This document shows, piece after piece, positions 1 through 64,000 of a stretch of 64,000 nt of DNA. Under the pieces are notes generated by a model. The model was not told the origin of the DNA and ran no database searches. It worked only from the letters and a program-made list of their open reading frames with translations. Positions within the stretch are counted from its first letter, which is position 1. Each line of letters begins with the position of its first letter. The stretch is from the NCBI RefSeq assembly GCF_004118265.1, contig NZ_SDHW01000001.1:1240001-1304000 (forward strand). The letters run 5' to 3'. The position numbers and the translations under genes were made by a program. Origin of the DNA: Lacibacter luteus. GTDB taxonomy: Bacteria > Bacteroidota > Bacteroidia > Chitinophagales > Chitinophagaceae.

Positions 1-98
1 GTTTATCGCTGATGATATTGGTACTGCTGTTTGTATTTTTTATTGAAGGAGGCGGACCAATTTCACTGGATGATTATTTCAGGCGAAATCCGAAATAG
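1..98 (+). CDS. C-terminal end of a DoxX-like membrane protein (partial)
   Basis: An open frame enters from the left edge (codons in phase with base 3) and stops at TAG 96-98. It encodes a very hydrophobic stretch, then GGGPISLDDYFRRNPK. A last membrane helix followed by a short G-G/P-x-S-L-D motif and a basic tail is the usual end of DoxX/DoxD-type four-helix membrane proteins. Only about 31 residues are visible, so the family call is inference. Confidence 0.5.
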   Translation, partial: LSLMILVLLFVFFIEGGGPISLDDYFRRNPK

Positions 99-144
99 CA
101 GCCCTTTCCTTTGTTGATTATTGACAGCTGTCTGCTGTGTGGCA

Positions 145-1371
145 TTACTGTGTCCTTAAAGCTTTTTTATGATGAAGTGAATAGAAGGCGACTCCTGCAC
201 TTGCAAGCATAAATACCGAGCCAAGCACAAATGGGGCGCCGGGAAAATATACCGGTGCTTTAGGGCCTGTAAACGCCGCAAAAATATTCGTCATCATAAT
301 AGGTCCAAGAATAGAACTAAAACTCATGAGTGCCGAAAGTGAGCCTTGCAATTCGCCTTGCTGATTAGCCGGTACTAAGCCCGTCATGATCGATTGCAAA
401 GCCGGGCCACAAATACCACCGAGGCAATAAGGAACGAGAAAAGCAAACATCATCCAGCTTTGTGTTGCTAATGCAAACAAGCCCATACCAAATGCATAAA
501 GTGCCAGACCGATGTAAATGCTTTTTTCGTTTCCAAGACGTGGGTTGACCACCCTTGTTAAACCCGCCTGCACTGCGCCTACCAGCAAACCAACAACAGC
601 CAGCGAAATACCGATCATCTTCGAATCCCATTTAAAACGTTCGATCGTAAAGAAACTCCAGTTACTGTGTACAGCATGGCTGCCGAGGTAAACCAAAAAA
701 AGAGCAATTACTAACCCGCCAATGGCAGGATACTGACGCAACCTGATAAGCGTAACAAAGGGCAGTGTTCGTACCCATTCGAACTTGCGTCTGTTTTCGG
801 GCTTTAACGATTCGGGGAGAACAAATAATCCATAAAGGAAATTCAACAAACACAAAGCAGCGGCCACCATAAATGGCACACGTGGACCAAAGCCGCCCAA
901 CAAACCACCTAAGGCGGGGCCAATTACAAAACCTAATCCAAATGCAGCACCGATCATGCCGAAATTCTTTGCACGGTCTTCGGGTGTGCTGATGTCGGCA
1001 ATGTAAGCAGAGGCAGCTGTAAAGCTTGCACCCGTAATACCTGCTACAATACGACCAATGAACAACCAACCTAATGTAGGTGCAAAAGCTAAAAAAAGAT
1101 AATCGACTGCAAAGCCAAACAGTGATGCAAGAATAACGGGTCGGCGACCATACCTGTCGCTGAGATTGCCCATTAACGGCGAAAACACAAACTGTGTAAT
1201 GGCAAATGCAAACAATAACCAACCACCAATCTGCGATGCCTTGCTTACATTGGCATGCCCCAACTCTTCAATAAGCTTGGGCATTACCGGAATAATGATG
1301 CCGAAACCAATAACATCAATAAGCATTGTAATGAAAATAAAACCGATAGCAGCGTTGCGGTTGGAGGCCAT
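145..1371 (-). CDS. MFS transporter, TetA-like (TCR) family
   Basis: A 408-residue, 12-helix major facilitator that probably exports a small molecule by proton antiport at the inner membrane. Visible hallmarks are the N-terminal IDVIGFGIIIPVMP helix, the loop 2-3 motif A GNLSDRYGRRPV (about residues 74-85), and motif C-like GFVIGPALGGLLGG in helix 5. These resemble class A/B tetracycline and general drug:H+ antiporters of usual length (about 400 residues). There is no TetR neighbour, so a drug substrate is not shown. A near-consensus -7 box (CATCTTTG) lies about 17 nt before the ATG. It is transcribed away from the DsbA-like gene's terminator. Confidence 0.85.
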   Translation of the reverse strand: MASNRNAAIGFIFITMLIDVIGFGIIIPVMPKLIEELGHANVSKASQIGGWLLFAFAITQFVFSPLMGNLSDRYGRRPVILASLFGFAVDYLFLAFAPTLGWLFIGRIVAGITGASFTAASAYIADISTPEDRAKNFGMIGAAFGLGFVIGPALGGLLGGFGPRVPFMVAAALCLLNFLYGLFVLPESLKPENRRKFEWVRTLPFVTLIRLRQYPAIGGLVIALFLVYLGSHAVHSNWSFFTIERFKWDSKMIGISLAVVGLLVGAVQAGLTRVVNPRLGNEKSIYIGLALYAFGMGLFALATQSWMMFAFLVPYCLGGICGPALQSIMTGLVPANQQGELQGSLSALMSFSSILGPIMMTNIFAAFTGPKAPVYFPGAPFVLGSVFMLASAGVAFYSLHHKKALRTQ

Positions 1372-1442
1372 AATTGATGATTAAGGTTGCAAAGATGATT
1401 GTTTAAAGAAAAAAGGCAGAAGTTTTTTTTCAACCTCTAACA

Positions 1443-1476
1443 AACAAAAAAGGCAATGGAATTACTCCATTGCCTT
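1443..1476 (-). terminator. Rho-independent terminator of the clpB/DsbA-like operon
   Basis: A perfect hairpin, AAGGCAATGGA (1450-1460) with TCCATTGCCTT (1466-1476), lies 20 bp beyond the stop of the DsbA-like gene. On the minus strand it is followed by a T-rich run. A-runs flank it on both sides, so it may work in both directions. Confidence 0.85.
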
Positions 1477-1496
1477 AAAAAAATTGCCACACTATT

Positions 1497-2078
1497 TTAT
1501 GCTCTTTTCTTAACCGCTGTTTTTGCAGCAGCTTTCTTTTGCTTTGTTAAGGGCTCAATTACTTTGCAAAATGCGCTGAGGTTTACCGGACCTTTGTAGG
1601 GCTCGCCGTTGATGTAGAAATAAGGTACATCTGTAATACCTTTATCGGCACCCTCCAGCAAATCGGCTCTTACGCTCCAGCCATATACCGAATCAACCAG
1701 CTTGGTTAAAAAGTTTTTATCGGTAACACCAACATCTTTTGCATAACCTTTTAAGCTGATAGTGCCCAGGTTGCGGCGGTGTGCAAACAAGGTGTTGTGC
1801 ATATCCCAGAATTTGCCTTCGCCTTCCTGTGCAGCACCAACAGAAGCTTCTGCAGCTTTTTGAGCACGCTGGTGAATACGTGTTAACGGAAAGTGACGGA
1901 AGTTAAACTGTACGCCGTCTTCAAACTTCTCCAGCAACTGATTAACCACTTCGTTTGCTTTTGCACAGGCTTCACTTTCATAATCGCCATACATTACCAG
2001 TTTCACCGGCGCTTTTTTATTTCCTACCCAAATGTCCTTTGGTGGTATTATTTCTATGTCCGTTGTTTTTTGTGCCAT
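1497..2078 (-). CDS. DsbA/thioredoxin-fold protein with a single active-site cysteine
   Basis: 193 residues with a DsbA-like (Thioredoxin_4) fold: the start PPKDIWVGNKKAPVKLVMYGDYE, a helical insertion, then a cis-Pro segment (TDVPYFYING). The usual C-x-x-C after GDYE is S35-E-A-C38, so the first, normally nucleophilic, Cys is missing. There is no signal peptide and the C-terminus is Lys/Ala rich, so it is probably cytoplasmic. It lies 48 bp downstream of clpB on the same strand and ends at a strong terminator, suggesting co-expression with the disaggregase. It may be a monothiol reductase or a glutathione S-transferase/isomerase-like protein rather than an oxidase. Confidence 0.75.
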   Translation of the reverse strand: MAQKTTDIEIIPPKDIWVGNKKAPVKLVMYGDYESEACAKANEVVNQLLEKFEDGVQFNFRHFPLTRIHQRAQKAAEASVGAAQEGEGKFWDMHNTLFAHRRNLGTISLKGYAKDVGVTDKNFLTKLVDSVYGWSVRADLLEGADKGITDVPYFYINGEPYKGPVNLSAFCKVIEPLTKQKKAAAKTAVKKRA

Positions 2079-2126
2079 GTTTGTTCCTTTTTTATGAATG
2101 ATGATTCAGTTGTTGCCGACCGACCA

Positions 2127-4769
2127 TTAGTTAACTGCTGCTTTTGTGTTTCCTTTTGCTGAGGCTGTATGCCCATTTTCATTTCTGAAAACAACTACAC
2201 CGTCAAACACGTCAACAATTACTTTTTGGCTACGGTCTACATCGCCTGATAAAATTTTCCGGCTTAAGCCATTTACAATTTCTTTTTGGATCAATCGCTT
2301 TAAGGGTCTTGCTCCAAACTGCGGGTCGAAACCATTTTCGGCCAGGAATTCAAGGGTGTAGTCAGAAAATTCCAGCTGTAAACCACTTTGGGCCACCAGT
2401 TTCTTCAGGTTATTTAGCTGAATGCGAATAATGGATTTGATTTCCTTTCGAAGTAAGGGTGCAAACATAATAATTTCATCCACACGATTCAAAAATTCGG
2501 GGCGAATGGTTTGTCGTAACAACGTCATAACTTCCAGTTTCGCTCTTTCTGCCGCCTTATCTATCTCATTTTCAGTGTTTACGCCTTCGTACGCCTCGGT
2601 AATCAAATGACTACCGATATTACTGGTCATAATGATGATAGTATTCTTAAAGTTTACCACACGGCCCTTATTATCGGTTAAGCGGCCATCGTCGAGTACC
2701 TGCAGCAACACGTTCCAAACATCGGGGTGGGCTTTTTCAATTTCATCGAGCAGCACCACGCTGTAGGGTTTGCGACGAACAGCCTCGGTGAGCTGACCAC
2801 CTTCATCGTAGCCCACGTAGCCCGGAGGTGCACCAACCAGGCGGGAAACAGTATGTTTTTCCTGGTACTCACTCATATCAATCCTCGTCATCATGCTCTC
2901 ATCATCAAACAGGTATTCGGCTAATGCTTTCGCCAATTCTGTTTTACCAACACCGGTTGTACCAAGAAAAATAAAGGAGCCAATCGGTTTCTTCGGATCG
3001 CTCAGCCCTGCCCTGCTTCTGCGGATGGCATCTGCCACAGCAGTGATCGCTTCATTCTGGCCAATTACACGATTATGCAACTCATCTTCCAGGTGCAATA
3101 ATTTTTCCCGTTCGCTCTGCATCATTTTAGAAACAGGAATACCTGTCATCTTAGCAATGTTCTCCGCAATATCTTCCGCATCCACTTCTTCCTTCAACAA
3201 ACGCTTTTCGCTGCTTGTAGCAAGCTGCTTGCTTAATTCTGCAATAATTGCTTCCTGCTCTTTTACTTTACCGTAACGGATTTCGGCCACTTTACCATAA
3301 TCACCTTCACGTTCTGCACGTTCGGCCTGGAGTTTTAAGTTTTCAATTTCGGCCTTTGCGCTTTGCACTTTCTCCACCAATTCTTTTTCCTCTTTCCATT
3401 TTGCCTTGAGTGTATCACGTTCAACAGAAAGATTAGCGATCTCTGTGTTCAGCTCTTTTAACTTCTGTTCATCACTTTCTCTTTTGATCGCTTCACGCTC
3501 AATTTCCAATTGACGGATCTGGCGCTCAAGTTTATCCAGTTCTTCGGGCATGCTGTTCATTTCCAAACGAAGCTTGGCTGCACTTTCATCGATGAGATCA
3601 ATTGCTTTATCGGGTAAGAAACGATCGGTGATGTAACGAACACTCAATTCAACTGCGGCAATAATTGCTTCGTCTTTAATACGTACATGATGGTGCGTTT
3701 CGTAACGGTCTTTTAACCCTCGAAGAATTGAAACAGCATCTTCCACACTTGGCTCATCGATCATCACTTTCTGGAAACGACGTTCGAGTGCTTTGTCTTT
3801 TTCAAAAAACTTCTGGTATTCGTTTAAGGTGGTGGCACCTATTGCACGCAATTCACCTCTTGCCAGTGCAGGCTTCAGGATGTTGGCTGCATCCATTGCG
3901 CCTTCGCCGCCGCCTGCACCAACAAGCGTATGAATTTCATCAATGAACAAAATAATTTCACCATCGCTGGTACTTACCTCTTTCACTACACTTTTCAAAC
4001 GTTCTTCAAACTCACCTTTATATTTTGCACCGGCAATGAGTTGCCCCATATCCAATGCATAAATGATCTTCGATTTTAAATTCTCCGGCACATCACCATT
4101 TACAATACGCATGGCCAAGCCTTCTGCAATGGCTGTTTTACCAACACCAGGTTCACCCACAAGAATGGGGTTGTTTTTACTACGGCGTGTTAAGATGTGT
4201 AACGTACGGCGTATCTCTTCATCACGACCAATAACAGGATCAAGCTTTCCTTGTCTGGCCATTTCAATTAAATTCTTTGCATACTTGTTGAGTGCATTGA
4301 ACTGTGTTTCCTGTGTTTGACTTTTTACGGTATCGCCTTTGCGCAAATCTTTAATTGCAGTTATCAACCCTTTTTCAGTTAAGCCTGCATCTTTCAACAG
4401 CTTTGCTGTAGAATCGTTACCCTGCACAATTGCCAATAACAAATGCTCGGGAGTAACAAACTCATCGCCAAAACTTTTTAATGCAGCACCTGCACGCAGC
4501 ACCACGCTGTTTGCCTCACGGCTGATGGATTGTGCAGCTTCTCCGCTCGTTTTAGGTAAACGATTAATTGCATCATCCAGTTTTGTTTCAACAAGATTGA
4601 TCGTAACATTATTCTTCTTCAATAAGTATTCAACCGGGCTCTCTTCCTGGTCGAGCAATGCTTTCAACAAATGCTCGGTTTCGATATTGGTATTTTGCAC
4701 ATTAAAGGCTAACTGCTGCGCCTGCTGCACTGCCTCTGCTGCTTTTATAGTGAAGTTTCCTAAATTCAT
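2127..4769 (-). CDS. clpB: ATP-dependent chaperone ClpB
   Basis: 880 residues, the normal length for the ClpB/Hsp104 disaggregase, a hexameric AAA+ machine that pulls proteins out of aggregates together with DnaK/DnaJ. In order: N-domain (1-145), AAA-1 with Walker [14 protein letters not shown] (about 203) and Walker B ILFIDEIH, the long coiled-coil M-domain (about 400-525, Glu/Lys/Leu rich), then AAA-2 with [14 protein letters not shown] (about 603) and [13 protein letters not shown]. The M-domain separates it from ClpA/ClpC. It heads an operon with the DsbA-like gene. No CIRCE element was seen upstream. The C-terminal tail [12 protein letters not shown] is slightly extended. Confidence 0.98.
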
Positions 4770-4828
4770 AGTTCCATTGTTTTAAACATTGTTCTCAAAT
4801 CACAATCCAATAAAAAAAATCAGAAAGA

Positions 4829-5974
4829 ATGTCATTTAATCGCTTCAACATCCGCCCCAAAGTCAGTGCCAGTCTTGTTTTTCTGTTATTCTTTCAGTTT
4901 GCTTTTGCCCAACAGGATTTCAGCAAGGTGAACGATTGGGTAAATACCAATCTTACCGACTTAGGCGGCCGGGCTGTATTAATGATCTATAAGGATGGAA
5001 AATTTGTATACACACAAAACTTTAACAATTTAACTAAAGCACAGCAGAACCGTGGAAAGATCAAAGCCAAAGTGCAGGGCAAGGATGTGGAAGATGTGTT
5101 GCAGGATTATACCACTACTACACGTGAACGTATTGCCAGCAGCAGCAAATGGCTGACTGCTGCATTACTGATGACATATATTGATGAGAACAAAGTTCGC
5201 CTGACCGACTCCGTTGGTAAATTTCTTCCTGTAATGACAAAGTATGGCAAAGGCGGCATTAAAGTATGGCAATGCTTAAATCATACAACAGGTATTAAAA
5301 GCGGTGGTTTGCGTGATATGCTTGGAGGAATGAAAAACGTAAAAACAATGTTTGAAGCCATTGAACAAATTGCCATGTTGCCGATGGAAGGCACACCCGG
5401 CAAATATTTTCATTACAGTAACACCGGTTTACAAATCGTTGCAGCCATTATTGAAAAAGTAAGTGAAAAAGATTTTGAAACTGCTTTCAAGGAACGCATT
5501 GCCGATCCGCTTGAAATGAAGAATACCGATTTTGGAAAGAATGGAGTACCACTTGCAGCAGGCGGAGCTTACAGCACTCCGGAAGATTATATGAATTTCC
5601 TGATCATGTTATTAAATGAAGGAGAGTTCAATGGCAAACGCATTATCAGCAAAGCATTGGTGAATGAAATGCAGAAAAACCGCTTAAGCCGTGATGTTGA
5701 ATTAGCATATTCACCTGAAGAAGCAGGCAACTGGGGTTATGGTTTTGGTGAATGGATCATTGATGCGCCATTGGCGGTGAGTGAAAAGAAAGATGCGATG
5801 CCGGTTTCGAAACGAGGCGTTGCCGTAAGCAGCCCCGGATTGTTTGGAAGTTTCCCCTGGATCGATAATGATAAAAAGTATTGTGCGTTTTTGTTTGTGT
5901 ACAATTTAAAAAACAATGGGCGACATGAAAAGTATAGAGAGTTGAAGGGATTAGTGGATAATGTTATGAGGTAA
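4829..5974 (+). CDS. Serine hydrolase, beta-lactamase/PBP4-like fold, secreted
   Basis: 381 residues with a signal peptide ending FQFAFAQ (about residue 28), then a class C beta-lactamase-like domain. Catalytic signatures are S104-S-S-K107 (SxxK) and Y196-S-N198 (YxN). The third motif is probably in the C-terminal region (AVSSPGLFGSFPWID). Such proteins are esterases, D-amino peptidases or carboxypeptidases in the periplasm; the substrate cannot be read from the sequence. It is transcribed divergently from clpB across about 60 bp. A homologue at 19293 keeps the fold but has lost these catalytic residues. Confidence 0.88.
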   Translation: MSFNRFNIRPKVSASLVFLLFFQFAFAQQDFSKVNDWVNTNLTDLGGRAVLMIYKDGKFVYTQNFNNLTKAQQNRGKIKAKVQGKDVEDVLQDYTTTTRERIASSSKWLTAALLMTYIDENKVRLTDSVGKFLPVMTKYGKGGIKVWQCLNHTTGIKSGGLRDMLGGMKNVKTMFEAIEQIAMLPMEGTPGKYFHYSNTGLQIVAAIIEKVSEKDFETAFKERIADPLEMKNTDFGKNGVPLAAGGAYSTPEDYMNFLIMLLNEGEFNGKRIISKALVNEMQKNRLSRDVELAYSPEEAGNWGYGFGEWIIDAPLAVSEKKDAMPVSKRGVAVSSPGLFGSFPWIDNDKKYCAFLFVYNLKNNGRHEKYRELKGLVDNVMR

Positions 5975-6054
5975 ATAACAAGATATAAAAAGTCTCCATA
6001 TTTTTCTGCGGAGGTTTATGTAACAGTAGATCATTTTGCATCAACCTATAAATT

Positions 6055-6678
6055 ATGAAACATAACCTTTTAACATTTGCACTATTCTTTCTCTACGTAA
6101 CAGCTCTTGGACAGGTAAAAAAGGACTTAAATATAAAATATAAACTGCGGGGGCAAATCTATGCTCACTCAAGCATTGAAGACACAACTGCAGCGGGTGG
6201 TTTCGGCAGTTCGGATAATCTCGCAAAGCAAATTAATGACAGTATAATTTTCGATGAAACTGGAATATTTTTAAAGATTGATACAACAAAAATTGTAAGT
6301 ATCGCAGACAAATTCAATGGCTACAATCTATTTTTAGGAAATAAGACTGACACTATTTTAAAACTTGAAGCCTCCGACAGTAGGCTTTCGATTATTGCAG
6401 AGGCTTTTTATAAGAACGAATGGCAAGCAATTGAATACTTGCCAAGCAGTTGGTGTGGAAATAGTTATCACAATGTTTATTTAAAGACAAATCAATTCTG
6501 GGCTTTTGTTATTCCAAGGTTTACTGGAAAAATAAAGACGAAAATCAGATATAAGCTATTAATTTCAAAAGGCAACTACATTTATTCGAATGAAATAAAT
6601 GCAAGTATAAACAAAGGACAATTGACAGAAAAACAAGGGCACAAATCTCAAGGTCTTATGGATCCTTACATTGACTAA
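6055..6678 (+). CDS. Unknown secreted protein, AT-rich gene
   Basis: 207 residues that I do not recognise. An N-terminal signal peptide (HNLLTFALFFLYVTALGQ) predicts export. The rest looks like a beta-rich domain, with FDETGIFLKIDTTKIVS and a C-terminal half alternating Tyr/Ile strands (IPRFTGKIKTKIRYKLLIS). The gene and the following spacer are clearly richer in A/T and in AAA/ATA codons than the flanking genes, which fits recent acquisition. It stands alone, with no operon partner on either side. Confidence 0.7.
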   Translation: MKHNLLTFALFFLYVTALGQVKKDLNIKYKLRGQIYAHSSIEDTTAAGGFGSSDNLAKQINDSIIFDETGIFLKIDTTKIVSIADKFNGYNLFLGNKTDTILKLEASDSRLSIIAEAFYKNEWQAIEYLPSSWCGNSYHNVYLKTNQFWAFVIPRFTGKIKTKIRYKLLISKGNYIYSNEINASINKGQLTEKQGHKSQGLMDPYID

Positions 6679-6706
6679 AACCCTGCCTAAAAAAATTAAT
6701 TAGTTT

Positions 6707-6838
6707 TTACTTGTAATCGTTCTTGTCTGTCCTTATTTCATGCGACACAAACCGAAGCATGTCACTCATTAGCACTTTTCCTTCTGCAATTCTTTCAATA
6801 GAATTATTGACAATTCCTACTGCTTTTATATAAAGCAT
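6707..6838 (-). CDS. Candidate small ORF, 43 residues, unknown
   Basis: A 44-codon frame with an ATG lies antisense in the spacer after the AT-rich gene. The product begins MLYIKAVGIVNNSIERIAEG and continues with SDMLRFVSHEI and a charged tail. Codon use looks protein-like (GCA, GAA, GGA, ATT), and the hydrophobic/charged alternation suggests one helix. There is no recognisable domain and no clear promoter. It could be a real small protein, a remnant of the same imported segment, or chance. Confidence 0.25.
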   Translation of the reverse strand: MLYIKAVGIVNNSIERIAEGKVLMSDMLRFVSHEIRTDKNDYK

Positions 6839-6933
6839 CAAATTTCGAAATAGTGAAATTTACTTAAACGGCTAACACTTATTCAACAACCTCCTCTATT
6901 TCTCTTTATATTTAATGACTTAAAACAATTAAT

Positions 6934-7440
6934 ATGAAAAAGATTTTCCTCAGCAACATCTTTTATGCATTAACGATTCCCTGCCTCCTTCTTTTTTCAT
7001 TTACCACAGTAACTTACCGGGCTAATTTTTCCGGCGAATGGAAATTAGATGAATCAAAAAGTGAATTAGGCAATGCTGCCGGGCGCACAGCACGCTCATT
7101 AAAAGCAGAACAAAAAGAAAATGATTTAACCATCAGCAGAACAACTCCCGGTTTTAATGGCGGTAACCCGGTTACTACTACATTTACAGTAACCTACGAT
7201 GGTAAAACGACAGAATCAGAAGGTTTTGGTGGATCAAAAAGAAAATCAACTGCAAAATGGTCGGATGACGGATCAACACTCACCATCAACAGCGTTATGA
7301 CCTTTGAAAGAGATGGTCAGACAATGGAATTTAAATCAGTTGAAACATGGTCGCTCACAAGCGAAGGTTTACTTTCAGTTGTTACGCAAACCACTTCTTC
7401 ACGTGGCGAATCAACAACAAAAGCAGTTTACAGTAAGTAA
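6934..7440 (+). CDS. Unknown secreted lipocalin-like protein
   Basis: 168 residues with a signal peptide (residues 1-28, IPCLLLFSFTTVTY), then FSGEWKLDESKSELG. This opening is typical of small secreted beta-barrel or lipocalin-like proteins of Bacteroidota in which a W-x-L/W-x-x-D strand starts the barrel. The rest is alternating polar strands (TTTFTVTYDGK, STAKWSDDGSTLTINS, METW-like turns). No enzyme motif is visible. A strong terminator hairpin follows directly. A ligand-binding or envelope-stress role is guesswork. Confidence 0.75.
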   Translation: MKKIFLSNIFYALTIPCLLLFSFTTVTYRANFSGEWKLDESKSELGNAAGRTARSLKAEQKENDLTISRTTPGFNGGNPVTTTFTVTYDGKTTESEGFGGSKRKSTAKWSDDGSTLTINSVMTFERDGQTMEFKSVETWSLTSEGLLSVVTQTTSSRGESTTKAVYSK

Positions 7441-7458
7441 AAAAAATATACCCATCAT

Positions 7459-7492
7459 CAAACGCCACTGCATTGCAGTGGCGTTTGTGTTT
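7459..7492 (+). terminator. Rho-independent terminator
   Basis: A perfect inverted repeat, CAAACGCCACTGC / GCAGTGGCGTTTG, with a 3-nt loop lies about 20 bp after the stop of the gene ending at 7440. A GTGTTTGT tract follows. Confidence 0.8.
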
Positions 7493-7586
7493 GTAAAATA
7501 CTGTTGTATATTTAAGTACCTGGCTTTATGATCAACACCTGGTGATATTCCCTGCCTCAACATCATTTATTATTAAGTAAACTTTT

Positions 7587-9011
7587 ATGCAGCCATCAAT
7601 TGAAGATCTGAGAAAAGTTATTGCATTCAGCGATCTGCCTGATGAACATTTGCAATGGATCATCGATCGTTCGAAATACGAAGAATACCAGGATGGCGAT
7701 ATCATTGTAAAATATGGCGACCCGGCCGAAGTGATGTGGATTGCATTGGAAGGAAAAGTTACGTTCTACATGTACATTAACGGACGACAGGTTTATTATT
7801 TTACGTTTGAAAATACCAGTACCACCGGGGGCGTGGGTGGATTACTGCCATACTCTAGAATGAAAACAATGCCCGGCTATTCCTATGCCTTGGGCGATGT
7901 AAAAATGCTGCGTCTTCATAAAGATCATTTTCATGAGCTGGAATTATTAAATCCTGATCTCATTCAACGGCTCATTGGTTACATGACCGAACGTGCAAGA
8001 ATATTTGCCACCACACAATTGCAACACGAAAAGATCGACGCACTAGGTAATCTTGCAGCCGGCATTGCACATGAGTTAAATAATCCGGCAGCAGCCATCA
8101 GCGGTATTGCCGACGAGCTTACAAAACGTGTAACACGCAATTACATACTTACCAGGCAATTGCTCGATTGCAATATGACAGCTGAGCACATTCAAACCAT
8201 TCATTCAATCATTGAAAAAAAGGAAACCACAATAACAGAAATAACCAAGCACACTACCATGCAACGGATACAGGCCGAAGATGATATTGAAGACTGGCTG
8301 GAGAGCAACGGTATAAAGCAACGTGAAGCAGCAGAGACCTTTGCTGAATTTGGACTTTCGTTAGATGAACTGGAACAGATACGTACTGATGCAGGAGCAG
8401 ATGCATTTACACGTGTAGTTCCGTGGTTGGAAAATCTCATCAGTTCGCAAAAAATGATCAAGGATCTCAGCGATGCTTCAGATCGTATTTCAAAGTTGGT
8501 TGCTTCTATTAAAAGTCATGTGCACATGGATCGCACAAACGATCTGCAAACAACCAATGTTCATACTGATATTGAAAACACATTAACACTGCTCGGATTT
8601 AAGTTGCGTGGAAAGAATATTGAAGTGGTGAAAAAGTTTTGTGCTGATATGCCCGTAGTGCCTGCTTATGTTGGCGAACTGAACCAGGTGTGGACGAACT
8701 TAATTGACAATGCTATTTTCGCCTTAGAACAAAACGGAATACTTACCATTGAAACAACCTGCACTTCAAAAGATGTAACAGTTGCGATCATCGACAATGG
8801 AAAAGGTATTCCAAAAGAAATTGCTTCCCGCATTTTTGATCCGTTCTTCACCACCAAGAAAGTGGGCGAAGGCACTGGCATTGGATTAGATATTGTAAAC
8901 CGCATCATTAAAAGGCATAATGCTGATATAAAAGTTGAATCAGCGCCCGGCAGAACAGTGTTTAAAGTTTGTATTCCACTATCGCAACAAATCATATCAC
9001 ACAATCAATAG
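7587..9011 (+). CDS. Cytoplasmic sensor histidine kinase with cNMP-binding-type sensor
   Basis: 474 residues with no membrane segment. Residues 10-140 form a CRP/cNMP-binding-type beta-roll (SDLPDEHLQWII, GDIIVKYGDPAEVMWIALEG). The ligand-loop region is GGVGGLLPYSRMKTMPG, not the canonical GE-x(6)-R-A-A/T, so the ligand is uncertain. The DHp helix follows with H162 (LAAGIAHELNNP), then a helical insertion of about 130 residues, then HATPase: N-box NQVWTNLIDNAIFAL, G1 DNGKGIP, G2 GEGTGIGLDIV. It lies 14 bp before a receiver-thioredoxin-reductase fusion, its obvious partner, so the pair probably links a cytoplasmic signal to a flavin redox enzyme. Confidence 0.9.
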   Translation: MQPSIEDLRKVIAFSDLPDEHLQWIIDRSKYEEYQDGDIIVKYGDPAEVMWIALEGKVTFYMYINGRQVYYFTFENTSTTGGVGGLLPYSRMKTMPGYSYALGDVKMLRLHKDHFHELELLNPDLIQRLIGYMTERARIFATTQLQHEKIDALGNLAAGIAHELNNPAAAISGIADELTKRVTRNYILTRQLLDCNMTAEHIQTIHSIIEKKETTITEITKHTTMQRIQAEDDIEDWLESNGIKQREAAETFAEFGLSLDELEQIRTDAGADAFTRVVPWLENLISSQKMIKDLSDASDRISKLVASIKSHVHMDRTNDLQTTNVHTDIENTLTLLGFKLRGKNIEVVKKFCADMPVVPAYVGELNQVWTNLIDNAIFALEQNGILTIETTCTSKDVTVAIIDNGKGIPKEIASRIFDPFFTTKKVGEGTGIGLDIVNRIIKRHNADIKVESAPGRTVFKVCIPLSQQIISHNQ

Positions 9012-9025
9012 CATAAACAAAAAAG

Positions 9026-10687
9026 ATGAAACTTCCTTATATCATATTAATTGATGACGATGTTCAGGTGCTTCGTGCTATTCAACGGGACATTCGCAAC
9101 CAGTACCGTGATGATTACAAAATAGCAGCAACAGAATCAGCAACAGAGGCTCTTGAACTAATTAAAGAACTGAAGTTGAAGAACGAAGTAGTGGCCTTAT
9201 TCATTTCAGATCAACGTATGCCCGAAATGGAAGGCGTTGCTTTTCTTGAACTGGCAAATGAAATTTTTCCGGAAGCAAAAAAAGTATTGCTTACTGCCTA
9301 TTCTGATATCGAAGCAGCTATCAAAGCTATCAACACAGTTAAACTGGATTACTATTTACTGAAACCCTGGCATCCTGCTGAAGAAAAATTATTTCCTGTA
9401 GTGAATGATCTGTTAGATGAATGGCAGGCATTGTATAAGCCCGATCATGAAGCAACAAGGATCATCGGTTTTCAATGGTCGCCTAAAAGTCATGCACTCA
9501 AAGAATTTCTTTCGGGAAATCTTGTTCCTTACATCTGGATGGATGTAGAGAATGATCCTGAAGCAGAAAAATATCTCATCAGTGCCAATGCATCAACATC
9601 AGATCTTCCATTGGTGATTTTAAAAGATGGTTCTGTCGTTAGTAATCCTGAATTATCTACACTTGCAGAGCGTGTGGGCCTGCAACAAAAAGCAACCAAA
9701 GAAATGTATGATGTACTCATCATTGGTGCAGGGCCTGCAGGACTTGCAGCATCAGTTTATGGTTCATGCGAAGGTTTAAAAACATTGTTGATCGAGCGAA
9801 GCAATCCCGGTGGACAAGCCAGTAGCAGTGCACGTATTGAAAATTATCTTGGCTTCCCAACAGGTTTATCAGGTGCTGAGTTAAGCAGAAGAGCCATTAC
9901 ACAAACACTTCGTTTCGGTACAGAAATTCTTACACCACAGGAAGTAAAAAGCATCAGCGTTAAAGATGGTTATAAGATCACAGAGTTAACAGATGGCTCG
10001 CAGATACATAGCAAAGCAGTTGTTATAGCCACCGGTGTTGCTTATAAAAAATTAGAAGTGGAAGGCATGGATTCGTTTACCGGTGCGGGTGTATATTATG
10101 GCGCTGCTGCTGTTGAAGCGCAGGCATGCCGCAACGAAAGCATTTATATTATTGGCGGCGGCAATTCGGCTTGCCAGGCTGCCATGTACATGAGCAAGTT
10201 TGCAAAAGATGTAAATATTCTTATTCGAAAAGATAAACTCTCACAGGTTGCTGCCAATTATCTTGTAGAAAATATCAGCAACACGCCAAACATCAAAGTG
10301 CTTCCACATACAGAAGTGATTGCCTGCTCAGGCTCAACCATTCTTGAAACCATCACATTAAAAGATGCAGTTACGGGCGAAGAAAAAACAGTTCCTGCAA
10401 AAGCATTGTTCATTTATATTGGTACAAGACCGGGAACCGGTTGGTTAGATGATCTTGTATTAAAAGATGAAAAAGGATTTATTCTCAGCGGTAGTGAATT
10501 GATGAAAGAAAAATCTTTTGCAGCCGTGTGGAAATTAGAACGTGAACCTTTTCTTTCGGAGACAAGTGTGCCGGGTATTTTTGCTTCAGGCGATGTACGC
10601 TTTGGTGCAATGACAGGTATTTCTGCTGCAGTAGGGGAAGGTTCTATGGCCATTCGTTTTGTGCGGAAGTATTTACAGGAGATGTAA
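9026..10687 (+). CDS. Response regulator fused to a thioredoxin-like domain and a TrxR-like FAD oxidoreductase
   Basis: 553 residues in three parts. Receiver, 1-125: acidic pocket D10-D12, phospho-acceptor D62 (FISDQRMPEMEG), T90, K113 (LLKPW). Thioredoxin/glutaredoxin-like segment, about 143-222: its active site reads WSPKSHALKE, with no Cys. Thioredoxin-reductase-like module, 228-553: FAD site GAGPAGLA (234-241), GGQASSSARIENYLGFP, NADPH site GGGNSA (377-382), terminal GDVRFGAMTGISAAVGEGS. The redox-active C-A-T-C of true TrxR is replaced by GAAA (359-362), so it cannot be an ordinary disulfide reductase. It follows its partner kinase by 14 bp. Regulator phosphorylation probably gates flavin NAD(P)H chemistry; the electron acceptor is unknown. 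Confidence 0.9.
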   Translation: MKLPYIILIDDDVQVLRAIQRDIRNQYRDDYKIAATESATEALELIKELKLKNEVVALFISDQRMPEMEGVAFLELANEIFPEAKKVLLTAYSDIEAAIKAINTVKLDYYLLKPWHPAEEKLFPVVNDLLDEWQALYKPDHEATRIIGFQWSPKSHALKEFLSGNLVPYIWMDVENDPEAEKYLISANASTSDLPLVILKDGSVVSNPELSTLAERVGLQQKATKEMYDVLIIGAGPAGLAASVYGSCEGLKTLLIERSNPGGQASSSARIENYLGFPTGLSGAELSRRAITQTLRFGTEILTPQEVKSISVKDGYKITELTDGSQIHSKAVVIATGVAYKKLEVEGMDSFTGAGVYYGAAAVEAQACRNESIYIIGGGNSACQAAMYMSKFAKDVNILIRKDKLSQVAANYLVENISNTPNIKVLPHTEVIACSGSTILETITLKDAVTGEEKTVPAKALFIYIGTRPGTGWLDDLVLKDEKGFILSGSELMKEKSFAAVWKLEREPFLSETSVPGIFASGDVRFGAMTGISAAVGEGSMAIRFVRKYLQEM

Positions 10688-10789
10688 AGAACAACATTTA
10701 CTTATTGATAATTTACGTTTCATTTATTCGTTGTTCTACTATTTTTCACCTCTACGATTTGCTGTAGCTTAGCAGCAAATCCTTTACCC

Positions 10790-12400
10790 GTGAAACGATC
10801 TGTATCTGTTATTTTTTGTTTACTTTTTGCTTCTGCTTGTTTTGCGCAACCTCTGGCCGATACTGCAGGCAAGTTGATTGAACAGAAAGAAAAAATTATT
10901 ACTGCTTCTACTGTCATTAAAATAGAAAACCTGGGCTTTCGTGTTAACTCCGAACTTCCGGAATTACGCCCAACCATTTCTGCCGACGGCAATTTGTTAT
11001 TTTTTATTTGCGAAAGCCATCCCGATAACAATCATGCCCACGAAGTTCGCAACTCGCAGGATATCTGGTATTCCGTTCGTGATACTGCAACAGGCAAGTG
11101 GACAGACGCACAACATTTAGGCTTCCCTTTCAACACTGCACACTACAATGCTGTGTATTGGATATCGCCTGATAAGAACAGAATACTCTTACGCAATGCT
11201 TTTGTAAACGGCGATTATTATGGCAATGGTGTAAGCATGAGCGAAGTACAAAAAGACGGACGGTGGAGCAAACCCGATATGTTGAAAATAAAAAACTATT
11301 ACAAATACGATCGTGGATTTCAATCGGGAGCAAGCATGTCGAACAACGGTCAGGTACTGTTGCTGTACATGAGCGAAGAAGCCAAGAGCAGACTGAATAA
11401 AATTTATGTTTGCTTTTTACAACCCGACGGCACCTGGAGTGAACCAAAAAGTGTTGGCAAAAAAATTAATGTTACCGGTTATAATCAAATGACACCTTAT
11501 GTTGCTGCCGATGGACTTACACTTTATTTCAGCAGCGACAGACCCGGTGGCATTGGCGATCACGACATTTGGATGAGTAAGCGTTTAGACAGCAGCTGGA
11601 CAAAATGGAGCGAGCCTGTTAATTTAGGCGAGCCGATTAACACTGCAGACTTCGATGCTTTTTTTACATTAGATGCAGGCGGTGAATATGCATACCTCAC
11701 CAGCAGCTTTCAATCGTTGGGAAAGAGTGATATTGTGCGTGTGCAATTACTTGAAAAGGAAAAGCCTGATCCTGTACTGTTGATTACAGGTAACGTTTAC
11801 AATGCAAAAACAAAGCAGCCCTTAAGTGCCCGTTTAATTTATGAAACTTTGCCCGACGGACAAACTGCAGGCGAAGGATTATCAGCTCCCGGCGATGGTG
11901 CATTCCAGGTTACACTACCCTACGACAAGAATTACATGATCCGGGCAACAGCCGATCACTTTTTTGCGCAATCGGAAAACTTTAATCTCGATTCGCTGGT
12001 AAAGGCAGGCAATAAAATCATTCATAAAGATCTTTACCTCGTTCCTATTGAAGTGGGACAGATTGTACGATTGAACAATGTGTTTTTCGATTTCGACAAA
12101 TGGGACCTCCGCCCCGTTTCGTTTGTAGAATTAAATCTTGTAGTGAAGATGCTTAACGAAAATCCTGCTATCAGTATTGAGCTTGGCGCACATACCGACA
12201 GTAAAGGTTCGGATGAATACAACATCAAGCTAAGCCACAACCGGGCACAAGCTGTAATGCAATACATTTTATCGAAAGGCATAACACCCGATCGATTATC
12301 GTTTAAAGGTTATGGCGAAACGGTGCCTGTTGCAACAAACGATACCGACGAGGGCCGGCAATTAAACCGAAGAGTAGAGTTTAAAATAATTTCAAACTAA
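10790..12400 (+). CDS. PD40 beta-propeller/OmpA family outer-membrane protein
   Basis: 536 residues starting at GTG 10790, the only start that gives a clean signal peptide (KRSVSVIFCLLFASACFAQ). Residues 50-325 hold repeated PD40/WD40-like propeller blades (RPTISADGNLLFFICESHP, MTPYVAADGLTLYFSSDRPG, GDHDIWMSKR). A small CarboxypepD-like Ig domain follows (about 330-410), then an OmpA peptidoglycan-binding domain (about 425-536; FDFDKWDLRP, ELGAHTDSKGSDEYNIKLSHNRAQAV, NRRVEF). It probably tethers the outer membrane to peptidoglycan. Related proteins (PorE-like) belong to the type IX secretion periplasmic ring, but this copy has no T9SS neighbour. Confidence 0.9.
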   Translation: MKRSVSVIFCLLFASACFAQPLADTAGKLIEQKEKIITASTVIKIENLGFRVNSELPELRPTISADGNLLFFICESHPDNNHAHEVRNSQDIWYSVRDTATGKWTDAQHLGFPFNTAHYNAVYWISPDKNRILLRNAFVNGDYYGNGVSMSEVQKDGRWSKPDMLKIKNYYKYDRGFQSGASMSNNGQVLLLYMSEEAKSRLNKIYVCFLQPDGTWSEPKSVGKKINVTGYNQMTPYVAADGLTLYFSSDRPGGIGDHDIWMSKRLDSSWTKWSEPVNLGEPINTADFDAFFTLDAGGEYAYLTSSFQSLGKSDIVRVQLLEKEKPDPVLLITGNVYNAKTKQPLSARLIYETLPDGQTAGEGLSAPGDGAFQVTLPYDKNYMIRATADHFFAQSENFNLDSLVKAGNKIIHKDLYLVPIEVGQIVRLNNVFFDFDKWDLRPVSFVELNLVVKMLNENPAISIELGAHTDSKGSDEYNIKLSHNRAQAVMQYILSKGITPDRLSFKGYGETVPVATNDTDEGRQLNRRVEFKIISN

Positions 12401-12620
12401 AATCTGCACTTCAACATTATGTGCACTCGTATTTTTCAACCATCATAAACGCTGCAGCCACTTCTTAAAAAGGCTTTTTTCAACCCAGTTTGTACAAACC
12501 TGCTTTATAAACAAGTCTATCTGGCTAAAAGAACAACATATCGAAGTTGATCAATATATAATAGAATGGGTTTATATGTAAGGAAGAACTACCTTCGTTT
12601 ACTTTCAGGGGCGGCATACT

Positions 12621-14624
12621 ATGTTTAAGTTGACTAAAAATCCAATTTCTGCTATCAGCTCTGTAATACTCTTTGGAGCTTTACTCATTGCTTTATTATG
12701 GGTAAACATTTTTCAACAACTGAAAAAAGAAAAAGAATTTGCAATTAACAAGGCAAAGCAGCTTAATGCCAACCAGGCGCTTGCGCTAGAAAGCTTTGCC
12801 ATCCGAACAATTCAAAATGCCGACCTTATTCTGCAGGTTGTACGATCAGAATATATACAGAACAATACGTTCAGCGACTTCCAGCTTTTTGAGCACAATA
12901 CTACAATCGATCAAAAACTACTTGAAGGTGTAGTGATCATGAACGCACATGGCGATCTTGTTTCATCCTTTCACCCATTTCATCCGGACTCACTTACAAA
13001 CTTCACAACCAAAGAATATTTTCAAATTCATACAACTACTGCAAACGACAGTCTTTACATCAGCAAACCAATTACATCACGCCTGTTTTCAAAAGCTGTT
13101 ATTGTTCTCAGCCGTAAAATCATCGACAAAAACAATCAGTTTGCAGGAGTTATTGCTTTACAGATATTTCCGGAAACCTTCACTTCATTTTCTGACGGCG
13201 CTTTTGTTGATTCGTTTGATATTGTTTCATTAATTGCACCCGACGGTACAACCTATGCACGAAAAACAGGCGCAGTTGCGAGTTATGGTGAGAACATCAT
13301 AAAAAGCCCTTTGTTTCAACATTTAAAAAACAAACCTGTTGACAATTATTTCGCAAAGGATGCCATTCGTCATATCCCCACTTACTTCAGTTATCGCCAA
13401 CTAAAAAACTATCCCATTATTGCGACAGTAGGTAAACGGGAAGTTGATGTATTACGGGATTACACAAAAATAAAAACAAAATCGCTGCTGTTTACTTCTA
13501 TCATTACGTTACTGCTTGTGATGTTTTTGTTTGTAATTATCAGGAGTATTCAAAACAGGCGTCGCTTTTTTTATGCACTTGCAGAAAGCGAAGAGAAATA
13601 CCGCTCAATGTTTGAAAACAGTAAAGATGCTATTTTACTTACAGAAGACAACGGCACCATCATCGATCTTAATGCAGCTGCTTACAATGTATTTAAGTTG
13701 AATTACCCAATGCCTTTTGTGCGGAACATTTCAGAATTTATTGTAACAGAAATTGCTGCTCATTCATCCGCTGTATTTTATAGACAGCAAGCATTTAATG
13801 GCGAAGTGGAACTGAAGCGCTCCAACGGATCTGTATTTACAGGAGAGATTGCATCATCATTATACAAATCGAAAACCGGTTGCCATGTAGCAGTTATTGT
13901 AATAAGAGATGCAACCGAACGCAGGCGTTTAGAAAACGAGCTGGCTAAAGAACGTAATCATCGTGAACAACTGATCATGCAGCAGGTTATCCAGACACAG
14001 GAAAGGGAACGTGAAATTATTGGCGGCGAATTACACGACAATGTATGCCAGATTTTATCGATGACGAAACACTACCTGGAGCTGATTGAACGTAACCGGG
14101 AAATAAGTCAAACCTATCTTCCGCAGGCAAGACAATTGATAGATGACTCCATACAGGAAATAAGACATCTTTCGCACGCTATTAATCCTCCAACATTAGC
14201 TGCAAAAAACATTGTAGATGCTTTAAACGTTTTGTTTAACAATATTACTGCTACAGGCAAACTAACCATAAGCTTTAATTACAGCCATACTTTTACCGAT
14301 CTTGATATGCAGCAAAAACGTGCAATCTTCCGTATTGTGCAGGAACAGCTCAACAACGTTTTAAAACATGCTGCAGCTACAGAAGTTCTGATTTCCTTAA
14401 GTCTTGAAAACGACGATCTGCATTTAAGCATTGCAGATAACGGCAAAGGCTTCGATCCGTTAAAACAACATGCAGGCCTTGGATTGAACAATATGGAAGC
14501 AAGGGTAAAGGCTTTTGCAGGAAGAATTACTGTTGTTTCTTCACCGGGCAAAGGTTGCAAAGTGGAAGCGGTAATTCCTTATGTGAAGAACAGCGAATTG
14601 CTTAAGCAGAAAAACTTTTATTAA
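12621..14624 (+). CDS. Membrane PAS sensor histidine kinase, NarX/HisKA_3 type
   Basis: 667 residues. TM1 is at about 12-30, then a periplasmic Cache-like sensor domain (about 35-290; LNANQALALESFAIRTIQNADLIL, ITSRLFSKAVIVLSRKI), TM2 at about 293-315, a PAS domain (325-440; EEKYRSMFENSKDAILLTED), HisKA_3 with phospho-acceptor H472 in GELHDNVCQIL, and HATPase with FRIVQEQLNNVLKHA, ADNGKGFDP and GLGLNNMEARV, all intact. There is no response regulator beside it, so it is an orphan kinase; NarL-type regulators are its usual partners. The promoter probably lies in the 220-bp gap after the OmpA gene. Confidence 0.9.
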   Translation: MFKLTKNPISAISSVILFGALLIALLWVNIFQQLKKEKEFAINKAKQLNANQALALESFAIRTIQNADLILQVVRSEYIQNNTFSDFQLFEHNTTIDQKLLEGVVIMNAHGDLVSSFHPFHPDSLTNFTTKEYFQIHTTTANDSLYISKPITSRLFSKAVIVLSRKIIDKNNQFAGVIALQIFPETFTSFSDGAFVDSFDIVSLIAPDGTTYARKTGAVASYGENIIKSPLFQHLKNKPVDNYFAKDAIRHIPTYFSYRQLKNYPIIATVGKREVDVLRDYTKIKTKSLLFTSIITLLLVMFLFVIIRSIQNRRRFFYALAESEEKYRSMFENSKDAILLTEDNGTIIDLNAAAYNVFKLNYPMPFVRNISEFIVTEIAAHSSAVFYRQQAFNGEVELKRSNGSVFTGEIASSLYKSKTGCHVAVIVIRDATERRRLENELAKERNHREQLIMQQVIQTQEREREIIGGELHDNVCQILSMTKHYLELIERNREISQTYLPQARQLIDDSIQEIRHLSHAINPPTLAAKNIVDALNVLFNNITATGKLTISFNYSHTFTDLDMQQKRAIFRIVQEQLNNVLKHAAATEVLISLSLENDDLHLSIADNGKGFDPLKQHAGLGLNNMEARVKAFAGRITVVSSPGKGCKVEAVIPYVKNSELLKQKNFY

Positions 14625-14627
14625 CTG

Positions 14628-14999
14628 CTACTTCTTTTTTGCTGCAGCTTTTTCCAGGTTTTCCTTTACACGGAATTTTACAATCTTCGTTACCAATGCA
14701 AGCGGCAACTTTTCATCGATCGGGAATTGAATTGCACCTTTTGATGTTTTATATTTTTTCAATTCATCTGCAAATGCTTCGATACCTGAAGGTGCAGGAT
14801 AAAAGCCAATATGATTTTTATACCCGGCAAAATGTACAAGATTACCCTGCAGCTTAAAGGTTGGCATACCGTAGCTGATGGCTTCTTCGGCCTTTGGCGC
14901 TGCCTTAGCAATGGTACTACGCATTTGCTGCAGTAAAGTTTGTGTGCTTACAGGAAAATCTACGAGGTAAGCATCGATGGTTGTAATGGATGTATTCAT
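14628..14999 (-). CDS. DUF1801 (YdhG/YjbR-like) domain protein
   Basis: 123 residues, cytoplasmic. It has the DUF1801 pattern: IDAYLVDFPVSTQTLLQQMRSTI, then APKAEEAISYGMPTFKLQGNLVHFAGYKNHIGFYP and the C-terminal KGAIQFPIDEKLPL...IVKFRV. The function of the family is not settled; members often sit with SRPBCC or DinB proteins, as here. A second DUF1801 protein lies at 17515. It lies 23 bp before the GlxA-type regulator on the same strand and is probably co-transcribed downstream of it. Confidence 0.88.
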   Translation of the reverse strand: MNTSITTIDAYLVDFPVSTQTLLQQMRSTIAKAAPKAEEAISYGMPTFKLQGNLVHFAGYKNHIGFYPAPSGIEAFADELKKYKTSKGAIQFPIDEKLPLALVTKIVKFRVKENLEKAAAKKK

Positions 15000-15022
15000 A
15001 CTAATGTTGTGTTGAAATGATT

Positions 15023-16006
15023 TTACACCGCAACCGCTTCCTTATGATATTTATTTCTATAGGCAAGTGGCGACAACCCTGTGATCTTACGAAAAACGGT
15101 GCGGAATGCTTTTTCATCTGAATAACCGGTATCGTACATTACTTCGTTTACATTCTTGCGGCCGCTTTCGAGCTGGCGTTTGGCTGCTTCTACTTTTACA
15201 CGTTGAATATATTCCACTACTGTATTTGCTGTTGCTTTTTTAAACCGACGCTCCAGGTTACGACGGCCCAATGCCAACATATCGGCCAATTGATCTACCG
15301 TTATTTTATCCTGGTAATTACGTTCAATATATTCCTGTGCTTTTTTGATCGATTCATCTTCGTGTGATTTCTGACCATTAAAGATGATAAAGGGCGATTG
15401 ACTTTCACGATCAATATCGATCATAAATGTTTTTGCAATACGCACTGCTACTTCCCGCCCTGCATATTTTTCAATAAGATAAGCCAGCAGGTTTAAAAAA
15501 GAGTAAGCACCTCCGCTGCTGTACAAACCATCTTCTTCCGTCATAATACGATCATCAACTAAATTCACCTGCGGAAACATACGGCGGAAATCATTTGCAG
15601 CAATCCAGTGTGTAGCACATCGCTTGCCATCGAGCAAACCTGTTGCCGCCAGCAGAAATACAGCAATACAGAAGGTAGCTACTTCTGCCCCTTGTTCATA
15701 CTGCTCAACAATCCAAGGAATAAATGCGGCATTTGTTTGCATTGCTTTTTCCAGATCGCCATGCATGGCAGGTATAATAATAAGATCGGTTTTCTTTACA
15801 TCATTGATCAGCACATCGGGCTGTATGGTATACAATCCGTTTCGTTGCGGAACAGAACCTTCAAGTCCAACCAGTTGAATACGAAAAGCAGGCTCCATGC
15901 CCATAGCCTGCCGAATATTATTTACCTCCGACAAAATCTGGTGTGTGCCATCAATATTTGGCAAACTGGAATGACCAAGAGGTACAAGAATTGAAATATG
16001 CTTCAT
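15023..16006 (-). CDS. GlxA family AraC-type transcriptional regulator
   Basis: 327 residues. Residues 1-190 are a DJ-1/PfpI-like amidotransferase fold (HISILVPLGHSSLPNIDG, EVATFCIAVFLLAATGLLDGKRCATHW), here normally a ligand-sensing domain, with Cys in the nucleophile-elbow position. Residues 225-320 are an AraC double helix-turn-helix (ITVDQLADMLALGRRNLERRFKK, NVNEVMYDTGYSDEKAFRTVF, GLSPLAYRNKY). It is probably a transcription activator for nearby small genes. It is divergent from the DinB gene (140-bp gap), which is a plausible target. Confidence 0.9.
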   Translation of the reverse strand: MKHISILVPLGHSSLPNIDGTHQILSEVNNIRQAMGMEPAFRIQLVGLEGSVPQRNGLYTIQPDVLINDVKKTDLIIIPAMHGDLEKAMQTNAAFIPWIVEQYEQGAEVATFCIAVFLLAATGLLDGKRCATHWIAANDFRRMFPQVNLVDDRIMTEEDGLYSSGGAYSFLNLLAYLIEKYAGREVAVRIAKTFMIDIDRESQSPFIIFNGQKSHEDESIKKAQEYIERNYQDKITVDQLADMLALGRRNLERRFKKATANTVVEYIQRVKVEAAKRQLESGRKNVNEVMYDTGYSDEKAFRTVFRKITGLSPLAYRNKYHKEAVAV

Positions 16007-16145
16007 ATGGCTTTTTATATGATGATCAAGTTAATGAGAAATCAAATGTAGGAAATGCATTTGTCGTAATCAACCCCACACAATTTCGGAAACACACCCT
16101 TTCTTTCCAAAAGGAAGCGATTAGGTTTGTGCAGCAAACACAAAT

Positions 16146-16886
16146 ATGTTTACAAACACAATTCATACAGCAACCTTATTAACCGGTATTGAGGAAGTAA
16201 ATACAGCAATGCTGCATTTACTTACTACAGCCAATGAAGATGCGCTTCATTTTAAACCCACAGCCCGCAGTTGGTGCATTGCACAAATAGCCGAGCATGT
16301 ATTACTTTCTACAAACTCTGTGCTAAAGGCGATGGCCTTAAAAGGAAGCAAATCGCAGCGGGATCCGGCTGAAAAAATTGAAGAGCTGCAACTAATCTTT
16401 CTTGATTTTGAAAAGAAATACAATTCTCCCGAATTTATACTGCCAACAAAAGACATTTATGTTAAAGCAGTTTTATTGGAGGAGTTTGAAACAACACATC
16501 TGGCGTTAATGCAGCTATTGTATAAAATTGATTTTGATGAAATGATCGACCATCCTGCATTCGGCAATATCAGTAAATTGGAAATTGCACACTTTGTGTG
16601 GTTTCATACGCAGCGGCATTTGCGGCAGATGAACAACTGCCTGCGGCTATACCGGCAAACAAAACCTCAGCAACCTGCAATTGAGTTATTTAAAACCAAT
16701 GTAACCACAAAACCGGAAGCCGACACGATCATTAACCGGTTGAAACTGCATTATCCATCTTCAAAAATTACCATAGACCTGAACGACTGTGATAAAATAT
16801 TAAGAATAGAAGGTGAACGGGTGCAACAGAAGCTGATATTAACAACACTTGAGCAACTCGGGCACCGAGGATCTGTTTTTACTTAA
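16146..16886 (+). CDS. DinB-like four-helix protein with a C-terminal HMA-like domain
   Basis: 246 residues. Residues 1-175 form a DinB/YfiT-type four-helix bundle with metal-ligand-like His positions: RSWCIAQIAEHVL near the start and ...HFVWFHTQRHLRQMNN at the end (H-x3-H pattern). Members are often metal-dependent thiol (bacillithiol-type) transferases or of unknown function. Residues 185-246 (VTTKPEADTIINRLKLHYP...) have the ferredoxin-like HMA pattern without the metal CxxC. The fusion is unusual. It is divergent from the GlxA-type regulator. Confidence 0.78.
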   Translation: MFTNTIHTATLLTGIEEVNTAMLHLLTTANEDALHFKPTARSWCIAQIAEHVLLSTNSVLKAMALKGSKSQRDPAEKIEELQLIFLDFEKKYNSPEFILPTKDIYVKAVLLEEFETTHLALMQLLYKIDFDEMIDHPAFGNISKLEIAHFVWFHTQRHLRQMNNCLRLYRQTKPQQPAIELFKTNVTTKPEADTIINRLKLHYPSSKITIDLNDCDKILRIEGERVQQKLILTTLEQLGHRGSVFT

Positions 16887-16967
16887 TGATTGACCAGCGG
16901 CGGCCTAATACCGGAAATTATTTTTAGATTTAACTACACACATTAACCAACCTTAAACTTATCTATC

Positions 16968-17501
16968 ATGAGATTTATTAAACGCATCCTCCTCGTTTTA
17001 CTTACACTTATTGCAATTCTGTTAATTACGGCATTGTTCATCAGTAAAGAATTCAGCTTATCGAAAGAGGTAGTCATTAACAAACCCAAGCAGGAAGTAT
17101 TCGATTATGCAAAACTCATCCGCAACCAGGAAAAATACAGCGTATGGGTTATGGCCGATCCCAACATTAAAATTGTTTATACTGGTACCGATGGTACTCC
17201 GGGTTTTACATCATCCTGGGAAAGTAAAGACAAAAACGTTGGCGTTGGTGCACAGGAAATTATTGAAGTAAAAGACGGAGAAAGCATGAAAGTGGAAATT
17301 CGTTTTAAAGAACCAATGGAGGGCACCAACTACGCTAATACAACAGTTACAGCTATTAACGAAAACCAAACAAGAGTAACCACTACCTTCTCCGGCAAAT
17401 CGGCCTACCCAATGAACATCATGAACCTGTTTATGGACAAGTTTGTTGGCAACGACATGCAGACAAACCTCAACAACATGAAGAAAAATCTTGAACAATA
17501 A
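16968..17501 (+). CDS. SRPBCC family protein with an N-terminal membrane anchor
   Basis: 177 residues. One N-terminal hydrophobic helix (KRILLVLLTLIAILLITALFI) is followed by a START/Bet v1-like SRPBCC cavity domain beginning SLSKEVVINKPKQEVFDYAKLIRNQEKYSVW. These domains bind hydrophobic ligands; no catalytic residues are known for this type. It is first in a run of five short same-strand genes with gaps of 10-25 bp (SRPBCC, DUF1801, SRPBCC, VOC, VOC), so an operon is likely. Confidence 0.85.
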   Translation: MRFIKRILLVLLTLIAILLITALFISKEFSLSKEVVINKPKQEVFDYAKLIRNQEKYSVWVMADPNIKIVYTGTDGTPGFTSSWESKDKNVGVGAQEIIEVKDGESMKVEIRFKEPMEGTNYANTTVTAINENQTRVTTTFSGKSAYPMNIMNLFMDKFVGNDMQTNLNNMKKNLEQ

Positions 17502-17514
17502 ATTGCAGCAAAGC

Positions 17515-17892
17515 ATGGCCACAAAAAAAACAAAGCCAACCGATGAAGAACAGGTAGCTGAATGGATGAACAAACTGGAGCATCCGTTAAAAGCAGAAAT
17601 TGATGCCGTGCGGCAGCTGATAAAAGATAGCAACCGGCAAATCAATGAACGTATTAAATGGAATGCTCCCAGCTATTATTGCAACGAAGATTTTTTAACT
17701 TTTAATCACCGGGCAACTAAGCATGTGCATCTTATCTTTCATCATCCTTCAATTGTAAAAATAAAATCGGCTTTACTTGAAGGCGATTACAAAGACAGAC
17801 GGATGCTTTACCTGACCGACATGAAAACGATCAACGCAAATAAAAAAGAACTGCAGCGTATTGTAAACGAATCGGTGCAGTTAATTGGTTAA
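17515..17892 (+). CDS. DUF1801 domain protein
   Basis: 125 residues from ATG 17515; a TTG at 17491 would add eight residues but overlaps the preceding gene. The family pattern is visible as WMNKLEHPLKAEIDAVRQLI, RIKWNAPSYYCNEDFLTFNH and a charged C-terminal helix. Function is unknown. It is the second member of the 17-19 kb run of small genes and distantly resembles the DUF1801 protein at 14628. Confidence 0.85.
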   Translation: MATKKTKPTDEEQVAEWMNKLEHPLKAEIDAVRQLIKDSNRQINERIKWNAPSYYCNEDFLTFNHRATKHVHLIFHHPSIVKIKSALLEGDYKDRRMLYLTDMKTINANKKELQRIVNESVQLIG

Positions 17893-17909
17893 CCCTTTAT
17901 TTATATTTT

Positions 17910-18353
17910 ATGGAACGACTTCATTTTTCTGTAAAAATCAACGCCCCCAAAGAAAAAGTATGGGACGTACTCTGGACCAAAGGCAACTACGAAGCATGGA
18001 CGGCTGTATTTGCACCAGGCTCAACAGCTATAAGCGATTGGCAACAGGGAAGCAGAATTTTATTTACCGATGGAACCGGCAACGGCATGGTAAGTGAAAT
18101 AGCTGAAAAAAGAGAGAACGAATACATGTCGTTTACGCATCTCGGCGAAATAAAAGACGGGATTGAAGATACCACAAGCGACAAAGTAAAAGTATGGAAT
18201 GGATCGAAAGAGAACTACACACTTACACAAAACAATAACGGCACCACACTTGATGTGGAGATAGACATCAGTGCGGAATATAAAGATTACTTTCTTGGCA
18301 CCTGGCCAAAAGCAATGGAAGTAATTAAAACAATGGCCGAGCAAACCAATTAA
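17910..18353 (+). CDS. SRPBCC (AHSA1-like) protein
   Basis: 147 residues, soluble. It opens with the SRPBCC signature ERLHFSVKINAPKEKVWDVL and continues with TAISDWQQGSRILFTDGTGNGM, YMSFTHLGEI and a C-terminal helix TWPKAMEVIKTMAEQ. This fold makes a hydrophobic pocket, but the ligand is unknown. It lies 17 bp after the DUF1801 gene and 10 bp before a VOC gene, so it is co-transcribed. Confidence 0.88.
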   Translation: MERLHFSVKINAPKEKVWDVLWTKGNYEAWTAVFAPGSTAISDWQQGSRILFTDGTGNGMVSEIAEKRENEYMSFTHLGEIKDGIEDTTSDKVKVWNGSKENYTLTQNNNGTTLDVEIDISAEYKDYFLGTWPKAMEVIKTMAEQTN

Positions 18354-18363
18354 ACCTTATCGT

Positions 18364-18774
18364 ATGTCGCATGTAAAATCGATCTACATTAACCTGCCGG
18401 TGAAAGACCTTGCAGTAACAAAAGCATTCTGGACGAGTTTAGGCTTCAGCTTTAACGCACAGTTCAGCAACGATAAAGCTGTCTGCTTAATTCTGAACGA
18501 AGGCAGCATTTATGCTATGCTGCTAACGCATGAATTCTTTGCCGGCTTCACTACCAGAACTGTTGCCGATGGCAGCAGTACACAGGTGATTATTGCTATA
18601 GATGTTGAAAGCAGAGAAAAAGTAGATGCCCTTGTGCAGGCAGCGTTGGCTAACGGCGGCAGCCGCTATCGTGAAGCAGCCGATCATGGATGGATGTATT
18701 ACGATTCCTTTGCAGATCCCGACGGGCATCAATGGGAAGTGATGTTTTCCGATCCTTCAAAGTTTCCCGGTTAA
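18364..18774 (+). CDS. VOC (glyoxalase/bleomycin-resistance fold) protein
   Basis: 136 residues with two beta-alpha-beta-beta-beta modules: KSIYINLPVKDLAVTKAFWTSLGFSF and the second half DHGWMYYDSFADPDGHQWEVMF. The terminal DPDGHxWE motif is the usual metal-ligand strand of VOC enzymes. The annotation is fold level only (dioxygenase, isomerase or binding protein). It lies 10 bp after the SRPBCC gene. Confidence 0.9.
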   Translation: MSHVKSIYINLPVKDLAVTKAFWTSLGFSFNAQFSNDKAVCLILNEGSIYAMLLTHEFFAGFTTRTVADGSSTQVIIAIDVESREKVDALVQAALANGGSRYREAADHGWMYYDSFADPDGHQWEVMFSDPSKFPG

Positions 18775-18798
18775 TTACAAAAGTTTAAAAATTATTTT

Positions 18799-19218
18799 AT
18801 GCCCGCAACACTCAATCCTTATCTCAGCTTCGAAGGCAATTGTGCAGAAGCCATGCAGTTTTACCAGCAATGTTTTGGTGGCGAACTCAACATTCAAAAA
18901 GTGAAAGAAGCACCCATTGCAGCACAGATGCCTCCGCAAATACAGGAACAGGTAATGCATGCACAACTAAACAGCGGTGCAATTGTTATTATGGGTTCCG
19001 ATATGAACCGCACCAAACTCAACAACGGTAACGGCACGCATCTTTGTGTACAATGTACTTCAGAAGAAGAAGCTCACCGCTTCTTTAACCATCTTGCAAT
19101 TGACGGCTCAATTATTGAACCGCTTGCCCGCATGTTCTGGGGCGGACTCTATGGTTCCTTAACCGATAAATACGGTAAGTATTGGTTGTTTAATTTCGAG
19201 GAAAGTACGCAGGCTTAA
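18799..19218 (+). CDS. VOC family protein, PhnB-like
   Basis: 139 residues with the PhnB/YjdN-like subfamily pattern: LNPYLSFEGNCAEAMQFYQQCFGGEL, then MHAQLNSGAIVIMGSD, FFNHLAIDGSIIEPL and W-G-x-x-Y-G-x-x-x-D-K-Y-G-x-x-W near the end. Despite the name, this family is not shown to act on phosphonates. It is last in the run of five small genes. Confidence 0.9.
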   Translation: MPATLNPYLSFEGNCAEAMQFYQQCFGGELNIQKVKEAPIAAQMPPQIQEQVMHAQLNSGAIVIMGSDMNRTKLNNGNGTHLCVQCTSEEEAHRFFNHLAIDGSIIEPLARMFWGGLYGSLTDKYGKYWLFNFEESTQA

Positions 19219-19292
19219 ACCTTGTTAATATTGAAACGGGTGCTTGCTTGCATACTGTTTCCAATTATCTTTAGCAGCATAAACTTTTTTAC

Positions 19293-20303
19293 ATGAAGCG
19301 GATGCTGCTTTTTCTTTTTTCTGTACTCGCACTTAACGGAACGTACGCACAAAACTTTAGTGAAGTTGAACAGTTCCTGCTCAATAATCAAAAGCAATTG
19401 GGCGACGATCAGGCGCTGATGATCTACAAAGGCGGAAAAGTTATTTACCAGAAAACATTGGGCGATTTTAAACCAAACATACAAGCCCCCATTGGTGAAA
19501 GCAGCCAGTGGTTAACAGCAGCGTTGGTAATGATACTGGTGCAGGAAGGAAAAATTTCGCTGGATGATAATGTAGGAAAGTATCTCCCCATTTTTCCAAA
19601 GTGGATGAAAGGATACATCACTATCAGGCATTGCCTCAGCCATACCGATGGCATTGAACCCGACAAACAAGGTGCAGGAAAAATGTTTCAGCGCAACAGC
19701 TTTACCACACTGGAAGATGAAGTGAATCACTATGCAGAAAAGAGAGCTATTGTAAACAACCCCGGTGTATGGTTTCAATACAACCAGATAGGAACAAATA
19801 TTGTTGGCCGTGTTCTGGAAGTGGTTACAAAGAAAAAGTTCGACCGGTTGATACAGGAAAAACTGTTGCGGCCCATGAACCTGCGCTTCACTACATTCAG
19901 CAATTATACTTCTGCCATCAGTCCGTTTGATGGCGCAAAATCAACTGCAACGGAGTACACAAACTTTATGAGCATGTTGCTGAACAAAGGCATGTTCAAC
20001 GGCAAACAGATCTTAACCGAAGCATCAGTAGCTGAAATCATGAAAATACAAACCGGCAATGCCCTCAATAAATTTACTCCGCCTTTTATGAATGGCTACA
20101 GCTATGGCTTAGGCACATGGGTTGAAGAGGAAGGTAAAGTTGTAAGCGCTGTTTCGCAAAACGCCCCGTTTGCATGGATCGATTATTGCAAAGGCTACAC
20201 CTGCATTTTACTTACCAAAAAGGAAAGAGATCCTTTAAAACGTGAATTGTACGATCAGTTAAAAACATTGGTTGATGCACAGATAAGCGGCGGTTGTAAA
20301 TAA
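19293..20303 (+). CDS. Serine-hydrolase-fold protein lacking the catalytic motifs
   Basis: 336 residues with a signal peptide ending NGTYAQ (residue 20). It follows the protein at 4829 closely (LMIYKGGKVIYQ, WLTAALVM, LSHTDGI, a similar C-terminal YGLGTW segment). The catalytic positions have changed: SxxK is E69-S-S-Q72 and YxN is Y163-N-Q165. It is therefore probably not an active hydrolase, and may be a binding or regulatory pseudoenzyme. Codon use and frame are intact over the whole length, so it is maintained, not decayed. Confidence 0.85.
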   Translation: MKRMLLFLFSVLALNGTYAQNFSEVEQFLLNNQKQLGDDQALMIYKGGKVIYQKTLGDFKPNIQAPIGESSQWLTAALVMILVQEGKISLDDNVGKYLPIFPKWMKGYITIRHCLSHTDGIEPDKQGAGKMFQRNSFTTLEDEVNHYAEKRAIVNNPGVWFQYNQIGTNIVGRVLEVVTKKKFDRLIQEKLLRPMNLRFTTFSNYTSAISPFDGAKSTATEYTNFMSMLLNKGMFNGKQILTEASVAEIMKIQTGNALNKFTPPFMNGYSYGLGTWVEEEGKVVSAVSQNAPFAWIDYCKGYTCILLTKKERDPLKRELYDQLKTLVDAQISGGCK

Positions 20304-20368
20304 GAAGAAGGCTGTGTTCATGTTTCGTTTTGTACCTTTCCGGCAGTTCTGTTTTTAAACTCTGTAGC

Positions 20369-20710
20369 ATGTACGAACACAGTAAACAACCGCTTGCTCC
20401 CAAGCACAAATATTACAAACGCATGGCCTGGAATTTGTTTACAGCTTCCGGCATTTTAAGCATCTGCCTTGCAATTGGAGTACTTGGTTATCACTATACC
20501 GATAATATTCCCTGGCTTGATGCATTGCACAATGCTTCGATGATACTTAGTGGCATGGGGCCGGTTGTAACCATTACATCCGATGGAGGCAAACTCTTTT
20601 CTTCGTTTTACGCATTGTTCAGCGGTGTTGTTTTTATTACCAACATTGGTTTAATACTTGCACCTGCTGCTCATCGCCTGTTTCATAAGCTGCACATTCA
20701 AGACAAATAG
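20369..20710 (+). CDS. Two-helix membrane protein resembling a K+-channel pore module without a selectivity filter
   Basis: 113 residues from ATG 20369. TM1 is at 21-43 and TM2 at 76-98. Between them, [15 protein letters not shown] followed by [16 protein letters not shown] matches the pore helix and inner-helix entry of two-TM ion channels (the W-x-D-A-L-Y ... D-G-G-K-L-F-x-x-F-Y-A-L pattern). The TVGYGD filter is replaced by SGMGPVV (61-67), so K+ conduction is not expected. Its stop is 2 bp before queG, so it is probably translationally coupled. Its role is unknown. Confidence 0.75.
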
Positions 20711-20712
20711 TA

Positions 20713-21645
20713 TTGATACCTGTAACTGCATATACTTCTTTCATTAAACAAACAGCAACAAAACTTGGTTTCAGTTTTTGCGGTATCAGTAAAGCTGTGC
20801 GGCTCGATGATGATGCAAGGCGTTTGGAACAATGGTTGAGCAAGGGCATGCATGGCCAGATGCAATACATGGAAAATCATTTTGAGTTGCGTGTTGATCC
20901 TGCAAAACTTGTTCCCGGTGCAAAGAGTGTAATAACACTGATGATGAATTATTATCCATCTGCAATGCAAACAACCGATGGACCAAAAATTTCGAAATAT
21001 GCTTACGGCAACGATTACCACGAAGTAATACGCAGCAAGCTGAAAGAGTTGTTGTTTGAAATGAACAGTTCGATTGGAGAAGTGAATGGCCGTGGCTTTG
21101 TTGACAGTGCTCCTGTTCTTGAACGCAGCTGGGCAAAACGAAGTGGTTTGGGATGGATCGGCAAAAACGGCAACCTCATCAACAAACAACAAGGCTCGTT
21201 CTTTTTTTTAGCAACGATCATTTGCGATCTTGAACTGGAGTATGACGATCTGTTTGCAAAAGATTATTGCGGCAGCTGCACCCGCTGTATCGACAATTGT
21301 CCAACCGATGCAATTCTGCCCGGTAAAGTTGTTGATGGCAGCAAATGTATTTCCTACTTCACCATTGAATTAAAAGATGCCTTGATCGACGAAAGTATGC
21401 AAGGCAAATTCAACAACTGGCTATTTGGTTGCGATGTTTGCCAGGATGTTTGTCCATGGAACCGCTTCAGCAAACAAACTGCAGAACCTGCATTTACTCC
21501 TCTTCCCCAAATACTCAATCTTTCTACTAAACAATGGGAAGAGATGACCGAAGAACTATTTAAACAGGTTTTTAAACACTCGCCGCTTAAACGCACAAAA
21601 TTCAGCGGCATTCAACGCAATCTTAAATTCATTCAAACAAATTAA
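20713..21645 (+). CDS. queG: Epoxyqueuosine reductase QueG
   Basis: 310 residues. It catalyses the last step of queuosine synthesis, reducing epoxyqueuosine to queuosine on tRNA with cobalamin and two [4Fe-4S] clusters. The N-terminal DUF1730-type domain ([25 protein letters not shown]) is followed by ferredoxin motifs [16 protein letters not shown] and [11 protein letters not shown]. The start is TTG 20713, 2 bp after the previous stop; no in-frame ATG precedes the conserved domain. At about 310 residues it is the short form without the C-terminal HEAT-like extension. Confidence 0.93.
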
Positions 21646-21651
21646 AAAAGA

Positions 21652-21769
21652 AAGGCTGTCCCAAAAGGAACGTCATTGCGAACAAAGTGAAGCAATCTCG
21701 ATAATAAGACTGCTTCGTTCCTCGCAGTGACGATCGTGTATTAAATGACGATCCTTTTGAGACAACCTT
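21652..21769. repeat. MITE-like palindromic element (118 bp)
   Basis: Imperfect terminal inverted repeats, AAGGCTGTCCCAAAAGG at the left and AAGGTTGTCTCAAAAGG at the right (read on the minus strand), enclose an inner inverted pair of the GTCATTGCGA..GAAGCAAT type. There is no ORF of its own. It fills the gap between queG and the convergent gene at 21819 and could also serve as a terminator. Confidence 0.75.
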
Positions 21770-21818
21770 ATCTATAGGTGTATCCCGGTTATATATCCGA
21801 GAGATGATAAAGCAATGG

Positions 21819-22394
21819 TTAAAACACAAAGCCAAACTTTATTGCGATGCGGTTGAAAGAATAATTATACTTGAGCTCTGATGCATAATCAACCCCTGGC
21901 CCTATTATTGACCACCAGCTGAACCCTTTTTGCGTTTCTTCTAATTGTTTGTGCGAATAACCGACGCTGATGAGAAATGCATCTTGCTTTTTTGTAGCAA
22001 TTTTCAATCCTATCCCTGCATCGGTAAACAAACCCGGCGTCTGATCAATGATATTCTGTTGCTCTTTATTTTTTGTCCAGGCGAAATTAACACCGGCATC
22101 GCCGTAAAGAAAAAAGGTTTTACGCTTTGCAGAAAAATCGTACCGCACATCGGCAAACAATGGAACACTCCGCTGCAAATAAAAATCGAGACCTGTACCT
22201 ACACCGGCATACCATTTTTTATGCCGCATACCGGCGATGGCCTGCAATGTTGCTGACTCTGCATTGTCGCCAACAAGCAACCCTGTTTGTACAATCGTTT
22301 CAAATTTCAATGGCATTGCTTTTTGCTTTTGCTGATTTACTTGTGCATAAACAAACAAAGGAGCCATCAACAGCAAACAGAATATTTTTCGCAT
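21819..22394 (-). CDS. Outer-membrane beta-barrel-like secreted protein, unknown
   Basis: 191 residues from ATG 22394. The signal peptide is RKIFCLLLMAPLFVYAQ; the remainder is alternating amphipathic strands (KWYAGVGTGLDFYLQ, LFADVRYDFS, TFFLYGDAGVNFAW, GIGLKIATKKQDAFLISVGYSHKQ) ending in an aromatic residue (KFGFVF), typical of small outer-membrane beta-barrels. It starts 4 bp after the LVIVD lipoprotein gene and is last in the ECF operon, so it is a probable target or part of that envelope system. Confidence 0.78.
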   Translation of the reverse strand: MRKIFCLLLMAPLFVYAQVNQQKQKAMPLKFETIVQTGLLVGDNAESATLQAIAGMRHKKWYAGVGTGLDFYLQRSVPLFADVRYDFSAKRKTFFLYGDAGVNFAWTKNKEQQNIIDQTPGLFTDAGIGLKIATKKQDAFLISVGYSHKQLEETQKGFSWWSIIGPGVDYASELKYNYSFNRIAIKFGFVF

Positions 22395-22398
22395 AGCT

Positions 22399-23643
22399 TT
22401 ATTTTTGAATAGCAATACTGCTACGTTGCTGAATATTGTTTGTATTGCTGTAATCGAACTGCAGCAAGGCTGTTTTTGTTACAACCAATGCATTACCGTT
22501 CCATGCAATTACATCGTATGCTTCAAATCCTTTAAACTGTTTTATAAGCTTAAGATCGGTTGGCGAAGATGCATCGTAAACTTTCAATCCATCTTTTCCA
22601 TCGCATACAAACAACAGGTTACCATCTTTCGATAAACCATGCGGATTTGTTAACTGATAGGTCTTCAACAACGAAGGCGATTGCAGATTAGCAATATCCA
22701 ACACATCCAGCTGGTTAATAACAGCCCGGCAATTGTTACCGCTTCGGAGTGTTACATACGCATGTGTATCATCGGCAATTACAGGATCGCAGGCAAGCAC
22801 ATGTGCAAACGCTCCTTTCTTTACAGGTGCCGAAGGATTTTGCAAACTGTAAATAAACATGCCGGTATTGGAGCCAATGAACAAATGATCTTTAAATGGA
22901 AAGATGGTTTCAATGCCCCAACCAAGCTGCACAGTGTTGAGCTGTTGCGGTGCATCAGGATTTTGCAAACCAAATACTTTCAGATCAGTGGTTGAAACCG
23001 TATAGAGATATTCGTTCTTTAATGCAAAGCGTGCCATTGAACCATTGATGCCAACTGTTGCAGTATTGGTTCCGCCTGATGCAAATGAAGACAATAACAT
23101 TGCCGATCTGTCGAACCATCCAAACATTGGTGTACCGGAGCAACCAATTTCAACGGAAGTATCTTTTGTATTCCAGTCAACAATTACAAGATTGGTATCT
23201 GCAACAAAGCCCGATGTATACATTCTGTGTGGAAATACTTTTGTTGTAATTTTTGCAACACTTACCTGTGTAGGATTTGTAATATCAAGTGTGATGAGAT
23301 CGTTATACAGATCGGCATACAAACGGTTTCCCTTCACTGCCAGGTCTACATTACCCGGCATTTCAATAAACGAAAGATTTTTCGGTTGCGACGGATTGCT
23401 GTTATCAATTACATGAATGCCTTTATTGATTTCATTAAGAAAAATATACGAACCAAACAGCGTTATTTTACCCGGACTTGTAATAGCTCTTGCCGGTTTA
23501 CTTTTAATATCGGCATATACTTCCTGTCTTGCTTTGTAAACAGGGCGATAGATGGTATAGGTTTGTGTGCACTTATCTTTCAGGCAACTGCTGAAAAACA
23601 AAATCGGCAACAGCAATAATGCGTAAGGTTTAATCCTGGTCAT
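22399..23643 (-). CDS. LVIVD-repeat surface lipoprotein
   Basis: 414 residues with lipobox FFSSC (Cys20). Several LVIVD-type propeller repeats follow: ITLFGSYIFLNEINKGIHVIDNSNPSQPKNL, GNRLYADLYNDLITLDITNPTQV, YLYTVSTTDLKVFGLQNPDAPQQ, LFVCDGKDGLKVYDASSPTDLKL. This makes a beta-propeller anchored by lipid, probably at the outer membrane. Binding partners are unknown. It lies between the membrane-anchored barrel protein (61-bp gap) and the small barrel (4-bp gap) in the same operon. Confidence 0.88.
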   Translation of the reverse strand: MTRIKPYALLLLPILFFSSCLKDKCTQTYTIYRPVYKARQEVYADIKSKPARAITSPGKITLFGSYIFLNEINKGIHVIDNSNPSQPKNLSFIEMPGNVDLAVKGNRLYADLYNDLITLDITNPTQVSVAKITTKVFPHRMYTSGFVADTNLVIVDWNTKDTSVEIGCSGTPMFGWFDRSAMLLSSFASGGTNTATVGINGSMARFALKNEYLYTVSTTDLKVFGLQNPDAPQQLNTVQLGWGIETIFPFKDHLFIGSNTGMFIYSLQNPSAPVKKGAFAHVLACDPVIADDTHAYVTLRSGNNCRAVINQLDVLDIANLQSPSLLKTYQLTNPHGLSKDGNLLFVCDGKDGLKVYDASSPTDLKLIKQFKGFEAYDVIAWNGNALVVTKTALLQFDYSNTNNIQQRSSIAIQK

Positions 23644-23704
23644 AGCAGTAGTTTATTTAGAAGGTTGACACTGCTACTTTAAAAACCGTTGCTCCTTTGC
23701 TTTT

Positions 23705-25123
23705 TTATTTCGTAAAATAAAAACGATAACGTACTCCGGTTTGCCACCAGTAATCGCTTGCAGTTGTTTTGTAAACAGGTCGTAACCCATAATTAAAGAA
23801 CAAACCCAGTTGCGATGTTTGCTTTTTTGTACTCCATTCGTACAAAGGAGCAAGTTGCAGCACAGGTTGCCATGTAGTAGCTTTTGCAGTAGCGGTTCTT
23901 CCTGCAACTAAACTTGTACCGGAATATCTGTAAGCAGATGCAACTGTTCCTTTCTTTGCAGAAGACAATGTAAACCATTGTTGCAAGCCTGTACCTAAAC
24001 GAAATACCCCACCTGAAGTTGATGCAATCTTCCATTCTATCTCCAGCGGTATTGCAATGCTGTGCGTTTTAAACAAAGCACTGCTTTCTGTTTTCATAAC
24101 TGTTGAGAAACTGTTTGTTGTTTGGTAAAAACTATCTACCCGTTGTGTTTGTTCAACTTTATAACTGCTGTACTGGTATTGCAAGCCTGTAACAAATGCA
24201 TGTTTCTTTAAAATAGTTTTACGCACAACAACCCCTGCACCAAACTGCAGCGCAGGTTTAACCGTAAACTGGTTTACCGTAATACTTGTAGGGCCTCCCG
24301 ATCCGCCATTGTTTCCAAACAACGGTGAGGCGTCGGCACTCGACGACATTACTCCCGGAAAAACACTTTCTCTTATTTGGGCAATACCGGTATTAACATG
24401 CAACCCAACACGCCACTTATTTTTTGTTTTAGTGCTGCTGTCAGCAGGCGTCATACCTGCGGTAGTTGAAACTGAATCAGCATTTGTTTGTACTGTATGA
24501 TCTATAGTTGCGCTGGTTGTTGTTTCAGATTTAGTATTTACAACAGTTGTTGTATCAACTACTGCGCCTTCATCTTTCTTTTCGGTTGAAACAATGGCTA
24601 CTTCTTCCTTCGCCGGAAACTGTTTGCTTTGCTGTTGATCTTTTGCAACAGGCAATTTTATTGAAGACTTTGTTACTGTTACTTTTTTGTCTTTCCCTTT
24701 TACTGACACAATTGCCGCAGGCCGTTGCTGCTGTTTGTTTATGCTTTGTGGTTCTGCTTCGTTTAGTGAAGCTATTTTTGTACCGGTTGCTGTATTCGTT
24801 ATTGCTTTATTTTCCTGCTGCTGTTCATTTAATGTGATTGTGCTTTTACTATCCGCTTCTTTGTTTTCTTTATTAACAGTTGTGTTGTTGATTGTTGTTT
24901 GATGAGTTGCCGTCGGTTTACTTTCACCATCTCCTGATATTATATAAAACAATCCGGCTCCGCCCAAAAGCAGTCCTGCAAAAAGAAAGAAGAGTACCCA
25001 TCTGCGACGCTTCCTGTCTTCTTTCAACTGCGCATCTACATTTTGCCACACGGCATCCGATGGCTTCAGCTTAAAGCCGGCCATCTCCTGCCCTATTTTT
25101 TGTTCAAATTGATTATCCTCCAT
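23705..25123 (-). CDS. Putative anti-sigma partner: cytoplasmic head, one TM helix, long linker, barrel-like C-terminus
   Basis: 472 residues from ATG 25123; it overlaps the end of the sigma gene by 11 bp, the usual sign of translational coupling. Residues 1-40 (FKLKPSDAVWQNVDAQL) have the PxxxVWxxI-type head seen in proteins paired with Bacteroidota ECF factors. TM is at 42-63. A Thr/Lys/Gln/Ala-rich low-complexity linker follows (about 70-215), then a strand-rich domain ending FYFTK that resembles an outer-membrane beta-barrel (ALQFGAGVVVRKTIL, AFVTGLQYQYSSYKV, GLFFNYGLRPVY). This gives one chain reaching from cytoplasm to outer membrane. The anti-sigma role is inferred from position and the head domain. 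Confidence 0.72.
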   Translation of the reverse strand: MEDNQFEQKIGQEMAGFKLKPSDAVWQNVDAQLKEDRKRRRWVLFFLFAGLLLGGAGLFYIISGDGESKPTATHQTTINNTTVNKENKEADSKSTITLNEQQQENKAITNTATGTKIASLNEAEPQSINKQQQRPAAIVSVKGKDKKVTVTKSSIKLPVAKDQQQSKQFPAKEEVAIVSTEKKDEGAVVDTTTVVNTKSETTTSATIDHTVQTNADSVSTTAGMTPADSSTKTKNKWRVGLHVNTGIAQIRESVFPGVMSSSADASPLFGNNGGSGGPTSITVNQFTVKPALQFGAGVVVRKTILKKHAFVTGLQYQYSSYKVEQTQRVDSFYQTTNSFSTVMKTESSALFKTHSIAIPLEIEWKIASTSGGVFRLGTGLQQWFTLSSAKKGTVASAYRYSGTSLVAGRTATAKATTWQPVLQLAPLYEWSTKKQTSQLGLFFNYGLRPVYKTTASDYWWQTGVRYRFYFTK

Positions 25124-25673
25124 ACACTTTCTTTTGGGGTTCGGCATTATACTTTTCTATCCAGGTGATCAGCAGGTTACGGGCACGCATATACTGGCTG
25201 CGGCTGGTACCTTCGGAAATACCAAGCATCTTCCCTATTTCCACATGCGTAAAACCTTCTACAGCGTGCAGGTTAAAAATGGTTTGATAACCGGTTGGTA
25301 ATTGCCGTATCAGTTCGGCCAATTGTTTAGCTTGCAGTACTATTTCAGGGTTTTCATTACTTACAGGATGCAACGGCTCGCTCAGGAAAGACATATCGTA
25401 CTGGTATTCCTTTTTCTTTTTGAGATAGTTCAGCGCTGTGTTCACCATAATCATTCTTATCCATCCTCCCAACTCTCCTTCGTTCCTGTACGAATGCAGG
25501 TTACGAAACACTTTAATAAACCCTTCCTGCAACACATCTTCAGCATCGGCCAGCGATTTGGTGTAGCGGAAACAGATACCCAGCATGGTTTCAGCAAAAG
25601 CATCATAGAGTTGCTTTTGCGCCACGCTGTTGCCACGCAAACATTCTTTTATTAATTGCCGCTGATCGATCAT
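25113..25673 (-). CDS. ECF-type RNA polymerase sigma factor
   Basis: 186 residues from ATG 25673 (a TTG 24 bp upstream is possible). Region 2: LRGNSVAQKQLYDAFAETMLGICFRYTKSLADAEDVLQEGFIKVF, with the DAEDVLQE core. Region 4: RQLPTGYQTIFNLHAVEGFTHVEIGKMLGISEGTSRSQYMRARNLL, a helix-turn-helix. It directs RNA polymerase to a stress-type promoter; the target is unknown but very probably includes its own operon, which continues with the membrane partner, the LVIVD lipoprotein and the small barrel. Confidence 0.95.
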   Translation of the reverse strand: MIDQRQLIKECLRGNSVAQKQLYDAFAETMLGICFRYTKSLADAEDVLQEGFIKVFRNLHSYRNEGELGGWIRMIMVNTALNYLKKKKEYQYDMSFLSEPLHPVSNENPEIVLQAKQLAELIRQLPTGYQTIFNLHAVEGFTHVEIGKMLGISEGTSRSQYMRARNLLITWIEKYNAEPQKKVYGG

Positions 25674-25747
25674 TCGGGTTTTGTAATGGGTTGACAAAGC
25701 TATTTCCTCAATCGTTGCTTTGTTGTAAATTTTTCTTTAAAAAAGAG

Positions 25748-25771
25748 AAGCCCCGTTAGAAAACGGGGCTT
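25748..25771 (-). terminator. Rho-independent terminator after the SusCD operon
   Basis: The 10-bp stem AAGCCCCGTT / AACGGGGCTT with an AGAA loop is followed on the minus strand by CTCTTTTTT. It lies 33 bp after the SusD stop. Confidence 0.9.
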
Positions 25772-25803
25772 GAACACTTAAAACATAACTACTGAAAAAA
25801 GAC

Positions 25804-27132
25804 TTATATCGACGGATCGGCCGGAGTGTTTGGATTGTTCAAACGCTCCTGATCGGGATAAGGATAGAAATTTCTGTTGCGCTCAAATGTTGTAGGAACA
25901 GGATTTACATTGTTTGGCGGAGCTGTACGTCCAAAGCGGCGACTGTCTTCCAAACGAAGACCACTTAAGTACAGTTCTGCACAACGTTGTTTGTACACTT
26001 CGAGCAACAGATCATTCACAAGAATTGAACCTGTGTAAGCAGGAAGATTGGCATGTACACCAAATGCATCACCGCTCGATTGCTGACGAACTGCATTGAT
26101 CTCAATCAACGCATCCGTTACCAATCCGCCCGAACGCAGAATTGCTTCGGCTTTGATCAAACGCATTTCATCGGGCAGATAAACCGGGATGGGGCTGCTG
26201 TTTACCTGTGCAAAACCACGGATGGTACGTAACACATCGCTGCCGCTTGTTACAGGCGAACCTTGAAAATAAAAAGCCAGGCGCCCATCAGCAGGATCGA
26301 ACATACCCGCAGGTAAACCAAAATTATCACGTGGCGAAAAGCTGTTTACAACACGTAACTGGTTATAAATTGGGTTAATGGATTGTGCACCATCGTACAC
26401 AAATTGCGATGCAGAACTTAATGGAACAAGATTGGCTGCTGCGATTGCCTGCGTATAACGACCGGCCATTACATTGTAACGTGCCAGGTAGGCATTGATA
26501 CAATTTAACAGATTAAAGTTTGCACCCAATACACGTGTATTAAATTCGGTTGATGGTGTATTTGCTGCAATTAATGCTGCTGCCTGTTCTAACAGTTCAA
26601 TGGCTTTTAATAACCCTTGCTGACGGGCAACAAACGTTACACCGCCTGCCTTGTTGGTTTCTGTTGGCACCTGCTCAAATGCAGTTGCTAATCCACCAAT
26701 TGCCATTGCTTTAAATAAATGTGCATGTGCTACAATACCCGAACGCATGGCATTATCAGTTGCAAGCACTGTAGGCGCATTGGCAATAATATCATCAGCC
26801 ATACCCATTACACGATTCATGCGTAACCAAACACCCAATACATTACCGTTAAAAGTTGGTAACGCAGAACCGCCTGCTTCAATTTCAAGCACATTGGTAA
26901 ATGTTGCAATGCCTTTTACTTCACGTGTGGTACCACCTGTTGTAATTGCAAGCGATTCGAATGCAGAAGCAGCATAGTTCTGCTTCATACCAATACTGTA
27001 AGTGATCAATCCCTCACGGGTAGAAACTACCTGTGCATCGGTTGGCCCGTTCGGGTTTACGATATCCATTTTACATCCTGAAAACACTGCAAGTGCAAGC
27101 AGGAAGATGGAATGTTTAAAAAGCTTTTTCAT
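25804..27132 (-). CDS. SusD/RagB family nutrient-binding outer-membrane lipoprotein
   Basis: 442 residues with signal and lipobox FSGC (Cys20), then the SusD pattern: an N-terminal region after MDIVNPNGPTDAQVV, tetratricopeptide-like helices in the middle (VAHAHLFKAMAIGGLATAF, NLLNCINAYLARYNVMAGRYTQAIAAANLV) and the C-terminal LIKAEAILRSG...ALIEINAVRQQ and CAELYLSGLRLEDSRRFGR. It forms the lid of the SusC transporter. The gene starts 19 bp after SusC. The substrate is not shown: no glycoside hydrolase is adjacent. Confidence 0.93.
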   Translation of the reverse strand: MKKLFKHSIFLLALAVFSGCKMDIVNPNGPTDAQVVSTREGLITYSIGMKQNYAASAFESLAITTGGTTREVKGIATFTNVLEIEAGGSALPTFNGNVLGVWLRMNRVMGMADDIIANAPTVLATDNAMRSGIVAHAHLFKAMAIGGLATAFEQVPTETNKAGGVTFVARQQGLLKAIELLEQAAALIAANTPSTEFNTRVLGANFNLLNCINAYLARYNVMAGRYTQAIAAANLVPLSSASQFVYDGAQSINPIYNQLRVVNSFSPRDNFGLPAGMFDPADGRLAFYFQGSPVTSGSDVLRTIRGFAQVNSSPIPVYLPDEMRLIKAEAILRSGGLVTDALIEINAVRQQSSGDAFGVHANLPAYTGSILVNDLLLEVYKQRCAELYLSGLRLEDSRRFGRTAPPNNVNPVPTTFERNRNFYPYPDQERLNNPNTPADPSI

Positions 27133-27151
27133 TGTATAATATTTTTTTCAA

Positions 27152-30100
27152 TTAGAAATTAACGTTAACTGCAAACAGGACCATTCTCGGAAGCGGCACT
27201 TCCACAAAATCGAAACCACGTACTGCATTGTCTTGCCCTGCAGCATTTACTTCCGGATCCCATCCACTGTAATTATCAAATGAAAACAGGTTGCGCCCTA
27301 CAACACTTAAACGCATGCTGTTGCCTTTTAAAAACTTTGGCTTCATATTATACGATAGCGATAACTCACGCAATTTCACAAACGAACCGTCTTCGATCCA
27401 GTTTTCGAAAATGCTGAAGAGTGCTGCGCTTGTACCTTTTGGAACTTTGCCTAACAGTTCTGCTTCATACCCTTTCAAACCACCATAAAAATCTCTGTCG
27501 CCCACACGTTTTGTAAAGTTGAACACATCGTAACCAAGCATGGCATCCCATTGCATACGGAAATTGAATTTGCCGAAATCGAGCTCATCAATTTTTGAAA
27601 TGATATGTTTGGGATTGGGCTGACCAATTACTTTACTCAGCAATGTACCTGTTGGCTGTCCGTTTGCAGCACGTTGTACAGTATACTTGCCGTTTGCTAA
27701 CTGAATACCTCTTTCACGTTGTGGTAAACCATTCAGATCAAGCAATAACGTTCCATCAGCATTGCGTGCAAAGAATGTACTGTAATAAGCACCCAAAGGA
27801 TAACCGTTTACAGCTGCCACCTGGCCAAAGCCGCCGGCGAATGGTAATACGCCATTACCTTCTACACCATTCACTACGTTTTTGTTATTGAGGTAAGATA
27901 AAGTTGATACCCAACGCAACTTATCCTTGTTAAGAATGGCAGCACGAACGAGAAACTCAAATCCTTTGTTCGTCATTGTACCAATGTTTACAAAACGATT
28001 GTTATAACCTGTTGTTGGTGCAAGTGTGCGGTTGAGGATAAGATCTTTTACATCCTTATTGAAATAGCTGAACTCGATACTGATGGCATCGTTGAGTAAA
28101 CCTAAATCGAAACCAAATTCAACTTCTGTCTGGCGTTCCGGTTTAACGGTAAAGTTACCCAGTGTTGATGGTGCAATATATCCTGCCTGTCCACCGTATA
28201 CCACTGGTGAGAAATTTGTAAAGCGATCGTACTGACCAATAGCTGTTAAGTTACCACTTTGCCCATATGCAGCACGCAGCTTTAAGCTACTAACTGCTTT
28301 TGAAAGATTATCGCTCCAGAATTTTTCGTTTGATACGATATACGAACCACTCACTTTAGGGAAGAACTGCCAACGGTTATCGATACCATAAACAGAAGAT
28401 GCATCAACACGTGCAGCACCCGTTACAAAATACCTGTTCTTATAACCAAATGTCTGTTGCAGAAATGCACCCATAATTACACGTTCGCCTCTGAATTCGC
28501 CTGCCGCAATTGTACCATTGTTAATCGTTTGTCCAAACGCACCTAACTGTGTTGCATTAGCCGAAAACGTAAATGTGCGGTCGTATTGCAATGTACCTCC
28601 CAACGAAGTGGTGGATTGCAGTTCGCTGACAATTTCTTTTTGATACGTTGCAGTAAGGTCATTATTCAGCTGCATTACCGTTGCATCAGCACGGCGTATA
28701 AAACCTCCGTTATAAGAAGGAGTTGTATTGCGTGGCGGAATATAAGCTGTTGCAGTTTGTGTATAGTTATCAATACCCGAAGTAAACTCGATATTTAAAC
28801 CTGTAACCGGTTTAATGGTTAATTGTGCACTTGATACAATACGACTTGTACGTTGGCGAAAATCGAAACGTTCAATTGCTTCCAACGGATTGGTACGTGC
28901 AACAATTGCAGTAGCATTTACAGATGGATAAATACCTGTGGCAGGATCTTTATCGGGATTAACATAGTTATTGCCGAAAATAAATCCGGTTAATGCACCA
29001 TACGCTTCATTAATACCACCATTTGGAATTTCTTTACTTGTACTGTGTGTATAGGCTGTATTAAAATTAAGAGTGGTTGTTTTGTTGAGTTTTTGCTGCA
29101 GGTTTAAACGAAAGCCATTGCGCATAAAATTGGTATTACGTATAATACCTTCGTTATAAAGGTTAGCAACGGACGCATAATATTTTGTGTTAGCTGTACC
29201 ACCCGAAACAGACAACACATTTTCTGTACCTATTCCGTTCTGGAAGATCTTATCCTGCAAATCGTAACGCTGTACCGGAACTGTTGTAAGGTCGCTTGCT
29301 GTAAAATTTGTAAACCGGAAAGGCACCTGGTTGTACTCCATTTTTTTACGGAGTGTACTGCTGCGTAATTGTGTAGAGAAACTGAACTGTGGCTTTCCTT
29401 CACGGCCTTTCTTGGTAAAGATCTGCACCACCCCATTGTTTGCTCTTGAACCATAAATGGCAGCAGCTGCAGCACCTTTAATGATTTCAATACGATCAAT
29501 ATCCGCCGGATTAATATCAACCAACCTGTTTTGTGCATAACCTCCCAAGTCGATCAACTGGCGTGAATCGTTATTGACAATTACACCATCAACAATATAT
29601 AAGGGGTCAGAAGAACCAACAATCGTACTTGGCCCACGTAACCGAACAGTAACACCACCGGCAGGGTTACCACTGTTTTGTGTAACCTGTGCACCGGCCA
29701 CTTTACCCTGCAGCCCCATATCAATTGATGTAGCGCCACCTCTTGTTAACTCTCTGCCCGATACTGTTGAAATAGCATTGCCCAATTGTTTCTTTTTTGT
29801 AGCAACACCTGTACCTGTTACTACCACTTCATCTAAACCTAAAACGTCGTCGCTTAATTCGGCGTTGATCGTATAACTGCTTTTTCCACTTTCAATTGTT
29901 ACACTTGAAGTGGTAGATTTAAAACCTACACCCGAAAACTCCAGCACATACTTGCCGGGTTTCAGGTTTGCCGAAAGGCTGTAAGCACCATTTGCATCGG
30001 TTGATGTACCTGCTGTGCTGTTACGCACTACAACCGATACGTTTACTGCAGGCGCATTTCCTGCACCGGTTACTTTACCCGAAATAGTTACCTGTGCGGT

Positions 30101-30184
30101 TGCAACCGAACAGAGCAGTAACATTGCCGGCCAAACAAACAGATGTATCCATCTGCCTGTCTTTTTCTCATTACATCTTTTCAT
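27152..30184 (-). CDS. SusC/RagA TonB-dependent outer-membrane transporter
   Basis: 1010 residues. Signal peptide, then a CarboxypepD_reg-like domain (VTISGKVTGAGNAPAVNVSVVV), a plug domain (LDEVVVTGTGVATKKKQLGN, DPLYIVDGVIVNN, EIIKGAAAAAIYGSRANNGVV) and a 22-strand barrel ending with an aromatic residue (VNVNF). It uses TonB energy to import a ligand captured by SusD. It is 33 bp downstream of a DeoR-type regulator on the same strand; regulator, SusC and SusD form one transcription unit closed by the terminator at 25748. Confidence 0.96.
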   Translation of the reverse strand: MKRCNEKKTGRWIHLFVWPAMLLLCSVATAQVTISGKVTGAGNAPAVNVSVVVRNSTAGTSTDANGAYSLSANLKPGKYVLEFSGVGFKSTTSSVTIESGKSSYTINAELSDDVLGLDEVVVTGTGVATKKKQLGNAISTVSGRELTRGGATSIDMGLQGKVAGAQVTQNSGNPAGGVTVRLRGPSTIVGSSDPLYIVDGVIVNNDSRQLIDLGGYAQNRLVDINPADIDRIEIIKGAAAAAIYGSRANNGVVQIFTKKGREGKPQFSFSTQLRSSTLRKKMEYNQVPFRFTNFTASDLTTVPVQRYDLQDKIFQNGIGTENVLSVSGGTANTKYYASVANLYNEGIIRNTNFMRNGFRLNLQQKLNKTTTLNFNTAYTHSTSKEIPNGGINEAYGALTGFIFGNNYVNPDKDPATGIYPSVNATAIVARTNPLEAIERFDFRQRTSRIVSSAQLTIKPVTGLNIEFTSGIDNYTQTATAYIPPRNTTPSYNGGFIRRADATVMQLNNDLTATYQKEIVSELQSTTSLGGTLQYDRTFTFSANATQLGAFGQTINNGTIAAGEFRGERVIMGAFLQQTFGYKNRYFVTGAARVDASSVYGIDNRWQFFPKVSGSYIVSNEKFWSDNLSKAVSSLKLRAAYGQSGNLTAIGQYDRFTNFSPVVYGGQAGYIAPSTLGNFTVKPERQTEVEFGFDLGLLNDAISIEFSYFNKDVKDLILNRTLAPTTGYNNRFVNIGTMTNKGFEFLVRAAILNKDKLRWVSTLSYLNNKNVVNGVEGNGVLPFAGGFGQVAAVNGYPLGAYYSTFFARNADGTLLLDLNGLPQRERGIQLANGKYTVQRAANGQPTGTLLSKVIGQPNPKHIISKIDELDFGKFNFRMQWDAMLGYDVFNFTKRVGDRDFYGGLKGYEAELLGKVPKGTSAALFSIFENWIEDGSFVKLRELSLSYNMKPKFLKGNSMRLSVVGRNLFSFDNYSGWDPEVNAAGQDNAVRGFDFVEVPLPRMVLFAVNVNF

Positions 30185-30217
30185 TTTTCAGTTTTTAGTT
30201 TGTGAAGGCTTTCATCG

Positions 30218-30964
30218 TTACAGAATACTAAGTCCGGCGTTTTTATACGGTTGAAAAATTTTATCATCGGGTGATAATTCGGTTATAAGTGTATCAAATT
30301 CGTTAACCTTACAAACCTGTATGCTTTGCGATGTGTTTACTTTTTCGGAGATAGATAAAGCGATGACCTCATTCGCCGATTCGATCATGGCTTTTTTTAC
30401 CTGCACCACATCATAATCATTATCGGTTAAACCATGTTTTATATCCAGTGCATTAATTCCAAGAAAACAGAGATCAACTTTAAACTGCCTGATCTTTAAA
30501 ATAGCATCGGGGCCAATGGTGATCTGTGAATTTTTCGAAAGCTTATCGCCAATAAAAATCACTTCAATAGTTGGGTGATGTATATACTCCAATGCTGCAG
30601 GCAAACTTCCTGTAATAAATGTTGCGTGCAGATTATCGGGCAGCGCCTTTGCCATTTCAATAATGGTAGTACCGCCGGTACTCATTACAAACATGCCATC
30701 CTTAACAAGCGATGCGGCTTTTTGTGCAATGGTTTTCTTTGCATCAATACTATATACACTGGAAGAATTGATGGAGCTGTTGAACGAACGGGATAATGCG
30801 CCACCATGTACTTTGATTATTTTTCCTTTATCGGCCAGCTCCTGCAAATCACGACGAATGGTATCTTCCGACACATTCATTTGTGTGCTGAGATCGGATG
30901 ACAGTACACGGTTGTGCAGGTTTACCTGGTGCACAATAAAGGCTTGTCGTTCCTGTTTAAGCAT
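30218..30964 (-). CDS. DeoR family transcriptional regulator
   Basis: 248 residues. Residues 1-55 are the DeoR winged HTH (NRVLSSDLSTQMNVSEDTIRRDLQELADKGKIIKVHGGA). Residues 70-235 are the DeoRC effector domain (AASLVKDGMFVMSTGGTTIIEMAKALP, DLCFLGINALDIKHGLTDND). The family represses sugar or amino-sugar genes and responds to a phosphorylated sugar. It is upstream of SusC-SusD in one operon and divergent from anmK, so the effector may be a phosphorylated amino sugar. A 157-bp intergenic region faces anmK. Confidence 0.93.
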   Translation of the reverse strand: MLKQERQAFIVHQVNLHNRVLSSDLSTQMNVSEDTIRRDLQELADKGKIIKVHGGALSRSFNSSINSSSVYSIDAKKTIAQKAASLVKDGMFVMSTGGTTIIEMAKALPDNLHATFITGSLPAALEYIHHPTIEVIFIGDKLSKNSQITIGPDAILKIRQFKVDLCFLGINALDIKHGLTDNDYDVVQVKKAMIESANEVIALSISEKVNTSQSIQVCKVNEFDTLITELSPDDKIFQPYKNAGLSIL

Positions 30965-31073
30965 GCTGGTTTTGGCTGTTAATCTTTTAAAAAAGGCATC
31001 AGAAAATTACTAAAGATTAAAAAACCTGCAAAAAAATGCAGCCTTATTATTTATGAACGGCATAAATCGGCAT

Positions 31074-31106
31074 GTAAAATTCAGATAGTTCGCAAATACG
31101 GGCATT
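31074..31106. promoter_or_regulatory. Candidate DeoR-type operator region (repeated GGCAT)
   Basis: Between the DeoR gene and anmK the word CGGCAT occurs twice with a 4-bp spacer and GGGCAT once more about 30 bp on, directly upstream of the anmK -7 element. Its position suits a repressor site; no experimental motif is claimed. Confidence 0.3.
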
Positions 31107-31109
31107 TAC

Positions 31110-31117
31110 TATATTTA
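31110..31117 (+). promoter_or_regulatory. anmK -7 promoter element, leaderless type
   Basis: TATATTTA (TAnnTTTG with A at the last position) ends 4 nt before ATG 31122, so the transcript start should lie at or next to the start codon. Confidence 0.5.
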
Positions 31118-31121
31118 TTGT

Positions 31122-32324
31122 ATGAACAGGAACATGCAGGCGCTTACTGCCATTGCACAAAAAAAGCAACGCTACATTATTGGATTAATGAGCGGCACCT
31201 CTGTAGATGGTTTAGATATTGCTTATTGCCGCATTGAAGGCGAAGGGCACGATACAAATATTCAATTGCTTGCCTTTGAAACCATTGCTTACGATCCCGA
31301 TTTTAAAGCCGAGATCAAATCGGTGTTCTCAAAAAAAGAAGTTGATCTTGAAAAACTCTGTCTGCTCAACCCATGGGTAGCCCAACAACAGGCAGCAATG
31401 ATCAATGGCTTTTTAGCAAAGCATCAAATTGCAAAAGAAGATGTTGACTTGATTGCCAGCCACGGGCAAACCATTTATCATGCACCAAAAGCATTGCATC
31501 AACAGGAAAAATTCAGCAATGCAACTTTACAGATAGGCGATGGCGATCATATGGCGGTTGATACGGGCATCATCACCATCAGCGATTTTCGTCAGAAACA
31601 TATTGCTGCCGGTGGCGAGGGTGCACCACTTGCAGTGTATGGCGATTATTTTATTTTTTCGAAGAAAGGAGAAGACCGCATTATGTTGAACATGGGCGGT
31701 ATTGCCAACTTTACGTTCTTACCCGGATCTATGGATGCAGAGAAAATTTTCAGCACCGATACCGGCCCCGGCAACACCATGATGGATGCGTTGATTCAAC
31801 AGGAGATAACCGGAAAATATTTTGATGAAGATGCTGCCGTTGCACGACAGGGCACAGTACATGAAGCATTGTTAAACGCATTAAAAGATCATCCGTTTTT
31901 TGAACAGGGCTTTCCTAAAACAACCGGACCGGAATTATTTAATCTTGCTTACCTCGAAACCGCAAAACAAAAAGCAGGTATTGAAACCATCAGCGCTGCC
32001 GATGCAATGACAACACTTAATCTTTTTTCCGCACAAACCATTGCAGAAGCGGTGCAAAAAACCATGCAGGGAAACAGCAACTTTGTTTTGTATGCAAGTG
32101 GTGGTGGTATGCACAATCCTTTATTAATGGAACGGATAAAACTTTTATTGCCTGCTGTTCCAATTAAACTAACAAGCGACTTAGGTATTAATCCTGATGC
32201 AAAAGAAGCGGTGCTGTTTGCAATACTTGCCAATGAATGTATTGCCGGCGGCACTATTGAATTTGGAAAAACATTGAAAGGTATTCCTTCAGTAACGATG
32301 GGCAAGATCAGTTTTCCCTGGTAA
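31122..32324 (+). CDS. anmK: Anhydro-N-acetylmuramic acid kinase AnmK
   Basis: 400 residues. It phosphorylates and hydrates 1,6-anhydro-MurNAc to MurNAc-6-phosphate in peptidoglycan recycling. Hallmarks are the ASKHA phosphate motif IGLMSGTSVDGLD (about 17-29), ASHGQTIYHAP, GDGDHMAVDTGIITISDFR, GGEGAPLA, LNMGGIANF, DTGPGNTMMDALIQ and ASGGGMHNPLLMERI. Slightly longer than the E. coli enzyme (369). It is transcribed divergently from DeoR-SusC-SusD and overlaps the convergent SRPBCC gene by 17 bp. No MurQ or NagK is adjacent. Confidence 0.96.
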   Translation: MNRNMQALTAIAQKKQRYIIGLMSGTSVDGLDIAYCRIEGEGHDTNIQLLAFETIAYDPDFKAEIKSVFSKKEVDLEKLCLLNPWVAQQQAAMINGFLAKHQIAKEDVDLIASHGQTIYHAPKALHQQEKFSNATLQIGDGDHMAVDTGIITISDFRQKHIAAGGEGAPLAVYGDYFIFSKKGEDRIMLNMGGIANFTFLPGSMDAEKIFSTDTGPGNTMMDALIQQEITGKYFDEDAAVARQGTVHEALLNALKDHPFFEQGFPKTTGPELFNLAYLETAKQKAGIETISAADAMTTLNLFSAQTIAEAVQKTMQGNSNFVLYASGGGMHNPLLMERIKLLLPAVPIKLTSDLGINPDAKEAVLFAILANECIAGGTIEFGKTLKGIPSVTMGKISFPW

Positions 32325-32874
32325 GTGCAGCTGTTGAAGAGCCATACTTCTGTTCGGTATAACTGCGGAATTGCTCAAGTCCTTGTTCAAAAGCCGAACC
32401 GATAATTTTATCGATGAAGATGCCAAAGAAACGTTCCCACGGATACCACTTCAGTTTGTACTCCATATACCAAAGCACTTCTGTTGTATTGCTGCTGATG
32501 CTTCTGATGCGGAAACCACCTTCGGAAGTATTCATATCTTTTATTTCATGCAGCACTAGAATTTCATCGGGCTTAATGGACTGTATGGTGAAGGTGCCTG
32601 CACTGTTCAGCTTCACTCCTTTCCATTTAAAATAAGCGCCCGGTGCATTGGTAACAGCAGAGGTTTGCACAATAGCACCGCTATCGGCTGTTATCCATGG
32701 CAACCATTGGTTCCAGTTCTTTACATCGCTCAACTCCTTGTACACATTGCTGCTGTCGGTATTTACAATAACACCTCTCGACACTTTTACACTCGATGGT
32801 ATCAGCAACCCAATAATAGTAATGACAGCAAACAAGCCAATCAAAACAAACAAAAACATTTTTAGTAAACGCAT
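32308..32874 (-). CDS. SRPBCC family protein, membrane-anchored
   Basis: 188 residues. An N-terminal helix (KMFLFVLIGLFAVITIIGLLI) is followed by a polyketide-cyclase/SRPBCC domain: SSVKVSRGVIVNTDSSNVYKELSDVKNWNQWLPWI and a C-terminal helix IIGSAFEQGLEQFRSYTEQKYG. Probably ligand-binding at the membrane; the ligand is unknown. It is the third SRPBCC-type protein in this window and the second with an anchor. It overlaps the end of anmK tail to tail. Confidence 0.88.
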   Translation of the reverse strand: MRLLKMFLFVLIGLFAVITIIGLLIPSSVKVSRGVIVNTDSSNVYKELSDVKNWNQWLPWITADSGAIVQTSAVTNAPGAYFKWKGVKLNSAGTFTIQSIKPDEILVLHEIKDMNTSEGGFRIRSISSNTTEVLWYMEYKLKWYPWERFFGIFIDKIIGSAFEQGLEQFRSYTEQKYGSSTAALTREN

Positions 32875-32959
32875 AGAAAAAGTTGATCGTTCATGGTTTA
32901 TAGTTCATAGTTGAAGTACCCTTACTTCGTACCTCGTACCTCTCACATCGTACTTTGCA
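32875..32959. repeat. Spacer of self-similar short words
   Basis: The 85-bp gap between two minus-strand genes consists of GTTCAT/TAGTT words (GTTCATGGTTTATAGTTCAT at about 32889) and GTAC-CT/TT words (CTTCGTACCTCGTACCTC at about 32925). No coding potential was seen. Confidence 0.55.
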
Positions 32960-34066
32960 TCATTCCCAACGAAACACTTTAATGGCAACAGCGTACAATG
33001 CAATACCCCACAAACCAAGAATGCCCAGCTGTTTTCCGCAATCAATTAAATGACTTCCTTCAAACGCAATATTACGCATGGCATCGTTCAAATGTGTTAA
33101 GGGCAATATGCGGCAAAGCGGTTGTAACCATTTTGGAAAAGTATCGATTGAGAAAAATGTTCCCGCCAATAAAAACTGTGGCAGCGTAAACATATTTGCA
33201 AAAGGCGGTATAGTGCTTTCGTTCTTTGCGAGGCCGCTTACAATAAATCCAAAGCCCATGAAAACAATCAGCCCCACCAAACTCAATATCAGCAGTTCAA
33301 TAAATGTAACAACGCCATGCACCAATGTAAATCCAAATACAAATTTTCCGATGAGCAGAATAACTACTGCTGTAATTAACTGGAACAATACACGGCTGAT
33401 GCCTTCGCCAAACAAAATATATCCACGTTTGATGGGTGTTGCAAAAAAGCGTTTCAATACCAGTTGCTGACGCAGGTTAAAAAACAAAAACGCCACACCA
33501 AACACGCCGGCACTTAATAAAGAAAATCCTAACTGGCCGGGCAGAATAAAGTCGATGGCTTTATACACACGCCCCGGCATTGGTGGAGGCAAATCAATTT
33601 TTGCATAAGTAGGTGCATCAGGTGCAGCCCTGCGATCGATGTTTACAATAATATCTTTTAAAGTTGATTGAAGAATAGCTAACCGATCAACACTTGCTGT
33701 TGATGTTAACAGGCTGATATTGTACAAAGGAAACGTATCCGATTTATTCGGCTGCATATCGATCAACGCTGTAATACGTCCTTTCGATAAATCGTTCCGC
33801 AACTCCTCTTCGCTCTTTTCAACAATACGGATGGTTTTGTATTTCGCCAGTTGCTGGTAAACAGCATTGCGTTGTGTTGTATCGGTTGTTTTGGTAAAAC
33901 CTATGCGAACTGTTGGGCTGCCACCACCGATAAATCCAAACACCAGTATAAAAATGAGGGGAAAGGCGAAACTGAAAATAACTGCCGATGGACTGCGAAA
34001 GATTGCCCGGAAACTTGCTTTGGAAATAGCCAGCATTGCTTGCCACTGGCTGTAGTTATTACTCAT
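32960..34066 (-). CDS. ABC-2 type transporter permease
   Basis: 368 residues. TM1 (VIFSFAFPLIFILVFGFI) is followed by a large periplasmic domain (about 55-175, including RIGFTKTTDTTQRNAVYQQL) and five C-terminal helices (LGFSLLSAGVFGVAFLFFNLR, LFQLITAVVILLIGKFVFGF, LLILSLVGLIVFMGFGFI, LPQFLLAGTFFSIDTFP, LGILGLWGIALYAVAI). This is the YhaP/ABC2_membrane_3 layout used for lipid, drug or Na+ export. No ATP-binding subunit lies next to it, so it must pair with one encoded elsewhere. The start is fixed by a -7 box 4 nt upstream of the ATG. Confidence 0.9.
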   Translation of the reverse strand: MSNNYSQWQAMLAISKASFRAIFRSPSAVIFSFAFPLIFILVFGFIGGGSPTVRIGFTKTTDTTQRNAVYQQLAKYKTIRIVEKSEEELRNDLSKGRITALIDMQPNKSDTFPLYNISLLTSTASVDRLAILQSTLKDIIVNIDRRAAPDAPTYAKIDLPPPMPGRVYKAIDFILPGQLGFSLLSAGVFGVAFLFFNLRQQLVLKRFFATPIKRGYILFGEGISRVLFQLITAVVILLIGKFVFGFTLVHGVVTFIELLILSLVGLIVFMGFGFIVSGLAKNESTIPPFANMFTLPQFLLAGTFFSIDTFPKWLQPLCRILPLTHLNDAMRNIAFEGSHLIDCGKQLGILGLWGIALYAVAIKVFRWE

Positions 34067-34070
34067 GCCG

Positions 34071-34078
34071 CAAAGCTA
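34071..34078 (-). promoter_or_regulatory. ABC permease -7 element, leaderless type
   Basis: TAGCTTTG on the minus strand is separated from ATG (34066-34064) by CGGC only, which predicts a leaderless mRNA. Confidence 0.6.
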
Positions 34079-34110
34079 TTTGTTTATGCAGTTGCCCCGA
34101 AAACTTTTTA

Positions 34111-34145
34111 AAGGGTTGCCAGCCTTTTTAAGGTTGGCAACCCTT
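34111..34145. repeat. Palindrome in the folK/permease divergent region
   Basis: AAGGGTTGCCAGCC and GGTTGGCAACCCTT form a 14-bp stem with one mismatch around a 7-nt loop. Both flanking genes read outward, so it cannot terminate either one. It may be a REP-type repeat or a shared regulatory hairpin. Confidence 0.6.
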
Positions 34146-34165
34146 CGCATTATTTTTTACTGCCC

Positions 34166-34173
34166 TATTTTTA
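34166..34173 (+). promoter_or_regulatory. folK -7-like element, leaderless type
   Basis: TATTTTTA matches TAnnTTTG except for the final base and is followed by CAGC and then ATG 34178. Confidence 0.4.
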
Positions 34174-34177
34174 CAGC

Positions 34178-34666
34178 ATGGCTTATCATGTTTCGTACAT
34201 TTTATTGGGCAGCAACCAGGGGCAACGGAAACAGTATTTAAAAAAAGCAATTGCAGAAATAAGACAACGCTGCGGCGGCCTTGTAAAAGAATCGGCTTTG
34301 TACGAAACTGCAGCATGGGGTAATACCCAACAAGCAGCTTTCCTCAACCAGGTCATCATTATCCATACACAGCTTTTGCCCGATGAGTTGATGCAGGAAC
34401 TGCTGAACATTGAACAGGAGCTCGGCCGCATCCGTACCGAAAAATATGGCCCACGCACCATTGATCTGGATATTTTGTTTTACGACAATCTTATTTATCA
34501 TTCGCCAAAAGTTACCCTGCCCCACCCGGCCATACAAGACCGTCGCTTCGTATTGATCCCTCTTGCTGAGCTTGGCGAACGCAAAATCCATCCTGTTTAC
34601 CGCAAAACCATTGGTACTTTATTAAGAGAGTGCGCCGATCTGCTGCCGGTGAAAAAGCTGAATTAA
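34178..34666 (+). CDS. folK: 2-amino-4-hydroxy-6-hydroxymethyldihydropteridine pyrophosphokinase FolK
   Basis: 162 residues, a normal length. It transfers pyrophosphate from ATP to hydroxymethyl-dihydropterin in folate synthesis. Signatures: SYILLGSNQGQRKQYL at the N-terminus, ESALYETAAWGNTQQAAFLNQV, the catalytic/Mg2+ segment RTEKYGPRTIDLDILFYDN with both Asp, and LPHPAIQDRRFVLIPLAEL. No other folate gene is adjacent. A gap of about 130 bp precedes the nucleoside kinase. Confidence 0.97.
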   Translation: MAYHVSYILLGSNQGQRKQYLKKAIAEIRQRCGGLVKESALYETAAWGNTQQAAFLNQVIIIHTQLLPDELMQELLNIEQELGRIRTEKYGPRTIDLDILFYDNLIYHSPKVTLPHPAIQDRRFVLIPLAELGERKIHPVYRKTIGTLLRECADLLPVKKLN

Positions 34667-34800
34667 TAACAGTCAGGCTGCTTAGTTTGCTTCTTTTGCT
34701 TGTTTGGGTTGAACAACGGCAAGACGATCCAACGCATACTTTTCCACAAACTGAATAAGTTCATTCTGCAAATTCCACGCATGTTTTAATTTGCCGCCGG

Positions 34801-35433
34801 ATGAAGTACAATTTTGTAACAATAGAAGGGAATATCGGTGCCGGTAAAACAACACTGGCACATTTACTAAGCAAACATTACAATGCCCGATTGATACTGG
34901 AAGAGTTTGCCGACAATCCTTTCCTGCCTAAATTTTACGAAAATCCAAAGCAGTTTGCGTTTCCGCTTGAATTGTTTTTTATGGCTGAGCGATATAAACA
35001 GCTGAAAGAATTACTGCACACACAGGATCTTTTCAACTCCATTACTATTTCGGATTACCTGTTTACAAAATGCCTGCTGTTTGCAAAAGTAAATCTGCCG
35101 GCAGATGAGTTCAGGCTCTATCAAAACCTGTTCGATATCATTCACCAGCAGCTGGTGCAACCGGAGTTGCTTATTTACCTGCATTCGCCTGTTTCACGCC
35201 TGCAACAGAACATCCGTAAACGCAACCGGAGTTATGAGCAACAGATAGCCGACGATTACCTGTTCAGTATCCAGGAAACTTATACGCAATACATCAAGCA
35301 ACACAATATTAAAACGTTGTTTATTGATGCCAGCAATGCTGATTTTCTTGGCAATGAAAAGCATTTGCAAATTGTAATTGAAGCATTAGATAAGGAATAC
35401 GAACAAGGTCAGCACTACATTACATTACCATGA
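34801..35433 (+). CDS. Deoxynucleoside kinase family protein
   Basis: 210 residues. It phosphorylates a (deoxy)nucleoside for dNTP salvage. P-loop VTIEGNIGAGKTTLAHLL (7-24), then LILEEFADNPFLPKFYENP, SDYLFTKCLLFAK and the DRS-type lid region LIYLHSPVSRLQQNIRKRNRSYEQQI. Whether it prefers dA/dG or dC cannot be told. Its stop overlaps the MFS start (ATGA), so the two are translationally coupled. A TTAATTTG -7-like box lies 7 nt before the ATG. Confidence 0.93.
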   Translation: MKYNFVTIEGNIGAGKTTLAHLLSKHYNARLILEEFADNPFLPKFYENPKQFAFPLELFFMAERYKQLKELLHTQDLFNSITISDYLFTKCLLFAKVNLPADEFRLYQNLFDIIHQQLVQPELLIYLHSPVSRLQQNIRKRNRSYEQQIADDYLFSIQETYTQYIKQHNIKTLFIDASNADFLGNEKHLQIVIEALDKEYEQGQHYITLP

Positions 35434-36665
35434 GTACGCATACAAGGCAACCCTTTCTGTTAAACAATGAGTTTGCATGGTACGTTACAGCACGTTTAAT
35501 TTTTCTTGCAGGCTTACGCATGACTCCTGTTTTACTTGGCTGGAAATTATATGAAGTAACAGGGAGTAAACTTTCATTGGGCGTACTTGGTTTATCGGAA
35601 GTGATTCCTGCTATTTTATTAGCGTTACCTGCAGGTGTTAAGATCGACCGCAGCAATAAGCAACGCCTCATCAGCATTTGTATGCTGTTGTACTTTTTTG
35701 TAATGCTGGGTATGTTGTTTGTTACCTCCGATTATTTTATTCATACAACTTCGCCTGCGGCTGTGCAGTGGAGTATTTACGCATTGGTTGCAGCTACAGG
35801 CGCCATTCGTGCATTCAGCAGTCCGGCATTCAGTGCATTTCTTTCGCAGCTCGTACTTCCAACTCAGTTGGTAAGAGCAACTTCCATTAACAGCATGGCA
35901 TGGCTGCTGGCTGCAGTAATTGGTCCGGGTGTTGCAGGTTTGCTGATGGGTTATACCAATGTTACCATTGCCTTTACCGTTGTATCATCGCTTGTATTGA
36001 TTGCTGTGTTTTGTATGCAAAACGTAAAACAAAAACCTGTTTTATTTAAACCCGGCAATACCCGTACATGGGAAAGCGTGAAAGAAGGCATTCATTTCAT
36101 ACTTACACAAAAGGCATTATTAGGATCGATGACGCTGGACATGTTTGCTGTTTTGTTTGGTGGTGTTACTGCATTGCTTCCTGTTTTTGCAAAAGACATT
36201 TTACATCTTGGTCCCGAAGGTTTGGGTTGGTTAACAGCAGCAACTTATCTCGGTAATTTTATTGCCATTGCTGCACTTACCTGGAAGCCGTTAAAAAACA
36301 ACCAAGGCCAAAAACTGTTTTATGTTGTTGGCGGATTCGGACTTTGCATTCTTGTATTTGCACTTTCGCAAAATTTCTGGTTGAGTTTTGCTGCACTGTT
36401 TGTGAGCGGTTTGTTCGATGGCGTGAGTGTGATCATCCGTGGTACTGTTTTGCAACTCTTTGTGCCTGATGAAATGCGTGGGCGTGTAAGCAGCGTAAGC
36501 TCTATCTTCATTAACAGCAGTAACGAACTTGGACAGTTTGAAAGCGGAACTGCTGCATCGTTATTAGGAACAGTCCCTTCTGTTATTTTCGGCGGCTGCA
36601 TGACCTTGCTTGTCGTTACTGTTACCTGGTTTAAAGCACCCAGCCTTCGAAAACTGGAGTATTAA
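35430..36665 (+). CDS. MFS transporter, EntS/MFS_3-like
   Basis: 411 residues, 12 predicted helices. N-terminal NNEFAWYVTARLIFLAGLRM, loop motif PAGVKIDRSNKQRLI, C-terminal half FDGVSVIIRGTVLQLFVPDEMRGRVSSVSSIFINSSNELGQFESG, typical of the MFS_3 exporter group (EntS, macrolide efflux-like). Substrate unknown. The start overlaps the nucleoside kinase stop by 4 bp, which is an unusual pairing. Confidence 0.9.
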   Translation: MSTHTRQPFLLNNEFAWYVTARLIFLAGLRMTPVLLGWKLYEVTGSKLSLGVLGLSEVIPAILLALPAGVKIDRSNKQRLISICMLLYFFVMLGMLFVTSDYFIHTTSPAAVQWSIYALVAATGAIRAFSSPAFSAFLSQLVLPTQLVRATSINSMAWLLAAVIGPGVAGLLMGYTNVTIAFTVVSSLVLIAVFCMQNVKQKPVLFKPGNTRTWESVKEGIHFILTQKALLGSMTLDMFAVLFGGVTALLPVFAKDILHLGPEGLGWLTAATYLGNFIAIAALTWKPLKNNQGQKLFYVVGGFGLCILVFALSQNFWLSFAALFVSGLFDGVSVIIRGTVLQLFVPDEMRGRVSSVSSIFINSSNELGQFESGTAASLLGTVPSVIFGGCMTLLVVTVTWFKAPSLRKLEY

Positions 36666-36756
36666 TTTACCATTCATCCAATTTATCGGCTAATACATTT
36701 CCTGTCTGTAAACAAAACAGCAGATTGTTTATTTTACAGGTAATAAATCAACATGT

Positions 36757-37653
36757 ATGAACCGTAAACATTTCCTGCAATCGTCTGCACTTACAATAGG
36801 CGCACTTGCTGTACAGCAAAACTTACTTGCACAATTACTGCAACAACCTGCATGGAAAATAAAAATGTTGACAGATGATATTGGAGTGTTTACCGAACGT
36901 GGCGGCACTATTCTTTTCTACTTGAGCAAAGAAGGTATTGTTGTGGTTGATACACAGTTTCCCGACCAGAGTAAACACCTCATTGATGAGTTAAAGACCC
37001 GTTCTGAAAAACCATTCAAGTTACTCATCAACACCCACCATCACGGCGATCACAGCAGCGGTAATATTTCATTTAAAGGAATTGTAGAACATGTATTGGC
37101 GCATGAAAATTCAAAAGCCAATCAGGAACGTGTAGCCAAACAAAGCAAGAGCGAAGACAAACAACTCTATCCCAATCAAACTTTTGGTAAAACCTGGAGC
37201 CAGAAAATTGGCAATGAAAAAATCACGTTGCAGTATTTTGGTGCAGCACATACAGATGGTGATGCACTCATTCATTTTGAACATGCAGATATTGTACACA
37301 TGGGCGACCTCATCAACAACCGCCGCTACCCATACATCGACCGTACCGCAGGTGCTTCCATAAAAAACTGGATTGCCGTACTGGAAAAAACAACCAAACA
37401 TTTCAGCAAGAAAACAACCTTTGTTTATGGTCATGCATCGGAAGGATTTGAAGTGTATGGTAAGATGGACGACATCAAAGCCATGCAACACTACTTTGAA
37501 AATTTGCTTGCATTTGGTGAAAAAGAAGTGAAAGCAGGAACAAGCAAAGAAGACTTCCTTAAAAACAAAGCGATACCCGGCGTAACAGAATGGATTGGCG
37601 ATGGCATCCAACGTTCGCTGGCAGCAGTGTATGAAGAATTAACTGCAAAATAA
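36757..37653 (+). CDS. MBL-fold metallo-hydrolase, exported
   Basis: 298 residues. An N-terminal RKHFLQSSALTIGALAV stretch (no twin Arg, so Sec or a lipid-free anchor) is followed by a metallo-beta-lactamase domain: H94-H-H96-G-D98-H99 zinc motif, then FGAAHTDGDALIHFEHADIVHMGDLINNR and VYGHASEGF for the other ligands. Class B-like hydrolases of this group include thiolesterases and SoxH-like enzymes. The next gene begins 6 bp later. Confidence 0.88.
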   Translation: MNRKHFLQSSALTIGALAVQQNLLAQLLQQPAWKIKMLTDDIGVFTERGGTILFYLSKEGIVVVDTQFPDQSKHLIDELKTRSEKPFKLLINTHHHGDHSSGNISFKGIVEHVLAHENSKANQERVAKQSKSEDKQLYPNQTFGKTWSQKIGNEKITLQYFGAAHTDGDALIHFEHADIVHMGDLINNRRYPYIDRTAGASIKNWIAVLEKTTKHFSKKTTFVYGHASEGFEVYGKMDDIKAMQHYFENLLAFGEKEVKAGTSKEDFLKNKAIPGVTEWIGDGIQRSLAAVYEELTAK

Positions 37654-37659
37654 AGCTTC

Positions 37660-38547
37660 ATGAAAAAAAGAGGGTTCATATTCTTTTTCTTATTAATTGG
37701 AGTATCATGTTCCCAAAAAAACAAAAACTCCGGAATAGAATATATCAAGGCCCTTACAATATATCGAACAGATTCTGTTAATGCATACAATAAGGGGCTC
37801 GGTGTCTATTGGTTCCTTTCACATGATTTCAATACAGATTCTTCTATTTCAAGATTCCCCATCTCAATTGAACCTGTACTTTTCAAAACTCATGTTGGAA
37901 AATTAAACAAGGCTTACTTAGATACGCTTATTAATACAATAAAATACTTGAAAAAATTTCCCGAGGGAGTCATTCCAACATTTGATTCTACTTCCCATTA
38001 TTGTGGCCCTGAATTTCATATGGAATTTAAAGATGCAGAAGGCACACATTTTTATTCGTTTATTGTGGAGGGAAGCTCTCCAATTACTGAATTTTCAGAT
38101 TTTTTCTTTCGTATGAAAGATTTGAATTGGGCAAAAAAAGATGTAAATAACAATATTGTTAATTCAGATAAAGAAACTGTTAATGCAGCCATTAAAGCTG
38201 GATTTTACGAGGAGATTTATCCGCATTATGTAACAGCTTTGTGTGGGGAAGGAATTAATTTTAGTAAGCTACACGGTGAATGGCGTATTGCCGGACAAGG
38301 AAAAAAAGATACCTATTACAAAAATGTATTTACAAAAGGTGGTGAATATTTTTACGAAAGAATTGAAAGAGATAGTCTAACTAATAAATTCAATGCAACC
38401 TATAAAGTAGACACACAACAAAACCTGATCATTTTAAATAAAAATGGTTCTATAAAAAAGCTCAGAATTCTAAAACTTACCGATGAGTGCTTTGAATTTG
38501 AATATGTAAAAGAAAAATATAAAATTGCTAATCACAGAATAAAATAA
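37660..38547 (+). CDS. Unknown lipoprotein, AT-rich
   Basis: 295 residues that I do not recognise. Lipobox IGVSC (about Cys17) with a hydrophobic run before it. The middle holds AYNKGLGVYWFLSHDFNTD and EFHMEFKDAEGTHFYSFIVEGSSP, and the C-terminal third (WRIAGQGKKDTYYKN, GGEYFYERIER, LIILNKNGSIKKL) looks beta-rich. It is more AT-rich than its neighbours. It lies 6 bp after the MBL gene, so it is co-transcribed. Confidence 0.72.
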   Translation: MKKRGFIFFFLLIGVSCSQKNKNSGIEYIKALTIYRTDSVNAYNKGLGVYWFLSHDFNTDSSISRFPISIEPVLFKTHVGKLNKAYLDTLINTIKYLKKFPEGVIPTFDSTSHYCGPEFHMEFKDAEGTHFYSFIVEGSSPITEFSDFFFRMKDLNWAKKDVNNNIVNSDKETVNAAIKAGFYEEIYPHYVTALCGEGINFSKLHGEWRIAGQGKKDTYYKNVFTKGGEYFYERIERDSLTNKFNATYKVDTQQNLIILNKNGSIKKLRILKLTDECFEFEYVKEKYKIANHRIK

Positions 38548-38553
38548 ATTCAC

Positions 38554-38700
38554 ATGTGGATCGGCATTATTTTATCGATTGTATTAACCATCGCCTTTTT
38601 CAGCTATCGCAGAAACAGGGATATTCCATTTCAAAGCAGCGAATCGAACGACAGGAATTATAGTAGCGATGGTGATTCGGGAAGTGATGGCGGCGACTGA
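38554..38700 (+). CDS. Small single-helix protein with an acidic Gly/Ser/Asp tail
   Basis: A 48-residue frame from ATG 38554, 6 bp after the preceding stop. It is one TM helix (WIGIILSIVLTIAFFSY), then RRNRD and a tail ending SSDGDSGSDGGD. The positive-inside and acidic-outside pattern and close spacing suggest a real small membrane protein translated with the two genes before it. I do not recognise it. Confidence 0.55.
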   Translation: MWIGIILSIVLTIAFFSYRRNRDIPFQSSESNDRNYSSDGDSGSDGGD

Positions 38701-38718
38701 TCATTCATCACTCATCAC

Positions 38719-39285
38719 TCATTTCTCTTCATTTCCCCACCGAAACGTTTTCACATCAATCCCTGCAAGATCCAACACACGGTCAACAACTGTTGAAGCA
38801 ACTTCTTCAATTGTTTTTGGTACGCTGTAAAAACTGGGTGTTGCCGGGCAAATAATTCCACCTGCAAGCGTTACTGTTTCCATATTGCGGATATGAATAA
38901 GATTGTACGGCGTATCACGCACCACACAAATCAGTTTTCTTCTTTCCTTCAGCACCACATCAGCTGCACGTGTAATTAAATCGTTGGAAATACCTGTTGC
39001 AATGCGGCCCAGTGTACCCATGCTGCAAGGGATAATGATCATTGTATTGAACTGACCCGATCCCGATGCAAAAGGTGCATGAAAATCGGTTGTGGAATAA
39101 ACCTTGAACGGAAGTTGTTTATACGATTCGTCCTGTAGTTCGGTACGCCACACTTCCTTTGCATTTTCCGTCATAACTAAAGCAACCTCTGTCCACTGTT
39201 CCTTTGCTGCAGAAAGTTTTTCCAGCAGTAATTTTGCATAGATGGAACCACTGGCTCCGGTAACTGTAACAACAATTTTATGCAC
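38719..39285 (-). CDS. ubiX: UbiX-type flavin prenyltransferase
   Basis: 188 residues, a usual length. It makes prenylated FMN from FMN and dimethylallyl (pyro)phosphate for UbiD-type decarboxylases. Signatures: VTGASGSIYAKLLLEKL at the N-terminus, IIPCSMGTLGRIATGISNDLITRAADVVLKERRKLICVVRDTP and the end LAGGIICPATPSFYSVPKTIEE. The start is GTG 39285, right after an in-frame stop. No ubiD gene is in the window. It is divergent from the thioredoxin-like gene, with only 14 bp between starts. Confidence 0.93.
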   Translation of the reverse strand: MHKIVVTVTGASGSIYAKLLLEKLSAAKEQWTEVALVMTENAKEVWRTELQDESYKQLPFKVYSTTDFHAPFASGSGQFNTMIIIPCSMGTLGRIATGISNDLITRAADVVLKERRKLICVVRDTPYNLIHIRNMETVTLAGGIICPATPSFYSVPKTIEEVASTVVDRVLDLAGIDVKTFRWGNEEK

Positions 39286-39299
39286 TTATAAGCGTTTAA

Positions 39300-39857
39300 A
39301 TGAATAAGATTAACAAAAATAGCATGCAAAAGTTGTCTTTTTATTCCGCCCTTACAGTTCTGTTTATTTCTTTCGGTGCATTTGTAACCGAAGCACCCAA
39401 ACCCAAGCTGCAATGGAGCAGTCTTACAGAGGTAGAACAAAAGTTGAAAACCGCTCCCCGCCCCGTTTTGATTGATCTGTATACCGACTGGTGTGGTTGG
39501 TGCAAAGTGATGGATAAAAAAACCTACAGTAATAAAGATCTCATTGAATACCTCAACAATAATTTTTACCTGGTAAAGCTCAATGCCGAAACAAAAGCAG
39601 ATGTAAGCTGGAAAGGTAAAACCTATAAGTATAACGCATCCTATAAAACCAATGAAATAGCCTTGATGCTTACCAATGGAGAGCTGGCATATCCTACTAC
39701 GGTGATTATACCAGGCGAAAATGATGCACCTCAACCAATATCGGGCATGCTGGAAGTTAGCGAAATGGAAATGCTTGTGAAGTATTTTGCAGAAAAGAAA
39801 TTTGGCGTGCAAAGCTTTGATGACTATGCCCGTACGTTTAAAGGGAATTGGAAATAA
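39300..39857 (+). CDS. Secreted thioredoxin-fold protein
   Basis: 185 residues. A signal-type N-terminus (LSFYSALTVLFISFGAFVTEA) is followed by a Thioredoxin_7-like domain: LIDLYTDWCGWCKVM with active-site C65-G-W-C68 intact, a helix NKDLIEYLNNNFYLVKLN and a cis-Pro region LAYPTTVIIPG. Probably a periplasmic disulfide reductase/isomerase. It may start at ATG 39300 or at 39324. It is divergent from ubiX and followed by the twin sRNA-like units. Confidence 0.88.
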   Translation: MNKINKNSMQKLSFYSALTVLFISFGAFVTEAPKPKLQWSSLTEVEQKLKTAPRPVLIDLYTDWCGWCKVMDKKTYSNKDLIEYLNNNFYLVKLNAETKADVSWKGKTYKYNASYKTNEIALMLTNGELAYPTTVIIPGENDAPQPISGMLEVSEMEMLVKYFAEKKFGVQSFDDYARTFKGNWK

Positions 39858-39889
39858 TTTAACGTTTCAACAATAATTAAAAAAAAATA

Positions 39890-39971
39890 GCTATTTTGCC
39901 ATTGATGATAAGGTTTAATGGTTAATGGTAACTGATTAGCGCCTCTTCCTTTACGGAAGAGGTTTTTTTTT
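39890..39971 (+). ncRNA. Candidate sRNA unit 1 (core + terminator)
   Basis: A 36-nt core at 39903-39938 (GATGATAAGGTTTAATGG ...) follows an AT-rich promoter-like stretch with TATTTTGC just upstream. It runs into the intrinsic terminator CCTCTTCC / GGAAGAGG (39942-39962) and nine T. The core is identical to unit 2 and holds short frames only (MIRFNG, MVNGN). No gene lies downstream on this strand, so it is not a leader. Confidence 0.5.
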
Positions 39972-40055
39972 GCCCGTAAAGTTCAGAAACCCGCAATCCG
40001 GCCATCTTCTGCCCGAAATATGACAAACTGATGCAACTCAAAAAATAAAATCTTA

Positions 40056-40138
40056 GTCTATTTGTGTGATGATAAGGTTTAATGGTTAATGGTAACTGAT
40101 TAACCGTCTCCCCTCCTTTCAAGGCGGGGATTTTTTTT
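40056..40138 (+). ncRNA. Candidate sRNA unit 2 (same core, different terminator)
   Basis: It repeats the 36-nt core exactly at 40067-40102, 164 bp after unit 1, after a TATTTGTG stretch. It ends in another intrinsic terminator, CCCC..GGGG stem at 40110-40129 plus eight T, whose sequence is unrelated to that of unit 1. Conservation of the core with divergence of the stem suggests selection on the core. Confidence 0.5.
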
Positions 40139-40141
40139 GCA

Positions 40142-40167
40142 TAAAAAAAGACCGCATGAGCGGTCCT
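40142..40167 (-). terminator. Terminator of the lipoprotein gene
   Basis: The hairpin GACCGC-ATGA-GCGGTC (plus-strand reading) is followed on the minus strand by CTTTTTTT. It lies 20 bp after the stop of the gene at 40188-40622. Confidence 0.85.
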
Positions 40168-40187
40168 TGAAATGCAGTGTTCCAAAT

Positions 40188-40622
40188 CTATTTCGATGCA
40201 ATAACCTTGCTTGCAAAAATGATGTACATCGGCCCTTGTGGTATATAAGCAGCAGGCATATGTTTGTTTTTTTCCTGTGGCACAGCTACAATGGTTTTGT
40301 TTCCAAAGCTTGCTACTTTGTAAAAATTATATTTCATCATCACCGAGCGGTTTTCTAAACGTTCGTCTAATGTATTAACAGCATCAGGCCATTGGTTCTC
40401 TTTACTGTAGCGTATAATTTCACTCATCAACCCTTTGTCTGTTAACTGGCGCTTTACCTCTGTTTGCTCACTCTCGGTAATGTTATAGGTTGAATACATT
40501 TCTCCAAGATCGGTCACTTTAACCTGCACAGCTTTCTTCCCGTCAATATAAAATCCCTTTGTACAAGCGGCAGCTGTTACAACCAAAAGAAAAATGCCCA
40601 TTATCTGCGAAACTAATTTCAT
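40188..40622 (-). CDS. Unknown small lipoprotein
   Basis: 144 residues; lipobox TAAAC (about Cys20) after a hydrophobic start (IMGIFLLVVTAAAC). The rest (KAVQVKVTDLGEMYSTYNITESEQTEVKRQL, AVPQEKNKHMPAAYIPQGPMYIIFASKVI) gives no recognised fold. The gene has its own terminator and faces the twin sRNA units tail to tail. Confidence 0.75.
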   Translation of the reverse strand: MKLVSQIMGIFLLVVTAAACTKGFYIDGKKAVQVKVTDLGEMYSTYNITESEQTEVKRQLTDKGLMSEIIRYSKENQWPDAVNTLDERLENRSVMMKYNFYKVASFGNKTIVAVPQEKNKHMPAAYIPQGPMYIIFASKVIASK

Positions 40623-40706
40623 ACAATGTGTTTTTGTGAACGTAAGTTATAAACAACCACAGTTGTTTGTTCTTGAAAATAGAAATTAAATTGCTTATGT
40701 AAAATT

Positions 40707-41189
40707 TTACTTTGCAACAAGTAATTTTTCAAGTACATAATAAGTAGCCGGACAAAAAGTACTGTTCTTAAGTGTAAGATGTGGTCGCTTCAATATCACA
40801 TCTTCATCTGTATAAGGAAAACGTTCACAATCCGACGGACGCACTTCATAAATACTGCAGTAATTATCAGCACCAAGAAAAGGACAGGGTTTTGTTTTCA
40901 CTACATAATCGCCTTCGTTATCAAGATTGAGGTACTTATCAATAAACTCTCCTTCCTTCATGCGCAGGTGTTTGCTGATGCGTTTTATATCGGGTGTTTT
41001 AAAACGGGGCGAATAATTTTTGCAACAGTTGGCACATTGCAGACAATCAACTTTTTCAAAAGCTTCTTCATGCAGATCGGGCAGTTGTTTCAGCACTTTA
41101 TTTTTTTCTGCACGTTTCAAAAAACGGGCATATTCTTTTTGCCGTTCTGCTGCTTTTTTTTCCCAATTATGTAAGAGATCCTCTGCCAT
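40707..41189 (-). CDS. YkgJ-type cysteine-cluster (CxxCxxCC) protein
   Basis: 160 residues from ATG 41189, set by a -7 box 4 nt upstream. It carries the YkgJ Fe/Zn-binding pattern: CLQCANCCKNYSPRF, then CPFLGADNYCSIYEVRPSDCERFPY. N-terminal Lys-rich helices (WEKKAAERQKEYARFLKRAEKNK) come first. The family binds a metal cluster; its function is unclear. Single gene. Confidence 0.9.
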   Translation of the reverse strand: MAEDLLHNWEKKAAERQKEYARFLKRAEKNKVLKQLPDLHEEAFEKVDCLQCANCCKNYSPRFKTPDIKRISKHLRMKEGEFIDKYLNLDNEGDYVVKTKPCPFLGADNYCSIYEVRPSDCERFPYTDEDVILKRPHLTLKNSTFCPATYYVLEKLLVAK

Positions 41190-41193
41190 GCTG

Positions 41194-41201
41194 CAAATGT
41201 A
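41194..41201 (-). promoter_or_regulatory. YkgJ gene -7 element, leaderless type
   Basis: TACATTTG (minus strand), then CAGC, then ATG. Confidence 0.6.
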
Positions 41202-41268
41202 AGCCATAGCCGAAAGAGGCAGGTTATTTGTACGCTATACAAGTTTGCCAGAAAAAAAGAAAGAAAAT

Positions 41269-41300
41269 ATTGAGAAACCAAATGGTTGCACGTATATTTG
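41269..41300 (+). promoter_or_regulatory. Promoter of the ArsR/AHSA1 operon
   Basis: ATTG at 41269-41272, 20 bp, then TATATTTG at 41293-41300, fits the Bacteroidota -33/-7 pair; a leader of about 26 nt follows. Confidence 0.6.
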
Positions 41301-41332
41301 CAACCGAACGGTTTCCTAACTCCGTTTTTGAA

Positions 41333-41653
41333 ATGAGAAGAGACGTATTTCAGGCAATTGCCGACCCCACCCGCCGGGCTATCATTTTACTGGTTGCCAC
41401 GCAGGCAATGACACCAAATGCACTTGCCGAACATTTCGACAGCAGCCGGCAAGCTATATCGAAACACCTGCGCATTTTAACCGAATGTGAGTTGGTGAAG
41501 CAGGAACAAAGCGGGCGGAAAATCCATTACCACTTTAACGCAAAAAAGATGAAAGAAGTAGCTGATTTTATTGAACCATTCAGGCAAATGTGGGATACGA
41601 GATTCAACCAATTAGACAACCTATTATCAACGATAAAAACAACAAAAAAATGA
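41333..41653 (+). CDS. ArsR family winged-helix regulator
   Basis: 106 residues from ATG 41333; an upstream TTG extension has no similarity to the family. [24 protein letters not shown], then the recognition helix [34 protein letters not shown]. No Cys metal site is seen, so this is the redox- or organic-type ArsR usually paired with SRPBCC proteins. It overlaps the AHSA1 gene by 4 bp (ATGA). Confidence 0.93.
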
Positions 41654-42141
41654 GTACGAATAAAACAAACGTTACAAAAGATTTTCAGGCAAAATCAATT
41701 GTTGTATCAAGAGAATTTGATGCCCCGGTTGCAGATGTGTGGCGTGCATTTACCGAAAGTAAATTACTCGATCAATGGTGGGGACCTTCACCCTGGCGTG
41801 CAGAAACAAAAAAGCAGGATTTTACACCGGGCGGCTTTTGGTTATACGCCATGGTTGGGCCTGAAGATCAGCGCCACTGGGCTCGCATGGATTATCTTTC
41901 TATCACCCACCACAAAGGTTTTGAAATAGAAGATAGTTTTTGCGATGAGAACGGAACGATCAACCCGGAACTTCCTGTGTCGAAGGGACATAATGTGTTC
42001 AAAGAAACGGCAACAGGAACAACAGTAGAGTTTAAAATGATCTACCCCACAGAACAAAGTTTACAAACCATTGTGGAAATGGGCTTTGAACAAGGCATTT
42101 CCATCTGCTTCGATCAGTTAGAAGTTTTGTTGAAAAAATAG
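41650..42141 (+). CDS. AHSA1-type SRPBCC protein
   Basis: 163 residues. [38 protein letters not shown] and a C-terminal helix give a typical AHSA1/CalC-like domain. It is translationally coupled to the ArsR gene by a 4-bp overlap; this pair is common across bacteria, the regulator probably controlling its own operon. The ligand is unknown. Confidence 0.92.
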
Positions 42142-42151
42142 GATAAGCTGC

Positions 42152-42255
42152 ATGCTGTTCGCTACTCGCTGCAAGCAAATACATAACCTGCTATTTATAA
42201 ACTACTATAAAAATCGGGAAACGGCTTGCAGCTTGTAGCTCGCAGCGAATAGCAT
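42152..42255. repeat. Inverted repeat spacer (104 bp)
   Basis: The left arm ATGCTGTTCGCTACTCGCTG and the right arm, beginning GCTTGCAG and ending GCGAATAGCAT, pair at both ends with an insertion in the right arm. The words GCTTGCAG/TAGC recur within the right arm. Confidence 0.6.
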
Positions 42256-42328
42256 TTTACCCTGTGCAACCGTTTTCACAGCCTTTCCCCAACCGCTAAC
42301 ATGCGTTTATTTGAATTGCTTCTGGCCG

Positions 42329-42429
42329 TAACTTTGCACGTCTTTAATTTTTCGGCATGAGGAAAAGCTAAAGATGGGCTGGAAACAGCTTCTTTTCAAA
42401 TAACAGATCTGTTTAAACGAACGAAACAC
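42329..42429 (+). promoter_or_regulatory. gcvP promoter and structured leader
   Basis: TAACTTTG (42329-42336) is a perfect -7 box. The leader of about 87 nt holds a GNRA hairpin GCTG-GAAA-CAGC inside AAAGA/TCTTT (42370-42395), a 12-bp palindrome AACAGATCTGTT (42402-42413) and two short frames (MRKS and MGWKQLLFK). It could regulate gcvP expression. Confidence 0.45.
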
Positions 42430-45294
42430 ATGAATCTTTTTGAAGCACAACAAAACGAATTTTCCCGCAGACACATTGGTACTACAGGATCGGAAGCAAG
42501 CTTATTAAAAACCATTGGCGTAAACAGCCTGGATGAACTGATCGACAAAACCGTACCGGCAGCCATCCGCCACAACGAAAAACTCAACCTGCCCGATGCA
42601 ATGAGTGAAGCTGATCTGCTGAAGCATCTGAAAGACGTTTCGCTCAACAATAAATTATTCAAAACTTATATTGGCCAGGGTTATTACGATACCATTACGC
42701 CTTCTGTAATTCTGCGTAATGTTTTTGAAAACCCGGGCTGGTACACACAGTACACCCCTTACCAGGCCGAAATTTCGCAAGGCCGTTTGGAAAGCTTACT
42801 CAACTTCCAAACCATGGTGAGCGATCTTACCGGTTTACCGATTGCCAATGCTTCGCTGCTCGATGAAGCAACTGCTGCTGCAGAAGCAATGAACATGCTG
42901 TTTCATCATGTAAACAAAACAGATGTTATTAAAGCACCGAAGTTCTTTGTAGACAACGAAGTGTTCCCGCAAACAAAAGATGTACTCATTACCCGTGGTA
43001 CACCGCTGGGCATTCAACTTGTTTTCGGCGATTATAAAACTGCTGCCATTGATGAAACTTATTTTGGTGCATTGGTGCAGTACCCTAACAATATCGGTTC
43101 AGTTGAAGATTACCGTGCATTTATTCAGCAGGTGCAAAGTGTAGGTGGATTTGTGGCAATGGCAACTGATCTGTTGGCATTAACGTTGATTACTTCACCA
43201 GGCGAACTGGGTGCTGATGTTGCTTTTGGTTCGGCACAGCGTTTTGGTGTACCTCTTGGTTATGGCGGACCACATGCTGCGTTCTTCACCACCAAAGATG
43301 AATTTAAACGTTCTATCCCCGGCCGTATCATTGGTGTAAGTATTGATGCACAAAACAACCGTGCATTACGTATGGCGTTGCAAACACGTGAGCAACACAT
43401 CAAACGTGAAAAAGCTACTTCAAATATTTGTACGGCACAGGCATTACTCGCCAACATGGCTGCTATGTATGCTGTGTATCATGGTCCGCAGGGATTAAAA
43501 GCCATTGCAACACGTGTAGCCGTATTAACACAGGTTGTGGGCGATGCATTGGCAGAAAGAGGTTTTGGATTAGTAAGCAATTCCTTCTTCGATACCATTG
43601 CCGTTAAAGTAGCAGATCTTGCAACTGTAAAAGCAAAAGCAGAAAAACAGGAGATCAACCTGCGTATCATTGATACAACAACAGTTGGTATTTCTATTGA
43701 TGAAACAACCAACCTTGAAGATCTCTACGATCTCATCAACTGTTTTGTAAACGATGTTGATCCTGTTCATTTTTCTGTTGAAGAAGATGTGCAACTGAAC
43801 CACATCCCTGCATCTCTCGTTCGTGAAAGCGCCTACTTAACGCATCCGAATTTTAATACGCATAACAGCGAAAGCCAGATGATGCGTTACATGAAACAAC
43901 TGGAGAACAAAGATCTTTCGTTGAATACATCTATGATCTCATTGGGTAGCTGCACCATGAAACTGAATGCTGCTACACAAATGATGCCGTTGAGCTGGGC
44001 ACATTGGAGCAAAATACATCCATTTGCACCGGCCGATCAAACAAAAGGTTATCAACAGATCGTTGATGAATTATCAGAATACTTAGCAGAGATCACCGGT
44101 TTTGATGCAACCAGTCTGCAACCAAACAGTGGTGCACAAGGTGAGTATGCTGGTTTGTTAGCCATCCGTGATTATCATTTGGCAAACGGACATGCAAACC
44201 GTAACGTTATTTTGATTCCTATTTCTGCACACGGAACAAATCCTGCAAGTGCGGTAATGGTGGGTATGAAAGTAGTGGTGGTAAAAGCATTGGAGAACGG
44301 GTACATTGATGTGGCCGACTTTAAAGCAAAAGCAGAACAACACAGCGCCAACCTTGCAGGTGTGATGATCACTTACCCAAGTACCTATGGCATTTTTGAA
44401 GAAAGCGTAAAAGAAATTTGCGCTATCGTTCACCAGCACGGCGGACAAGTGTACATGGATGGTGCAAATATGAATGCACAGGTTGGTTTAACATCACCCG
44501 GTTTAATTGGTGCTGATGTTTGTCACCTGAACCTGCATAAAACATTTGCAATTCCACACGGTGGCGGCGGCCCCGGCATGGGACCTATTTGTGTGAAAGC
44601 ACATCTTGCTCCTTACCTGCCCGGTCATGTTGATCAAAATGGAAAGGGTGCAGTAAGTGCAGCTCCTTATGGTTCGGCTTCTATCCTGCTCATCAGTTAT
44701 GCATATATCCGTTTGTTGGGTGCAGATGGTGTAAAACGTGCAACTGAATATGCTATTCTCAATGCCAACTACATGAAGGCAAGATTGAAAAAAGATTTTG
44801 ATATTCTTTATACAGGTGCTAACGGTACATGCGCACACGAATTTATTGTTGATCTGCGTCCGTTTAAAAACACAGCTGGTATTGAAGCAGAAGATGTAGC
44901 AAAACGTTTGATGGATTATGGTTTCCATGCACCAACAATGAGCTTCCCTGTACCCGGTACGATCATGATCGAACCAACAGAAAGTGAAGACAAAGCTGAG
45001 CTTGATCGTTTTTGTGATGCATTACTCAGCATTCGTCAGGAGATCAGTGCTGTTGAAGATGGTACTGCTGATAAAGCTGATAATCCATTAAAGCATGCAC
45101 CGCATACACAGTTTGTGGTGATGGCTGATGAATGGAATCATGCATACAGCAGACAACAGGCTGCATTTCCATTGTACTATGTAACACAAAACAAATTCTG
45201 GCCAAGTGTAAGCCGCATCAACAATACATACGGTGACCGTAACCTCATTTGTACTTGCGAACCTGTTAGCAGTTATATGGAAGAAGAAGCGTAA
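42430..45294 (+). CDS. gcvP: Glycine dehydrogenase (decarboxylating) GcvP
   Basis: 954 residues, the fused alpha2-type P-protein of the glycine cleavage system. It decarboxylates glycine with PLP and passes the aminomethyl group to GcvH. N-terminal [21 protein letters not shown], then [22 protein letters not shown] and the PLP site [20 protein letters not shown] with Lys704. No gcvT or gcvH is adjacent. A hairpin terminator follows 30 bp on. Confidence 0.97.
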
Positions 45295-45324
45295 TTAAAT
45301 AAGCAAATAGTGAATTGGCAATAT

Positions 45325-45362
45325 GCAAACGCCCCGTTCAGTGAACGGGGCGTTTGCTTTAT
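45325..45362 (+). terminator. gcvP terminator
   Basis: GCAAACGCCCCGTTCA pairs perfectly with TGAACGGGGCGTTTGC (45342-45357) around a single unpaired base, followed by TTTATA. It may also stop the convergent DoxX-like gene. Confidence 0.8.
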
Positions 45363-45380
45363 ACTAGGCTCAAAAATTCT

Positions 45381-45764
45381 TTAGCTATTCACAGCTGTTT
45401 TCTTTTTCCAGAAATAATAAGAAAGCACTCCGGGAATAATCCACATCAACATTCCTAACATCTGCGGATCAAATTTTCCTGATGCAGCAATACCTGAATA
45501 AACAGCAGCCAACAGATCAAAAAACAATCCTGCATAAGCCCACTCTTTTACTGTTTTGGGTAGTGGAAGTAACAACGCAATTACACCAACGATCTTTGCC
45601 CAACTGATAAACTGGATAAAATAAATGGGGTAGCCTAAAAATTTATGAAAGATCTCAATTGTTTGCTCATTTGGTCCAATACCACCTACAGAAGAAAAGA
45701 TCATCAGAGCGCCGAAGATGAGTGTAAAAACCCAGTAAAGAATGTTGATTGTTTTTGGTTGCAT
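45381..45764 (-). CDS. DoxX-like family membrane protein
   Basis: 127 residues, four predicted helices: INILYWVFTLIFGALMIFSSV, YPIYFIQFISWAKIVGVIALLLP, EWAYAGLFFDLLAAVYSGIAA, LMWIIPGVLSYYFWKKK. This is the DoxX-like pattern (PF13564). Function is unclear: quinone-linked or thiol/sulfur metabolism in some relatives. A TAGCTTTG box lies upstream at 45805-45812. Confidence 0.85.
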   Translation of the reverse strand: MQPKTINILYWVFTLIFGALMIFSSVGGIGPNEQTIEIFHKFLGYPIYFIQFISWAKIVGVIALLLPLPKTVKEWAYAGLFFDLLAAVYSGIAASGKFDPQMLGMLMWIIPGVLSYYFWKKKTAVNS

Positions 45765-45804
45765 GATAAATTGGTTTATGTTTTTGATTGAATGATTGTT
45801 TAAA

Positions 45805-45812
45805 CAAAGCTA
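45805..45812 (-). promoter_or_regulatory. -7 promoter element of the DoxX-like gene
   Basis: TAGCTTTG (minus strand), about 40 nt before the ATG. The box matches the consensus exactly. Confidence 0.5.
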
Positions 45813-45957
45813 CTTGTGCAATTATGAAATTTGCATGTGCAGGTACGACAAACTATAAGGCCATTTCCGACAAATTACATCAAGTTCACTTCATTTCTAT
45901 AAACGGCTGATGGTTTCCATCAAAACATTGTAACTTCTCATCCTAAATCAACACGCA

Positions 45958-46809
45958 ATGGATCAGCAAATTATTAATCTATACGACGAATACACTCATA
46001 AGCCACTTCCACGAAGTGAGTTCATGAAACGCTTAGCAATACTCACAGGCAGCACTGCAGCGGCAGTCGCTATTCTCCCCTTTCTCGAAGGCAACTATGC
46101 CAAAGCTGCTGTTACTCCCGATGATGATCTGTTTACTGAATACATTACTTACCCTGCAGTAACAGGTGAAATGAAAGCTTATGTTGCCCGGCCAAAGAAG
46201 GAAGCAAAATATGGAACAGTTGTAGTGATACACGAGAACCGTGGATTGAATGCGCATATTGAAGATGTGGCACGCCGTGCAGCAAAAGCAGGTTTCCTTG
46301 CTATTGCACCCAATGCACTTGCTCCATTAGGTGGCACACCGGCAAATGAAGATGAAGCAAGAACTTTGTTTACAAAACTGAATGCGCAGGAAACACAAAC
46401 CAACTTTGTCAACATGTTCAACTATCTCAAAACAAGAAAAGACAGTAACGGAAAATTTGGTTGTGTTGGTTTTTGCTGGGGCGGTGGCATGAGCAATACA
46501 CTTGCCGTAAACGTTCCTGAATTAAAAGCAGCAGTTGCGTTTTATGGACGACAAGCTGCTGTTGCAGATGTACCAAAGATAAAATCAGCCGTACAATTAC
46601 ATTATGCAGCACTCGACGAACGTATCAATGCAGGCATTACTGCATATGAACAGGCTTTGAAAGATAACAAGATCACGTATGAGTTATACATGTATCCCGA
46701 TGTGAATCATGCATTCCACAACGACACTGCTCCTACCCGTTATAACGAAGCCGCCGCAAAACTTGCATGGCAACGTACGATTGATTTCTTTAAAAAACAT
46801 TTAGCATAG
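45958..46809 (+). CDS. Dienelactone hydrolase family protein
   Basis: 283 residues. The N-terminus carries RRxF-less Tat-like LPRSEFMKRLAILTGSTAAA, with export likely. The hydrolase domain has GTVVVIHENRGLNAHI, the nucleophile elbow GFCWGGG with C173, Asp in ALDERINAG and His in PDVNHAFHND, the complete Cys/Asp/His triad. The enzyme type hydrolyses dienelactone or related esters; the substrate is unknown. Confidence 0.92.
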   Translation: MDQQIINLYDEYTHKPLPRSEFMKRLAILTGSTAAAVAILPFLEGNYAKAAVTPDDDLFTEYITYPAVTGEMKAYVARPKKEAKYGTVVVIHENRGLNAHIEDVARRAAKAGFLAIAPNALAPLGGTPANEDEARTLFTKLNAQETQTNFVNMFNYLKTRKDSNGKFGCVGFCWGGGMSNTLAVNVPELKAAVAFYGRQAAVADVPKIKSAVQLHYAALDERINAGITAYEQALKDNKITYELYMYPDVNHAFHNDTAPTRYNEAAAKLAWQRTIDFFKKHLA

Positions 46810-46834
46810 TATCCCATCTTAACCATTAAACGAA

Positions 46835-46866
46835 CAAAAGGAAGTCATTGGCTTCCTTTTTGTTTG
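46835..46866 (+). terminator. Dienelactone hydrolase gene terminator
   Basis: CAAAAGGAAG / CTTCCTTTTTG stem with a 7-nt loop and a T-rich tail, about 26 bp after the stop. Confidence 0.8.
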
Positions 46867-46960
46867 TAAACAATCGCAAACAACTAATTTCTTCTTAATA
46901 GTTTTACGATTGAAAGCATCCATTTTAAAAACACTTATTTTGCACAGCTATCAACATCTT

Positions 46961-48868
46961 ATGAATCGACTCATCATTTGCTTCCTCAGCCTGTTTATTG
47001 TAATAACCGCATCCAATGCACAAGCTCCGCCGAAAAGAGAATTGCGGGCTGCATGGGTATCTACCTTTTTAAATCTTGATTGGCCAAGTACATCTGTACG
47101 CACTGTGCAGGAAGTAAAAGATTCTGTTATCAAGTTGCTCGATATGCATCAGCAAACAGGTATCAATGCTATTTACTTCCAGGTAAGAAATGAATGCGAT
47201 GCTGTTTACCCAAGCAAATTAGAACCGTGGAGTGCTTCTGTAACAGGAACGCAGGGTGTTGCACCAGCAGCCGGTTTCGATCCATTACAATTCATGATCG
47301 ATGAATGTCGTAAACGTGGTATTGAAATACATGCATGGTTCAATCCTTACCGTGCAGTAAACAATTATAATCTTATCGGTAATTATGCTTCAACGCATGT
47401 TGCCAAAACACATCCCGAATGGTTGCTTGCACAAGGTTCGTTGCGCATCCTCAACCCGGGTATTCCTGCTGTGCGTGATTATGTTATTTCCATTGTAATG
47501 GATGCATTACGTCGTTACGATATTGATGGCATTCATTACGATGATTATTTTTATCCTTATCCCGGTGCCGGCGGCACGAGTGCACGGTTTAATGATGATG
47601 CAAGCTTTGCTGCTTACGCAAGAGGTTTCAACAATCAAAGTGATTGGCGGAGAGATAACATCAACCTGTTGATTCAACGCAGCTACGACAGTATTAAAAC
47701 AGTAAAACCATGGGTAAAATTTGGTGTATCGCCTTTTGGTATCTGGCGCAATAAAAGCAGTGATGCAACAGGATCGGTAACAAGTGGTCTGCAGAGCTAC
47801 AGTGAAATATATGCTGATACAAAAAAATGGTTGCAGCAGGGATGGGTTGATTATGTTACACCACAAATTTACTGGAGCATTGGTTTTACTACTGCAGATT
47901 ATGCTGTACTTATACCGTGGTGGAACAGTATTGCAAATGGCCGGCATATTTACAGCGGACAGGCTGTTTATAAATTAAATGCAGAATTAGACAATGATCC
48001 AAGATGGAATAATGCATCACAAATCAATAACCAGGTGCGGCTGAACAGAACATACAGCAATGTGTTAGGCAGCACCTTTTTTCGCACCCGTTATTTTATG
48101 ATCAACCCGTTACATTTCCGGGATTCATTGGAAGAGCATCTCTACACTGCACCTGCACTATTACCAACAATGCCCTGGCGTGATAACAACCCCCCACAAC
48201 CGGTAAGTAATGTAACGGCGCAGATCAAAAACAATCATGTACAACTCAGTTGGACAAAACCTGCAGCTGCAACAAATGAACTGGACAAAGTAAGACAGTT
48301 TGTGGTGTACCGTTTTAACAATGCTACAGTGAATTTAGATGATGTTGAAGCAATACAATATGTTACTGCCAACGATCAAACAACAACATTTATTGACAGC
48401 AATCTTACGTCAACGGTTTACTATTACGTAGTTACAAGTCTCGATCGTTTCCATAACGAAAGTGTGGCAAGCAATGTAAAAGAAGTATCGCTTCTGCCGG
48501 TAACCATTGCCGTTACACCTAAACCGGTTGTTGAAAATCCTAAACCTACAGATGAAAAACCGAAACCTGCTGTTGAAAAACCGCAGCCACAAGTAACAAG
48601 CCCTGCGCAGGATATTGAAATGATCGCCAATCCAAACCCCGCAGCAACACATACGATCATCAACTATACTTTAAATAAGCGAACTGCAGTTTTACTCTTT
48701 GTACTTGATAGCGATGGAAGAGAAATCATGAAACTGGTAGATGGCTTTCAATCAATCGGCAAACAGTTGGTTCGCTTTAATACCAGTAACTTACTTGCAG
48801 GTACATATATTGTAAAGTTGCAGATAGATAATTTTGAGAAAACATTAAAGGTGGTGGTTGCAAAATAA
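46961..48868 (+). CDS. GHL10-type glycosylhydrolase exported by T9SS
   Basis: 635 residues from ATG 46961 (a TTG 51 bp upstream has no signal value). Signal NRLIICFLSLFIVITASNAQ, then the DUF187/GHL10 domain (PKRELRAAWVSTFLNLDWPS, GIEIHAWFNPYRAVN, DGIHYDDYFYPYP, VKFGVSPFGIWRNKSSD), an Fn3 domain (about 430-525), a Pro/Lys/Glu linker (KPVVENPKPTDEKPKPAVEK) and a type A sorting domain ending GTYIVKLQIDNFEKTLKVVV. Probably a cell-surface or secreted glycosidase; related enzymes act on bacterial polysaccharides. It needs the T9SS machinery, encoded elsewhere. Confidence 0.93.
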   Translation: MNRLIICFLSLFIVITASNAQAPPKRELRAAWVSTFLNLDWPSTSVRTVQEVKDSVIKLLDMHQQTGINAIYFQVRNECDAVYPSKLEPWSASVTGTQGVAPAAGFDPLQFMIDECRKRGIEIHAWFNPYRAVNNYNLIGNYASTHVAKTHPEWLLAQGSLRILNPGIPAVRDYVISIVMDALRRYDIDGIHYDDYFYPYPGAGGTSARFNDDASFAAYARGFNNQSDWRRDNINLLIQRSYDSIKTVKPWVKFGVSPFGIWRNKSSDATGSVTSGLQSYSEIYADTKKWLQQGWVDYVTPQIYWSIGFTTADYAVLIPWWNSIANGRHIYSGQAVYKLNAELDNDPRWNNASQINNQVRLNRTYSNVLGSTFFRTRYFMINPLHFRDSLEEHLYTAPALLPTMPWRDNNPPQPVSNVTAQIKNNHVQLSWTKPAAATNELDKVRQFVVYRFNNATVNLDDVEAIQYVTANDQTTTFIDSNLTSTVYYYVVTSLDRFHNESVASNVKEVSLLPVTIAVTPKPVVENPKPTDEKPKPAVEKPQPQVTSPAQDIEMIANPNPAATHTIINYTLNKRTAVLLFVLDSDGREIMKLVDGFQSIGKQLVRFNTSNLLAGTYIVKLQIDNFEKTLKVVVAK

Positions 48869-48950
48869 TTGATAGTTGATAATGGATAATTGCCGGGGCA
48901 TTTGATTGTTGCATCTGCATTATCCACTATCCATTTTTCATTATCCATTC
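48869..48950. repeat. Spacer with inverted TTATCCA words
   Basis: GATAGTTGATAATGGATAAT (48871-48890) and ATTATCCACTATCCATTTTT (48919-48938) form inverted, self-similar arms; a further ATTATCCATT copy lies at 48940-48949. Confidence 0.55.
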
Positions 48951-48954
48951 ATCC

Positions 48955-48962
48955 TACCTTTG
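48955..48962 (+). promoter_or_regulatory. -7 promoter element of the fRMsr gene
   Basis: TACCTTTG, 16 nt before the ATG; a short leader of about 10 nt is predicted. Confidence 0.55.
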
Positions 48963-48978
48963 CACAAATATTTTCCCC

Positions 48979-49473
48979 ATGGCAGAAGACCTACACATCA
49001 TACAGGGAACAAAGGAAGAGCAATACAAAGAACTCATTCCGCAGATCAAAGGATTGCTGGAAGGCGAACCCGATCTTACAGCTAATCTGGGTAATATCTG
49101 TGCTGCACTGAAAGAACAGTTTGGCTGGTTGTGGGTTGGGTTTTATGTGGTGAAGTCTGCCATCAAATCTGCTGAACCGGAATTGGTGTTGAGTACATTT
49201 CAAGGACCGGTTGCCTGTACACGCATCCGCAAAGGAAGAGGTGTTTGCGGCAGTTCATGGGCCGAAGCAAAAACACTCATTGTTCCTGATGTAGAAAAAT
49301 TCCCGGGTCATATTGCCTGCAGCAGTTTAAGCAGATCAGAAATTGTATTGCCCGTTATCCGCAACAACGAAGTAGTAGCGGTGTTGGATGTTGACAGTGT
49401 TGATTTGCATACGTTTGATACAACGGATCAGCAATACCTCGAAGAGATCATCAGCTTTATTGAATGGAAGTAA
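48979..49473 (+). CDS. msrC: Free methionine-(R)-sulfoxide reductase, GAF type
   Basis: 164 residues, a GAF domain with all three conserved Cys: C80 (GPVACTRIRKG), C90 (GRGVCGSSW) and C114 (GHIACSSLSRSEIVLP). It reduces free Met-R-SO with thioredoxin, Cys114 being the likely catalytic residue. The cytosolic enzyme is about the usual length. The ATG follows a -7 box. Confidence 0.93.
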   Translation: MAEDLHIIQGTKEEQYKELIPQIKGLLEGEPDLTANLGNICAALKEQFGWLWVGFYVVKSAIKSAEPELVLSTFQGPVACTRIRKGRGVCGSSWAEAKTLIVPDVEKFPGHIACSSLSRSEIVLPVIRNNEVVAVLDVDSVDLHTFDTTDQQYLEEIISFIEWK

Positions 49474-49476
49474 TAC

Positions 49477-50541
49477 ATGCTGCATATGCAAAAGAATAAT
49501 GTATTGCTTTATGGTGCCAATGGTTATACCGGCGAACTGATTGCCCGTTATGCACGTGAATACAATCTGCAACCCATTCTTGCTGGAAGAAACGAAGCGA
49601 AGATTGCAGCACTCGCCAACCAATATCAACTTCCCTATCGCATTTTTTCATTGGATGATGCAACAGTTCTTCATCAGCAATTAGCCGATGTGCAACTGGT
49701 TATCCATGCAGCAGGACCGTTTTCCCTCACTGCCAAACAAATGATCGAAGCATGCATCGCCACACAAACACATTACATCGACATCAACGGCGATATACCT
49801 GTTTTTGAATTCATCAAACAATATGATACAGCAGCAAAGCAAGCCAACGTTATGTTGTTACCCGGCGCAGGGTTTGATGTAATTCCTACCGATTGTATTG
49901 CACTTCGTTTGAAAAACGAATTACCTGATGCCACACATCTGCAATTGGCATTCATCAGCAGTGGTGGCGGGTTAAGTCATGGCACTGCTACCACAATGAT
50001 CCAGCGTATTGGCGAAAAAGCATTGGTACGCAGCAATCATCAACTTGTACAAAAACCGTTTGGTCATAAAGGCATGTGGTTAAATGCAGCCGGGCAAAAA
50101 CGTTTTGTAATGAGTTTGCAGTGGGGCGATATTTCAACAGCACATCACACAACCGGCATTCCCAACATTGAAGTATTTACAGGAATGAAACCAACGGTAT
50201 ATCGCTTACTTAAATTTCAATTTCTCTTCAACTGGTTGCTGCGTACTTCTTTCATACGCAAACGTCTTCAACAACGTATTGATGCGGCACCTGCAGGCCC
50301 AACAGATGAACAACGCAGCAAAAGCAATACATTCATCTGGGGTAAAGTATGGAATGCAAAAGCTGAAGAACGAACGGCTTCTTTACAATGTGGCAATGGT
50401 TACAGTGTAACTGCATGGGGTTGCTTACACATTGCACTACAAATTGTACAGGGAAAATTCAAAGCAGGTTATCAAACACCGGCATCGGTTTACGGCGAAA
50501 CACTCATTTTTCAATTGCCCGATAGTAAAAAAATCAGCTAG
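49477..50541 (+). CDS. Saccharopine-dehydrogenase-like NAD(P)-binding protein
   Basis: 354 residues. Rossmann GANGYTGELIARYARE at the start, LAGRNEAKIAALANQY, VIHAAGPFSLTAKQMIEACI, HYIDINGDIPVFEFI. It resembles the Sacchrp_dh_NADP group (trans-acting enoyl reductase/carboxynorspermidine-like). The substrate is unknown. It starts 3 bp after the fRMsr stop (ATG at 49477 or 49486) and ends in a 4-bp tail overlap with the minus-strand gene. Confidence 0.85.
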   Translation: MLHMQKNNVLLYGANGYTGELIARYAREYNLQPILAGRNEAKIAALANQYQLPYRIFSLDDATVLHQQLADVQLVIHAAGPFSLTAKQMIEACIATQTHYIDINGDIPVFEFIKQYDTAAKQANVMLLPGAGFDVIPTDCIALRLKNELPDATHLQLAFISSGGGLSHGTATTMIQRIGEKALVRSNHQLVQKPFGHKGMWLNAAGQKRFVMSLQWGDISTAHHTTGIPNIEVFTGMKPTVYRLLKFQFLFNWLLRTSFIRKRLQQRIDAAPAGPTDEQRSKSNTFIWGKVWNAKAEERTASLQCGNGYSVTAWGCLHIALQIVQGKFKAGYQTPASVYGETLIFQLPDSKKIS

Positions 50542-51080
50542 GGCAGCTCATAAGCATTGGCATTATAGGTTACCAGAAATACTTTTGCTTTTCGTGGTGC
50601 AATCAAACCAAATATCCTCGTCACTAATTCTCCTTTTACTTTTCGCTGCCCTTTTGGCTTACGGTTAAAATCGTAACGATCAATAAATGTAACAGGCAAC
50701 TGCTCGTTGTTATATACAACGGTAATATTTCCCAATGCCCAGCCAAAGTAATCATCGTCACTAAGGTTTGCAGGGATCACACAATAATCTTTTGTTACCG
50801 GTCGGCAGTTTGTTGTGGACGATGGCAATAAACGTAGCAACGCTTTCATCTTTTGAAAATCAGCAGTAGAAAGTTCAAACGCAGTACCACTGCCCTGCAG
50901 GTAATGTTTCAGTAAAGCACGTTCAAGCGGAGAATTAAGTTTGGGATGCATGCAAATAACCTGGTAAAAGATTTTGCGATAACCTTTCAAACGAACGTTT
51001 TTCTCTGCAACAACAGTTGAGTCGCCTGCTTTTGTAAACGCAGGAAGCAAGAGGAACAGTAAAAACAGGTAACGCAGCAT
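50538..51080 (-). CDS. Unknown secreted protein
   Basis: 180 residues from the likely ATG 51080 (a longer start at 51110 is possible). Signal MLRYLFLLFLLLPAFTKA; then a conserved-looking KNVRLKGYRKIFYQVICMHPKLN, SLERALL-like helix and a beta-rich C-terminus (NITVVYNNEQLPVTFIDRYD). I do not recognise it. It overlaps the preceding convergent gene by 4 bp. Confidence 0.7.
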   Translation of the reverse strand: MLRYLFLLFLLLPAFTKAGDSTVVAEKNVRLKGYRKIFYQVICMHPKLNSPLERALLKHYLQGSGTAFELSTADFQKMKALLRLLPSSTTNCRPVTKDYCVIPANLSDDDYFGWALGNITVVYNNEQLPVTFIDRYDFNRKPKGQRKVKGELVTRIFGLIAPRKAKVFLVTYNANAYELP

Positions 51081-51134
51081 GCGGGTTAAAAATAACAAAT
51101 TTCGTTGCACTGAAATTCTTTTGCGTGCATGAAG

Positions 51135-51142
51135 TAGCTTTG
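51135..51142 (+). promoter_or_regulatory. -7 element at the J-domain gene start
   Basis: TAGCTTTG, then CGGCT, then the CTG codon at 51148. The TAGCTTTGCGGC block matches that before the ABC permease gene. Confidence 0.5.
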
Positions 51143-51147
51143 CGGCT

Positions 51148-51795
51148 CTGAAAGATTATTACTCCATACTTGAAATTGAACCATCGGCAAGCTTACCTGA
51201 AATAAAGCAGGCTTACCGTAAGCTGGTGATGCTTTATCACCCCGATAAAAACAACGACGACCCGTATGCACTTGCACGTTTCGCCGAAATAAAAGAAGCG
51301 TATGAAGTGCTCACCAATCCACAGAAAAAAGAACTGTATTTACAGGAACGATGGTTATACAAAGCAAGTGGTAAAAAAATAGGCGAAGAATTAATTACAG
51401 CGCCTGCCATACTTATAAAATGCCTGGAGCTGAACAAGCAGGTGGCCACGATGGATATTCATCGTATGAATTACAAAGCTGTTGCCGAACGCATGACAAA
51501 GCTGCTGAACGATGATACCATCAGCATATTGATCGATCAGAAAGAAACCGATGTACACGCATCGATTATTGCCAGCATGCTAAAAAGCATACAGCCCTTT
51601 CCGTACACAGCAGCAAAACCTGTCGCCAACCAGCTTTTTAAATTAGCTGTTCATCTTCCCGAATGGAACAAACATATTTTTCAAAGCATGCAGAAAAAAC
51701 AGCAGCAGGAAAAATGGAGATGGCTCAATCCCCTGCTCATCGTATTACTCACCATTGCCATTTGTTTTCTTATCTGGTACAATGCACATTTCTGA
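51148..51795 (+). CDS. J-domain protein with a C-terminal TM helix, non-ATG start
   Basis: 215 residues if begun at CTG 51148. An in-frame stop lies at 51130-51132, and the first ATG/GTG codons in frame (51226-51231) would remove helix I of the J domain. J-domain: LKDYYSILEIEPSASLPEI, KQAYRKLVMLYHPDKNN with the HPD motif (H34-P-D), then EVLTNPQKKELY. The middle is unknown; the last helix is LNPLLIVLLTIAICFLIWY, a tail anchor. The HPD loop shows it can stimulate an Hsp70. The start codon is uncertain. Confidence 0.7.
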   Translation: MKDYYSILEIEPSASLPEIKQAYRKLVMLYHPDKNNDDPYALARFAEIKEAYEVLTNPQKKELYLQERWLYKASGKKIGEELITAPAILIKCLELNKQVATMDIHRMNYKAVAERMTKLLNDDTISILIDQKETDVHASIIASMLKSIQPFPYTAAKPVANQLFKLAVHLPEWNKHIFQSMQKKQQQEKWRWLNPLLIVLLTIAICFLIWYNAHF

Positions 51796-51796
51796 C

Positions 51797-51870
51797 GTCG
51801 GATTTATGATGTAGGATGTAAATACATTTCAAAGTTCAGAAAATCATACATCCTAAATCAGCCATCCGAC
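51797..51870. repeat. Inverted repeat spacer before the ABC-F gene
   Basis: Left arm GTCGGATTTATGATGTAGGA (continuing to 51820) and right arm TACATCCTAAATCAGCCATC (to 51870) pair over about 24 bp with a few mismatches, enclosing 26 bp. Confidence 0.65.
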
Positions 51871-51879
51871 ATGTTCAAC

Positions 51880-51887
51880 TATCTTTG
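51880..51887 (+). promoter_or_regulatory. ABC-F gene -7 element, leaderless type
   Basis: TATCTTTG, then CGCC, then ATG 51892; this decides the start over ATG 51871, which lies upstream of the box. Confidence 0.6.
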
Positions 51888-51891
51888 CGCC

Positions 51892-53805
51892 ATGCATTAT
51901 GTTTCTGTTGAAGGGTTAACAAAGAGTTACGGCATTACGCCCCTGTTTTCGAATATTTCATTTCATATTGAAGAGGGCGATAAAATTGCATTGGTGGCAC
52001 GCAATGGTTCGGGCAAATCCACTTTATTAAAAATACTGGCCGGTAAAGAAACTGCCGACGATGGAAAGTATTGGGTGAACAAAGATGTGGACATTGCCCT
52101 GTTTGAACAGGAACCCGGCTTTGATGAAAATAAAACCATACTCGACAATATCTTTCAGCACAACCATCCTGTTATCAACGCCATTAAAGAATACGAGGCC
52201 ATCAGTGAAGAGAACGATGCAGAAAAACTCAACGAAGCCATTGTAAAAATGGATGAACTTGGTGCATGGGATTTTGATGCAAAGGTGAAACAGATACTTG
52301 GTAAACTCAACATCCATCATCTGCAACAAGCAGTGGGTACGTTATCAGGCGGTCAGCGTAAACGTGTAGCACTTGCAAGAACCTTGATCGATATTGGTTT
52401 TGATCACAAACACGTATTACTTATTATGGATGAACCTACCAACCACCTTGATGTGGAAATGGTGGAATGGCTGGAGCATTATCTCAACAAAGAAAATATT
52501 ACGCTGTTACTTGTTACACACGACCGCTATTTCTTAGATGCAGTTTGTGATGAAGTGTGGGAACTCGACGGCAGCACCTTAACCGAATACAAAGGCGATT
52601 ACCAGAATTATTTAGAAAAGAAAGCAGCACGTGTTGAAAGCGAGCTGGCAAGTATTGATAAAGCAAGAAACACCTACCGTAAAGAACTGGAGTGGATGCG
52701 CAAGCAACCAAAAGCACGTACCACTAAAAGCAAAAGCCGGCAGGATAATTTTTATGAAGTAGAAGCTAAAGCCAAACAACGCATCGAAGATCAGCAGGTG
52801 CAGTTGAACATGAAGATGAACAGACTGGGTGGCAAAGTAGTGGAGATGAAAAAAGTGTACAAGAACTTTGGTGAAAAACAAATTCTGAAGGGCTTTGATT
52901 ACACATTCAAAAAAGGTGAACGTGTTGGTGTGGTTGGACAAAACGGTGCAGGCAAATCAACTTTCATCGATATTATACAAGGCATACAGGAACCCGACAG
53001 CGGTAAGATCAATGTAGGTGATACCATTGTGTTTGGCAACTATTCGCAAAAAGGTTTGGAAATAAAAGAAGACCTGCGTGTAATTGAATACGTAAAAAAT
53101 ATTGCAGAGAATTTTCCTTTGGCAAGTGGAGGCTCGTTGAGTGCTGCACAATTTCTGCAGCTGTTTTTGTTTGATCCGGATAAACAGTACACTTACATTT
53201 CAAAGTTAAGTGGTGGTGAAAAAAGAAGATTGCATTTGTTGTCGATCCTCTTCCGCAATCCCAACTTCCTGGTGTTGGATGAACCTACTAACGATCTTGA
53301 TCTGCCAACATTAGCTGTACTGGAGAATTTCTTAACAGAGTACCCCGGTTGTTTGCTCATTGTTAGTCACGACCGTTATTTTATGGATCGCCTGGTTGAT
53401 CATTTGTTTGTGTTTGAAGGCGACGGTGTTATTACCGACTTTCCCGGCAACTATACACAACTGCGTATTCATCAGAAAGAGAATGAGAAGTCGGCAGCCG
53501 ATAATAAAGAGTCGGTAGCCAGCACTGAGCGAAGTCGAAGTGCGGTGCCGGAGAAACCGAGCGAAGTCGAGGGTTCGACAGTAGAGAAAAAACGTTTCAG
53601 CTTTAAAGAAAAACGTGAGTTTGAATTATTGCAGAAAGAAATTGAACAGCTCACAACCGAGAAAGAAACCATCACTGCAAAACTCAACAGCGGCAATCTT
53701 CCTTTCGATGAACTGCAGCAATTAAGCAACCGCATTGGTGAAGTAACTAACCTGCTCGATGAAAAAGAAATGCGTTGGCTGGAGTTGAGTGAATACAGTG
53801 AATAG
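51892..53805 (+). CDS. uup: ABC-F family ATPase, Uup subfamily
   Basis: 637 residues from ATG 51892. Two ATPase domains: Walker A LVARNGSGKSTLLKIL, signature LSGGQRKRVALAR, LLIMDEPTNHLD; then VVGQNGAGKSTFIDII, LSGGEKRRLHLLS and LVLDEPTNDLD. The linker KELEWMRKQPKARTTKSKSR and the C-terminal coiled coil (LLQKEIEQLTTEKETITAKL) mark Uup, which acts on ribosomes or DNA intermediates. A repeat is inserted in the linker before the coiled coil. Confidence 0.93.
   Translation: MHYVSVEGLTKSYGITPLFSNISFHIEEGDKIALVARNGSGKSTLLKILAGKETADDGKYWVNKDVDIALFEQEPGFDENKTILDNIFQHNHPVINAIKEYEAISEENDAEKLNEAIVKMDELGAWDFDAKVKQILGKLNIHHLQQAVGTLSGGQRKRVALARTLIDIGFDHKHVLLIMDEPTNHLDVEMVEWLEHYLNKENITLLLVTHDRYFLDAVCDEVWELDGSTLTEYKGDYQNYLEKKAARVESELASIDKARNTYRKELEWMRKQPKARTTKSKSRQDNFYEVEAKAKQRIEDQQVQLNMKMNRLGGKVVEMKKVYKNFGEKQILKGFDYTFKKGERVGVVGQNGAGKSTFIDIIQGIQEPDSGKINVGDTIVFGNYSQKGLEIKEDLRVIEYVKNIAENFPLASGGSLSAAQFLQLFLFDPDKQYTYISKLSGGEKRRLHLLSILFRNPNFLVLDEPTNDLDLPTLAVLENFLTEYPGCLLIVSHDRYFMDRLVDHLFVFEGDGVITDFPGNYTQLRIHQKENEKSAADNKESVASTERSRSAVPEKPSEVEGSTVEKKRFSFKEKREFELLQKEIEQLTTEKETITAKLNSGNLPFDELQQLSNRIGEVTNLLDEKEMRWLELSEYSE
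53527..53570. repeat. REP-type repeat inside the ABC-F gene linker
   Basis: GAGCGAAGTCGA occurs at 53527-53538 and 53559-53570, in the context typical of Bacteroidota intergenic palindromes. Here it is translated in frame (STERSRSAVP..KPSEVEGS) without disrupting the gene. Confidence 0.65.
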
Positions 53806-53900
53806 GAATTTGGATTTGGGGTTTTGGATTTTGGATTTTCGGGAAGCATTCGTGAGTGCAGTGACAACTTCCGTACTTTGTACTTGGTATCTCGTACTTC
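53806..53900. repeat. Self-similar word spacer
   Basis: GGATTT words (TTTTGGATTTTGGATTTT at about 53822) and GTACTT words (CGTACTTTGTACTTGG at about 53872). It resembles the spacer at 32875. Confidence 0.55.
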
Positions 53901-53938
53901 TTTCTCACAATAAATAACCTTAACAAAAAACCACCCTT

Positions 53939-54712
53939 ATGTCATTCTTTGTAAACGAAGATTCCATTGTTCGGCAAATCTGGGGCAAGAGCGATACGGT
54001 GCTTTTTATTTTCGCCGGTGCTTCAGCTGAGTTTGCATTAAACAAAGCAGTTGACTGGTTATACTTTACCGGCAAACTTCCCTCCGATCCGCTTGGTCGT
54101 TTATTTTCTACCGTAGATTATGCACGTAAAATAGTTTTTACTTCCGAAGCAGATGCCAACAAAGCCATTGACATTATGCGGCAGATACATGCAGGCGTTG
54201 AAAATAAAAGAGGCTATTCCATTCCCGATTGGGCTTATCGTGATGTGCTGTTTATGCTCATCTATTACTCCATCTCCGCTTACGAATTACTCGAAAGGAA
54301 TTTAAGTGCTGAAGAGAAAGAAGAAGTGTACAATGTGTTTTACCGTGTAGGTGTACGTATGGAATTAAAGGAACTCCCTCCCACTTATAACGAATGGCTT
54401 CCGGTTAGAGAAACGCATTTGCAAAACGATCTGCAAACAAGCAACTATACACAAGATCTTTTTCTGCAGTACAAGAAACATCTTGGCGCTATGCGTTTCA
54501 AAGTGTTGATAGAAGGACAGAAATTAGTTGTGCCTGAACTGGTGAAACAGTTGTTACAGTTCAGTGATTTTTCTTTACTCACACCGGTTGTACCGCTATA
54601 CAAAATCAGCAGATTGATGAAGATGGACTGGTTATTGAAAAGTCTGCTGCTTCCTGCCGATTATAAAGAGCAGATCAACGGACTCAATATTCAGCAAAAA
54701 CAGAAGCAATAA
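53939..54712 (+). CDS. Oxygenase MpaB-like (DUF2236) protein
   Basis: 257 residues. FVNEDSIVRQIWGKSDTVLFIFAGASAEFALNKAV opens the domain; AVDWLYFTGKLPSDPLGRLFSTVDYARKIVF and the helical core (RDVLFMLIYYSISAYELLERNLSAEE) match the DUF2236 family, heme b-type oxygenases that include MpaB and rubber oxygenase Lcp. A distal His could be H163 or H182. The substrate is unknown. A hairpin (54717-54739) follows. Confidence 0.7.
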   Translation: MSFFVNEDSIVRQIWGKSDTVLFIFAGASAEFALNKAVDWLYFTGKLPSDPLGRLFSTVDYARKIVFTSEADANKAIDIMRQIHAGVENKRGYSIPDWAYRDVLFMLIYYSISAYELLERNLSAEEKEEVYNVFYRVGVRMELKELPPTYNEWLPVRETHLQNDLQTSNYTQDLFLQYKKHLGAMRFKVLIEGQKLVVPELVKQLLQFSDFSLLTPVVPLYKISRLMKMDWLLKSLLLPADYKEQINGLNIQQKQKQ

Positions 54713-54716
54713 AAAA

Positions 54717-54739
54717 TCCCCCTGCGTTGCAGAGGGATC
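54717..54739. terminator. Bidirectional terminator
   Basis: ATCCCCCTGC-GTT-GCAGAGGGAT stem with one C/A mismatch between the convergent MpaB-like and GT35 genes; an A-run precedes it and serves as the minus-strand T-tract. Confidence 0.7.
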
Positions 54740-54759
54740 ATATACGTTTAGTTGAAAGT

Positions 54760-56418
54760 TTATTGCTTGTTGTACATTAACTCGTAGTACTCATGTGCCA
54801 TACGGTTACTGTCGAACTGGAAGCGAACATCACGCATACCGTTTTGAGTGATCTGGCGCCATACAGCCGGGTTATCGTAATACAATGGCAATATCTGGCG
54901 CTCCAGGATTTCATACATCTGATCAAGATCGTATTGATCCTGCTCCTGTACATGCATCGCACTGTAATCAACCGGAGGTACAATAAAGCTGTTGTTACCA
55001 TGGTTAGCAAACTCGCAGATCCATCCATCAAATGTGCTGAAGTTAACTGCACCATTCATGGCTGCCGTCATACCACTTGTTCCACTTGCTTCACGTGGTA
55101 CACGTGGATTGTTGAGCCACACATCAGCAGCTTGTTTTAAACGCTTGCTCAATGCCAGTTCATAACCGGTGCATACGGCTACGTTCTTATAATTCTTACT
55201 CAGGTGAACAAGATTATTAAAATCGCTGATAGCAGGATAATCAACCGGGTAAGGTTTACCTGCCCAGATGATCTGCACAGGATATTTTTTATTGCTGAGT
55301 AATGCATTGAAACGATCAAGATCACGGGTGATCAGTTCTGCACGTTTATAACCTGCAAAACGGCGTGCCCAAACAATGGTCAATACATTGTGATCGAATA
55401 ATTTTCCTGTTTGATCGGCAACAAGATCAAATGCACGACGTTTGAGATAACCTTTACGATCATCAAAACGCTCTTCGTTGCTTTCATCCATTGAAAAATA
55501 CAATTGCTTATCGGCCCAGTAACGCCAGTTCTGTGCATTGGTAATATGCGTAATCGGTGCAATACCATCGTAATGGTTCCACATTTTACGACTCACTTCA
55601 CCATGCAAAGCACTTACACCATTCGCATGCCGTGCAAACCGTAATGCAGCTAATGAATGATTGAACTGATCGTCGTAAATACCGGTGAGCTTACGTACTT
55701 CATCTAAAGGCAAGCCACAGAAGTAGCTCATCTTTTCGCAGAGGTACATGTCATGTTTTTCATTACCTGCTTCTTCGGGAGTATGTGTGGTAAACACCAT
55801 ACGCTTTTTCACTTCGTCAACACTTCCGAATTTATTGTAGAGGTAAAATGCCGATGAAATACCGTGTGCTTCATTTAAGTGATACACATCGGGTTTAAAA
55901 CCGATCTCATCAATCAACTTTGCACCACCAACACCCAGCAAAATAAACTGGGCAACTTTTGTAGCAACGTTGGCATCGTATAAACGATGACAGATGGTTT
56001 GCGATACATAATCGTTCTCCGGTAAATCGGTGCTCAGCAAAAACATAGGAGCACTCTTGAACGTTTCAGGATTAAGATACCATGCTTTCACCCATACCGG
56101 ATGATCGTGAATATTGATCTGGAATTTAATTCCTGTATCTTCTAAAAAATTGTAGATTTTTTCGTTCCACTGCACTTGCAATGATTGATCCTGGTTGCGT
56201 GCCTGATCGTAATATCCAAACTTCCACAAAATACCAATACCAATAAGATTCTGCTTTAACTCGTATGCACTGCGCATGTGTGAGCCTGCAAGGAAACCTA
56301 AACCACCACTGTAAATTTTAAGCGGTTGATGTACAGCAAACTCCATTGAAAAATAAGCGACTCTTTTTGCATATGCATTATCAGTTGCATAAGGAACATT
56401 GTAGTGATTAAAGGCCAT
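54760..56418 (-). CDS. Short alpha-glucan phosphorylase-like (GT35) protein lacking the PLP lysine
   Basis: 552 residues. GT35 signatures: VAYFSMEFAVHQPLKIYSGGLGFLAGSH, GIGILWKFGYYDQ, WARRFAGYKRAELI, QIIWAGKPYPVDYPAI, REASGTSGMTAAMNG. The usual EASGTSGMK has Thr at 451 (ACG) instead of the PLP-binding Lys, so ordinary phosphorylase activity is not expected unless another residue takes over. It is short (normal 700-850) and lacks the N-terminal DUF3417 domain. No glycogen operon surrounds it. Perhaps a binding/transferase variant. Confidence 0.78.
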   Translation of the reverse strand: MAFNHYNVPYATDNAYAKRVAYFSMEFAVHQPLKIYSGGLGFLAGSHMRSAYELKQNLIGIGILWKFGYYDQARNQDQSLQVQWNEKIYNFLEDTGIKFQINIHDHPVWVKAWYLNPETFKSAPMFLLSTDLPENDYVSQTICHRLYDANVATKVAQFILLGVGGAKLIDEIGFKPDVYHLNEAHGISSAFYLYNKFGSVDEVKKRMVFTTHTPEEAGNEKHDMYLCEKMSYFCGLPLDEVRKLTGIYDDQFNHSLAALRFARHANGVSALHGEVSRKMWNHYDGIAPITHITNAQNWRYWADKQLYFSMDESNEERFDDRKGYLKRRAFDLVADQTGKLFDHNVLTIVWARRFAGYKRAELITRDLDRFNALLSNKKYPVQIIWAGKPYPVDYPAISDFNNLVHLSKNYKNVAVCTGYELALSKRLKQAADVWLNNPRVPREASGTSGMTAAMNGAVNFSTFDGWICEFANHGNNSFIVPPVDYSAMHVQEQDQYDLDQMYEILERQILPLYYDNPAVWRQITQNGMRDVRFQFDSNRMAHEYYELMYNKQ

Positions 56419-56500
56419 AGACGATTATTCTTTACTTAGGGGCCGCAATATAACCTGAAAAACGCAAACAGCCCCTTTTTAGGGTACTGTCTTATCAACA

Positions 56501-56893
56501 TCAAACGTTGGGCAATACAGCAGTAGCTTCAATTTCAATCAACAAACGCTCATCAATAAGCGCAGAAACCTCCACCATTGTAGAAGCAGGTTTAATGGTT
56601 TTGAAAAACTCGCCGTGTGCTTTACCTGCCTCTTCCCAGCGGCTGATATCGGTAATGAACATACGTGTACGCACCACATCAGACAAACTACTGCCTGCTT
56701 CGGCTAAAGCACGTTCTATTTTCTGAAGAATGAATGTTGTTTGCGCATATACATCGCCTTCGCCAATAAGCACATCTCCATCCATAGCAGTTGTACCTGC
56801 CACTTCAATAACATTGCCTATACGAACAGCTCTCGAATAGCCTACCACATCTTCCCAAGGGGAACCGGAGCTGATATTTTTACGAGGAATCAT
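56501..56893 (-). CDS. Rid family (RidA-like) protein
   Basis: 130 residues from ATG 56893 (an upstream start would put the start in noncoding DNA). Rid pattern: YSRAVRIGNVIEVAGTTAMDGD, QKIERALAEAGSSLSDVVRTRMFITDIS and RLLIEIEATAVLPNV. The catalytic Arg before VEV is replaced (PASTMVEV), so imine deaminase activity is doubtful. Trimeric, cytosolic family. Confidence 0.9.
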   Translation of the reverse strand: MIPRKNISSGSPWEDVVGYSRAVRIGNVIEVAGTTAMDGDVLIGEGDVYAQTTFILQKIERALAEAGSSLSDVVRTRMFITDISRWEEAGKAHGEFFKTIKPASTMVEVSALIDERLLIEIEATAVLPNV

Positions 56894-57014
56894 AGTTGAA
56901 AGTTGACAGACAATAGTCCACGGACCACTACATGCGGACAGCAATAGCAATCCTTCGTTTTGTTGTTAGGAAAACATTATCACGTCTAACGGAGACGCAC
57001 TCACCATTCACTAC

Positions 57015-57971
57015 TCACTTCTTCTTTTTCTTCTTTACCGGCTCTGCTTTCTTCGGATAGCTGCCTTCGAAGAAGCAGGTAATGCCTCTGTATAAACCGC
57101 AGTTTTGTTCGGATATGCGTACAGATGATGTACCGAAATCGAATGTAAGAATACAATCGCTCGATGCATCACGAAAGATGCCTTTGTTCTTTTCTATCCA
57201 CTCGCCGGTACCTTTTACCTCACCCACACATTCGCCGTTTTGTTTGCTGAAATGAATAAAAAATTCAAACTCCTTTTCTGTATTTCCATCACGGATAGAA
57301 ACCAGGTTCTTTTTGTCGATGGAATAATCAGCCGAATATTTTTGTGTACGTGGCATGCTGTCGATGGGGTTACCCATGATCAGATCGCTGAGGTCTTCGG
57401 TACTGTTGGTCATCGCCACAATAAACTTACCTTTCTCATCCATGAAATAGATGGTTTCATTCGTCCACAGTTCGCCGGTATTTGTTTTACGTTCCTGTAT
57501 AAAGCTGATGTTGTTCTTACTGTCGATACGGCAATAACGCACTCCCGTTCCTTTGGGCAGCAAAGCAGTTACATTCATCGAACCTACATACGCTGCTTTC
57601 TTATCGAAGTATAAAAGCTGAACGCCTTTGTTCTTGCCTTGTAATGATTTTACAAGAATAAAATTGCCTTTGTCGCCATCCTTTATTTTACCAAGAAGGT
57701 ACAGCTTCAGTCCTTTTGTTTTGGGATAGAATTGTTGAAACACCGAATCGGGAACAAATGTTTTATACGTTTCCTGGTTAATGAGCAGCGAATCTTTTTC
57801 CTTACGGTTGATCAATGTATCGTTTACCAATACAGGGTATGGAAGCGTAGCCGCAAGCGCAATGAAATCGGCAGTGGTAAGATCTGCATCGGTAATTTCT
57901 TTGGGCTTTTTGTCTTTGCAGGCAAACAGCGACAACAACAACAACAGTACGAATGAAGAATAGCGGTTCAT
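57015..57971 (-). CDS. Unknown lipoprotein with a Lys-rich tail
   Basis: 318 residues from ATG 57971; lipobox LFAC (about Cys18). The domain is unknown: KTFVPDSVFQQFYPKTKGLKLYLLGKIKDGD, YCRIDSKNNISFIQERKTNTGELW, FEFFIHFSKQNGECVGEVKGTGEW. It ends VKKKKKK. It stands alone, 121 bp after the Rid gene. Confidence 0.72.
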   Translation of the reverse strand: MNRYSSFVLLLLLSLFACKDKKPKEITDADLTTADFIALAATLPYPVLVNDTLINRKEKDSLLINQETYKTFVPDSVFQQFYPKTKGLKLYLLGKIKDGDKGNFILVKSLQGKNKGVQLLYFDKKAAYVGSMNVTALLPKGTGVRYCRIDSKNNISFIQERKTNTGELWTNETIYFMDEKGKFIVAMTNSTEDLSDLIMGNPIDSMPRTQKYSADYSIDKKNLVSIRDGNTEKEFEFFIHFSKQNGECVGEVKGTGEWIEKNKGIFRDASSDCILTFDFGTSSVRISEQNCGLYRGITCFFEGSYPKKAEPVKKKKKK

Positions 57972-58100
57972 GTAGTTATCCAAAAAATGAACGTTGAAGA
58001 TAGTGGATTGTTTTGGAATTGGAAAAGTGTCGAACCTCAATGTACATCGCATTTTTCACCCACCCCTTTTGGTTGGGTTGATCGCTTAAAATTCGTTTGC

Positions 58101-58117
58101 CCCTCTCACGGAGGGGA
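58101..58117. repeat. Short hairpin CCCCTCTCACGGAGGGG
   Basis: A 6-bp stem with a loop in the spacer upstream of the DtxR-type gene; a T-run is absent, so termination is not shown. Confidence 0.35.
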
Positions 58118-58173
58118 TACAGCCGGCTTTAAAGCTGAATAGCCAAACAGATGCGTCCGTTTCAATATTTATT

Positions 58174-58189
58174 TTTAGATTTGTCTAAA
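58174..58189 (+). promoter_or_regulatory. Probable DtxR/MntR operator overlapping the -7 box
   Basis: TTTAGA-TTTG-TCTAAA with perfect arms; TAGATTTG at 58176-58183 is a perfect -7 element within it. The start codon is 18 nt on. A metal-bound regulator sitting here would block polymerase. Confidence 0.65.
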
Positions 58190-58206
58190 TTTTAATTTCA
58201 TACCGA

Positions 58207-58866
58207 ATGAATTTTTCGACAGCAGAGGAAAACTATATCAAAGCCATCTGGCGCCTGCAACAAAGCGATGAGAATGTAACCACCAACGAACTGTCGGCCG
58301 AACTGCAAACCAAGCCGGCATCGGTAACGGATATGCTTAAGCGCCTCAGCGAAAAAAAACTGTTACATTATGCACCTTATTACGGTGTAAAACTTACTCC
58401 TGAGGGAAAGAAACTGGCGCTCAGCATTATCCGCAAGCACAGATTGTGGGAATATTTTCTTGTAGAAAAGCTGCAGTTTAACTGGGATGCAGTACACGAT
58501 ATTGCCGAAGAACTGGAACATGTAAGCAGTCCCGAATTAATTGAACGGCTCGATGCATTTCTCGGCTATCCCAAAGCCGATCCGCATGGCGACCCTATAC
58601 CCGACAGTAAAGGAAGAATGACGATAACCAGCAACCTCAGCTTACAACAATTAGAAGTAGGTGCTGCCGCAGTTGTTACAGGTGTAGGCGATCAAAGCAG
58701 CAGTTTACTGGAGTTACTGAGCCAGAAAAATATCGGCATCGGTACAAAACTCGAATTAAAACAACGCCATGCATTTGATGGTTCGGTTGAAATAAAACTC
58801 CGCAATCAACCCATTATTACATTAAGCGAACAACTGGCAAAAACCATTTTGGTAAAGACGGTTTAA
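58207..58866 (+). CDS. DtxR/MntR-type metal-dependent repressor
   Basis: 219 residues. FSTAEENYIKAIWRLQQSDENVTTNELSAELQTKPASVTDMLKRLSEKKLLHYAPYYGVKLTPEGKKLA is the DtxR winged helix; the dimerisation domain holds the metal-ligand segment RKHRLWEYFLVEKLQFNWDAVHDIAEELEHVSSPELIERLD. The C-terminal SH3-like (FeoA) domain begins SNLSLQQLEVGAAAVVTGVGD. It senses Mn2+ or Fe2+ and is followed 13 bp on by an NRAMP transporter, its expected target. An operator-like palindrome overlaps its own promoter. Confidence 0.95.
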   Translation: MNFSTAEENYIKAIWRLQQSDENVTTNELSAELQTKPASVTDMLKRLSEKKLLHYAPYYGVKLTPEGKKLALSIIRKHRLWEYFLVEKLQFNWDAVHDIAEELEHVSSPELIERLDAFLGYPKADPHGDPIPDSKGRMTITSNLSLQQLEVGAAAVVTGVGDQSSSLLELLSQKNIGIGTKLELKQRHAFDGSVEIKLRNQPIITLSEQLAKTILVKTV

Positions 58867-58879
58867 ATACTACAGACAA

Positions 58880-60760
58880 ATGAAAGTGCAGCATACAGAA
58901 ACATCGTTGAGCGAAGTACATGCATCAGTCGATACCACTTTACCCGTGAAAGGATGGCGCAGAATACTGGCTTACGCAGGACCGGCTTACCTTGTAAGTG
59001 TTGGTTATATGGACCCCGGCAACTGGGCAACAGATTTGCAAGGCGGTGCAAAATTCGGCTACCAGTTAATATGGGTGTTGCTCATGAGTAACCTCATGGC
59101 TTTGTTGCTGCAAAGTTTAAGTGCACGTTTAGGCATTGTTCGCCGGAGAGATCTTGCGCAGGCCAACAGAGAAACCTATCCGCCATTGGTAAATTTCTGT
59201 TTGTATGTATTAGCCGAAATTGCCATTGCAGCCTGCGATCTTGCAGAAGTGCTTGGCATGGCATTGGGTATTTATCTCTTAACAGGTTTACCATTGATCT
59301 ATGGTGTGGGTATAACCGTATTCGATACGTTATTGCTGTTATGGTTACAGAACTATGGCATACGTAAACTGGAAGCATTTATTATTTCGCTGGTTGCAGT
59401 TATAGGTGCATCGTTTGTTGTGGAAATTATTTTAGCAAAGCCTTCTATACCCGAAATGGCGCAAGGTTTTATACCAACTGCTTTAAATAACGAGGCATTG
59501 TATATTGCTGTAGGTATTATTGGCGCAACGGTAATGCCACATAATTTATACCTGCACTCTGCATTGGTACAAACAAGAAAAATCGGTACCGATAAAGCAA
59601 GCATACGGCGTGCGTTGAAGTTTAATTTTATTGACAGTACCATTGCATTGAATGCCGCTTTCTTTGTTAATGCTGCTATTCTTGTGCTGGCTGCAACGGT
59701 ATTTTTTAAAACAGGTAATACACAGGTTGCAAAAATTGAAGATGCACACCAGTTGTTATCGCCTTTGCTTGGTACAAAGCTCGCTCCCATTCTTTTTGCT
59801 GTGGCCTTAATTGCTGCCGGACAAAGCAGTACCATTACAGGTACGCTTGCCGGACAAATTGTAATGGAAGGTTACCTGCATTTGCGTATCAATCCTTTGC
59901 TGCGTCGTTTGCTTACACGCTTAATTGCCATTATACCTGCCATTATAGTTATTCTTGTTTATGGCGAAGAGAAAGTTGATGCACTGCTTGTGTTCAGCCA
60001 GGTGGTGTTGAGTTTGCAATTAGGCTTTGCCGTTATACCGCTTATTCATTTTGTAAGTGATAAACAAACGATGGGAGAATTTGCAATTGGCCTCTGGATG
60101 AAAATTGCAGCATGGTGTATAGCCGGCATTCTTGTATTCCTCAACGTACGTCTTGTACTGCAGGAAATACTGGCAGTGTATGATGAACCGGGTAATCTCT
60201 TCTGGAAATTTCTAATACCTGTTGTGGCGTTGCTGTTTGTATGGTTGTTTGTGATGATGACCTTCTTACCACTTATTAAACGACAACTCCGCAGGGAAAC
60301 ATCGAAAATGCACAGCCCTGTTCCTGCATTGAACAACCTGAATGTGCCCGATATAAAATGTATTGCAGTTGCACTTGATTTTTCTGTGAATGATGAAAAA
60401 CTCATTGCCTATGCATTGCACCAGGGAAGAAAAGATACCACTTATGTTTTGGTACATGTGGTAGAAACAGCTCCATCACGTTTATTGGGCGAAGCTACCG
60501 ATGATGAAGAAACACGCAACGACAGGCAAAGGCTTGAACTGTATGCAAGCACCCTGCAACAACAGGGTTATGCAGTTACCGCTGCATTAGGTTATAACAA
60601 CCGCACACGTGAAATTGTGCGGCTTGTAAAAGATACCCAAGCCGATATGCTGATCATGGGTGCACACAGGCACAAGGGCTTAAAAGATTATGTGTTTGGT
60701 GAAACAATTGAAACTGTACGTCACGAATTGGATATACCGGTGTTGATCGTGAATGTGTAA
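58880..60760 (+). CDS. NRAMP metal transporter fused to a UspA domain
   Basis: 626 residues. The transporter (about 25-470) has DPGN in helix 1 (VGYMDPGNWATDLQGGAKFGY) and MPH in helix 6 (ATVMPHNLYLHSALVQT), the metal-ligand motifs of Mn2+/Fe2+:H+ NRAMP carriers. The C-terminus (about 495-626) is a UspA nucleotide-binding domain (IKCIAVALDFSVNDEKLIAYAL, LIMGAHRHKGLKDYVFGETIETV). The fusion may couple transport to ATP or stress state. It is in an operon with the DtxR-type regulator, so it is derepressed under metal shortage. Confidence 0.95.
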   Translation: MKVQHTETSLSEVHASVDTTLPVKGWRRILAYAGPAYLVSVGYMDPGNWATDLQGGAKFGYQLIWVLLMSNLMALLLQSLSARLGIVRRRDLAQANRETYPPLVNFCLYVLAEIAIAACDLAEVLGMALGIYLLTGLPLIYGVGITVFDTLLLLWLQNYGIRKLEAFIISLVAVIGASFVVEIILAKPSIPEMAQGFIPTALNNEALYIAVGIIGATVMPHNLYLHSALVQTRKIGTDKASIRRALKFNFIDSTIALNAAFFVNAAILVLAATVFFKTGNTQVAKIEDAHQLLSPLLGTKLAPILFAVALIAAGQSSTITGTLAGQIVMEGYLHLRINPLLRRLLTRLIAIIPAIIVILVYGEEKVDALLVFSQVVLSLQLGFAVIPLIHFVSDKQTMGEFAIGLWMKIAAWCIAGILVFLNVRLVLQEILAVYDEPGNLFWKFLIPVVALLFVWLFVMMTFLPLIKRQLRRETSKMHSPVPALNNLNVPDIKCIAVALDFSVNDEKLIAYALHQGRKDTTYVLVHVVETAPSRLLGEATDDEETRNDRQRLELYASTLQQQGYAVTAALGYNNRTREIVRLVKDTQADMLIMGAHRHKGLKDYVFGETIETVRHELDIPVLIVNV

Positions 60761-60861
60761 ACATGTTACGGGTTAAAGGTTATGCCTTACGAGTATGCAT
60801 CCCCGTAACTCTTAACTCTTTGCCTGGAAAGCTCTATCTTAACAAATAAACATTACAACAG
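60761..60861. repeat. Spacer with inverted GTTACGGG words
   Basis: GTTACGGG at 60765-60772 and CCCGTAAC at 60802-60809, with TTAACTC words between and after; no gene or clear promoter. Confidence 0.4.
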
Positions 60862-61542
60862 ATGAATAGCTCCAACCCCAACGATCGCTATCTCATTTCC
60901 TACCTTACCTTACGAAAAACCGTAGGCATTATGGGTATGGCACTGCCCTTTGTATTGATGCTTGGCTTTTTTGTTATAGAAGGTAATTGCAAATTTCCGC
61001 CCAGCATCAGTCATTTCTTTTACACCAAAATGGGCAATGTATTTGTTGGTGTATTATGTGGCGTTTCGTTATTTCTGTTTTCGTATAATGGCTACGACAA
61101 TAAAGATAAATGGGCAGCCAAGCTCGCCGGTTTGTTTGCAGCATTTGTGGCAATGTTCCCTACCGATTACAACAACTTTGCTCCCATCGATTGTTCACGC
61201 ATGGCAAAAGTGGAAAATGCATTTGCCAATGCTATGCACTATGGAGCATCCGTATTACTGTTTCTTACATTTGCCTATTTCTGTCTTTTTCTTTTTACAA
61301 AAACAAGCCGTCATGGAGATGTAAAAGGCAACAAGCTTATCCGCAACAGAATTTATATTGCTTGTGGCATAGTTATACTTGTGAGCATTGCAGGCATTGC
61401 AGTTATTGGCGTAATACCATCGTGGTACAAAGCTTTAAAACATTTAAAACCGATCTACGCTTTAGAAACAGTTGCGTTACTTGCATTCGGTTATTCCTGG
61501 CTCATAAAAGGCGAAACATTTTTTAAGGACGAGACGAAATAA
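60862..61542 (+). CDS. DUF998-like multi-helix membrane protein
   Basis: 226 residues, about six to seven helices (RKTVGIMGMALPFVLMLGFFVI, GNVFVGVLCGVSLFLFSYNG, WAAKLAGLFAAFVAMFPTD, YGASVLLFLTFAYFCLFLF, RIYIACGIVILVSIAGIAV, YALETVALLAFGYSWLIKG). The ISHFFYTKMGNVFVG and MFPTDYN segments are conserved-looking. Related DUF998 proteins have no clear role. Single gene. Confidence 0.75.
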   Translation: MNSSNPNDRYLISYLTLRKTVGIMGMALPFVLMLGFFVIEGNCKFPPSISHFFYTKMGNVFVGVLCGVSLFLFSYNGYDNKDKWAAKLAGLFAAFVAMFPTDYNNFAPIDCSRMAKVENAFANAMHYGASVLLFLTFAYFCLFLFTKTSRHGDVKGNKLIRNRIYIACGIVILVSIAGIAVIGVIPSWYKALKHLKPIYALETVALLAFGYSWLIKGETFFKDETK

Positions 61543-61600
61543 AATTATGAATCAAAAGCAGTTTGCTGTTGCTGCTGCTTTAAAGCATTCCCTTTGGGTT

Positions 61601-62014
61601 TCAGGAAAGCCGTAGATGCATTGCAACTGTTTCCATTTCACCTTTTACCAATTGTTCAATATTTCCGTTGTAATAAGATACACGGTTGCTGATGCTGTTT
61701 TGCACAGTTGCTTTCTGTTGCTGCAGAAAACGAAACTGCAGATCGTTCTGCGATAAACGAATGGTAATTTTTCCCGGCTTATACAGGATCTCTGCCTTTA
61801 TGGTTACAGCTGCGGAATGCTGCAGTGTAATATCAAGATAATCCTGTATGATTCGAAAAACAGACAGTTTATCCTGCAAAGAAATATGTTCAATCATTGG
61901 TTCGTTACAAGCAAAATGTATTCGAACCTTGTATAAACTTTGTACAGAAGCCAGATAATCTTTAACTCCTTCTATCAGCCCTATATCTGCAATTACAGCG
62001 GGGTGTAACTGCAT
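61601..62014 (-). CDS. ATPase-like half of a split, degenerate HisKA_3 kinase
   Basis: About 137 residues from an ATG at 62014 (TTG 62020 also possible). It continues the kinase reading in another frame: MQLHPAVIADIGLIEGVKDYL, LSVFRIIQDYLDITLQHSAA. The N-box Asn and the DNGxG and GLGL boxes of a HATPase are not found. It overlaps the neighbouring frame by 22 bp. A one-base deletion near CGAAATTGTG (about 62015-62025) would separate it from the upstream part; programmed frameshift is the alternative. Confidence 0.6.
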   Translation of the reverse strand: MQLHPAVIADIGLIEGVKDYLASVQSLYKVRIHFACNEPMIEHISLQDKLSVFRIIQDYLDITLQHSAAVTIKAEILYKPGKITIRLSQNDLQFRFLQQQKATVQNSISNRVSYYNGNIEQLVKGEMETVAMHLRLS

Positions 62015-62802
62015 ACACAATTTCGAAACATCACCATCGCTTCATCGGTAAGCATATAACTTTTTTCCAGCAAAGCTTTATTGTGTTGTTGCTGCATTGC
62101 TTCGCCCTGGTACATTTTTATTGCTGCAAGTGTTTGATTAATATTATCACGCAATGCGTAAACAATATTCTGGTTATCGGTTTCCTGTTTTTCAATGACC
62201 GAACGTAACTCCTGTTTACGGCGTCTGTTCTCCAGCACCAAAATGCGACTGTACAGTCTTTCCTGGTAATTGTAAATGAGAATAAAATAATAAACCGTTA
62301 ATGTAAAGGAAAGAAAGAAGGAAAGATAAAAGGTGCGTTTCGCTTCGTGCAAACGATCGGCAGGAAACTGAAAATTATCATCCGCCAAAATCAATGATAA
62401 AAGCAAAAATAATATTGTAATCCCCGAAAACAGGAGTACATATTTTTTTCTTCCTTCGGTACGAAACAGGTAAATGTAAACGAGTATAAGCGGGAAATAA
62501 TACAGATAAACTGCACTCCTTATTCCCAGTTCAAGAGAAATAAGAAAAAAAGCAATATTGAACGCCATTAACGAAATAACCTTCGCCAGCAATTTAAAGC
62601 CCCTGCTATGCAAAACCAACGAGCCAACCAGCAAAAGAGAAGTAACGCTCAGTACATAAACATCATAGTATTCAGCGTAACCGGACTGAATACTATCAAC
62701 GATATTAATTGCAATAGCAATCAGTGCCAAATAAACAAACCGGTTAAAGCCCGTTAATACGTTGTGCTTAACAACATCGTTATAAGATGAAGCACGTTTC
62801 AT
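61993..62802 (-). CDS. Membrane and dimerisation half of a split, degenerate HisKA_3 kinase
   Basis: 269 residues. Six helices in residues 20-178 are followed by a coiled coil and the HisKA_3 helix VYALRDNINQTLAAIKMY, where R218 replaces the phospho-acceptor His of the LHDN motif. It ends prematurely after MFRNCVCSYTPL, just where ...LHP should follow. With the next frame it would make a pseudokinase. It may be a decaying gene or an active scaffold. Confidence 0.7.
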   Translation of the reverse strand: MKRASSYNDVVKHNVLTGFNRFVYLALIAIAINIVDSIQSGYAEYYDVYVLSVTSLLLVGSLVLHSRGFKLLAKVISLMAFNIAFFLISLELGIRSAVYLYYFPLILVYIYLFRTEGRKKYVLLFSGITILFLLLSLILADDNFQFPADRLHEAKRTFYLSFFLSFTLTVYYFILIYNYQERLYSRILVLENRRRKQELRSVIEKQETDNQNIVYALRDNINQTLAAIKMYQGEAMQQQHNKALLEKSYMLTDEAMVMFRNCVCSYTPL

Positions 62803-63061
62803 AGTGAGAATTATTGAAATTTGAATACTGGATTAAACTGACGTAAAATTACTATATCTGCAAACGGGCAGGCCTACACAGCATCACTTTCTCCAAAGAA
62901 TAGTAGTTTATACTGATGATAGCCGCCATTCGTACTACGCAGGCACAAGAACTCGATTGCTGAATTTTTAACAGAACAAGAAACATTCCTGTCAATTCGT
63001 GGGGATTTCAATACTTTTAAATTCTCAAGAACCCGTTATTTATTTAATAATTGCAGTAAAC
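62803..63061. other. Intergenic gap, no feature seen
   Basis: 259 bp between the divergent split kinase and the DUF1080 gene. AT-rich, with no clear -7 box, hairpin or ORF that I could support. Confidence 0.5.
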
Positions 63062-63859
63062 ATGAAACCAGTTTTTTCATCGCTCATTCTATCGGCAGTT
63101 CTGTTATTGCCTTCGTCCTTACTTAAAGCTCAACAAAAACCTTATGTAAGCACGCCACCAGCAACATCTCCCATGGCCATGAGGCCGGAAATGACAGAGA
63201 TCTGGAACCCCGAAGTAAAAACCATTACTCCCGGTAAAAAAGACAGTGAAGCACCATCGGATGCCATTGTATTGTTCGATGGTAAAAATCTAAACCAATG
63301 GGTGAGCCAGAAAGACAAAACAAAACCGGCTGCATGGAAAATTGTGAACAACGACTACATGGAAGTAGTGCCCGGCAGTGGTGGTATAGAAACAAAACTT
63401 TCATTTGGCGATTGCCAATTACATATTGAATGGAGTGCGCCCGATACTGTAGAAGCCGGCGGACAAAACCGTGGCAACAGTGGTATCTTTTTTCAAAACC
63501 GTTACGAGCTGCAGGTGCTCGATTCTTACAACAACAGAACCTACCGCAACGGACAGGCAGGAAGTGTATACAAAGACCAGGCGCCATTAGTGAATGTAAC
63601 AAGGAGTCCGCTTGAATGGAATACTTATGATATTATTTATACTGCCCCACGCTTTAAACCAACAGGAGAATTAGATGCGCCTGCAAGAATTACCGTTTTG
63701 CACAATGGCGTTGTTGTACAGAACAATGCAACCATTTCAGGTTTAACACTGTATATCGGTTTACACAATTATCCTAACGCACATGGCGAAGATGTTATTT
63801 CGTTACAGGATCATAGCTGCAAAACACAGTTCCGTAATATCTGGATCAGACGTTTGTAA
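63062..63859 (+). CDS. Secreted DUF1080 (3-keto-disaccharide hydrolase-type) protein
   Basis: 265 residues from ATG 63062 (an upstream frame lacks a signal). Signal KPVFSSLILSAVLLLPSSLLKAQ; then the DUF1080 concanavalin-like sandwich: DAIVLFDGKNLNQWVSQKDKTKPAAWKIVNNDYMEV, GDCQLHIEWSAP, RGNSGIFFQNRYELQVLDSY, FRNIWIRRL. The family includes 3-keto-glucoside hydrolases; no sugar oxidoreductase is adjacent. Confidence 0.93.
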   Translation: MKPVFSSLILSAVLLLPSSLLKAQQKPYVSTPPATSPMAMRPEMTEIWNPEVKTITPGKKDSEAPSDAIVLFDGKNLNQWVSQKDKTKPAAWKIVNNDYMEVVPGSGGIETKLSFGDCQLHIEWSAPDTVEAGGQNRGNSGIFFQNRYELQVLDSYNNRTYRNGQAGSVYKDQAPLVNVTRSPLEWNTYDIIYTAPRFKPTGELDAPARITVLHNGVVVQNNATISGLTLYIGLHNYPNAHGEDVISLQDHSCKTQFRNIWIRRL

Positions 63860-63916
63860 GAATGATGTAACCAACTGAACGAATCAGCATTTATTCATTC
63901 AACACCAAGCCAACAC

Positions 63917-64000
63917 ATGATGCGTCTACTTTCATACTGTTTGTTCTTATTTGTTTTGCTTTTATCATCGCTCTGCAGCAATGCACAGACCGATAAAGCC
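63917..64000 (+). CDS. Start of a secreted protein (partial)
   Basis: 28 codons up to the window edge: MMRLLSYCLFLFVLLLSS followed by LCSNAQ, a signal peptide with a possible cut after NAQ. The mature part is not visible. It lies 57 bp after the DUF1080 gene on the same strand. Confidence 0.6.
   Translation, partial: MMRLLSYCLFLFVLLLSSLCSNAQTDKA

Follow-up and report, generated by a model that had tools for sequence, protein, structure and literature searches.

The 64,000-nt stretch of the Lacibacter luteus genome analyzed here (the window) holds two short tandem units that had attracted attention for an identical core followed by different terminators, and that had been proposed to be duplicated small RNA genes whose core binds either a target or a protein. 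Are the units such genes, and if so, what is the core for? The anatomy, conservation, and copy number of the units, the enrichment and position of complementary sites in the genus, and the similarity of relatives of the unit to the FopS small RNAs were all established by computation. The reading that we favor, with a probability of about 0.72, is that units 1 and 2 are paralogous small RNA genes whose 5' end would pair before the AUG of a set of mRNAs and hinder ribosome entry.

Anatomy of the Twin Units

The 36-nt repeat TGATGATAAGGTTTAATGGTTAATGGTAACTGATTA is exactly duplicated with a spacing of 164 nt (Table 1), as the original prediction had described, and the terminators differ in the way that it had noted, with a CCTCTTCC/GGAAGAGG stem and 9 T after unit 1 as opposed to a CCCC/GGGG stem and 8 T after unit 2. 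The TATTTG-like stretches that it had taken for promoters are found before each core (TATTTTG in unit 1 and TATTTG in unit 2), and the putative promoter blocks of unit 1 recur upstream of type-a units in other genomes of the genus. When the 22-nt middle of the core was used as a search word with up to 3 mismatches, only the two units were found in the window and nothing in 100 dinucleotide shuffles, which excludes chance; across the whole L. luteus genome the same word gave four matches (the pair and two further matches with 2 and 3 mismatches), and the reversed control gave none. The predicted transcripts run from about 39903 to 39971 (69 nt) and from about 40067 to 40138 (72 nt), and both are predicted to fold into an unpaired 5' end, a small hairpin, and the terminator. 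The small hairpin is weakly supported by sequence variation, with one of its six pairs varying, on one side, in 2 of 17 sequences and no double compensatory change.

The units had been argued not to be attenuators, and our data agree. Within the window no same-strand gene follows them, the right-hand neighbor being convergent as described, and the downstream genes vary between loci, so a role as attenuator or leader was rejected. Low-scoring Rfam matches of the window, such as those to Phe_leader (E 0.045) and PyrR, were also set aside, all of them lying below cut-off and being biologically unfitting.

Table 1. Coordinates of the twin units, their neighbors, and candidate pairing sites in the window
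Feature	Position	Strand	Description
Flavoprotein gene	38719..39285	-	PF02441; member of the conserved neighborhood
Thioredoxin-fold gene	39300..39857	+	Upstream of the units; member of the conserved neighborhood
Putative unit 1 promoter	39861..39898	+	Conserved AACGTTTCAACAATAATT at 39861-39878, TATTTTG at 39892-39898
Unit 1 core	39903..39938	+	5' seed TGATGATAAGGTTTAATGG; small predicted hairpin GGTTAAT-GGTAACTG-ATTAGC
Unit 1 terminator	39941..39971	+	CCTCTTCC-TTTAC-GGAAGAGG, then T run (9 T)
Putative unit 2 promoter	40031..40064	+	ATGCAAC at 40031-40037, TATTTG at 40059-40064
Unit 2 core	40067..40102	+	Same sequence as unit 1 core
Unit 2 terminator	40106..40138	+	CTCCCC...GGGGA stem, then T run (8 T)
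Next annotated-length ORF to the right	40188-40622	-	Convergent; matches Pfam USP8_interact
Candidate site AATTAAACCTTATC	18348..18361	+	2 nt before ATG (18364) of glyoxalase-family ORF
Weaker candidate site TTAACCAACCTTAAACTTATCTATC	16943..16967	+	Before ATG (16968) of Polyketide_cyc2 ORF; prediction only

Conservation of the Units in the Genus and the Family

Two copies lie 163–169 nt apart in 10 of 14 genus genomes, that of L. luteus included, and a single copy is present in G007. No core match was found in G006 or G012, and the one match in G013 has 3 mismatches and stands without the other parts of the unit; these three genomes also gave nothing in a laxer model search at E values up to 1. 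Across an alignment of 17 of the 21 distinct genus units (four near-duplicates were left out), the core is nearly invariant, and the terminators fall into two types, CCTCTTCC and CCCC, whose stems vary but stay paired.

The original prediction had suggested a search of other Chitinophagaceae genomes for the core with a trailing terminator. Our covariance model detected the unit in 76 of 244 family genomes belonging to 34 of 101 genera, with 1–5 hits each (E ≤0.001); its filters are strict, and G041 was missed in this survey yet has a copy (E 0.0012). Six of 396 genomes matched in a class-wide draw, five of them from the same family, including L. luteus. Carriers among the matches listed by a word scan were Niastella, Terrimonas, Longitalea, Puia, Paraflavitalea, Pinibacter, Niabella, Flavihumibacter, and Pseudobacter, and type strains with the core are found in Niastella, Terrimonas, and Flavihumibacter. 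The usual form outside the genus is TTTTCATAGGATAAGGTTTAATGGTTAATGGTATTTGATTAGT with a terminator, often behind TGCAAC and TATATTTG. At several loci the neighbors are thioredoxin-fold and UbiX-like genes (named by eye at the other loci), as in the window, where we take the PF02441 flavoprotein gene to be UbiX-like; apart from this locus, the copies have different neighbors. The paired copies kept in the genus, the stems that change yet stay paired, and the spread over genera support the proposal of duplicated small RNA genes, and the units look like real small RNA genes.

Several variants of the unit were also seen. The g85 genomes have an additional subfamily with GGTTAACG and other upstream sequences, and in genus g100 (L066, L067, and L068) two tandem units with unlike upstream regions and more diverged loops lie beside a ubiX-like/thioredoxin-like locus. 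An expanded subfamily with the core GGATAAGGTTTAATGGTTAACG occupies many unlinked loci in G097, G224, and G173 (L122–L132 and L141–L151), where the conserved region upstream is in most cases another one (TTTAGTAC ... TTATAATA), and by word these three genomes have more copies than the model's up to five hits per genome.

A third RNA-like unit was observed in four genomes (L140 at G000:C22:128898, L234 in G001, L230 in G010, and L258 in G002), and the L. luteus genome has the two copies plus this third unit. Its start coincides with the stop codon of a conserved gene upstream, and it retains only GATGATAAGGTTTAATG of the core together with a strong covarying terminator, and we therefore marked that stretch as the seed. 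The third unit could represent a small RNA that is derived from a 3' UTR and carries the same seed.

Similarity to FopS and Other Small RNAs

Multicopy trans-acting small RNAs are known from unrelated phyla, Qrr and LhrC being examples with unrelated sequences; the units described here resemble this type in their redundant copies, in the one conserved stretch that is predicted to pair, and in their unlike promoters and terminators. The Rfam search that had been suggested along with the family search yielded no family for the unit at gathering thresholds, and a permissive search tied relatives of the unit, not the window copies, to FopS (RF04319). FopS is reported to be a family of paralogous small RNAs of Bacteroides thetaiotaomicron that represses SusC, its members binding near the start codon of the SusC mRNA and blocking translation, an action countered by RbpB (PMC11697453).

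Two of six loci searched permissively matched FopS on the unit, with the two highest bit scores (E 0.25 and 0.52); lower E values were given elsewhere in that search by unrelated families. One of the two was L154 (31.8 bits, E 0.25 among the six loci), whose alignment with the FopS model runs from end to end with partial identity; a 141-nt stretch that was chosen afterwards gave an E value of 0.0018. Over 40 family genomes the FopS model produced 122 rows at E up to 1, the best at 35.6 bits, and no genome reached the Rfam gathering threshold of 56 bits. Of these rows, 34 coincide with loci that our own covariance model had found, 13 of the best 16 among them, and they come from 27 of the 30 RNA-bearing genomes tested (not in G000, G001, or G184); ten genomes without an own-model hit also give background rows, one at E 0.033. 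There was no FopS row in the window at E up to 5, and the window copies and those of G001 and G184 were not recovered on their units by this model. The 5' end in the genus reads GATGATAAGG instead of TTTTCATAGGATAAGG.

FopS shares with the predicted transcripts of the units a length of about 65–70 nt, a single-stranded 5' seed followed by a terminator, a multicopy state, which we find here, and pairing at the mRNA start region, which we predict here (PMC11697453). In relatives of the unit the alignment with the FopS model runs from one end to the other, and UUUUCAUaGgAUaAGgUUUAA and GGUUAAU are common to both. In contrast, these relatives score 30–36 bits at best against the cut-off of 56, and the window copies have no match; the candidate targets in our set are mostly lipoproteins, GIN/DUF2807 proteins, permeases, and injection-system genes, not SusC; the units have an extra small and weak predicted hairpin; and the host organisms come from another family. 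From these sequence comparisons we read the relation as distant kinship or strong convergence, not membership. GibS of B. thetaiotaomicron, which is reported to have the R1 seed in common with FopS (PMC11697453), likewise has a long single-stranded 5' seed that pairs with start regions but differs in being 145 nt long with two seeds and middle hairpins, a likeness drawn from its published description (PMC7366714). Among the matches listed in the open PMC literature we found no report of such an RNA in Chitinophagaceae, and the main text of PMC11697453 has no words beginning Chitinophag or Sphingobacter.

Complementary Sites before Start Codons

In the genus genomes, imperfect core matches elsewhere, when read on the opposite strand, were often located just before start codons, and we therefore listed sites of CATTAAACCTTATC, the complement of the 5' part of the core, with at most one mismatch in the 14 genus genomes and examined all 107 that lie outside the tandem units. 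The 11 RNA-bearing genomes contain 104 sites (reversed word, 11) and the three genomes without the RNA contain 3 (reversed word, 8), a contrast that is not independent because there are few RNA-less genomes, two of them measure only 2.4 Mb, and all three may have branched early. Four of the 104 sites are the complement of the third RNA-like unit, leaving 100, and about 59 of these are not beside a start.

In a loose test an ORF start was close downstream at 49 of the 107 sites, as compared with 4 on the opposite strand. A strict test placed an ATG 0–17 nt downstream of 41 of 104 sites on the mRNA strand and of 2 of 104 on the opposite strand, with 0 of 3 sites in genomes without the RNA and 429 of 20,000 random positions as controls (binomial P 1.6e-40, which assumes independent sites, as orthologous sites are not). 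The near-start sites belong to about 20 gene families when the N-termini are grouped by eye. Pairing of the flanks covers 7.3 of 12 positions at the 42 near-start sites versus 5.8 at the 62 others (P 0.006), and the pairing energies of the same two sets differ with a P of 0.025. Identity in 30 orthologue pairs was 96% at the site, 77% over the first 60 coding bases, 56% over the 14 bases upstream, and 42% over the preceding 14, a comparison biased by the choice of pairs for having the site. A less biased comparison is that of the GIN gene, where, in the RNA-bearing genomes, 8 of 11 orthologues have AAACCTTAT or AAACCTTTT before the ATG (a raw count of 9-mers, with no chance rate) and that of G012 does not. 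The enrichment of the complement just before start codons in this genus supports a predicted target-binding role for the core, one of the two functions that had been offered for it, and a predicted regulon is supported in this genus only.

Two arrangements of the sites were noted in addition. At L294 (G008) and L315 (G007) two complementary sites directly adjoin each other before one start codon. At L176, L026, and L038 (G010, G002, and G000), and perhaps at L186 (G005), a conserved stretch bears a target-like CATTAAACCTTATC(C) site with no clear gene start, followed at L176 by a stable hairpin; this stretch may be either an RNA sponge or some unrelated element.

Broader measures of targeting gave little. 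Family-wide and outside the genus, the target-like word was only slightly commoner with the RNA, at 47 sites in 72 genomes (reversed, 25) versus 61 sites in 168 genomes without a model hit (reversed, 41); the four genus genomes in this draw had 5 sites each and none of the reversed word. Among 26 exact complementary sites in G097, G173, G220, and G224, 23 proved by eye to be opposite-strand RNA copies and were rejected as targets. Duplex energies at 334 starts of the L. luteus genome showed no excess over 30 shuffled cores (17 at ≤-14 kcal/mol versus a mean of 24.8), and 453 starts near copies in other organisms gave no clear signal against 20 shuffles (5 at ≤-18 kcal/mol versus a shuffle mean of 1.9 and maximum of 4, with 2 in the mid-gene control).

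The core of real small RNAs might instead mainly bind and titrate a protein, such as one with an RRM, with leader pairing as a secondary feature. All 12 genomes tested encode RRM_1 proteins, L. luteus with four genes, and the identity of the core over 20 nt exceeds the need of many pairing seeds; in Bacteroides, moreover, the RRM protein RbpB is reported to bind FopS in its seed region (PMC11697453). We nevertheless consider titration improbable as the main function, since it does not predict that the enriched word is the complement of the core, on the mRNA strand and beside start codons, and G006, G012, and G013, which are without the RNA, have RRM genes as well. A shade less probable still is that CATTAAACCTTATC before starts reflects a general translation-start context of the genus, its complementarity to the RNA being coincidental or unused. 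Start contexts in Bacteroidota are reportedly AU-rich and Kozak-like rather than of the Shine-Dalgarno type, and words like TTAAACC are commoner before starts than within genes in the 334-gene sample (9 versus 2), but the word is rare in the genus genomes without the RNA (3 sites against 8 reversed), and across genera the RNA core is conserved in its own right. That the units are a repeated DNA element, duplicated terminators, or short coding frames rather than functional RNAs is very improbable, because, despite short frames in the core such as ATGGTTAATGGTAACTGA and many copies in some genomes, the upstream boxes are kept, the terminator stems change while staying paired, the third unit is without the core half holding the ATGGTTAATGGTAACTGA frame, and the neighbors differ outside the ubiX/thioredoxin locus. 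A dispersed repeat without terminators was rejected, as the copies carry terminators.

Candidate Targets

Of the 334 starts of the L. luteus genome, the site before the glyoxalase-family ORF in the window gave the best duplex energy (-22.9 kcal/mol), and the site before the Polyketide_cyc2 ORF gave the second (-21.4 kcal/mol). Recurrent candidates are an MKF-starting lipoprotein (5 genomes), a second lipoprotein (3 genomes; both named as lipoproteins by eye), DUF2807/GIN, a DUF4440 protein, cytochrome c, MacB-like permeases, CarboxypepD_reg proteins, and hemerythrin, some of these names also being given by eye, whereas a TM2 protein and methyltransferases are among the single cases. Many of the candidate mRNAs encode secreted, lipoprotein, or membrane proteins. 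No SusC target was seen among the genus candidate sites in this one-word search, and two CarboxypepD_reg candidates have sub-threshold Plug matches. Single cases outside the genus are SusD-like (L359), permease-like (L366), and lipoprotein-like (L373) genes and a methyltransferase (L342 and L344).

A contractile-injection-like cluster in G008 (C7, ~124–141 kb) and G009 (C5, ~104–121 kb) has several genes with their own site before the ATG (loci L292, L293, L029, L182, L300, L301, L191, and L183). The genes with a site encode a protein without a Pfam match that we take to be sheath-like, a PAAR protein, and an unnamed protein (L292/L301); that of a Pvc16_N protein also has a site, with more mismatches.

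Copies in Viral Contigs

The 19-nt seed word occurs in 15 stretches of 14 IMG/VR contigs, mostly followed by a terminator-like stem as judged by eye. In L514 and L525, which lie on one contig, and in the second copy of L515, the seed starts 2 nt after a tRNA called by ARAGORN, and in L524 it starts 15 nt after one; in L517, L521, and L523 it follows tRNA-like sequence that ARAGORN did not call. Of ten proteins tested from contigs of this kind, seven have PHROGs matches, an integrase and exonucleases among them, and none is a structural gene product, the viral label being that of IMG/VR. A FopS-derived word was found in 9 viral stretches, and among named phage records the matches were weak and confined to 3 records.

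Because the same seed stands directly behind tRNA genes in some of these contigs, tRNA 3' processing would release a ready-made small RNA, and the distance of 2–15 nt looks as if a phage small RNA were freed in this way. In the genus the 5' end of the RNA would have become GAUGAUAAGG in step with its sites, many of which read CCTTATCATCATG. We propose, tentatively and with more doubt than confidence, a Chitinophagaceae-wide riboregulator family, distant kin of FopS, whose seed and leader sites would have co-diverged and which phages would have captured, tRNA 3' processing releasing the small RNA into the host regulon.

Proposed Mechanism and Implications

If the 5' end indeed pairs before start codons, as in the reading that we favor for units 1 and 2, terminated transcripts of about 69 and 72 nt would be made from the two units, and their unpaired 5' end UGAUGAUAAGGUUUAAUGG would pair with a CAUUAAACCUUAUC(AUC) element that lies a few bases before, and sometimes reaches, the AUG. 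Such pairing would hinder ribosome entry, with repression as the probable sign; by analogy with FopS, it is most likely that the 5' end covers the start region of the target and lowers translation. The unlike upstream regions could let two inputs feed one regulon, and the same analogy points to a possible RRM-protein partner.

In this phylum, control by small RNAs has been described chiefly in gut Bacteroides. The sequence evidence suggests, in a family of soil and water bacteria, an undescribed RNA switch that is similar in design to a gut-bacterial one and has many envelope-protein messages as candidate targets, and the regulon prediction supplies a small set of genes for which the predicted pairing is exact. 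A way in which phages might tap such a regulon is suggested by the viral copies that stand behind tRNA genes. The presence of a conserved multicopy RNA and its predicted regulon in environmental relatives would point to FopS-type control as older and more widespread than reports have so far indicated.
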